A DNA stretch of 37,769 nt, from positions 1 through 37,769 of the forward strand of contig CAIXGY010000016.1 of the NCBI GenBank assembly GCA_903919035.1, given 5' to 3'. Below, in pieces: positions 1 to 37,769 of this stretch; position 1 is the first letter of the stretch, and each line of letters begins with the position of its first letter. A program made the translations under genes and the position numbers. The stretch comes from an uncultured Planctomycetaceae bacterium (GTDB lineage Bacteria; Planctomycetota; Planctomycetia; Pirellulales; UBA1268). The notes beneath the pieces are model-generated. The model was given only the letters and a program-made list of their open reading frames with translations, made no database searches and was not told where the DNA came from.

Positions 1-5
1 CGCAG

Positions 6-109
6 AAACAGGCCGCACTGGCCATGGATGGCAGTGCGGCCGTGAACCAGCGGCAGGATGCCGCGCAAAAAACAGGCCGCACTGGCCATGGATGGCAGTG
101 CGGCCGTGA
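6..109. repeat. Two 40-bp direct repeats (6-45 and 70-109), each containing a 10-bp-stem inverted repeat (GGCCGCACTG...CAGTGCGGCC)
   Basis: aaacaggccgcactggccatggatggcagtgcggccgtga is present identically at both positions, with a 64-bp period. Confidence 0.9.
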
Positions 110-110
110 C

Positions 111-132
111 ATGGCGGGGGCAGGGCGCGAAC
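111..132 (+). other. Putative att-like partial copy of the tRNA-fMet 3' end
   Basis: atggcgggggcagg-gcg-cgaac versus atggcgggggcagg-att-cgaac at 9484-9505 (19/22 identical). Confidence 0.5.
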
Positions 133-356
133 AAACCGCGTTTCGTGCGGGAAATCCCGCGGCCGTGTCGCAGTGCGACGCGAAATGCGACGCGATTTCA
201 GCCGATCGCGTGGAACTGCTCGCCCGGGCCGTCATCCTCGTGGCCGGCATGGCAATCACAGATACATCGCGGGAGGCCGTGCTGGCTCGGGTGGTCGCTG
301 ATCTGACCGCGGAGGGTTGGAGGGCATTCCTGTCGAAGGCCTGCAAAACCGTCTGA
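117..356 (+). pseudogene. Possible C-terminal tail of a tyrosine recombinase (fragment)
   Basis: ORF tail ...AAVSQCDAKCDAISADRVELL...; shares a CDxxCDA motif with the integrase tail at 9117-9525. No catalytic motifs visible in the window. Confidence 0.25.
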
Positions 357-530
357 AACTCGTGCCAGTCAGGTTGGTTCACCAATGAGCGGGAGTGGGC
401 CCCAGAGAAGCTGCCGATGCGGCTGGCCAGGGCTCCCCGGTGGCAGCAGGGAACGCGCGTGGCATGACGTCGATAGTAAACCATCCGTGAAGTGTGGCGC
501 TGACGGACACCACGCGCTACCCTGAAGAGC

Positions 531-623
531 ATGGACACGCCACAACCACAAACCGCGAACACCGAAGCCGACACTCGCAAGGCTGCTGAAGCCATTGCCG
601 AGATGCTACGGATGAAACAGTAG
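531..623 (+). CDS. Possible small protein (30 aa, MDTPQPQTANTEADTRKAAEAIAEMLRMKQ)
   Basis: Short ORF with purine-rich gaagagc just upstream; weak evidence. Confidence 0.2.
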   Translation: MDTPQPQTANTEADTRKAAEAIAEMLRMKQ

Positions 624-768
624 TTCATTCACCGCCATGAGTTCCCTGCTGAGCGAGCTGATCTGCATTGCCGCTCCGCTCGGCTGACGATTGCCGAAGC
701 GCCGTCGGCGAACTATCCTGATCCGCATTCCAGATGCCATTTTGCACGCACCATCGACCAATCCCCGG

Positions 769-1431
769 ATGCTGATGAAATGCTCCAAGCTGTTCGGCAT
801 CGGCCTGCCGAAAACCGGTACGTCAAGCATGGCTGCGGCCCTGAACGCTCTCGGCATCCGCTGCCTTCACAATCCATGGGACTTCCGTCAGCAGGCGTTC
901 GCCGGGCAGTACCGGTTCACACCCTCCGAAACATGGGACGCCATCGTCAACTTTGGCGAACACTTCTATCCGCAGCTTGACGTTGCGTATCCGGGCAGCA
1001 AGTTCGTTCTGACGGTCCGAGACAAGGAAGAGTGGCTGCGTTCGGTACGGCACTACATGGGCGATACCACCGGTTTCGAGCCTCCTGTGCGTCGCCGCCT
1101 CGTTTCGTGGCTGCATCCATCAAGATGGCTGACAGAGGCTGCGATACGCAGGGGAGCAGCGTACCGCATGTGCAACGCCCTGGTTCGCATCGACATCTAT
1201 GGGTGCCACCGCTTCGATCGTGATCGCTTCTCGTATGTGTACGACCTGCACGAGCGCACGGTCCGTGACTACTTCCGAGGACGCGAGCAGGACCTGCTGA
1301 TCCTGAGACTGGCCGAAGGCAATCCATGGACGCCATTGTGCGAGTTCCTGGGAGTCCAGCCGCCGGCAGATGTGCCGTTTCCACACGTGCGACCCAAGCC
1401 GGCAGGTTCATACTTGCGACGCGCCCCTTGA
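769..1431 (+). CDS. Sulfotransferase family protein
   Basis: N-terminal FGIGLPKTGTSSM PAPS-binding-like loop; GSKFVLTVRDKEEWLRS; start chosen at ATG 769. Confidence 0.8.
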   Translation: MLMKCSKLFGIGLPKTGTSSMAAALNALGIRCLHNPWDFRQQAFAGQYRFTPSETWDAIVNFGEHFYPQLDVAYPGSKFVLTVRDKEEWLRSVRHYMGDTTGFEPPVRRRLVSWLHPSRWLTEAAIRRGAAYRMCNALVRIDIYGCHRFDRDRFSYVYDLHERTVRDYFRGREQDLLILRLAEGNPWTPLCEFLGVQPPADVPFPHVRPKPAGSYLRRAP

Positions 1432-1519
1432 TCCATCTGTTGGCGTTGCGCGACGAGAGCCATTTCGCCCCCGAGACGAGCCTTGCTTCAGATCGGCCTG
1501 CCAGGCCAAAGCGACCGCG

Positions 1520-2122
1520 ATGACCAAGCTTTTCATCATCTCGATCTTCTGGATTGTCGTCGCAGCCGCGACCCTACGGCCAAGTTCTCGGTTGCGAACG
1601 CTGTTTCTCGCCTCGTTCTTCGGCCTGCTGATACCGTGCGGGCTTTCGCACCAATCGATCTGGCCGTTTTTCGCGTGGGACATGTGGTGCCGCCTCGTGC
1701 CGCCGGCCGTGGAATGCTTCGAAATCTCGCTGGTGGATGCCGATTCCAGGGAATGGCGGTACGACTTTTCAGCCGTGCCACCCGCGTGCCCCGCGATCAT
1801 CGAGCAGAAGTGCGGCGCGATTCTGTTGGGGCAGCCTGACAAGGCTCCATGTGTCGCTGAATGGCTGCTGCGGCGGGCTCACGAGCTTCGCGACTCGCCG
1901 GCAGGCATTGAGCCCAGATGGTGGTGCACCGACCTCGGGCTCCTGCCCGTCGGTCCGGCGTCGCGGGAGTCGTGCAGTGGTTGGGCGAGCGAACCTTCGT
2001 CGCGACCTGCAGAGTTCGTGGCGCTCGTGGTGAGGAAAAAGAGAGCTCGTTTTTCGACGCGTTCGGACGACGCTGGGTTCGACGTCATTGCCGAGACGAG
2101 GTTCCCGTGGACGGGTTCGTGA
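1520..2122 (+). CDS. Hypothetical membrane-anchored protein, putative partner of the downstream HTTM protein
   Basis: Two hydrophobic N-terminal segments, then a soluble Cys-containing domain; 3' end overlaps the HTTM start. Confidence 0.65.
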   Translation: MTKLFIISIFWIVVAAATLRPSSRLRTLFLASFFGLLIPCGLSHQSIWPFFAWDMWCRLVPPAVECFEISLVDADSREWRYDFSAVPPACPAIIEQKCGAILLGQPDKAPCVAEWLLRRAHELRDSPAGIEPRWWCTDLGLLPVGPASRESCSGWASEPSSRPAEFVALVVRKKRARFSTRSDDAGFDVIAETRFPWTGS

Positions 2123-3036
2123 ATTACTGGCATCGGCCATACCGAGCGACCAGCCTGAACCTTGCCGTTGCGCGGGTCTTCGTCTGCCTGTTGGCCGCCT
2201 GGAAGGTGTTCGCCTACCCCTTCGCCGGGATCGCGGCCTATCCGACGGATCTCGTGAAGGAGGGTGCTCCTGCACTGTGGGCCCTGTGGCCGGGGTACGG
2301 GCAATGGATCGCACGGGAGCAATGCCTCGCCGTCATTTGCCTGATCGCGTGTGCCTTCGGGATCGCCCCTGGGTTCGCTGCCGTGACCGCCGCGGCGATC
2401 ATTGCGCATCTCACCGCGGTCGTCTGGCCTGTGTGCTGCGAAAAGACCTGGCTGCCGACGGTGTATTTCCTGCTTCTGTATGGAGTGTTTCGGCACGAGG
2501 ACCGGCTTGTCCTGTGGCCCGCGCAGAGGAGCGGCAGCGAGGCAAATCCCCGGGGGGCAGGATCGGCCCCATGCACACAGGGTTTTGCGCTTCATTCGCT
2601 CAGGTGGTTTCTCGTGACCATCGCGCTGATCTATTTTTGTACCGGCCTGCATAAGTTGGAGGGCGGGGGGTGGTTCATCGAGTGGGGCTCACCCGTCAAC
2701 ATGTCACGCATGCTCGAGAAGCGGGCCTTCATCCGGGGCGATCCGCTGCCTCCGCTCGCTGCCTGGCTCCAGCAGTCGCCGGCTTTGCTCGGCGCGATCG
2801 GTGCGGCCACGATCGTCCTCGAGCTCGGGCTGCTTATCGCCGTTCTGGCCAACCGGTTGCTCACTCCGTGCTTCCTGGGGCTCGCGGCGATGCATCTGGG
2901 CATCTGGGCGACCATGAGACTCAACTACTTCACCGACTTTGGCGCGATGTACCTCGTATTTCTGCCATGGGACACCATCTACGAGGCGATTGCTCGATCG
3001 TGGACGGCCCTTCTCGCACGAGGATTCCGGTCATGA
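2107..3036 (+). CDS. HTTM-domain (vitamin K-dependent gamma-carboxylase-like) membrane protein
   Basis: Multiple TM segments; IYFCTGLHKLEGGGW..., LNYFTDFGAMYLVFLPWD; GTG start inferred. Confidence 0.7.
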   Translation: MDGFVNYWHRPYRATSLNLAVARVFVCLLAAWKVFAYPFAGIAAYPTDLVKEGAPALWALWPGYGQWIAREQCLAVICLIACAFGIAPGFAAVTAAAIIAHLTAVVWPVCCEKTWLPTVYFLLLYGVFRHEDRLVLWPAQRSGSEANPRGAGSAPCTQGFALHSLRWFLVTIALIYFCTGLHKLEGGGWFIEWGSPVNMSRMLEKRAFIRGDPLPPLAAWLQQSPALLGAIGAATIVLELGLLIAVLANRLLTPCFLGLAAMHLGIWATMRLNYFTDFGAMYLVFLPWDTIYEAIARSWTALLARGFRS

Positions 3037-3815
3037 TAGCGCAACGCGTGACGCTCGAATCCCTGACTCCGGAGCCCATGCGGCCGGTTGTCCGCCGTCT
3101 GTGGCGGCGTCTCATTGGTCGGCCGCTGGATGGCTGGGATCTCACCGGCGGAAGGGTCGCAGCGGGGCCCTTCCGCGGCATGCGGTATGCGACCTTCGGC
3201 CTCGGCAGCGTGATCTGCGCCAAGATGCTCGGCACCTACGAGCGCGAGCTGCATCCCTGGTTGGACGAGATCATCGCCACGCCATACCGGATGATCCACG
3301 TCATCGGCTGCGCCGAGGGGTACTACGCCGTTGGACTCGCCCGGGCGATGCCGGCCTCGACGGTACTGGCGTATGACCTCGATCCGCGTGTGCCATCGGT
3401 TCTCGCCGGCATCGCAGCCCGTAACGGCGTCGTCGACCGCGTGCGTTTCAGCGGTGAGTTCACCGCGGCGTCGCTTGCAGTTCCCGCCACCGGCGCCGAA
3501 TTGATCGTGTGCGACGTGGAAGGCGAGGAGCTGTCGCTACTCGATCCGACGGCCACCCCGCGATTGCTGGATTGCGACCTGCTCGTGGAAATCCACGACG
3601 GTCAGACCGAGACGGACGAGCATATTATTGCGTCGCGGTTCGCAACCACCCATGCCATTCGCCGTGTTGTCGCGAAACTACGCACGTGTGATGATCTGCC
3701 ACCGCGGCTGCGGGGCCAACTGCCGACGGACGTCGCGGAAAAGATGATGAACGAGGGCCGAAGCAGGGGCCTCACCTGGCTGTTCATGCGGCGGCACGAA
3801 CTACCCTGCGAGTGA
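3033..3815 (+). CDS. Class I SAM-dependent methyltransferase, FkbM-like
   Basis: MIHVIGCAEGYYAVGLA motif I, AYDLDP, LIVCDVEGEELSLLDP; ATGA overlap with the upstream gene. Confidence 0.65.
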   Translation: MIAQRVTLESLTPEPMRPVVRRLWRRLIGRPLDGWDLTGGRVAAGPFRGMRYATFGLGSVICAKMLGTYERELHPWLDEIIATPYRMIHVIGCAEGYYAVGLARAMPASTVLAYDLDPRVPSVLAGIAARNGVVDRVRFSGEFTAASLAVPATGAELIVCDVEGEELSLLDPTATPRLLDCDLLVEIHDGQTETDEHIIASRFATTHAIRRVVAKLRTCDDLPPRLRGQLPTDVAEKMMNEGRSRGLTWLFMRRHELPCE

Positions 3816-3833
3816 GGCGTCGAAAACTGCATC

Positions 3834-3992
3834 ATGATCGACGTGCTGCGGCGGATCGGCCGAAGGTTTCCCCTTGGCTGGCGGGCGTCGCATTTCCACG
3901 GGCCGGGTCCGTACGTGGTCACGGAGTATTGGAGCACGACGCTTTTCCAACGCGGTCGCGCGGACAACTGCAGACCGCAGGCATCTGTGTGA
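3834..3992 (+). CDS. Small ORF (52 aa) of unknown function, possibly a fragment
   Basis: MIDVLRRIGRRFPLGWRASHFHGPGPYVVTEYWSTTLFQRGRADNCRPQASV; lies in the gap between two co-directional genes. Confidence 0.3.
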   Translation: MIDVLRRIGRRFPLGWRASHFHGPGPYVVTEYWSTTLFQRGRADNCRPQASV

Positions 3993-4002
3993 GTGATCGG
4001 TC

Positions 4003-4962
4003 GTGAAGGTTGTGTATTGTCTCAGTGGTGGAGCCGGTGACGCCGTCGTCGCGATGATGCGGCTGTCGATCGCCACGGTGCGCTTCACGAACCCGGATGC
4101 CGTGGTCGAGGTCCTCGTCGACCAGGAGTCGCTCGATGACCTTCAAGCGGCCGGCAGCCGGCTCCTCGAGGAGGTCGATCACGTGCACGCCTGTGCCGTT
4201 CCCCCGGGGCCTGCGGCCCTGCGGAGCCGTCACCTGAAGACGAGCACACGCACGGTAGTCCAGGGGGCGTTCCTGTTTCTTGATGCCGACACCATCGTCC
4301 GCAAGCCCCTATGTGCGGAATGGTCCGACGTGGCTGACGTGGCTGCCTGCCCGAACTACTGCCGCGACAGTCTGCACGACCAACTGGGGGCCGACGAAGC
4401 AGCGTACATCGCGGCGATGGGATGGCCCGTCCCTTCGTCATACGTGAACAGCGGCGTCGTCTACTTTGCGGATTCGCCTCGGGCCCATGCCGTCGGCCGT
4501 TTGTGGCACGAGTGCTGGACGGCGGGCGTGCAGCGGACCGGACGGCGGATCGACCAGCCGGCGTTTAATCATGCCGTGCAGGCGAGCGGCGCCGAGCTGT
4601 GCTTGCTGCCGCACGGATGGAACTCGCAGATTGTCCGTGCGCCCGCGACGGCGCGGGATGCGTCGATCTGGCACTACTACCAGTCCTGCGAGCGTGCCGC
4701 CGACACGTGGTTCGCCATCGAAGCGCAGAGGCTTTCACATGAACAGCCTGTCGAGCAGTCGGTTGTACGGCGGCTCGTGGGTGCCGACCTGCCGTGGCCG
4801 ACCGACTCGTGGATCCAGCGGACTGTCGTCGGCATGATGATGCGTCGCGGGGAGCTGACCCCGCTGATGTCCTCGGTTCTCACCGGAGACTACGTGAAAG
4901 CCGCACACCATACGGTGCGAGCCGCCCTCGAACGTCTCATTCGCCCGTTCACGCGGCCCTGA
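4003..4962 (+). CDS. Putative glycosyltransferase (GT-A/GT8-like)
   Basis: FLFLDADTIVRKP DxD motif; VNSGVVYF; QPAFNHAV. Confidence 0.65.
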   Translation: MKVVYCLSGGAGDAVVAMMRLSIATVRFTNPDAVVEVLVDQESLDDLQAAGSRLLEEVDHVHACAVPPGPAALRSRHLKTSTRTVVQGAFLFLDADTIVRKPLCAEWSDVADVAACPNYCRDSLHDQLGADEAAYIAAMGWPVPSSYVNSGVVYFADSPRAHAVGRLWHECWTAGVQRTGRRIDQPAFNHAVQASGAELCLLPHGWNSQIVRAPATARDASIWHYYQSCERAADTWFAIEAQRLSHEQPVEQSVVRRLVGADLPWPTDSWIQRTVVGMMMRRGELTPLMSSVLTGDYVKAAHHTVRAALERLIRPFTRP

Positions 4963-5074
4963 CGGTCGTACGCGACAGTGGCCTCACTTCGGCAGCCGCG
5001 GACCGGTGTCGCGCAATCCACAGAGGTCGCGCGATCGGCGGCGTGTTGTGTTGAGGCGTACCGTAAATGCGGCT

Positions 5075-6085
5075 ATGATTCGGACTCCTGATCTCTCGGC
5101 ACATGGGTTGGCGACCATCATCGGATCTCCTCGCGTGCGGGATAACGCCACTGAAGAGCCGGCCGATGGGAGGCAGGCTGTCGCGGTGGAAGTCAGCGTC
5201 GTCGTTCCGGCCTTCCAGGGCCGTGCGACCATCGTGGAGTGCCTTGAATCGGTACTCCGGGCCGTCGCCGGACGGTCGTGCGAGATCATCGTGGTGGAGA
5301 GTTCGCGTGACGGTGCGGCCGATCTCGTCCGGGCACGGTTCCCCGGGGTCCGAGTGATCGAGCCAGCCGGACGACTGTCGGCCGGTGCCGCCCGCAACGA
5401 GGGTTTCCGTCACGCCCGTGGCCGTCTGCTCCTCTGCGTCGACCAGGACTGCTTGGTGCCGCGCGACTGGATTTCCCGTATGGTCGAGCTCCTCGAGCGC
5501 GATCGTGTCGGCGCGGCCGGCGGCTCCATCGGTGTCGCGAATCCGAGGAATCTCGCGGGCTTGTGCGTCTACTTTCTCGAGTTTTTCACGCATTTTCCGT
5601 CTCGGGGTTCGATCCGCGAAGACAATTACCTCATCGGGGCGAATAGCGGTTGGCGGCCGGAGGCGATCCGGGGGCTGGCCTTTCCCGACAGAACGCTCGG
5701 CGAAGACCTTCTGGCGTGCGCGTCAGTACGCGCAAACGGTTTCCGGATCCTCTACGACCCAAGCCTCGCCGTGCTCCATCACAACCGCTCCGGATGGTGT
5801 GAGTTCCTCCGCTACTGTCGCGCGATGGGAGTGGCCGCGGCTGACGTGCAGACTCGGCTTGGTGGACGGGCCATCAAGGCTCTGCACTGCATTCCTGCAA
5901 TGTCCTACGGCATTCCGTTCCTCCTTCTCCCCCGCATCGGGTGGAAACTGCTCGGCGCACCACGGGGCTATTTGGCAACGTACATCGCACTATTTCCCTG
6001 CTGCGTCGTCGGGCACTTCGCGTGGGCCGACGCTTTCCGCCGAGCGCTGCGTCAGCGACGAACGTCGGCGAGTGCCGTGTCGTAA
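5075..6085 (+). CDS. Glycosyltransferase family 2
   Basis: VEVSVVVPAFQGRATIVECLESV, LLCVDQDCLVPRDW, FPDRTLGEDLLACASVRANGFRI. Confidence 0.85.
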   Translation: MIRTPDLSAHGLATIIGSPRVRDNATEEPADGRQAVAVEVSVVVPAFQGRATIVECLESVLRAVAGRSCEIIVVESSRDGAADLVRARFPGVRVIEPAGRLSAGAARNEGFRHARGRLLLCVDQDCLVPRDWISRMVELLERDRVGAAGGSIGVANPRNLAGLCVYFLEFFTHFPSRGSIREDNYLIGANSGWRPEAIRGLAFPDRTLGEDLLACASVRANGFRILYDPSLAVLHHNRSGWCEFLRYCRAMGVAAADVQTRLGGRAIKALHCIPAMSYGIPFLLLPRIGWKLLGAPRGYLATYIALFPCCVVGHFAWADAFRRALRQRRTSASAVS

Positions 6086-7431
6086 TGCCCGCGGATCTTC
6101 GTGGCCTGCGATTCGATTGTCGGCACCGCGGGCGCCCGCCTGGACATCTCGGCGAGTAACGCCGGCCGATCGATCACCGCCTCCATCACGCGGCGGAGAT
6201 CCCCGGCGTCGCCGAGGCGGAAGAGCAAGCCGTCGACGCCGTCACGGACCAACTCAGCCATGCCTCCCTCGTCGCCCGTGATGACCGGAACGCCCGCGAT
6301 CTGTGACTCCTGAATCGTGAGCGGGGAGTTCTCATACCAGATACTCGGCACCACCACCACGTCGAGCGTTCCAAGAATCTCGCCAAGCCGCTCATTCTCG
6401 TAGCCGCCGTGAACGGAGATTCCGGCGGACGCTGCTGACATGATCGAGCGAAAATAGGCATCCGACACGGGGCTGCCGAACGATGAGCCGTGGATATGGA
6501 GGCTCGCGCGATCACCGAGCCCGCGAAAGGCCTCGAGCAAAACCTTGATTCCCTTATGGGCGTGAAAGGACCCGATGTAGCCGAAACGCACCTTGGCATC
6601 GGCGGCGGCCACTCGCTGGGGCCTCGGAAAGTGCCGCAGGCCGTTTTTCTCGTGCACGATTCGCTCTGGCGAAAGGCCACACTGCACGAAGCGGTCGCGA
6701 AGATAGCCGCTCGGAGCGATAAAGAGATTCGTTTGGTCGAAGATCCGACGGGTGCTGTCGAGGTAGAATCGACGCTTCGCTTCCACGGCTGTTTGTTCGG
6801 GCACACCGAACGCGGCCCGGCCGAGCATGACGAGGCTGGCGAGTGCGGCGCGCGGGATCACACGCGCCTGGTTGGCCGCGAACTGCTGCCAGCGAAACAG
6901 CGGCGGAAGACGCCGGGCGAGCGGTGGCACTCTGCCTCCCGAGCAGCGGATCGTCAGCGGGCAGCAGTCCTGGAAGAAATCAGGGGTACTCTTGCCGCAG
7001 AGGCGACCATCCGCACGAAGGAGGAGATTGTTCGGGCAAATGAGACCGTAGTCGTGCAGCGTGTAAACGACCGCACCGCCTCTCGCACGGGCGAGTCCGA
7101 CGAGATCGTCGCCGAGGCTCAGATAGTTGTGAAAGTGGACAACATCCGGTGCGAATTCATCGAGGGTCCGTGTGAAGCATGACTGCAGGAAGGTATTCGG
7201 CCAGTCGGCCAGCCGACTGTACTGGCCGTCATCGACGCAGTGGAATGTCCGCAGGGCTCCCTCCACGCCGCGGACCAGTCGGCGCGGAGTTCGTGGAACA
7301 GTGTTGGAAAGGTGGAAGATACCTACATCATCGCCCCCGGCTGCAAGGGCGCCGGCGAGTTGCAGGCAATAAACCTCGGAACCCTGCGAAGAGAACGGCG
7401 GGAACTGATGGATGACTTGCAGGATTCGCAT
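6052..7431 (-). CDS. Glycosyltransferase family 4 (group 1)
   Basis: MRILQVIHQFPPFSSQGSEVYCLQLAGAL; RFGYIGSFHAHKGIKVLLEAF; PSIWYENSPLTIQESQIAGVPVITGDEGGMAELV. Confidence 0.9.
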   Translation of the reverse strand: MRILQVIHQFPPFSSQGSEVYCLQLAGALAAGGDDVGIFHLSNTVPRTPRRLVRGVEGALRTFHCVDDGQYSRLADWPNTFLQSCFTRTLDEFAPDVVHFHNYLSLGDDLVGLARARGGAVVYTLHDYGLICPNNLLLRADGRLCGKSTPDFFQDCCPLTIRCSGGRVPPLARRLPPLFRWQQFAANQARVIPRAALASLVMLGRAAFGVPEQTAVEAKRRFYLDSTRRIFDQTNLFIAPSGYLRDRFVQCGLSPERIVHEKNGLRHFPRPQRVAAADAKVRFGYIGSFHAHKGIKVLLEAFRGLGDRASLHIHGSSFGSPVSDAYFRSIMSAASAGISVHGGYENERLGEILGTLDVVVVPSIWYENSPLTIQESQIAGVPVITGDEGGMAELVRDGVDGLLFRLGDAGDLRRVMEAVIDRPALLAEMSRRAPAVPTIESQATKIRGHYDTALADVRR

Positions 7432-7434
7432 CAG

Positions 7435-8037
7435 TCATAAACTCCGCGGTCGCACCCAAGGGAACGGCTCATTTGGCATGCCAATCCCGAGGAACGGACA
7501 GAGCTTCTCATACCCGTCGCCAGCGCAGACGTTGAGCCGGAGGAGATTCGGCTCGTCCGCGAGAACCTCCAGCACCCGCTCCAAGTGGTCGCGATACCGA
7601 CGGAGGGCCTCCGTGGGCGAGCATTTCGGTTTTGTGAAGGCGATGTAGGAGCGAATCCACTCGGCTTCATCGCGCTCGAGAAGAACGTAGTACGACCCCG
7701 GGAAGCGGGCTCTGAACGCGGCAATGATGTCGGGGGAAAACCAGGGGCGATCGTCAAAGGAGTCGAAGTGCTCGGCCCAGTCGAGGCATCGGTCGAGATC
7801 GCCGCGTCTGCGGCTGTTCTCGAGATCACGGTCGTAGCCAAAGTGGCTGTAGCCCAATCGCCGCATTGCCGCTCCGAAGGACGAGGTGCCCGTCTTCGAG
7901 TACCCGACGCAGAGCACACGCGACCTATCCGGATGGCGGACGCTCCGAAGCCTGCGCCACCAACGGAGGCAGGTTCGTCCCGCTCGGCTTCGCTCGAACA
8001 GGCGGACCACAGGCGTTAGCAGGCGATCAGTCATCAT
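7435..8037 (-). CDS. Sulfotransferase family protein
   Basis: RVLCVGYSKTGTSSFGAAMRRLG; YYVLLERDEAEWIRS. Confidence 0.8.
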   Translation of the reverse strand: MMTDRLLTPVVRLFERSRAGRTCLRWWRRLRSVRHPDRSRVLCVGYSKTGTSSFGAAMRRLGYSHFGYDRDLENSRRRGDLDRCLDWAEHFDSFDDRPWFSPDIIAAFRARFPGSYYVLLERDEAEWIRSYIAFTKPKCSPTEALRRYRDHLERVLEVLADEPNLLRLNVCAGDGYEKLCPFLGIGMPNEPFPWVRPRSL

Positions 8038-8259
8038 CGCGGATTCAGTGCATCGTGCGGCTGTTGCATCGCCGGGTACGTCAGGTCACCATGACAGGGC
8101 AATTTATACGAAGGCGTTGTCGAGTGCGCGGTGCCGACGGCTGCGTCACGAGTTGATCCCGAAACCGACAAAGGAACGCGACGAGTGGACGGCGGAGACA
8201 GATGCCAACAGCAGTCGGCGAATGCAGACGCTGCCCCCTCTGGTGGGGCGCACGGCGGC

Positions 8260-8895
8260 ATGACTATCAGTGACGCGGAGAAATCAGCCGGAGACGCGAT
8301 CGGTGGGCTTGCTCGATCGAGGGGTCGTGACTTTCTCACGTCCGCTGAATGCGTCAAGCGGGCGGCGAACGGCATGCTCAGTGTCCGCGTCTATGACCGC
8401 CTGATGGATCTGGCTCGGCGCTCACGGCCTGCGATCATCGTCGAGATCGGGACAGCTCACGGCGCTGCGACCATCGCGCTGGCGATAGGGGCGAGGGCGG
8501 CCGGTGCCGCCTTCCATATCTACACGGTGGACCCATTCTCGGGTTTCTCCAGCCGAGTGATGTTCGGCGGCGTGGACGACAATCTTCGGATCGTCACCGC
8601 AGCTCTCTCTCGATTTGGTGTGACAGACTGCGTCACGGTCGTGGTGGGAACGGTGACGGATCTCATCGCGCGACTGCCCTCCGGTCCCATCGACCTTCTC
8701 CTTATCGACGCCGATGGAAGGATCGACCGCGACCTGGCTGCGGTCTACGACCGTCTCGCCCCCGATGCCGATATCGTGATCGACGACGTCGATGGAGATG
8801 TGTACCTGACCCGATTCGCCAACCGCATCTATTGCGATCAGAAACACCGCCTCACACGGCTCATCGTCGATCAACTCCGGGCTCCGGCCACCTGA
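8260..8895 (+). CDS. Class I SAM-dependent methyltransferase (probably frameshifted; continuation to 9116)
   Basis: IIVEIGTAHGAATIALAIGA; DLLLIDADG; ADIVIDDVDGDVY. Confidence 0.7.
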   Translation: MTISDAEKSAGDAIGGLARSRGRDFLTSAECVKRAANGMLSVRVYDRLMDLARRSRPAIIVEIGTAHGAATIALAIGARAAGAAFHIYTVDPFSGFSSRVMFGGVDDNLRIVTAALSRFGVTDCVTVVVGTVTDLIARLPSGPIDLLLIDADGRIDRDLAAVYDRLAPDADIVIDDVDGDVYLTRFANRIYCDQKHRLTRLIVDQLRAPAT

Positions 8896-9116
8896 GAGAC
8901 GAGCAGGTCGAGGCAGCGACCGGCTTTTACTCGAAGGGTCGTGGCACGGCCGCGGCGATCGAAGCCCGGGCGCTCCCGGCCTACAGGGAACTCGTGTTCG
9001 CGGACATTGACGACATCGCCGTCGCGAGACGCCAGTCGGTATTCCGCCGCGCGTTCCACCGGCTCGGGACGCTCGCCGATCGGGTCCGTCGATGTTTCAA
9101 GCCTGACGTCGGTTGA
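8880..9116 (+). pseudogene. Out-of-frame C-terminal continuation of the upstream methyltransferase
   Basis: Reading at 8880 gives GSGHLRDEQVEAATGFYSKGRGTAAAIEARALPAYRELVFADIDDIAVARRQ, which joins naturally to ...RLIVDQLR. Confidence 0.45.
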
Positions 9117-9558
<442 letters not shown>

Positions 9559-9567
9559 TCATGTTGG

Positions 9568-11409
9568 GTGGTCGATCCTTTGCCATATCCGGAAAAGAAG
9601 CGACTGCCTGATAATAGATCGGTCAGACATCGAAATGAAGCCCCACGCCCCTGGCTGCGGAAATCGGCCGCTCCCAGGCCTCCCATGCCGCCCGATGTGC
9701 CACCGACACCGCCGTCGCCAGCCTCGCCAGGTCGGCCCGGCGCGGAACCTGCCGAGACCGCCGGCCTGCAGCCCTCTGTCGGCTCTTCAGCCCAGACGGA
9801 AGCCGCCGGTGGTCCTCCGCCTCACGACGTGCGGCCGCCCCTGATCGTGCCGGTGCCGCGCCGCCGAACGGGCTGGCTCGTCGGCATCCTCGGCGAGGAG
9901 GAGGCCGCCGAGTTTCGCTCGATCCCCGCGCGGATCCGAGCGTGGCTCGACGCCTGGGTGCGAAAAAGCCCCCCGTTCACCGTGAGCCTGTCGGTGCACG
10001 TCGCCCTGCTGCTCGCGTTGGCTCTCGTCTTCGTGCGGCTGGAACGCACACGCCGGCGGCCGATCGATCTCTCCTTTGCCGCCGCAAACTCCGTCGAGGC
10101 CGAGCGGGCGGGCGTGCAGATGGTCGAACCGGAGCCAGAGCCGGAACCGGTCTCGCAACCGGACGCGGTGGACGAACCAGAGCCCGTCGAGGATCCCGTC
10201 GCCGCGCCGATCGCCGCCGCGGCGGAGCAGGTGAACGCGCTCGGTTCCGAGCCCGAGCCGGCCGCGGCACCGGCGGTGGGCTCACTGCTCGATGGCCGGG
10301 TGGCAGGCCGACGCGAACGACTCGTCGCGGCCTATGGCGGAACCGCCGCCACCGAGGCCGCGGTGACCCGGGCCCTCGACTGGCTGGCGCGGCAACAGCA
10401 GAAGAACGGGCTCTGGAGCCTGCGGGGCCCCTATGCGTCGGGCGGGTCGCAGGAGAACCAACTCGCCGCGACGGCGATGGCGCTGCTCGCCTTCCACGGC
10501 GCGGGCACGACACCGCGCGAGGGCCCGCATCACAAGGCCGTGGCCGCGGCATGGACGGCCCTCCTCAAACGGCAGGTGGCCGGCCCCGAGGCGGCTGAGG
10601 ATCGCGCGGACCACGGGCGATTCGTGATCTCCGCCGAGGATCCGCCCGCCCACCACGCCCTCTATGCCCACGCGCAGGCCACGATCGCGATCTGCGAGCT
10701 CTACGGGATGACGAAGGATCCGATCTACGAGCAGCCGGCGCGGAGGGCCGTGGCCTATGCCGTGGCGGCCCAGGGCCGCAATGGCGGCTGGCGCTACGAG
10801 CCCGGCCAGGACGGCGACATGTCGGTGACGGGCTGGTATCTGATGGCGCTCAAGAGCGCGCAGATGGCGGGGCTCGACGTGCCGGCGGCTACCTGGGACG
10901 GCGTGGAGCGGTTTCTCGACCACGTGGCGGTCGACGGCGGCCGCCGCTACGGCTACCGCTTCGACGACAGGAACAGAACGGCCGACCTGAACGCCGCGCG
11001 GAGGGCGGCCGGCCCGGTCACCGCGGCGGTGTCGGCGGAGGGGCTGCTCTGCCGGCAATACCTCGGCTGGCCCCGCACCCGTCCCGAGTTGACGGCCGGC
11101 GTCGAGGCACTCGTGGGCGAGAAGTTCCTCGACTGGGAGCACGACAAAGACGTCTATGCGTGGTACTACATCACGCAGGTCGTGCATCACGTCGGCGGGC
11201 CCGCGTGGCAGCGGTGGAACGGTCGCCTCGTCGAGGTGTTGCCCGCTGCCCAGGTGGCCAAGGGGTCGGAGCGGGGTTCCTGGGATCCGGCGCTCGACAA
11301 GTGGGGGGCGAACGGCGGCCGGTTGTTCGTCACCTGCTTCTGCACCTACATGCTCGAGGTCTACTACCGTCACCTGCCGCTCTACGGCGAGGCGGCCGGG
11401 CAGCCCTGA
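9568..11409 (+). CDS. Membrane-anchored squalene-cyclase/prenyltransferase-like alpha-toroid protein
   Basis: Pro-rich N-terminus, one TM (FTVSLSVHVALLLALALVFV), EPEPEPEP linker, then ALDWLARQQQKNGLWSLRG and AAQGRNGGWRYEPGQDGDMSVTGWYLMAL repeats; start may be 9685. Confidence 0.8.
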   Translation: MVDPLPYPEKKRLPDNRSVRHRNEAPRPWLRKSAAPRPPMPPDVPPTPPSPASPGRPGAEPAETAGLQPSVGSSAQTEAAGGPPPHDVRPPLIVPVPRRRTGWLVGILGEEEAAEFRSIPARIRAWLDAWVRKSPPFTVSLSVHVALLLALALVFVRLERTRRRPIDLSFAAANSVEAERAGVQMVEPEPEPEPVSQPDAVDEPEPVEDPVAAPIAAAAEQVNALGSEPEPAAAPAVGSLLDGRVAGRRERLVAAYGGTAATEAAVTRALDWLARQQQKNGLWSLRGPYASGGSQENQLAATAMALLAFHGAGTTPREGPHHKAVAAAWTALLKRQVAGPEAAEDRADHGRFVISAEDPPAHHALYAHAQATIAICELYGMTKDPIYEQPARRAVAYAVAAQGRNGGWRYEPGQDGDMSVTGWYLMALKSAQMAGLDVPAATWDGVERFLDHVAVDGGRRYGYRFDDRNRTADLNAARRAAGPVTAAVSAEGLLCRQYLGWPRTRPELTAGVEALVGEKFLDWEHDKDVYAWYYITQVVHHVGGPAWQRWNGRLVEVLPAAQVAKGSERGSWDPALDKWGANGGRLFVTCFCTYMLEVYYRHLPLYGEAAGQP

Positions 11410-11425
11410 CCTCCGCGTCGCCGCG

Positions 11426-12976
11426 TCAGCCCGTGGCGACGATGCCGAGCCGCGCGAGCGCCGGCACGGAGGTGGTGAGGAAGGTGTCGCAGGCCTGCGC
11501 GACCAGCTGCGCCTGCTCGGTCGCGTCGGTGACCGCGCGGCCCTGCTGCTGCAACGTCCGGCCGCTCGTGGCCAGTCGTGCACTCACCCGGTCGGCCACG
11601 CCGTCGCGGCCCCGCTCGCAGAGCTCGTGGAGCATGACGGCCTCCAGGTCGCCGATGGAGTGGCCGGTGCCGGTGTGTCGGCTGGCCAGCGCGATCGCCC
11701 GGCCGCCGAGCGCCTCGCTGGCGATCAGCGCTCGGTTGAACGCATCGGGCACGCTCACGCGGCCCGTCACGTTGCCGGTGACGTCGGGCAGCGGCCCGGC
11801 GGCCACCTCGAACAGCCCCATCGCCACGCCGGCATCGACAGCCCGGGCCACGTCGTCCGGCCTCGTCGCCCGAAACGGCTCGGCCGCGACGATCTCGGAC
11901 AGCCGTAGGCTCCGGTCGCCAAGTGCGTCGAGCAGGGCCTGGTAGAGCGGGCCCTGCACCGTGGACGTGACCACGCCGAGATTCGCCTGCCAGGGGAGCG
12001 TGGTGCCGGGCCGCGCGACGCGAAAGTGAAGGTCGTCGGCCTCACGGAGCCGGGCCTCCACGTCGGCCAACGTCCGCGGCTGCCGCGAGAAGATGTCCCA
12101 GCGGAAGGCCGTGTTGGCGCAGAAATCCTTGTGGGCCTCGGTCACGAGCCGGTTGGTGGTGGTGCGGAAGAGTTCCTGGAACTCGGGCCTCACGCAGAGA
12201 TCCCAGAAGTTGGTGTGCACCGGCAGGCTGCCGACGAACGGCAGACCGGCGGCCCCGAAGGCGGCCGCGACGTCGGCAACGTAAAAGCTCGTCCAGTGCT
12301 CGTTGAGATACTCGTGGGCCAGGTACTTCGCGTCCTGCGTGAGCAGGGCATCGACGTAGGCGGCGGCCCGGGGGTTGTCTTCGAAATACTTGGCGTGCTT
12401 GTCGCGGATGTACACGACGTAGGCGAGGGCATCCTTGATGCGTTGCACCGAGTCGCCCTGCCGGAGGGCGGCGTAGTGCCGGAGGATGCCGCGGATCGGC
12501 TGCAGGTGGGCCCAGCCGGGCAGGGCGTTGTAACTCACGAGCACGAGCCCGCCCGGGGCCAGATGCCGGTCGAGCACGCGAAGCACGTCCTCGCGGACCT
12601 GCGGCGACACCCAGCTCCAGATGCCGTGCAGGGCGATGAAATCGAATGAGCCGAGATCGGCGGGGGCCGCGTCGAACGCGGCGTTGATCACGCGGACGTT
12701 CCGCAGGCCGCCCGCGGCCACGTCGCGCTCCACGGCCGCCGTGTGTTCGGCATTGACGTCGATGCCCACGAACTGGCCGTGCGGATTGGCGGCGGCGAGG
12801 GTCGTCAGCGAGCGGCCCAGGCCGCACCCGAGTTCGAGGTAGCGGAAGCCTTCGGCTACCCGTGGCGGTGCGACGCGATTGAGGGCGGCCACGTGCCGCA
12901 GGGCCACCGGGGCCATGTGGGCGTAGAAGCCGGGGACGTAGGTGACGTCGGTGATGTAGCCGGCAGCCGCGGTCAT
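11426..12976 (-). CDS. SAM-dependent methyltransferase with a methyltransferase-regulatory-type domain
   Basis: FRYLELGCGLGRSLTTLAAANPHGQFVGIDVNAEH; FDFIALHGIWSWVSPQVREDVLRVLDRHLAPGGLVLVSYNALPGW. Confidence 0.8.
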   Translation of the reverse strand: MTAAAGYITDVTYVPGFYAHMAPVALRHVAALNRVAPPRVAEGFRYLELGCGLGRSLTTLAAANPHGQFVGIDVNAEHTAAVERDVAAGGLRNVRVINAAFDAAPADLGSFDFIALHGIWSWVSPQVREDVLRVLDRHLAPGGLVLVSYNALPGWAHLQPIRGILRHYAALRQGDSVQRIKDALAYVVYIRDKHAKYFEDNPRAAAYVDALLTQDAKYLAHEYLNEHWTSFYVADVAAAFGAAGLPFVGSLPVHTNFWDLCVRPEFQELFRTTTNRLVTEAHKDFCANTAFRWDIFSRQPRTLADVEARLREADDLHFRVARPGTTLPWQANLGVVTSTVQGPLYQALLDALGDRSLRLSEIVAAEPFRATRPDDVARAVDAGVAMGLFEVAAGPLPDVTGNVTGRVSVPDAFNRALIASEALGGRAIALASRHTGTGHSIGDLEAVMLHELCERGRDGVADRVSARLATSGRTLQQQGRAVTDATEQAQLVAQACDTFLTTSVPALARLGIVATG

Positions 12977-13059
12977 GCGTGCTCCTTCTTCAGGGGGACG
13001 GCGGTAGTATGCCACGGCGGCCGTCGAGCCGGCGTTGCCGGCCGAGCGCAGCACGGATG

Positions 13060-13190
13060 AGGAAGTGAGGCCAGCATCGAGTGAGCGAAAGGCACGAAGC
13101 CCGTCGCGAACGTCCGCGCGAGACGGCACGGGCATCGTCGACGCCGGTTGGGCGAGTTGACCCGCCTCGCCGACTCGCGACGATCACGTG
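13060..13190 (-). repeat. Dispersed intergenic repeat, copy B
   Basis: 31-bp core 13104-13134 is the exact reverse complement of 34735-34765; flanks also similar. Confidence 0.75.
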
Positions 13191-13199
13191 TGAACCGCA

Positions 13200-13679
13200 T
13201 CAGTCGTCGACCGTCCACTGCCGCAGGGCCTCGTAGGCCACGATCGCGGCGCAGTTGGAGAGGTTGAGGCTGCGAACCTGCGGCCGCGAGGGAATCGTCA
13301 GCAGGTGGTCAGGGTGGGCGGCGGTGAGCGCGGCGGGCAGCCCCGCCGACTCCTTGCCGAACACCAGCACGTCCCCCCGCGCGTACGAGACGCCGGTGTA
13401 GGGTCGGGTCGCCCGCGCGGAAAACAGCCAGCGGGTGCCCGCGCCGCTCGCGTCGAGGCGGGTCACGAGGTGATCCCAGGAATCGGCGGCCTCCCACTCA
13501 AGTTCGTCCCAGTAGTCGAGCCCGGCGCGGCGGAGGTAGTAGTCGTCGAGCGAGAAGCCCAGCGGCCGGACGAGCCACATCTTCGCCCCGAGGGCCACGC
13601 AGGTGCGGCCCACGTTGCCGGCGTTCGGCGGGATTTCCGGCTCGTGGAGGACGATATGAAGGATGGGGTCGTAACGCAT
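13200..13679 (-). CDS. trmL: tRNA (cytidine(34)-2'-O)-methyltransferase, TrmL/SpoU family
   Basis: [72 protein letters not shown]. Confidence 0.9.
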
Positions 13680-13725
13680 GGATTCGCCGGCCGGCGGCCG
13701 TCTGCTATCGTTGGAGCACAGTGTG

Positions 13726-14880
13726 ATGACGGGAGGCCACGTGGTCGAGTTGAAGCGGAATCGGACGCGGGCGGTGAAGATCGGCAGCATCACGATCGGT
13801 GCCGGCCACCCCATCGCCGCCCAGAGCATGACGGCCACCCACACGCAGGACGTGGCCGCCACCGTGGAGCAGGCCAACGCCCTGCACGCGGCCGGCGCGG
13901 GCGTGGTGCGGATCGCGGTGGACTCCAAGAAGGACGCGGCCGCCCTCCCGGCGATCCGGGCTGGCACGCCGGCCAACCTGGCGATCGACCTCCAGGAGAA
14001 CTACCGTCTGGCCGTCGACGTGGCGCCGCACGTCGACAAACTCCGCTACAACCCCGGCCACCTCTACCACCACGAGCCGACGAAGCCCTGGCAGGAGAAG
14101 GTGAAGTTCATCGCCGGCGTCGCGGCCGACCACGACTGTGCCCTGCGGGTGGGCGTGAACTGCGGCAGCGTGGATCCCGCGAAGAAGGAGCAGTTTGACC
14201 CCGAGGATTCGATCGGCCCGATGCTCGCCAGCGCGCTCGAGCATTGCGAGTTGCTCGACTCCATCGGCTTCACCCGCTACGCGGTGTCGCTCAAGGACTC
14301 GGATCCCCGCAAGGTGATCGACGTCAACCGGCGGTTCGCCGCGGAGCGGCCCGACGTGCCCCTGCATCTGGGCGTGACCGAGGCGGGGATGCCACCCGAC
14401 GGCATCATCAAGACGCGGATCGCCTTCGAGCAGCTGATCTCGCGGGGCATCGGCGACACCGTCCGGGTGTCGCTCACGGTGCCGAATGTCGACAAGCCGC
14501 AGGAGATCGCCGCCGCCAACCAGATCCTCGCCGACATCGCCGCCGGCCGGGTGCGGAGCGTGGTGGACTACGGCCTCGCCTCGCTCAACATCATTTCCTG
14601 CCCGAGCTGCTCGCGGGTCGAGAACGAGGCCTTCATCGACCTGGCCAAGCAGGTGAAGGCGATGACCGACTATGCCCGTGACCACGCGATCACGATCGCC
14701 GTGATGGGCTGCCGGGTGAACGGCCCCGGCGAGACCGACGACGCCGATCTCGGCCTGTGGTGCGGGCCGACGCACGTGAATCTGAAGAAGAAGAGCGTCG
14801 AGCTCGGGGCCTTCCCCTACGACGAGATTCTGCCGCGGCTCCGGGCCGAGCTCGACACGCTGATCGCGGAGCGGGCATGA
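13726..14880 (+). CDS. ispG: 4-hydroxy-3-methylbut-2-en-1-yl diphosphate synthase
   Basis: GcpE signatures: [43 protein letters not shown]. Confidence 0.95.
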
Positions 14881-16322
14881 AAGGTCTGCCGATCGTCTCA
14901 GCCGACGAGCCGTGCGGGGTCGGGACGTCGGCCCTGCCGGTGATCCAGCCCGTCGATCCGGCCACCTGCCGGGGCACGTTCTCGATGGTCAGCCTCGGCT
15001 GCCCCAAGAACCTCGTCGACAGCGAGCGGATGCTCGGGCTGCTGCGGGAGGACGGCTGGCAGCTCGTGGCCGAGCCGCACGGGGCGGATCTCGTGATCGT
15101 CAACACCTGTGCCTTCATCGACGCCTCGCGGCAGGAGTCGTATGGGGCCATCCGCGAGATGCTCGACCTCAAGGCGGCCGGCGCCACCCGCGGCGTGATC
15201 GTGGCAGGCTGCCTCGCCGAACGGCAGAAGGAGTCGCTCCTCGACGAGCTGCCGGGGGTGGACGCGGTGATCGGCGTCTTTTCCCGGGACGAAGTGGCCC
15301 GCGCGGCCGAGCGGCTGCTCGGCGGCCTCGGGGATCAGCGGAGCGTGTTCCGCCCGGCGCCGGCGCGGGCCCTCGACGATTCCGGTCGCATGCGGGTCAC
15401 GCCGCGGCACATGGCCTACCTCAAGATCTCGGAGGGCTGCGACCGGACCTGCACGTTCTGCGCGATCCCGCGGATGCGCGGCAAGCATGCCACGAAGCCG
15501 ATCGAGGAGGTGGTGCGCGAGGCCCGCGAACTCGCCGCGGACGGCGTCAAGGAGCTCGTGATCGTCGCGCAGGACACGACCTACTACGGGCTCGATCTCT
15601 ATGGCGAGACACGGCTCGTGGAATTGCTCGGCGAGCTGGAGCGGGTGGACGGGATCGAGTGGATCCGGCTCATGTACCTCTATCCGATCCACTTCACCGA
15701 CCGCCTCGTCGCCACGATCGCCGGGAGCGGCAAGATCCTGCCCTACCTCGACATGCCCTTGCAGCACGCCAGCGATCCGGTGCTCAAGCGGATGCAGCGG
15801 CGGGTCAACCGGGCCGCCACCGAGGAGTTGCTGGGAAAGCTCCGCGAGCGGATCCCCGACCTCGTGCTCCGCACCACGTTCATCACGGGGTTTCCGGGGG
15901 AGACCGACCCGCAGTTCGCGGAGTTGGTCGACTTCGTCCGCCGGTGGCGGTTCGAGCGGGTGGGAGTGTTTACCTATTCGCTGGAGCCCGACACGCCCGC
16001 GGCGCGGCTCGACGGCCATCTGCCCGAGGACGTGAAGACGGCCCGACGCGACGAACTCATGCGGGTGCAGCAGGGCATCGCCCACGACCACGCCCGGCGA
16101 CAGGTGGGCCGCACGCTCGACGTGATCGTCGATCGGCGCAGCGACGAGCGGCCCGACGTGTGGATCGCCCGCACCAAGGCCGACGCGCCCGACATCGACT
16201 GCGTGGCCTGGATCACCGCGCCGGGCAGCGAGCATGGCCGGCCGCTCACGGGCCGCATCCTGCCGGTCGAGGTGGTCGCCGCCTCGGGCTATGACCTGGC
16301 CGCGGTGTCCGCCGAGGCCTGA
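14877..16322 (+). CDS. rimO: Ribosomal protein S12 methylthiotransferase
   Basis: [50 protein letters not shown]-terminal TRAM-like region; ATGA overlap with ispG. Confidence 0.95.
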
Positions 16323-16325
16323 CGC

Positions 16326-16919
16326 ATGGCCACCGATCGCGTGCTCACCGTGCCCAACGTACTGTCGCTCGCGCGGCTGGGCCTGGCGGTCGTGTTCTTC
16401 GCGGCGGTCGAGCGGCCGGAGCCGGTCGCCGCGTTCTGGCTGTTTCTCGTGGCGGCGTCCACCGACTGGGTCGATGGCTGGTGGGCGCGGCGGTTCGGCC
16501 AGGTGAGCCGGCTGGGACGGATCTTCGATCCGCTCGTCGACAAGGTGCTCGTGTGCGGCGCCTGGGTGCTGCTCGCCGCCCGCGACGGCGGGTCGGCGAT
16601 CCTGCCCTGGATGGCCCTGGTGGTCGTCGTCCGCGAACTCGTGGTGACGGCCGTCCGCGCGGAGATGGAACGGATCGGCCGCGACTTCTCCGCCGCGCTC
16701 GTCGGAAAATTGAAGATGGTGTTGCAGTGTGCGGCCGTGGCCCTCGAGTTGGCGGCGCGTGCCTGGCCGGGCTGGCAGCCTGGCGGCGTCGATCCGCGGC
16801 TGGCCGCGACGTGGACGGCTTGGGCGGCCGTCGTGGCCACGGTCTGGTCGGGCGTCGAGTATCTCGTCGCCGCACGGGTGCTCGTCGCCCGCGGCGCGGG
16901 CTCGCCGCCCGGGGAATGA
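16326..16919 (+). CDS. pgsA: CDP-alcohol phosphatidyltransferase (PgsA-like)
   Basis: TVPNVLSLARLGLAVVFF; STDWVDGWWARRFGQVSRLGRIFDPLVDK. Confidence 0.85.
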   Translation: MATDRVLTVPNVLSLARLGLAVVFFAAVERPEPVAAFWLFLVAASTDWVDGWWARRFGQVSRLGRIFDPLVDKVLVCGAWVLLAARDGGSAILPWMALVVVVRELVVTAVRAEMERIGRDFSAALVGKLKMVLQCAAVALELAARAWPGWQPGGVDPRLAATWTAWAAVVATVWSGVEYLVAARVLVARGAGSPPGE

Positions 16920-17779
16920 GCGGGGCGGCAGACATGCAGACGGGTGAAGCGGTCGGCGTCGGCGGGGTGGATCCGACACTGACCGTGCCGCTGATCGCTG
17001 CGATGCTCGTGGCCTGGACGGCGAGTATCGTCGTGGCCGCGCGGCTCGCGGTCCGGCTGCGGCGCGGACTCCCGATGGTCGATCCACGGCCGCATCCGCC
17101 GGTGACCTGGGGCGGAGCCGACGTGGCGGCAGTCGCGGCGATGTTCATCGGTCTGCTCATGGCGGCGGGCTGGTGGGTGCGGCCGGAATCCGCCTTGCGT
17201 CTCCAACTTGCCGCGGACGTGATCACGAAACTTGGCGCCACGCTCGCGGGCCTGGCTGTGCTGCGAATGGCCGGCGCTTCGTGGGCCGCCCTCGGCTTCG
17301 GTGGAGAACGTGTCGTTGACGATCTGCGGATCGCCGTCGGCGGGCTGGCGCTCGTGCTGGCGCCGCTGCTCGGCATCGCGGCCATCCTCGACCGGATCGT
17401 GCCGTATCGCCATCCGGTCGTGACGTTTCTCCAGACCGAGCGGGATCCGGTCGCCATCGGGCTCGTCGTGCTTGCGGCCGTTTGCGTGGCGCCGGTGGCC
17501 GAGGAGTTTTTCTTTCGCAGGGTGCTGCAGGGCTGGCTCGAGTGCCGCCTGCCCGAGGCCGACGGCGCCGTCGCGATCGGGCTCTCCGCGGCGGCCTTCG
17601 CCGCGGCCCACGCCGGGCATGGCCTGGCGGCCGGGCCGCTGTTCCTGCTCGGGGTGGTGCTCGGGGTCGTGGCCAGACGCACCGGGTCACTCGGGGCCTG
17701 CATCGGACTGCACGCGCTGTTCAATGCCGTGAGCGTGGGGCTGATCCTGGCCTCACCGCCTGGCCAGGGCGGGGCATGA
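16916..17779 (+). CDS. CPBP family intramembrane metalloprotease
   Basis: VAPVAEEFFFRRVLQGWLE, AAFAAAHAGHG, LGACIGLHALFNAV. Confidence 0.85.
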   Translation: MSGAADMQTGEAVGVGGVDPTLTVPLIAAMLVAWTASIVVAARLAVRLRRGLPMVDPRPHPPVTWGGADVAAVAAMFIGLLMAAGWWVRPESALRLQLAADVITKLGATLAGLAVLRMAGASWAALGFGGERVVDDLRIAVGGLALVLAPLLGIAAILDRIVPYRHPVVTFLQTERDPVAIGLVVLAAVCVAPVAEEFFFRRVLQGWLECRLPEADGAVAIGLSAAAFAAAHAGHGLAAGPLFLLGVVLGVVARRTGSLGACIGLHALFNAVSVGLILASPPGQGGA

Positions 17780-17852
17780 GGGCTCGGGGCCCGGAATCGA
17801 TCTTGGCCGCGATGCGGCGGACGCGGCACAATCCCGGGCTCACCCATCTCGG

Positions 17853-18803
17853 ATGGTCGTGTCTCCCGTGTCGCGTCGCCCTCTCACCACCCGCCTTGCC
17901 GACGTGGCCGCCTACGTGGCGGTGCGGGTGGTGATCTGCGTGCTTCAGGCCCTGCCGCGCGGCACGTGCGAACGGTGGGCCCGGCGACTCTCGGGCCTGT
18001 TCGCCGATCGGCTGGCCATCCGTCGGGACGTGGTGCTCGGCAATCTCGGGATCGCATTTCCCGACGCCACCCTCGAGACGCGGCAGGCACTCTCTCGGGG
18101 CATGTGGGAGCACCTGCTGCTGATGGTCGTGGAGATCGCCCATGCCGACCGCGTGATCCGCACGACGACGTGGCGACGCTATCTGCGGATTCAGGGGATG
18201 GAGGAGGCCGTTCGGACACTCTGGCTCGAGCGGCCGAAGGTCATCCTCTCGGGTCACTACGGCAACTTCGAGATCGCGGCCTACCTGTTCGGATTGTTCG
18301 GCTTCCGCACCTTCTCGGTGGCCCGCGAACTCGACAATCCCCTGCTCGACAACTTCGTGACCCGGTTTCGCGAGTCGCGGGGCCAGGTGATCCTGCCGAA
18401 GATCGGCAGCGCGCCCGACGTGGCGCAGGTGCTGGATGCGAACGGCACGATCGGCCTGCTCGGCGACCAGGCGGCCGGCCCCCGGGATTGCCGGGTCGAG
18501 TTTTTCGGCCGGCCGGTGACGGTGCACAAGGCGATCGGCCTGTTCGCGCTCTCGGCCTGCGCACCGGTAATCGTCTGTTCGGCGACCCGACGCGGCGGGC
18601 TGTTCGCCTACGACCTGCGGGTCGAAGGCACCATCGATCCCGCCGCCGGTGGACCCGAGGTTGAGAATCCCCGTGCCCTCTCGCAGTGGTACACGGGACT
18701 CCTCGAACGGGCGATTCGACGGGAGCCGAGGCAATACTGGTGGCTCCATCGCCGGTGGCGGGAGGGGCGTCGACCGGCTACAGTGGGCCGCTCCGCCGCA
18801 TGA
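17853..18803 (+). CDS. LpxL/HtrB-like lysophospholipid acyltransferase
   Basis: VVLGNLGIAFPD; KVILSGHYGNFEIAAYLFGLFGF; LGDQAAG; YWWLHRRWREGRR. Confidence 0.85.
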   Translation: MVVSPVSRRPLTTRLADVAAYVAVRVVICVLQALPRGTCERWARRLSGLFADRLAIRRDVVLGNLGIAFPDATLETRQALSRGMWEHLLLMVVEIAHADRVIRTTTWRRYLRIQGMEEAVRTLWLERPKVILSGHYGNFEIAAYLFGLFGFRTFSVARELDNPLLDNFVTRFRESRGQVILPKIGSAPDVAQVLDANGTIGLLGDQAAGPRDCRVEFFGRPVTVHKAIGLFALSACAPVIVCSATRRGGLFAYDLRVEGTIDPAAGGPEVENPRALSQWYTGLLERAIRREPRQYWWLHRRWREGRRPATVGRSAA

Positions 18804-18861
18804 CCGGCACGAGGCGTCGTGCCGGCCCCGCGCTGCCGCCCGCCTCCGCCGCCAGGTCGCC

Positions 18862-19191
18862 ATGTCTGAGTGGATTCCGATCGCCACGGAGGCGGAGTGT
18901 CCCCCGGGCACCTGCATCGAGCGGGTGGCCGAGGATCGCGTGGTGGCGATCGCCAACGTCGCCGGCCGCTATCACGCTCTCGACGGCCTCTGCCCGCACC
19001 AGGGCGGGCCGCTCGGGCGGGGCACGCTCCAGGGCACGACGCTCACCTGCCCGTGGCACGGCTGGCAGTTCGACGCGACCACCGGCCGCCACTGCCTGTC
19101 GGCGACGGTGCGGCAAGCCATCCACGAGATCCGCACGGACGCCGGCATGATTCTCGTGCGCTTCGGTGAGGTCGCCGGAACCGCGACATGA
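18862..19191 (+). CDS. Rieske (2Fe-2S) ferredoxin-type protein
   Basis: LCPHQGGPLGRG ... CPWHGWQFD. Confidence 0.9.
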   Translation: MSEWIPIATEAECPPGTCIERVAEDRVVAIANVAGRYHALDGLCPHQGGPLGRGTLQGTTLTCPWHGWQFDATTGRHCLSATVRQAIHEIRTDAGMILVRFGEVAGTAT

Positions 19192-20153
19192 TCACGTTTC
19201 GCTGCTTCCGCAACGACGATCCCCCGCGACTCGCCGGCATCTGGCGAACCGCGAATCTCGGGCCGGGGGCGATGCAGCCGATGACCGTGACGCATCTCGA
19301 GGCCGGCGTCTTCTCGAAGCCCTACTTCGACCGCGAGGGGCTCATGCTGGCCTTCGACGACGATCAGGCCGTGGGCTTCGCCCACGCGGCCTTCGCGCCG
19401 AACACCGACCGCGACGCGCTGGACACGTCGACCGGCACCACGCTGCTCGTCGTGGTCGAGCCCCACGAGCACGAGGCCGACATCGCCGCTGGCCTGATCT
19501 CCCGCTGCGAGGACTACCTCCGACGCCGCGGCGCGCGGACGATCCTCGGCGGCGGCTCGGCCGAGATGGCGGGTTTCTACCTCGGGCTCTATGGCGGCGC
19601 GCTCATTCCGGGCATCCTCGATTCATCGGCCGCGATGCAGCGGGCCTTTCTCGCCTCGGGCTACGAGGCCGCCGACCGGATCGCCGTGCTCCGTCGGCCA
19701 CTCGCGGGATTCCGGCCCCCCGTCAACCGACTCCAACTGGCCATCCGGCGTGCGAGCGAGCTCCGGGTGATCGACGAGCCGGTCCGCCGCACGTGGTGGG
19801 AGGCTGCGACCACCACGGGAATCGCGCTGCGGCGCTATGAACTCCGCGGGCGGCAGGAGGGGCCGGAAGGGACTGGGGCCCTCCTCGGGAGCGCGTCGTT
19901 CTGGGACATGCAGCCGCTCGCGTCGGCGTGGGGAGTGCCGGCGGCCGGTCTGATGAACGTGACCATCGAGGGCCCGCGGCGCCGCCAGGGGCTGGCGAGC
20001 TACCTCGTCGCCGAGGCGTTGCATGACCTCGCCGCGGAGGGCGTGACGCTCGTGGAGACGCAGGTGTCGGAGGCCAACGCCGCGGCCACGAGCCTGTTCG
20101 GCAAGCTGGGTTTCCAGGCCGCCGACCACGGCACCGTGTTTCGCAAGCCGTAA
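19188..20153 (+). CDS. GNAT family N-acetyltransferase
   Basis: VTIEGPRRRQGLASYLVAEALHDLAAEGVTLVETQVSEANAAATSLFGKLGF. Confidence 0.85.
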   Translation: MITFRCFRNDDPPRLAGIWRTANLGPGAMQPMTVTHLEAGVFSKPYFDREGLMLAFDDDQAVGFAHAAFAPNTDRDALDTSTGTTLLVVVEPHEHEADIAAGLISRCEDYLRRRGARTILGGGSAEMAGFYLGLYGGALIPGILDSSAAMQRAFLASGYEAADRIAVLRRPLAGFRPPVNRLQLAIRRASELRVIDEPVRRTWWEAATTTGIALRRYELRGRQEGPEGTGALLGSASFWDMQPLASAWGVPAAGLMNVTIEGPRRRQGLASYLVAEALHDLAAEGVTLVETQVSEANAAATSLFGKLGFQAADHGTVFRKP

Positions 20154-20158
20154 TACGA

Positions 20159-21034
20159 TCAGGGCTGGCCCGCGGCGGCGAGCGAGGACAGGTGCGTCGT
20201 GAGCGTGGCCGCGAGGTCCGGCGGGGTGTCGGGGGCGCGCATGAGTCGCGCCGAGAGCGGCGGGGTCTTGCCGTCGCGGCGGACGTCGGCCAGGTAATCC
20301 TGCAGCAGCCGGCGACGCTCCGGCGTCGTGCACAGGAGCCAGTGCACCCAGCACCAGGCCTCGGCATAGTGATCCTGCGAAAGTTCTCCGGCGGAGGCGA
20401 GCGACTCGAGCCTCGCGAGATCGGGCCGCCACGTGCCCTCCAGCGTCCGGCCGGCGAGATGGGCGACGTGGGCCCGATGCACGCCGGCCTCGTGCCGCGG
20501 CAGTTCGAAGAACTCGGCGAGCCCCTCGTCGAGCCAGAGCGGCACGGCGGGCGCGACCGAGTGGACGTAGCCGTGGGTCGTCTCGTGCCGCAGGTCCTCG
20601 GCGACCCGGTCCTGCCAGGCGGCGAACACGGCGAGCGTGGTGTCGGTCTCGACGAAGAAGGCCCGCCGAGCCGGAAAGCCGGGGAACTGTCGCGCGGCGA
20701 AGGCGGTGTAGCGATCCGCGTCTTCGAAGAGATACAGATGCACCGGCTCGTCGGAGACCGGCAGGCCAAGCCGCTGGCTGACTTCCGCACGGAGGTCGTC
20801 GAGCTCGCGCACGAGGCGGTGCTGGCCCGCGAGTGGAAAATCCGCGTGGATGACCAGTTGCCCGACCGCGAGTTCCGTCCGGTCAGGCAGCGAGCGGTCC
20901 CTCGTCCACGAGCCGAGGCCGATGGCGGGCGCGGACGAGCGGGCGAGCGCGTCGAGGCCGACCACATGGGCGCATCCGGTGGCCACCAGCACTCCGAGTG
21001 CGCAGACGATCGATGAAACGACGGCGGGCCGCAT
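20159..21034 (-). CDS. DUF1570-like lipoprotein with HExxH-type motif
   Basis: Lipobox-like LVATGC; DLRHETTHGYVHSVAPAVPLWLDEGLAEFFE. Confidence 0.75.
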   Translation of the reverse strand: MRPAVVSSIVCALGVLVATGCAHVVGLDALARSSAPAIGLGSWTRDRSLPDRTELAVGQLVIHADFPLAGQHRLVRELDDLRAEVSQRLGLPVSDEPVHLYLFEDADRYTAFAARQFPGFPARRAFFVETDTTLAVFAAWQDRVAEDLRHETTHGYVHSVAPAVPLWLDEGLAEFFELPRHEAGVHRAHVAHLAGRTLEGTWRPDLARLESLASAGELSQDHYAEAWCWVHWLLCTTPERRRLLQDYLADVRRDGKTPPLSARLMRAPDTPPDLAATLTTHLSSLAAAGQP

Positions 21035-21076
21035 GGCGCACTCCGACCCGCGCCGGCCAGGCCCGGGGGCGGGATG

Positions 21077-21922
21077 CTAGTGGGACCGGCCTGGTGGGCC
21101 AAGGCCGGTCGGGCGGTCTGCACCGAGAGCACCGGCGAGCGACTCCGGTGCGATCGGCCTGCCGATGACCGCGGCGGCACCCGCACGCAGTGCCGCCAGA
21201 GCGGTGTCGGATCGGGGAAACGAGTCGATCACCACGATGCGGAGTCCCGGACGGTTGGCCGTCAGCAGGCCGAGCCAGGCGAGTTGCGAGGAGTCGAGCG
21301 TGCCCGCGTCCCACACGAGCACGTCGGCGGGCTCGTCGAGCGGCGGGCGTCCGCAGGAGCGCCGCACGACCTCATGCCCCGCCGCGGCCAGAAGGTCGGC
21401 CAGGCCGTCGAGATCGAGTGGCCGCTGCGCCGCCACGGACAGGCGGATTCCGGCGGGGCCGGCCGGAGCCAGGGCGGCCACCGCCTCCAGCATCCGATCC
21501 TCTCGCCGCGCGGTCGCGGGGAGGCCGGGCGTGCCGGGCCGATCCGCGGCCCGTACCGCGAGCCACGTCGCCAACCTCGCCGGCAGTTCGCTCCAGGGCA
21601 CCTCCTCCGTCGCCGGCAGTGCCGGTCCGCTGCGGCGTCGTCCCTCGACGAGACTCGTCGCCACGGACACGAGCGGCGCGAGCGGCCAGCGGCGGGCCAG
21701 GGTCGTGAGGTCGGCGAGCTGCCAGCAGGCGGAGGCGTCGCTGCCGAGCAGCACGAATGCCGGCCAGAACGGCATCGGCTCTGCCGCGTCGACGTCGGGA
21801 ACGTCGCGGACATCCACGAGTTCGGCGACGGCAGCGCGGGCCCACTCCAACTCAGGACCGTGGGCGGCGCCAACCCAGGCGACCGCGGGCCGCGAATCGG
21901 ATGCTGCATGATTGGGCGTCAT
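21077..21922 (-). CDS. Hypothetical protein with receiver-like (pseudo-receiver) segments
   Basis: C-terminal half ADVLVWDAGTLDSSQLAWLGLLTANRPGLRIVVIDSFPRSDTALAALRAGAAAVIGRPI resembles a REC domain. Confidence 0.5.
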   Translation of the reverse strand: MTPNHAASDSRPAVAWVGAAHGPELEWARAAVAELVDVRDVPDVDAAEPMPFWPAFVLLGSDASACWQLADLTTLARRWPLAPLVSVATSLVEGRRRSGPALPATEEVPWSELPARLATWLAVRAADRPGTPGLPATARREDRMLEAVAALAPAGPAGIRLSVAAQRPLDLDGLADLLAAAGHEVVRRSCGRPPLDEPADVLVWDAGTLDSSQLAWLGLLTANRPGLRIVVIDSFPRSDTALAALRAGAAAVIGRPIAPESLAGALGADRPTGLGPPGRSH

Positions 21923-22134
21923 CGATGGTCACGGTAGCGGGAGTGCGGCAAGCGCGGCAAGGCAGGAGAGGTGCGGGGTCGCGGCCGTCGGGTGGGCTCG
22001 AATCCGCCATTGACCCCATGGGACGGGGGCTGACAATGCCGGCTCGTCGCGGTCATGGATGTCCGCGACGCACGCGATGGAAACCGGGTGAGCGCCGCCA
22101 CGGGGCGGACCGCCCGCAACGGCAGGAGGCCGCC

Positions 22135-23313
22135 ATGTCGGAATCGGGCACGCGAGCGCGGCGTGGAGTGGGACGCCGCATGCAGGTGATCGCCGTCACG
22201 GGCACCAGCGGCAAGACGACGACGACGTGGCTCGCCGCGTCGGTGTTGGCCGAGGCCGGCCTGCGAGCGGGCGTGGTGAGCGACCTGGGTTGCGTCGATG
22301 CCGATGGGACGTTCGTGGGCCACTTCGACCGTCGAAGCCCGGACGCGCTCGCCGCGCGGCTCGCGGCGTTCGCCCGCAGCGGATGCACGCACGCCGTCGT
22401 CGAGATGCCGCACACGCTCCTGGAGGCCGGCGCGGTGGGTCGCGGGACGTGCGGCACCGTCGTCGTCACCAGCGCCGTTCGCGGGCCGCGCGGCGAACGG
22501 TCCGCCCGCCGCCGCATCGAGCGGCGGATCGTCGAGGCGTTGGCGTCCGACGGCTGCCTGGTGGCTCCGCGCGACCCGCGTTTCGCCCCACTGTTTGCGG
22601 CCGCGGCCCGCCGCCGCGGCGTGACCGGCCTTGCGGTCGGCCTCGACGATTCATGCGACGTGTGGGCACAGCCCGTCGAGCGCGGCCTGCATGGCCAGGT
22701 CTTCCTCGCCGCGGCCGCCGGACAGGTCGTGCCGATGGCGGTCGACGTGCCGGTGGCGTCGTTCGCCCGCAACGCGATGTGCGCCGCCGCCGTGGGACTT
22801 CGTTGCGGCGTGCCGCTCGACGTCGCCGCGCGGGGCGTGGAGGCGTGCGGCAGTGTGGCCGGCCGCGTGGAGCGGCTGGATCGCGGGCAGGACTTCGCGG
22901 CCTTTCTCGATGCGCCGGGAAGCGGCCATGCGCTCGCGTCGACCCTCGTGAGCCTCCGGCGGCTCACGCCCGGGCGGCTCGCGGTGATCGCCGACCAGCG
23001 ATTCGTGGACGGCCTCGGAGCGATCGCGTTCGCGCGGCCCGTGCGGCAGCGTTGCGACGACGTGGTCGTCGTGCCGGCGGGCGTGCTCGATGACGAGGCC
23101 GACGAGGCGGCGCTGGCGGCCTACGCCCGCATCGACCTGCTCTTGGGGCGGCTCGGGGCCCGCGACTGCCTGCTCGTGCTCGGACACACCGATCCGGTGC
23201 CTCGGCCGCGACAGTCTGGCGGCGACGTGCCCCTGGCGACGCTCGTGGATGGCTGGCTCCGGCTGGCCCATCCGCCACGGGTCGCCGCGGCGGGTCCGCG
23301 CCGGGCGGCATGA
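22135..23313 (+). CDS. Divergent Mur-ligase-like protein
   Basis: MQVIAVTGTSGKTTTTWLAASVLAEAGLRAGVVSDLG P-loop; aggagg SD upstream; canonical MurE central and C-terminal motifs absent. Confidence 0.75.
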   Translation: MSESGTRARRGVGRRMQVIAVTGTSGKTTTTWLAASVLAEAGLRAGVVSDLGCVDADGTFVGHFDRRSPDALAARLAAFARSGCTHAVVEMPHTLLEAGAVGRGTCGTVVVTSAVRGPRGERSARRRIERRIVEALASDGCLVAPRDPRFAPLFAAAARRRGVTGLAVGLDDSCDVWAQPVERGLHGQVFLAAAAGQVVPMAVDVPVASFARNAMCAAAVGLRCGVPLDVAARGVEACGSVAGRVERLDRGQDFAAFLDAPGSGHALASTLVSLRRLTPGRLAVIADQRFVDGLGAIAFARPVRQRCDDVVVVPAGVLDDEADEAALAAYARIDLLLGRLGARDCLLVLGHTDPVPRPRQSGGDVPLATLVDGWLRLAHPPRVAAAGPRRAA

Positions 23314-23425
23314 GGACCGTTCCGCGGGTCCGCCATGGACGTCCACGCCGCCGGTGGGCCACAATCCTGTCCGGTGTCGCCGATGCGGTTCGGCGGCCGA
23401 GGTTTTCGGTACGAGGGTCACGGCG

Positions 23426-24352
23426 ATGGCGGCGGCAGGCAAATCGGCGGCGGATCCGGCCGCCGGGGCGGACGCGACGCCCTTCGATGATCTCGGCGTG
23501 GCCGTGTCGCGGCGCGAACCGCTGTCGCACCACACCTGGCTCGGGCTGGGCGGCGAGGCTTCGTTCTTTTGCGAGCCGGTCGATGTCGAGGCGCTGCGGC
23601 GGGTAGTCAGCCGCTGCCGAGAGCGGGGCATCCCGCTGCGGGTGATCGGCGGTGGCTCCAACGTGCTGGTGCCGAAGGCAGGCTTCGCCGGCATGGTGGT
23701 GCGGCTGTCGGCGCCCGCCTTCTGCGGGATCGAGGTGCGAAAGCCGGGGCTCGTGGCCGGTGCCGGCGCGAAACTCGTGCACGTGGTCTCGGCGGCCGTT
23801 CAGGCTGGGCTCTCGGGGCTCGAGACGCTCGTGGACGTGCCGGGCACCGTCGGCGGCGCGCTCGTCGGCAACGCGGGCGGGCATGCGGGCGACATCGGCG
23901 AGCGGGTCCGCGAGGTGACCGTGATGCTGGTCGACGGCAGCGTCGAGAACCGCGACCAGTCACGGCTGGCGTTCGAGGCCCGGTGGAGCAACCTCGACGA
24001 CTGCATCGTGATCAGTTGCCGATTCGATCTCGACGAGGAGAGCCCGGCCCTGCTCACGAAGCGGATGCAGAAGCAGTGGATCGTGGGCCGCGCCGAGCAA
24101 CCCGGGGGCACGCGGGCCGTGGCGATGATGTTCAAGGATCCGCTCGGCACCACGGCCGAATCGCTCATCGTCCAGGCTGGGGCCCGCGACACGCGGGTCG
24201 GCGGCGCGTCGGTGCATGCCCCCCACGCGAATTACGTCGTGGCGGATGCCACGTGCACGAGCGACGACGTGCGGGCACTCGTGGAGCGGGTGCGGACGCG
24301 GGTTCGTGACGCCCTCGGCGTGGAACTGACCCCGCAAATCGAGGTCTGGTGA
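23426..24352 (+). CDS. MurB-like FAD-binding protein (catalytic residues substituted)
   Basis: IPLRVIGGGSNVLVPKAGFAGMVV; VPGTVGGALVGNAGGHAGDIGERV; VGGASVHAPHANYVV; AVAMMFKDP replaces GSxFKNP. Confidence 0.85.
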   Translation: MAAAGKSAADPAAGADATPFDDLGVAVSRREPLSHHTWLGLGGEASFFCEPVDVEALRRVVSRCRERGIPLRVIGGGSNVLVPKAGFAGMVVRLSAPAFCGIEVRKPGLVAGAGAKLVHVVSAAVQAGLSGLETLVDVPGTVGGALVGNAGGHAGDIGERVREVTVMLVDGSVENRDQSRLAFEARWSNLDDCIVISCRFDLDEESPALLTKRMQKQWIVGRAEQPGGTRAVAMMFKDPLGTTAESLIVQAGARDTRVGGASVHAPHANYVVADATCTSDDVRALVERVRTRVRDALGVELTPQIEVW

Positions 24353-24371
24353 GCCGCCCGGCCGCTCTGCG

Positions 24372-25262
24372 ATGAACGCTCCCCTCCGTCGCCGGCCTCC
24401 CGTCCCCGAGCCACCGCGTGCATCGGCGGTGATGGAGTTCCTGTCTACCCGCCGCGCCGGTCTGGGCGCGATCGCGGTGATCGTGGCGGCCGGACTCGGC
24501 GGCTGGGCGTTGTGGCGTCGCCATGCCGCCGACGTGCGGGCCCATCCGGATGCGGTGCTGTTTCCGGAGCGGGTGGATGTTCGCGGCGTGGCGCCGTGGG
24601 TCCGCGGCGACCTTCGCGCCGAGGTGCTCCGCGACGCGAGCCTCGACGGCGGCCTGCCGCTCGACGACCCCGACCTCGCCGAGCGGCTGCGGCGGGCGTT
24701 CGCGAGGCATCCGTGGGTCCGCGAGGTCGCGCGGGTGGCGATCAGCCAGCCGGCAGCCGCCGTCGTGGAGGTGCGCTGCCGGCAGCCGGTGGCGATGGTG
24801 CGGGTTCAGAACGGCCTCTACGCCGTGGACGCAGACGCCGTGCTGCTCCCCAGCGACGACTTCACGCCCGAGTCGGCGGCCGCCTATCCGACGATCGCCC
24901 ACGTCGGGTCCACGCCGCTGGGGGCGGCCGGCACGCGATGGGACGACCAACTCGTGGTCGAGGGGGCGGCCGTGGCGGCGGCGATCGGCCCCGAGTGGCC
25001 GCGGTTGGGAATGCGGGATCTGCGCCCCGCGGGCACTCCCACCGGCATCCACTGGGATCTCGTGGGCGACGACGGCAGCATGATCCGCTTCGGCTCGGCG
25101 CCCGGTCGCGAACGGCCCGACGAGCCGGCCGCCGCGGCGAAGGTGGTGCGACTCCGGGACGTCGCCGGCGGCGATGCGGCCGGGTCGGTCGACCTCGCGG
25201 CACCGCCACCGGCCGAGAACACGCCGCCGATCAGCGCGGGCGATCCAGCACCAGCGTCCTGA
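24372..25262 (+). CDS. FtsQ-like single-pass protein with POTRA-like domain
   Basis: N-terminal TM; LFPERVDVRGVAPWVRGDLRAEVL...HPWVREVARVAISQPAAAVVEVRCRQPVAMVRVQNGLYAVDADAVLLP; follows the murB-like gene. Confidence 0.65.
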   Translation: MNAPLRRRPPVPEPPRASAVMEFLSTRRAGLGAIAVIVAAGLGGWALWRRHAADVRAHPDAVLFPERVDVRGVAPWVRGDLRAEVLRDASLDGGLPLDDPDLAERLRRAFARHPWVREVARVAISQPAAAVVEVRCRQPVAMVRVQNGLYAVDADAVLLPSDDFTPESAAAYPTIAHVGSTPLGAAGTRWDDQLVVEGAAVAAAIGPEWPRLGMRDLRPAGTPTGIHWDLVGDDGSMIRFGSAPGRERPDEPAAAAKVVRLRDVAGGDAAGSVDLAAPPPAENTPPISAGDPAPAS

Positions 25263-25776
25263 CCTCCCGAAAGTTCGGGTGTTCAGCCGACCGGCACCAT
25301 TCGAACAGCACGGCCTCGCTCGTGGTGAGCACGGCCCCTGCGCCCTCCAGACGGCGCAGGGCGACATCGTGATCGAGCGAGTGTCGCGAGGCCACGGCAT
25401 CGACCGCCACGAACACGGCCAGGCCGCGACCGAGCAGGTCGAGCGCGGTTTGTGCGACACAGACATGGGTTTCGAGTCCCGCGAGCACGACGCTCGTCAC
25501 GTCGGGCCCGACCGCGGCCTCGAAGGCCGCGCTGCCGCAACAGCTGAACGTCATCTTGGGGATGGCGGACGGCAGGCGGGAGGCGAGCGTGGCCGGCGTG
25601 GGGCCGAGGCCCTGGGGATATTGCTCGGTGAGCACGCGGCTGACGCCGAGGATGGCGGCGGCCTCGGCGAGCCGGAGGGACCGGGCGACGACGCGTTCCG
25701 CGTCGGGCATCGCGGCCAGCAGCCGCTCCTGGACGTCGATCACCGCGAGGAGGGACGAGGCGGGTGTGAGTTGCAT
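25231..25776 (-). CDS. Isochorismatase-family cysteine hydrolase
   Basis: SLLAVIDVQERLL; VLTEQYPQGLGPT; VVLAGLETHVCVAQTALDL. Confidence 0.9.
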   Translation of the reverse strand: MQLTPASSLLAVIDVQERLLAAMPDAERVVARSLRLAEAAAILGVSRVLTEQYPQGLGPTPATLASRLPSAIPKMTFSCCGSAAFEAAVGPDVTSVVLAGLETHVCVAQTALDLLGRGLAVFVAVDAVASRHSLDHDVALRRLEGAGAVLTTSEAVLFEWCRSAEHPNFREVRTLVLDRPR

Positions 25777-25890
25777 CCGCGTAGCATACGTGAAACGCTG
25801 GCCAGGGCCGGGGGAATCCCGATGCCGCGGCCCGCATGACGGTCGCCTTGTCGTCGCGCCGCGAGAGGCATCTCGTTTGCCAACGGACGT

Positions 25891-26010
25891 CGCGCCCAAC
25901 CGGCTCGGGACTGCCCACGCCCTCTCGCGGGACGTTCGCCTCGGCCATCCAAGGCCTCGGTGCTCTGCATGTCCGCTGCGCTCCGGCATCGATGCCTGCG
26001 CTGGCTTCCA
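25891..26010 (+). repeat. Dispersed intergenic repeat, copy C (diverged)
   Basis: cgcccaaccggc and tgcccacgccctctcgcgggacgttcgcc match copies A and B with few differences. Confidence 0.55.
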
Positions 26011-26127
26011 TAGCCCCGCTCGTGGGGATGGGCAGACCCGATCCTTTCTCGCTCGTGTCGGGCAAGGTGCCCTCAGTGCCGGGACAGTCGCGGTGACCGA
26101 TGAGGATCGAGCGCGGGCCGACTGAGG

Positions 26128-26604
26128 TCAGGAACGAGACGCCGCGAGAGACTCGATCGCGCGAGCGTGGGCCAGGCCGCGGGACGTGAACGAAAACGCC
26201 CGCGCTGTCGGGCTCGTGATCGCGATCACCACGTCGAGCCGATCGGCCGGCAGCGCCGCCAACGCCCGCTCCGGCCACTCCACGAACGTCCACGTGGCGG
26301 CGGCCACGGCATCGTCCCAGCCGGTCTCGTGCAGGTCGGCGGCATCGGTGAGGCGGTAGAGGTCGGCATGCACGAGTCGGCCCCGCGGCCCATCGTGGAC
26401 GTGAATCAGGCCGAACGTGGGACTCACGACCTCGACGGGATCGATGCCGGCCGCGGCCGCGACGGCCTTCACGAACGTGGTCTTGCCGGCGCCGAGATCG
26501 CCCGACAGCGCGACGAACGCGCCGGCGGGCAGGGCGGCCACGACCGCCGCCGCGAGCGGGGCGAGCGCGGCCTCGTCGGGCACGTCGATGACCACCGTCG
26601 GCAT
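26128..26604 (-). CDS. tsaE: tRNA threonylcarbamoyladenosine biosynthesis ATPase
   Basis: LSGDLGAGKTTFVKAVA; VSPTFGLIHVHDGPRGRLVHADLYRL; FVEWPERA. Confidence 0.92.
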   Translation of the reverse strand: MPTVVIDVPDEAALAPLAAAVVAALPAGAFVALSGDLGAGKTTFVKAVAAAAGIDPVEVVSPTFGLIHVHDGPRGRLVHADLYRLTDAADLHETGWDDAVAAATWTFVEWPERALAALPADRLDVVIAITSPTARAFSFTSRGLAHARAIESLAASRS

Positions 26605-26609
26605 GCGTC

Positions 26610-27542
26610 CTACCCGTCGAAGGCGTGGATGAAGCCCCGCGGCTCCAGCGGCCGCGTCGTGCCGTCTGCAGCGCGGGCCAGCAGCCCGGAGCCAGCCTGG
26701 ACCACACCGAAGATCGCCGGGGCGAGGCCCGGGGGCGGATCGGCGACGAGGGCGCGGGCGTCGGCCGGCGGCATCGCGAGCACGAGCTCGAAGTCCTCGC
26801 CGTCGGCCAGCGTGTGGTCGAGCGGGCTGCGTCGGTCGTCGGAGCGGGCGGCGAGCCGTTCCGCGTCGGGATGGATCGGCACGGCGGCGAGATCGACGAC
26901 CGCCGCGGCGCCGCTGGCGGCCATCATCCGCGACAGATCGAGCGACAGGCCGTCGCTCACGTCGATCGCCGCGTGGACGGTGTGGCGGGCGGCGATCGCC
27001 AGCGCCTCGCGGCAGCGGGGAGCCACGGCGAGGTGGCGTCCGAGAATGCTGCCGCCGCACGGGCCCGTGACGACGAGCAGATCGTCGGGCCGGGCCCCGT
27101 CGCGACGCCAGGCAACGCCCGCCGCGACGCTGCCGACCGCGGTGATGGTCACCACCAGCGGGCCGTCCCACGCGTTCGTGTCGCCGCCGGCGAGCGTCAC
27201 GCCATGGTCCGCCGCCAGTGCGGCGATGCCCTCGTGGAGGCCGCGGGCGATCGCATCGCCGCCATGCCGAGGAAGCGCCACGGCCACCACGATCGCCTCG
27301 GGCCGGGCGGCCATGGCCGCCAGGTCGCTCAAGTTGACCGCGAGCGCCTTGTGGCCCACGGCCTGCGGCGGACAGTCGGGGCCGAGCACGAAGTCGACGC
27401 CCTCCATGAGCATGTCCGTCGTGACGACGGTGCGACGGCCCGCCGGGGGTCGCAGGACGGCGGCGTCGTCACCGGGGGGCACCTCGAGCCGCACGTCGGC
27501 CGGAATCCGCCGCAGGAGCCAGTCGACGAATTCAGTTTCCAT
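26610..27542 (-). CDS. thiL: Thiamine-monophosphate kinase
   Basis: VPPGDDAAVLRPP; TTDMLMEGVDF; AAIDVSDGLSLDLSRM. Confidence 0.92.
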   Translation of the reverse strand: METEFVDWLLRRIPADVRLEVPPGDDAAVLRPPAGRRTVVTTDMLMEGVDFVLGPDCPPQAVGHKALAVNLSDLAAMAARPEAIVVAVALPRHGGDAIARGLHEGIAALAADHGVTLAGGDTNAWDGPLVVTITAVGSVAAGVAWRRDGARPDDLLVVTGPCGGSILGRHLAVAPRCREALAIAARHTVHAAIDVSDGLSLDLSRMMAASGAAAVVDLAAVPIHPDAERLAARSDDRRSPLDHTLADGEDFELVLAMPPADARALVADPPPGLAPAIFGVVQAGSGLLARAADGTTRPLEPRGFIHAFDG

Positions 27543-27608
27543 CGCGCTGCCCGCGAAGATCGGGCACCCGACCGCCCGCTGCGGGATCGACGCCCGCTGG
27601 TGGCCATC

Positions 27609-28913
27609 CTACCGCAGGACGGAGTCGGAGACGATGTGGCCGAAGAGCGTCTCGCGGCCGCGGAGCACGTAGAACTTGATCGGATTGAGGTGATCTTCGC
27701 CGGCCTTGTCGAGGATGTATGCCACGTTGTCGGGGGCGATCGTCTCCCACACGTGGAGGCCGACGAGGATGTCGCCCGCGCGGATGCCCTGCTCTGCGGC
27801 AGGCCCGCCGTCCCGCACCTCCGTCACGTCGAGCCCGCCGCGGTAGCGGGCCTGCAGCTTCTGCACCTTGGCCGCGGGCAGCGGCTGCAGTCGCACGCCG
27901 AGTTCCTGCCAGCACCGCTCCTCGATCGACATGTCGGAGCGGCGCATGGCCGCCAACGGCAGCGTCAGGCTCTCCTCGGCCCCGGCCCGCACCACCGTCA
28001 TCGAGATCGCGTCGCCGGCCTTGTGGCCGAGCAGGCCACGCTCGATGTCGAACGGCCGCGTGACCCGGACGTCACCGATCCGCGTGATCACGTCGCCGGC
28101 CCGCACGCCCACGCTCGCCGCCGGGCTCTCGCCGTGCACCGCCTCAACGACGGCGCCGGTGGCGTCGCCCCGTCGGGCCACGATGCCGTGCCAGGTGTGA
28201 TCCACCCGCTCGACGGACATGAGCCGGGTGACCACGTCCAGCACGTGGTCGATGGGCAAGGCGAAGCCGATGCCCTGCGCCCCGGCCCGCACGGCCACGT
28301 TGATGCCGATCACCTCGCCGTCGACGTTGAGCAGCGGGCCGCCGGAGTTACCGGGATTGATGCTGGCGTCGGTCTGGATCAGGTCGTCGTAGCGCTGCGT
28401 GCGGCTCACCTCGACGTCGCGGTGGAGCGCGGACACGATCCCCCGGGTCACGGTGTGCTCATACCCGTAGGCGTTGCCGAGCGCGAGGACGGTCTCTCCG
28501 ATCATGAGGTCGCTCGACGTGCCGAGCGTGATCACCGGCAGCGGCTCGGCGGTCGGAATCTTGATCACGGCCAGATCCGTGCGCGGGTCGTGCGACACGA
28601 GCGCAGCCGAGGTCGTGCGGCCGTCGGCGAGCGTGACCTCGATCCGGCGGACTCCCTCCACGACGTGGAAGTTGGTGACGACGTAGCCGCGCGGATCGAC
28701 GATGCAGCCGGTGCCCATGCCGTTGACCCGCCGTGCCTCGGCGCCGGCCTCGTCGTCGCCCACGACCTTCTGCCCGTGGATGTTGACCACGGCATCGCGC
28801 TGCGACTCGACCGCGAGAACGATGGCCGAGCGCCGCATCTCGGTGGCCGAGGCGGGAGCGGTCGCGGCGGCGCAGACGGCCACGAGCGACACGACAACCG
28901 ACGAAATCCGCAT
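27609..28913 (-). CDS. HtrA/Do-like trypsin-type serine protease with PDZ domains
   Basis: Signal peptide; TNFHVVEG / RTDLAVIKI / INPGNSGGPLLNVDG triad; PDZ-like ASVGVRAGDVITRIGDVRV and EQGIRAGDILVGL. Confidence 0.93.
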   Translation of the reverse strand: MRISSVVVSLVAVCAAATAPASATEMRRSAIVLAVESQRDAVVNIHGQKVVGDDEAGAEARRVNGMGTGCIVDPRGYVVTNFHVVEGVRRIEVTLADGRTTSAALVSHDPRTDLAVIKIPTAEPLPVITLGTSSDLMIGETVLALGNAYGYEHTVTRGIVSALHRDVEVSRTQRYDDLIQTDASINPGNSGGPLLNVDGEVIGINVAVRAGAQGIGFALPIDHVLDVVTRLMSVERVDHTWHGIVARRGDATGAVVEAVHGESPAASVGVRAGDVITRIGDVRVTRPFDIERGLLGHKAGDAISMTVVRAGAEESLTLPLAAMRRSDMSIEERCWQELGVRLQPLPAAKVQKLQARYRGGLDVTEVRDGGPAAEQGIRAGDILVGLHVWETIAPDNVAYILDKAGEDHLNPIKFYVLRGRETLFGHIVSDSVLR

Positions 28914-29110
28914 GGCGGACTGGCTCCCCCGGCGATGACCGGACCGACGGCGCTCCGCGGCCCTGGCTCGGGAGGGAAATCGGCCACCACCCCCGGGCCG
29001 GCCGCACGAGCGGCCTTTGCGTCGGCACATCCTGCCCAAACTCAAGCCCGCAGCCTGCGGAATCGGTGCGTGTGCCCCCGTCGCCGCGGGTTCGCCGGCT
29101 TCCGCTGGAA

Positions 29111-30337
29111 TCAGCCGGGGCCGGGCCGATCGGACCGTGCCTCCCGGGGCTCGGATCCCACGAGCGCGGGCAGCACCTGAAGCCCGAGAAACAAGACCAG
29201 GACCACGAGCACGAGCACCGGCCAGGCGTTGGCGATGGCCGTGCCGAACTCCCAGCCGATTTCCCGCGAGATTCCGGCCACGAGCGTGGCCACGACGACG
29301 AGAAGCAGCGCGAGGAGCACGAGACCGCATCCCAGCGACGCCATCGTGCCCTTGAAGGTGCCGAGTTCCGAAAACTCCTCGTGGTGCAGGTCGATCGCGC
29401 GGCCCCGCGCCAGGCTGCGGGGCACCGTTTCGGCGATCTCCAGGGCGCGGGCGGCGTCGGGCCAGACCGCCGGCGGCACGGCCGACGAGTCCGGCCGCGG
29501 GCGTTCCCCGAGCACGCATTCCAGGTGGTCGAGCAACGCGGCGCCGCGGTCGAACGGCGTAGGCTCCGCGAGAGGTGGCGTCGTCGTCCACGGCACCGGT
29601 TCCTCTGGAGCAAAGACCTCGATCGGCCCACGGGCGTGATGCAGCGTGATCCGCAATCCCTCGGGCCGACCGGCCGCCACCTGCCAGCGGGCCGGCACCT
29701 GGGCGGGGCCGGTGAGCCCGACGGCGAGCGTGGGCCATGCCGAGTCGGGGTCGCCGGCGCCGAGCGTGGCCACGCGGCCCGGATCACCGACCAGCACGCG
29801 GATGATGTCCGCGTCACGGGAGAGCGCCGCGAGCACGGCCTGCTTTGAGCGATCTGCGAGCGTCCGCTCCAGTCGGATGGATTCGAGCGGCCCGAGCGGT
29901 CCGGAGCCGGCGGCGGCGGCCTCGACCAGGCCCTTCAGGGCGGCGATCGTCGGATGCAGGCGATCGGGCAGGGCGGGCACGAGCCGCGCACCGGAGTCGC
30001 GGGCGATCATGTCGAGCTCGAACGCCCAGACCATCGAGAACTCGAGCGGCTGCGCGAGCACGAGCGGGCGACCCGACTGCACGAGCGTGCGGACGGCCTC
30101 GGCCCGGGCCGCATCCCAGCCGTCCGAGCCGACGAGCACGGCATCGCACACGGCGTCGTCCAGGAAGGACGTCCACGCCACGCGACCGGCCGACGGCACG
30201 GTCGTCGCATGGGCGGCGAGGATCGTCCATCCGCGGTCGCGGGCGGCAGCGGCGATCCGGGCAATCAGGGGGTCGTCGCCGAGCAGGCCGAGCGTTTTCG
30301 TGGAGCGGGTGGACATCCGGACCATTGTTCCCGCCAT
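29111..30337 (-). CDS. Hypothetical protein with two C-terminal TM segments
   Basis: KTLGLLGDDPLIARIAAAARDRGWTILAAHA N-terminus; C-terminal LGCGLVLLALLLVVVATLVAGI and AWPVLVLVVLVLFLGLQVLPALVG; exact start uncertain. Confidence 0.65.
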   Translation of the reverse strand: MAGTMVRMSTRSTKTLGLLGDDPLIARIAAAARDRGWTILAAHATTVPSAGRVAWTSFLDDAVCDAVLVGSDGWDAARAEAVRTLVQSGRPLVLAQPLEFSMVWAFELDMIARDSGARLVPALPDRLHPTIAALKGLVEAAAAGSGPLGPLESIRLERTLADRSKQAVLAALSRDADIIRVLVGDPGRVATLGAGDPDSAWPTLAVGLTGPAQVPARWQVAAGRPEGLRITLHHARGPIEVFAPEEPVPWTTTPPLAEPTPFDRGAALLDHLECVLGERPRPDSSAVPPAVWPDAARALEIAETVPRSLARGRAIDLHHEEFSELGTFKGTMASLGCGLVLLALLLVVVATLVAGISREIGWEFGTAIANAWPVLVLVVLVLFLGLQVLPALVGSEPREARSDRPGPG

Positions 30338-30404
30338 CGCCCCGGCCCGCCAGTGCGGGCGGGGGCTCCTGTGCTGCGGCTGGCCGGGACGCTATAGAAG
30401 AGTC

Positions 30405-31667
30405 ATGAATGCCACGGGCGGGCCTAGGGCCGAGGTGATCGCGATCGGCGACGAGCTGACCACCGGCGCGCGGCTCGACACCAACAGCCAATGGCTGTCG
30501 GCCGAACTCGCCGTGCTCGGGATCCCGGTGGCGTTTCACACCACCGCGCCCGACACGCTCGATTCCGGGCTCGAGGCCCTGCGGATTGCCGCGGGCCGGG
30601 CCGACATCGTCGTGGCCACCGGCGGCCTCGGGCCGACGGCCGACGATCTCACCCGCGACGTCCTGGCCGGGCTGGCGGGCGCGCCGCTCGACCTCGATGC
30701 GGCGTCGCTCGCGGCCGTCGAGAGCCGTTTCGCGCGGCGAAACGCGCCGATGCCGGAGTCGAACCGGCGGCAGGCGCTGTTTCCGCGGGGCAGCCGGATC
30801 ATTCCGAATCCCGACGGCACCGCGCCGGGCATCGATCTCGACGTCACAGGGCCCAGCGGCCGGCGCTGCCGCGTGTTCGCCCTCCCGGGCGTGCCCGGGG
30901 AGATGAAGACGATGTGGCGCGAGACCGTGGCGCCGGCGCTCGCCGGGCTCGTGCCTGGTGGGGCGACGATCGTCCAGCGGCGGATCAAGTGTTTCGGCGC
31001 AGGTGAGAGCGCGATCGAGGCGCTGCTCCCCGACCTGATTCGCCGCGGTCGCGAGCCGTGCGTGGGCATCACGGCGCACGAGGCGACGATCACGCTGCGG
31101 ATCACGGCCCGGGGCCGCGACGAGGCCGCCTGTCGGGCGGCGATCGCCGCCGACGAGGCGACGATCCGCGGCTGCCTCGGCCCGCTGGTCTACGGCGTCG
31201 AGGACGACGAGGTGGAGGACGCGGCGGTGCGGGCCGTGTCGGCGGCCGGGCTGACCCTCGGTTCCGCGGAGATCGGCACCGAGGGACGCGTGGCCGCCCT
31301 GCTCGCGCGGGCACGGGGCCGGCTGCTCGACGCCGGTGTCGCCGTGCGTGGTGGGCTCGTGCTCTCTGCCGCGGGCTCGACCGCCGGGCCGGATGCGGCC
31401 CAATCGCTCGCGGACCGCGCCCGCCGCGAGTGTGTGACCACCCTGGGCCTCGGCGTGGGCGGGCCGCGGCCTGGAGCTGAAGGTCGCACGGTGATCGACG
31501 TGGCCCTGTCGGGTCTGACAGACCGTGGAGGGCGGCCGGCCGTGGTCCGTCTCGAGCACGTGCTCGGCGGCGGTCCTGATCTGGCGGGTTCGCGGGCCGC
31601 GAAGTCGGCGATCGATCTTGTCCGCAGGTCGCTCGCGGAGTTGGGCGGAGACGGAGCCGCGACATGA
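30405..31667 (+). CDS. cinA: CinA family protein (MoaB/Mog-like domain intact, C-terminal domain diverged)
   Basis: EVIAIGDELTTGARLDTNSQWLSAEL; VVATGGLGPTADDLTRD; ALPGVPGEMKTMW. Confidence 0.88.
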   Translation: MNATGGPRAEVIAIGDELTTGARLDTNSQWLSAELAVLGIPVAFHTTAPDTLDSGLEALRIAAGRADIVVATGGLGPTADDLTRDVLAGLAGAPLDLDAASLAAVESRFARRNAPMPESNRRQALFPRGSRIIPNPDGTAPGIDLDVTGPSGRRCRVFALPGVPGEMKTMWRETVAPALAGLVPGGATIVQRRIKCFGAGESAIEALLPDLIRRGREPCVGITAHEATITLRITARGRDEAACRAAIAADEATIRGCLGPLVYGVEDDEVEDAAVRAVSAAGLTLGSAEIGTEGRVAALLARARGRLLDAGVAVRGGLVLSAAGSTAGPDAAQSLADRARRECVTTLGLGVGGPRPGAEGRTVIDVALSGLTDRGGRPAVVRLEHVLGGGPDLAGSRAAKSAIDLVRRSLAELGGDGAAT

Positions 31668-32767
31668 GCGGTCGGAACTCGGATCGCGCGACGTCGTCGG
31701 CCAATTGGCGGACACTGCTTTTGTTCGCGGGCTTCGTCGCGCTCGTGACCCTGATCGCCTGGCCGTCGTTCATCGGCCGCCTGCACTACGCGCGGACGCG
31801 GGCCGAGTTGCGGGCCATCCGCGATGCCGCGTCGGTGGCCGAGTTGAGTTCGGTCGGCAAGCTGTTCACGACCCTGGCCCGGATCATCGGGCCCACCGTG
31901 GTCAACGTCACATCGCGAAGGCCCGTCTCGGTCGCCGAGGAGAAGGCAGTGGTCGAAGGCATCGACGAGTCGGCGGGCTCCGGCCTCGTGATCGGGGGGG
32001 ACGGTGTGATCGTGACCAACTATCACGTCGTTGCCCGCGCCGAGCAGACCATGGTGACGCTCGCCGACGGACGGCGGCTGCCCGCCGAACTGGTCGGCGC
32101 CGATCCGGCGACCGACCTTGCGGTGCTGCGGGTCGACGCCATGGACCTGCCGACCGCCACCTGGGGCGACAGCGACGGTATGGAGGTCGGCGAGATGGTC
32201 TGGGCGCTCGGCAACCCCTTCCGGCTCGATCGCACACTCACCTACGGGATCGTGAGCGCCGTCGGGCGGCGGGGAGTGCTGGAGAGCCCCTACCAGGAAT
32301 TCCTCCAGACCGATGCGGCGATCAACCCGGGCAACTCGGGCGGCCCGCTCGTCGATGTGCACGGCCGCGTGATCGGCATCACGACGGCCATGGTGGGCCG
32401 CGACTACACCGGGATCGGTTTCGCGATCCCGAGCAACACCGTCCGTCAGGTGTGCGATGCGATCCTCGCCCAACGCGAGCCGGATCGCGGGTATTTGGGT
32501 GTGTCCCTCCTGGCGACCTGGGCCGCCGGTGGCGGAGCCGGGGCGGAGGTCACGGCCGTGGAGGCCGGCTCGCCCGCGGCCCAGGCGGGTGTCGCGGTGG
32601 GCGACGTGATCGTCGGATTCGCCGGTCAGGACATCGACGGCCCGGCAGAGTTTTTGCTTCACGAGACCCGCGCGGCCGTGGGCGAGACCCGACCGCTCGA
32701 GGTGCGCCGAGACGGGGAGCGGATCACGCTCGACGTCCTCGTGGGCAGGCGGCCGCGTGATCGGTAG
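31664..32767 (+). CDS. Trypsin-like serine protease with PDZ domain (HtrA/DegS-like), membrane-anchored
   Basis: N-terminal TM; TNYHVVARA / ATDLAVLRV / INPGNSGGPLVDVHG; AQAGVAVGDVIVGFAGQDI. Confidence 0.93.
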   Translation: MSGRNSDRATSSANWRTLLLFAGFVALVTLIAWPSFIGRLHYARTRAELRAIRDAASVAELSSVGKLFTTLARIIGPTVVNVTSRRPVSVAEEKAVVEGIDESAGSGLVIGGDGVIVTNYHVVARAEQTMVTLADGRRLPAELVGADPATDLAVLRVDAMDLPTATWGDSDGMEVGEMVWALGNPFRLDRTLTYGIVSAVGRRGVLESPYQEFLQTDAAINPGNSGGPLVDVHGRVIGITTAMVGRDYTGIGFAIPSNTVRQVCDAILAQREPDRGYLGVSLLATWAAGGGAGAEVTAVEAGSPAAQAGVAVGDVIVGFAGQDIDGPAEFLLHETRAAVGETRPLEVRRDGERITLDVLVGRRPRDR

Positions 32768-32894
32768 CCTGCGATTCCGCCGCGGATTCGGTGGCCGGCC
32801 GCTGGCGGCCGCACGCCGGCCGCGATACCATCCCGGTGTCAAATGCACACGCCCGCGGGGCGTGGATCAGTCAGCCAGCTCCGGGGCCAGCCAG

Positions 32895-33251
32895 ATGGAA
32901 GCCTTCCGCAGAATCCAGACCGGCAAGAAGGGCGATATCCACATGGTCGCCTTCAAGGACTCGAAGATTCTCGACGACGCCGTGCTCGACGCGATCCGGC
33001 AGGAGATCACCACGCTCATCGGCAAGGCCTCGGGCCCCGACGTGCTGCTCGACTTCGCCAACGTCGAGTTCATGTCGAGCGCCATGCTCGGGCTCCTCGG
33101 CCAGCTCCACCGCAAGATTTCCGGCGGCCATGGCCGGCTGAAGATGTGCGGGATCCGGCCCGAGATCATGCAGGTCTTCAAGCTCACGAGCCTCGACAAG
33201 CTGTTCAGCATCCACAAGGACGCGCCGGCCGCCCTGGCGACGTTCACCTGA
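32895..33251 (+). CDS. STAS-domain anti-anti-sigma-factor-like protein
   Basis: GPDVLLDFANVEFMSSAMLGLLGQLHRKI; LKMCGIRPEIMQVFKLTSLDKLFSIH. Confidence 0.9.
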   Translation: MEAFRRIQTGKKGDIHMVAFKDSKILDDAVLDAIRQEITTLIGKASGPDVLLDFANVEFMSSAMLGLLGQLHRKISGGHGRLKMCGIRPEIMQVFKLTSLDKLFSIHKDAPAALATFT

Positions 33252-33262
33252 CGGCGGGACGC

Positions 33263-34681
33263 ATGTTGGACCAGACCGCGGCCGCGGCGCCCTCCGGCGC
33301 CGGCATCGACGTGGTGATCGCCGAGGACAGCCGCATCCAGGCGAAGATGCTGGAGCGCCGCCTCGTCGAGGCCGGCCACCGGGTGCGGTGGGGCGAGAAC
33401 GGGGCCAAGGCGCTGGCGCTCGTCCGCGAGCGGCGGCCCGACATCGTCGTTTCCGACATCGAGATGCCGGAGATGACCGGCTACGAGTTCTGCAAGGCCG
33501 TGAAGGGAGATCCGGCGTTGCGGACCATCCCGTTCATTCTGCTCTCCACGCTCTCCGACCCGATCGACATCATCCGCGGGCTCGACGCGGGGGCCGACAA
33601 CTACGTCACGAAGCCCTACGAGCCCGACTTCCTCCTCGGCCGGATGCGGTCGCTGTTGGCCACGCCGCTGGCCGACGTGCAGGACGCGGCCGCCACGCTC
33701 GAGGTGTCGCTGGCGGGCCAGACCTTCCGCGTGCAGGCAGGCCGCCAGCAGGTGCTCAATCTGCTCGTCTCGACCTTCGAGAACGCGGTCGCCAAGAACC
33801 AGGAGCTCGTCGTCGCCAACCAGGAACTGTCGGTGGCCCGCGATAGCCTGGAGAAATCGAACCACGAGCTCGTCGGGCTGAATGCGGAGATCAGCCGCCG
33901 CAACGCGCAGATGGTCCGCGACCTGGAGGCGGCGGCGAAGGTGCAGCGGTCGCTGCTGCCGGCGGCCGACGCGGAACTGCCGGCGGCGCAGGTCGCGTGG
34001 CGCTACGTGCCCTGCGCCGACCTCGCCGGCGACTTCCTCAACGTCTTCCCACTCGACGCGGAGCATGCGGGCCTGTTCGTCGTCGACGTCAGCGGCCACG
34101 GGGTGCCGTCGTCGCTGATGGCCGTCACGGTGGGCCGGTTCCTCGTGCCGAAGGTGTCGGAGTCGTCGCTGCTCGTGCGGCAGGCGGCCGACGGGGGCGT
34201 GAGCATCGTGGCCCCGGCCGACGTGGCCACGCAGCTCAACCGGCTCTTCCAGGCCGACGAGTTCTCGGGGCTGTATTTCACGATGCTCTACGGCGTGCTG
34301 CACCTGCCCACGGGGCGTCTCGACTACGTCTCGGGCGGGCATCCCGCGCTCGTGCGGGTGCCGGCCGCGGGGGGCGACGTGGAGCATCACGGCGCCGAGG
34401 GCTTTCCGATCGCGTTCGTGCCTGATGTGGGCTACGAGCAGAAGACGCTGCAACTCGCGCCGGGCGACCGCATCTATCTCTATTCCGACGGTGTTCCCGA
34501 GGCGATGGACGCGGAGCGGCAGCCGTTCGGCGAGGATCGCATGAACGACTGCCTGCGCGCATCACGCGGCCGGCCGCTCGACGAGAGCGTGGCGGCGTTG
34601 CTCACCGCGGTCGAGGAATGGTGCAAGCCCGCCGGCCCGCTGGACGACGTGACGATCCTCGGCCTCGAGTGGCGTCCGTAA
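33263..34681 (+). CDS. REC + SpoIIE/PP2C-type serine phosphatase
   Basis: VVIAEDSRIQAKMLERRL; DIVVSDIEMPEMTGYEF; AAAKVQRSLLP; DLAGDFLNVF; GLFVVDVSGHGVPSSLMAVTV. Confidence 0.93.
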   Translation: MLDQTAAAAPSGAGIDVVIAEDSRIQAKMLERRLVEAGHRVRWGENGAKALALVRERRPDIVVSDIEMPEMTGYEFCKAVKGDPALRTIPFILLSTLSDPIDIIRGLDAGADNYVTKPYEPDFLLGRMRSLLATPLADVQDAAATLEVSLAGQTFRVQAGRQQVLNLLVSTFENAVAKNQELVVANQELSVARDSLEKSNHELVGLNAEISRRNAQMVRDLEAAAKVQRSLLPAADAELPAAQVAWRYVPCADLAGDFLNVFPLDAEHAGLFVVDVSGHGVPSSLMAVTVGRFLVPKVSESSLLVRQAADGGVSIVAPADVATQLNRLFQADEFSGLYFTMLYGVLHLPTGRLDYVSGGHPALVRVPAAGGDVEHHGAEGFPIAFVPDVGYEQKTLQLAPGDRIYLYSDGVPEAMDAERQPFGEDRMNDCLRASRGRPLDESVAALLTAVEEWCKPAGPLDDVTILGLEWRP

Positions 34682-34690
34682 TACGGCTCG

Positions 34691-34787
34691 CATGTGATCC
34701 TCGCGCGTCCCCGCGCCTGTCCCGGCGTCGGAGCTGCCCGTGCCGTCTCGCGCGGACGTTCGCGAAGGGCGTCGTGCGTGAGCCGGA
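34691..34787 (+). repeat. Dispersed intergenic repeat, copy A
   Basis: 31-bp core 34735-34765 (tgcccgtgccgtctcgcgcggacgttcgcga) identical to the reverse complement of 13104-13134. Confidence 0.75.
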
Positions 34788-35612
34788 TTACCGTGGCCGC
34801 GGGCGGTAGTGGCAGGAGCCGCCGTCGGCGACCCGCTCCCAGTCGTCACTCACGCCGATGAGGGTCTCCGCGCCGCCCAGGAACAGCGCGCCGTCAGGCC
34901 GCAGCACGCGGCGCACTTTCGCCACCAAGGCCGTCCGCGTGAGCGGGTCGAAATACAGCATCACGTTCCGCAGGAAGACGATGTCGCAGGGGGGCCAGGC
35001 CGGCCAATCGGCGTTGAGATTGAGCTGCCGGAACTCGACGAGCTGGCGGATCTCGTGCGTCACGCTCCAGCGGCCCTGGAGTTGGCGGAAATACTTTTGC
35101 AGCAGGTGCGGCGGAACGCCGCGGGCGATCTCCAGGCCGCTGAAGACGCCCTCGCGGGCCCGGGCCAGCACGACGTCGGAAAAGTCGGTGGCCAGGATGC
35201 GGATCTTCCAGGCGGCCACGAGGTCGCGGAAGTGCTCGTGAAGCACCATCGCGATGCTGTAGGGTTCCTGGCCGGTCGAGCAGGCCGCCGACCAGATCAC
35301 GAGCGACCGCTCGCGGGTCCGGCTGACGGCGAGTTCCGCGATCACCCGCCGTAGGGCCTCGAAGGGGGCCTGGTCGCGGAAGAACGAGGTCTCGTGGGTC
35401 ATCATCGCGCAGAGCACGTCGCGCTCCAGCGACGGGTCGTCGCCGGAGCGGACACGGTCGAGGAGCGTCTCGATGGACGGGAGGCGTCGCTGGCGCACGA
35501 TGGGCAGGAGGCGGGCCGTGACGAGATAGTGCTTCGTGCCGTCGATGCAGACGCCGGTGCGCCGCTTGAGGAGGCCGCACAGGAAGGCGAACTGCGGTTC
35601 GGCGACGTGCAT
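34788..35612 (-). CDS. cheR: CheR-type chemotaxis protein-glutamate O-methyltransferase
   Basis: MMTHETSFFRDQAPFEAL; IWSAACSTGQEPYSIAM; ILATDFSDVVLARAREGVFS; DIVFLRNVMLYFDPLTR. Confidence 0.93.
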   Translation of the reverse strand: MHVAEPQFAFLCGLLKRRTGVCIDGTKHYLVTARLLPIVRQRRLPSIETLLDRVRSGDDPSLERDVLCAMMTHETSFFRDQAPFEALRRVIAELAVSRTRERSLVIWSAACSTGQEPYSIAMVLHEHFRDLVAAWKIRILATDFSDVVLARAREGVFSGLEIARGVPPHLLQKYFRQLQGRWSVTHEIRQLVEFRQLNLNADWPAWPPCDIVFLRNVMLYFDPLTRTALVAKVRRVLRPDGALFLGGAETLIGVSDDWERVADGGSCHYRPRPR

Positions 35613-35632
35613 CGGGGCTCGCTCGGGCGACG

Positions 35633-37084
35633 TCAGCCGCCGCGCCTCGTCAGGCGCAGCGAGATCTCCGTGCCGATCTGGCCCAGTGGCAGCACCGCGT
35701 CGGCGAGCCCGGCCCGCACCACCTCGCCCGGCATGCCCCAGACGACGCTCGTGAACTCGTCCTGGGCGACGACGGCGCCGCCCGCATCGACGAGGGCCCG
35801 GCTGCCGGCGAGCCCGTCGCGGCCCATGCCGGTGAGCACCACGCCGAGCGTGCCGCCGCCCCAGACCCGCGCGGCGGAGCGGAAGAGCACGTCGGCCGCC
35901 GGCCGGCAGGAGTTTTCCGGCGACGCGTCGGTGAGGCGGGCCCGGGGATTCGCCGCGTCGCCCGCAATCTCGAGGTGCCGGCCGCCCGGGGCGAGCACCA
36001 CCGTGCCGCGGTCGAGCCGCATGCCGTCTGTCGCTTCCACGACCCGCACCCCGCAGAGTTTCGTGAGGCTGCCGGCGAGCTGCGTCGTGAAGAAGGCAGG
36101 CATGTGCTGCACGATGACGATGGGCACGGGTGCGCCCGGTGCACACGCCGGAAGAACCTCGGCGAGGGCCGTCGGCCCGCCGGTCGAGACCGCGACCACC
36201 ACGCCACGAACCGGTTCACGCCGCGCGAAGGCGGGCGGCCGGCGGACGACGGGGCTCGAGGGCTCGGCCGGAGCGGGCGCCGGTCCGCCGCCGGATGCGG
36301 CGAGGGCCCGGATCCGCGAAACCACGTCAGTGCGGATCCGCTCCTTGACCGCGGTCGGATCGAGCCCCGCGGGCTTCGCCACGTAATCGTTCGCTCCGGC
36401 GAGCAGCGCTTCCACGGTCGCCTTCGCGCCACGCTCGGTGAGGCTCGAGAACATGAGGACAGGCAGTTGGGGATGCCGCCGCCGTATCTCCCGCAGCGCC
36501 TCGAGACCGTCCATGACCGGCATCTCGACGTCCAGCAGCACGATGTCGGGCAGGTCGCGGGCCAGCGCCTCGAGGCAGGCCCTGCCGTTGACGGCGGTAC
36601 CGGAGACCTCGATACCGGGTTCGGCGTCGAGCGCGGCGGCGAGGATGCCGCGGATGGTCAGCGAGTCGTCGCAGACGAGCACCCGGATCGGCCGGGTGGC
36701 CGCGGCCACATCGGCCGCACTGCAGACCTTCAGTTCGACGAGCTTCCGCACGAGCGCCGCCGGCGTGAACGGCTTGGCGAGGTAGCCATCGACGCCGGTG
36801 GAGAGAGCCTCGGCTACCCGGTCGCGGGCGTGCTCGGTCGAGATCATCAGGAGTGGCAGGTCGCGATGCGGCCCCGCGGCCCGCAGCCGGCGGACGAGCT
36901 CCAGCCCGTCCATCACCGGCATGTGCCAGTTGACCGTGACGAGATCGGGCCGTCCGCCCGACTCGAGCGCGGCCAGGGCCTCCTCCCCGTTGGCCGCCTC
37001 AACGCAGTCGAACCGCAGGCCACGCAGCGTCCGGGCGACGATGCTCCGCACCGGCTTCGAGTCGTCGACGATCAACGCCCGCAT
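35633..37084 (-). CDS. cheB: REC-REC-CheB fusion (chemotaxis glutamate methylesterase)
   Basis: Two receiver modules (MRALIVDDSKPVRS..., IRVLVCDDSLTIRG...), then AVSTGGPTALAEVL, IVIVQHMPAFFT, VLTGMGRDG. Confidence 0.93.
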   Translation of the reverse strand: MRALIVDDSKPVRSIVARTLRGLRFDCVEAANGEEALAALESGGRPDLVTVNWHMPVMDGLELVRRLRAAGPHRDLPLLMISTEHARDRVAEALSTGVDGYLAKPFTPAALVRKLVELKVCSAADVAAATRPIRVLVCDDSLTIRGILAAALDAEPGIEVSGTAVNGRACLEALARDLPDIVLLDVEMPVMDGLEALREIRRRHPQLPVLMFSSLTERGAKATVEALLAGANDYVAKPAGLDPTAVKERIRTDVVSRIRALAASGGGPAPAPAEPSSPVVRRPPAFARREPVRGVVVAVSTGGPTALAEVLPACAPGAPVPIVIVQHMPAFFTTQLAGSLTKLCGVRVVEATDGMRLDRGTVVLAPGGRHLEIAGDAANPRARLTDASPENSCRPAADVLFRSAARVWGGGTLGVVLTGMGRDGLAGSRALVDAGGAVVAQDEFTSVVWGMPGEVVRAGLADAVLPLGQIGTEISLRLTRRGG

Positions 37085-37136
37085 GGACCCCGGCCTCCGT
37101 GTCGCCCGCCGTCGGCAAGCCTAGCAGACGCCCGGT

Positions 37137-37769
37137 TCAGCGCTGGTACTCGCCGACGAGCGTCTGGAGGGCCTGGGCCATCCTCGACAGTTCCTGCGAG
37201 GCGAGCTGCGTGTTGGCGGCCCCCTCGGCCGTGCTCTGGGCTGCGCGGGCCACCTGGAGGATGTTTTCGGCGATCTCCCCCGAGCCGGTGGTCGCGTGGC
37301 CGATGTTGCGGACGATCTCGCCGGTCGTCGCCGATTGCTCCTCGACGGCGGCCGCGATCTTCGTCTGCAGGGCGTCGATCTTCTCGATGACGCCGCGGAT
37401 CTCAGTGATCGCATCGACGGCGCGGCGGGTGTCGGCCTGCATGCCCTCGATCCGCCCGCCGATCTCCTCGGTGGCGCGGGCCGTCTCGCGGGCCAGTTCC
37501 TTGACCTCGTTGGCCACGACGGCAAAGCCCTTGCCTGCGTCCCCTGCACGGGCCGCCTCGATCGTGGCGTTGAGCGCGAGCAGGTTGGTCTGCTCGGCGA
37601 TCGAGTTGATGACCTTGACGACCGCGCCGATGTCGGTGCTGGAGCGTCCCAACGCATCCATCGTGGCTGACGTCGCCGTCGCGGCCTCGACGGCCCGGCG
37701 GGCGGTGGTGGCCGCGTCGTGGGCGTTGCGGGCGATGTCGTGAATGCTGACGGTGAGGTTTTCGATGGA
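37137..37769 (-). CDS. Methyl-accepting chemotaxis protein (C-terminal signalling domain; 5' end outside window)
   Basis: [50 protein letters not shown]; frame open to the window edge. Confidence 0.9.

Follow-up and report, generated by a model that had tools for sequence, protein, structure and literature searches.

MurB enzymes of type IIb, the Thermus caldophilus type with a Cys as proton donor, are the closest described counterparts of the protein analyzed here. The roles of Ser and Glu in MurB catalysis have been described, and in the P. aeruginosa enzyme the equivalent Ser and Glu are also in contact with the nicotinamide of NADPH, and Tyr and Asn with its adenosine part (PMC3689657). 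In the E. coli MurB S229A mutant (1uxy) the general acid is missing at the position equivalent to that altered in our protein. Among planctomycetes, the Pirellulales, Isosphaerales and Gemmatales have lost murA, C, D, F, G and J together with ftsW and have kept murB throughout (PMC12283558), and in Planctopirus limnophila murB is conserved yet dispensable, the loss of murB and ftsQ being tolerated (PMC10632474). Unlike the MurA-negative species, P. limnophila has the full pathway. MurNAc, DAP and lysozyme-sensitive structures have been reported in Gemmata obscuriglobus and Rhodopirellula baltica (PMC4432640), and the reported MurNAc is hard to square with the gene losses. MurB itself is currently annotated and counted as evidence of planctomycete peptidoglycan synthesis.

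Here we describe a MurB-fold protein, referred to as pseudo-MurB, that is probably (with a probability of about 0.68) a retained and re-tasked FAD-fold protein descended from an ordinary MurB. It shares with the type IIb enzymes the whole fold, the FAD motifs and the position before ftsQ, but it carries Met for Cys, Gln for Glu, Ala or Ser for Tyr and Asp for Asn, and has no MurA to supply its substrate. Compared with the E. coli S229A mutant, its state is natural and fixed and includes additional active-site changes. Retention of murB without its pathway is already published (PMC12283558; PMC10632474); those studies record the same phenomenon as gene presence, while the present analysis shows loss of catalytic residues and a murB-ftsQ remnant. 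The literature that we searched makes no mention of either, nor of a tie between MurB residue loss and MurA loss, and earlier mention elsewhere is possible.

A MurB-fold protein with a substituted active site

The window, that is, the whole 37,769-nucleotide stretch of DNA that was analyzed, contains the following features of pseudo-MurB.

23426..24352, + strand: MurB-fold flavoprotein with a substituted active site (pseudo-MurB), 308 residues; from translation, Pfam/NCBIfam and an AlphaFold2 model
23648..23671, + strand: FAD-binding motif GGGSNVLV, residues 75–82; from translation, with G75, G77 and N79 conserved in MurA-positive and MurA-negative MurBs
23837..23890, + strand: FAD-binding motif VPGTVGGALVGNAGGHAG, residues 138–155; from translation, with P139, G140, T141, G143, G144 and N149 conserved in all groups
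23978..23989, + strand: ARWS, residues 185–188, replacing YRxS, with Tyr185 changed to Ala; from alignment
24116..24142, + strand: AVAMMFKDP, residues 231–239, replacing SAGCIFKNP; from alignments
24125-24127, + strand: Met234 at the proton-donor position; from alignments with solved and planctomycete MurBs
24326..24337, + strand: LTPQ, residues 301–304, replacing LExE; from alignments
24335-24337, + strand: Gln304 replacing the catalytic Glu; from alignments

By fold and Pfam domains the protein is a member of the MurB homologous family. It exceeds the cut-offs of both MurB_C (67.2 bits; cut-off 27) and FAD_binding_4 (71.1 bits; cut-off 26.4), and the best PDB matches of its AlphaFold2 model (pLDDT 90.8) are all MurB, with TM scores of 0.78–0.88 across type II MurBs and the highest, 0.88, for 4pyt. 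The two NCBIfam murB equivalog models match it strongly yet below their cut-offs (219.8 against 259 and 132.5 against 144.5); three MurBs from MurA-positive planctomycetes pass, with 312–325 and 214–220. Two hallmarks of a functional MurB, the Ser or Cys general acid in GS/GCxFKNP and the Glu in LExE, are lacking. Met234 lies opposite the Ser of CGSVFK and Gln304 opposite the Glu of LETE when the protein is aligned with solved type II MurBs; in the alignment with planctomycete MurBs they lie opposite Cys and Glu, respectively. Residue 238 is Asp where canonical MurB has Asn.

An earlier sequence-only reading of this DNA had described the FAD signatures GGGSNVLV and VPGTVGGALVGNAGGHAG as well kept, with ARWS in place of the YRxS motif and LTPQ in place of the C-terminal Glu motif. 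The translation and alignments bear this out, the FAD signatures being conserved class-wide and Gln304 aligning with the catalytic Glu. Its recognition of AVAMMFKDP as the replaced catalytic motif also holds, but its placement at 24119-24142 does not, as the motif begins one codon earlier. Of the checks it proposed, a profile search of the whole genome for a second, canonical murB found none, pseudo-MurB being the sole MurB_C match, and an alignment across planctomycetes revealed that the active-site substitutions recur in the aligned members of the host's family, most of which have SRWS rather than ARWS. Because they are fixed across the family, the substitutions are neither chance nor sequencing error, and an assembly error as their source is ruled out.

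Peptidoglycan genes are missing from the host lineage

The host genome (3.46 Mb, ~97% complete) belongs to a family of ~60 genomes, and we surveyed 100 genomes; contig names mark relatives as Pirellulales metagenome genomes. In this survey MurA, MraY, the penicillin-binding transpeptidase and FtsW/RodA (SEDS) were absent from the host genome and from all family members; MurG was not found in the host genome and appeared family-wide only at spurious levels. The only EPSP-family enzyme of the host is AroA (411 bits, cut-off 287), its MraY-like match is WecA-type and YkuD gives a single weak match. Few other Mur-type ligases are encoded, one of them a cyanophycin synthetase. The host lineage has lost nearly all peptidoglycan-making genes. 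Elsewhere in the order, 15 genomes from sister families carry MurA, MraY, MurG, the transpeptidase and SEDS, and one further genome (G085) has the transpeptidase and SEDS, with MurA not found.

A MurG-like gene (115-227 bits) is kept in six MurA-negative genomes of the order (G061, G064, G065, G082, G096 and G097), and in three of these it lies near a Mur-type ligase. MurA-like matches adjoining murB in G062 and G064 are likely AroA rather than MurA, because each has an AroA-like start (PPGSKS.TNRAL) and is the only EPSP-family match of its genome.

Loss of MurB catalytic residues is associated with the absence of MurA across the class

MurB is present in 118/118 sampled Planctomycetia genomes, and MurA reaches or approaches its cut-off in ~33 of the 118 (~30%). 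We compared residues in 149 aligned MurBs, covering 35 MurA-positive and 111 MurA-negative genomes. At least one MurB with both catalytic residues occurs in all 35 MurA-positive genomes compared to 7 of the 111 MurA-negative genomes (Fisher p 4e-27). Since 38 of the 111 MurA-negative genomes come from the host's own family, the association test was redone per family, and both catalytic residues are kept in 13/13 MurA-positive compared to 4/18 MurA-negative families (p 2e-5). The seven MurA-negative genomes with both residues indicate that substitution is not required for persistence without MurA. A MurB tree built with the motif columns removed shows at least 10 changes of MurA status, 4 of them on well-supported branches, and 9 changes of catalytic status; tree-based independent pairs run 2:0 in the expected direction and another 2 are undecided, numbers that fall short of significance.

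The residue at the proton-donor position varies among MurA-negative lineages (M, R, Y, I, Q, L, K, P, V or W). The MurA-positive MurBs alone conserve Tyr185, Arg186, Gly233, Cys234, Asn238, His267 and Glu304, with Arg186 and His267 still kept in most members of the host's family. The FAD-site residues are conserved in every MurB group, Ser78 of GGGSN less so beyond the host's family. Outside Planctomycetia, all 25 MurBs sampled (Phycisphaerae, Omnitrophota, Methylomirabilota and others) keep C/S and E. In the complete genome of Singulisphaera acidiphila DSM 18658, which lacks MurA, the MurB has Cys/Gln and ftsQ follows closely downstream. Collectively, these comparisons suggest that the residues for enolpyruvyl reduction disappeared from MurB on repeated occasions after the pathway had been lost, yet the protein stayed, mostly with ftsQ.

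The sole degenerate MurB in a MurA-positive genome is found in G102, where a second, canonical MurB adjoins MurA. Both G102 and G112 (loci L195/L196 and L199/L200) have two MurBs each, the class-wide copy and a divergent canonical copy beside MurA, which suggests that the second MurB and MurA form a separate pair, possibly acquired. Three MurBs (L061, L162 and L178) have lost one or both catalytic residues and still pass the NCBIfam MurB cut-offs, and routine annotation of such proteins as working enzymes hides the pattern. Should the residues for the reaction be gone from most MurBs of the class, finding the protein in such a species would reveal nothing about a wall; the reported MurNAc would then stand in sharp conflict with the gene losses, and whether these bacteria build a real wall would become a testable question.

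Fixation, selection and possible functions of pseudo-MurB

Judged by its residues, pseudo-MurB is very probably no working enolpyruvyl reductase, and its conserved FAD site suggests that it still binds FAD. We envisage an ancestor with an ordinary type IIb (Cys) MurB within a division-and-cell-wall (dcw) cluster. Loss of MurA and the remaining peptidoglycan precursor synthesis would have left MurB without a substrate, after which Cys234, Glu304, Tyr185 and Asn238, residues for binding or protonation of UDP-GlcNAc-enolpyruvate, would have been replaced and the reductase function lost with them. By analogy with P. aeruginosa MurB, where the equivalent residues also contact NADPH, both half-reactions are expected to be impaired. 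Purifying selection would meanwhile have held the MurB fold and the FAD-site residues, leaving a FAD-bound pseudoenzyme or a re-tasked oxidoreductase in place of UDP-N-acetylenolpyruvoylglucosamine reductase.

The catalytic loop of the host's family has been re-fixed to a family-specific sequence, R230/V232/A233/M234/M235/D238/E245, at 92-100%. This and the kept FAD-site residues would also suit a genuine FAD enzyme that has taken on a different substrate and has nothing to do with division, such as one that oxidizes or reduces a sugar or a lactate-like compound; many D-lactate dehydrogenases and sugar oxidases belong to the superfamily of the fold. We regard such an enzyme as possible but doubtful, as the donor residue differs by lineage, unlike what one shared new chemistry would leave, and residues whose counterparts in MurB also bind NADPH have not been kept.

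At two loop positions the host's family has gained residues that vary little or not at all, Asp238 and Glu245, and these may provide an alternative acid. A check of the family alignment for the shifted proton donors that the sequence-only reading had raised as a counter-possibility found no Ser, Cys or Tyr that is both new and invariant within the catalytic loop. Together with the reports of MurNAc and DAP from Rhodopirellula and Gemmata (PMC4432640), Asp238 and Glu245 could be taken to mean that UDP-MurNAc is still made via other proton donors, in a pathway of unrecognisably divergent enzymes. This is improbable, given that the family lacks MurA, MraY, MurG, SEDS, PBPs and most of the Mur ligases, that the donor-position residues differ among MurA-negative lineages and that the losses in these orders were found independently (PMC12283558).

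The pseudo-MurB gene is under purifying selection. In the host's family its median dN/dS is 0.22, compared to 0.39 for the adjoining MurE-derived ligase (NG86, which is approximate for GC-rich DNA), none of the family copies has an internal stop and the gene is present in 96/99 relatives. A relic that has been decaying since the pathway was lost and still awaits deletion would agree with the many losses of catalytic residues and with the clear erosion of the neighboring ligase in the host genome. The dN/dS, the lack of internal stops, the presence of MurB throughout the class and a loop that is newly fixed, not drifting, argue against decay and make this reading slightly less probable still. 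The least likely account of all is that the altered MurB of MurA-less planctomycetes takes part in making muramic acid, or a wall sugar resembling it, by a route that bypasses MurA; if true, this would explain how Rhodopirellula and Gemmata could contain the reported MurNAc while lacking the genes. The repurposed FAD protein put forward in the sequence-only reading thus remains the best interpretation, on the strength of the sole murB, the family-wide fixation, the absent pathway, the purifying selection and the kept FAD-site residues.

An FtsQ-type protein is encoded directly downstream

The gene that follows murB lies 19 bp past its stop codon.

24372..25262, + strand: FtsQ-like protein with an N-terminal membrane helix and an FtsQ-type fold; from an AlphaFold2 model and PDB fold matches

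By its predicted fold, a membrane helix followed by an FtsQ-type POTRA and beta domain, this neighbor is FtsQ. The model has a pLDDT of 92.6, and every one of its eight top PDB hits is an FtsQ (probability 1.00, with modest TM scores of 0.34-0.50). The FtsQ HMM match is weak, POTRA_1 was found in 5/35 relatives and a sequence search of solved structures with the FtsQ alignment gave no useful match.

The gene directly follows murB in the examined members of the host's family too, and among MurA-negative murB loci ftsQ is the next gene on the same strand in 55/62, representing 16/18 families; the genes upstream of murB vary between these families. Several MurA-positive clusters have a ~1 kb gap between murB and ftsQ, space for one gene, which is probably ddl. 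As the murB-ftsQ neighborhood is ancestral in dcw clusters, the linkage was perhaps inherited and not functional; it supports a functional bond without proving it.

For the re-tasked pseudo-MurB, the likeliest setting of a new role would be the envelope or division apparatus, with FtsQ encoded directly downstream. The leading suggestion, offered tentatively, is that it acts with FtsQ in division or in the envelope, and a physical partnership of the two proteins is conjectured with equal caution; the short N-terminal FtsQ segment ahead of the membrane helix could contact a cytosolic partner. The widely kept MurB-FtsQ pair offers a lead into division without FtsZ, here also without FtsW/RodA or PBPs.

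Remains of the dcw cluster

Upstream of murB lies a second remnant of the former cluster.

22180..23313, + strand (open frame from 21757; start uncertain): MurE-derived ligase remnant; aligns with dcw murE
22201-22218, + strand: P-loop GTSGKT of the ligase remnant; from sequence

The remnant aligns with the murE that opens the dcw cluster of MurA-positive relatives, which rules out its identification as MurC. Its P-loop is kept and the substrate motifs DNPR, DYAHTPDA and GKGHE are lost. In the host copy the N-terminal domain and the His/Lys motif, both kept by most relatives, have gone as well; this copy is more eroded than theirs and perhaps on its way to loss. In full-pathway relatives murE lies ~7 kb upstream of murB within the dcw cluster; in the host's family the intervening dcw genes are gone and murE'-murB'-ftsQ' remain. 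The cell-wall cluster in which the sequence-only reading had placed pseudo-MurB is therefore historical, with these three genes left today, and the pairing that it proposed with a degenerate Mur ligase is confined to the host's family plus a small number of others; across the class, the retained partner is ftsQ.

Open frames at 20192, 21074, 25174 and 14912 were considered as partners and are likely shadow frames opposite others in high-GC DNA. Family-conserved genes upstream of murB (13678-20153) encode a CPBP protease, an LpxL-like acyltransferase, a Rieske-like protein and a GNAT protein, and those downstream (26625-32767) include HtrA/CinA-like genes.
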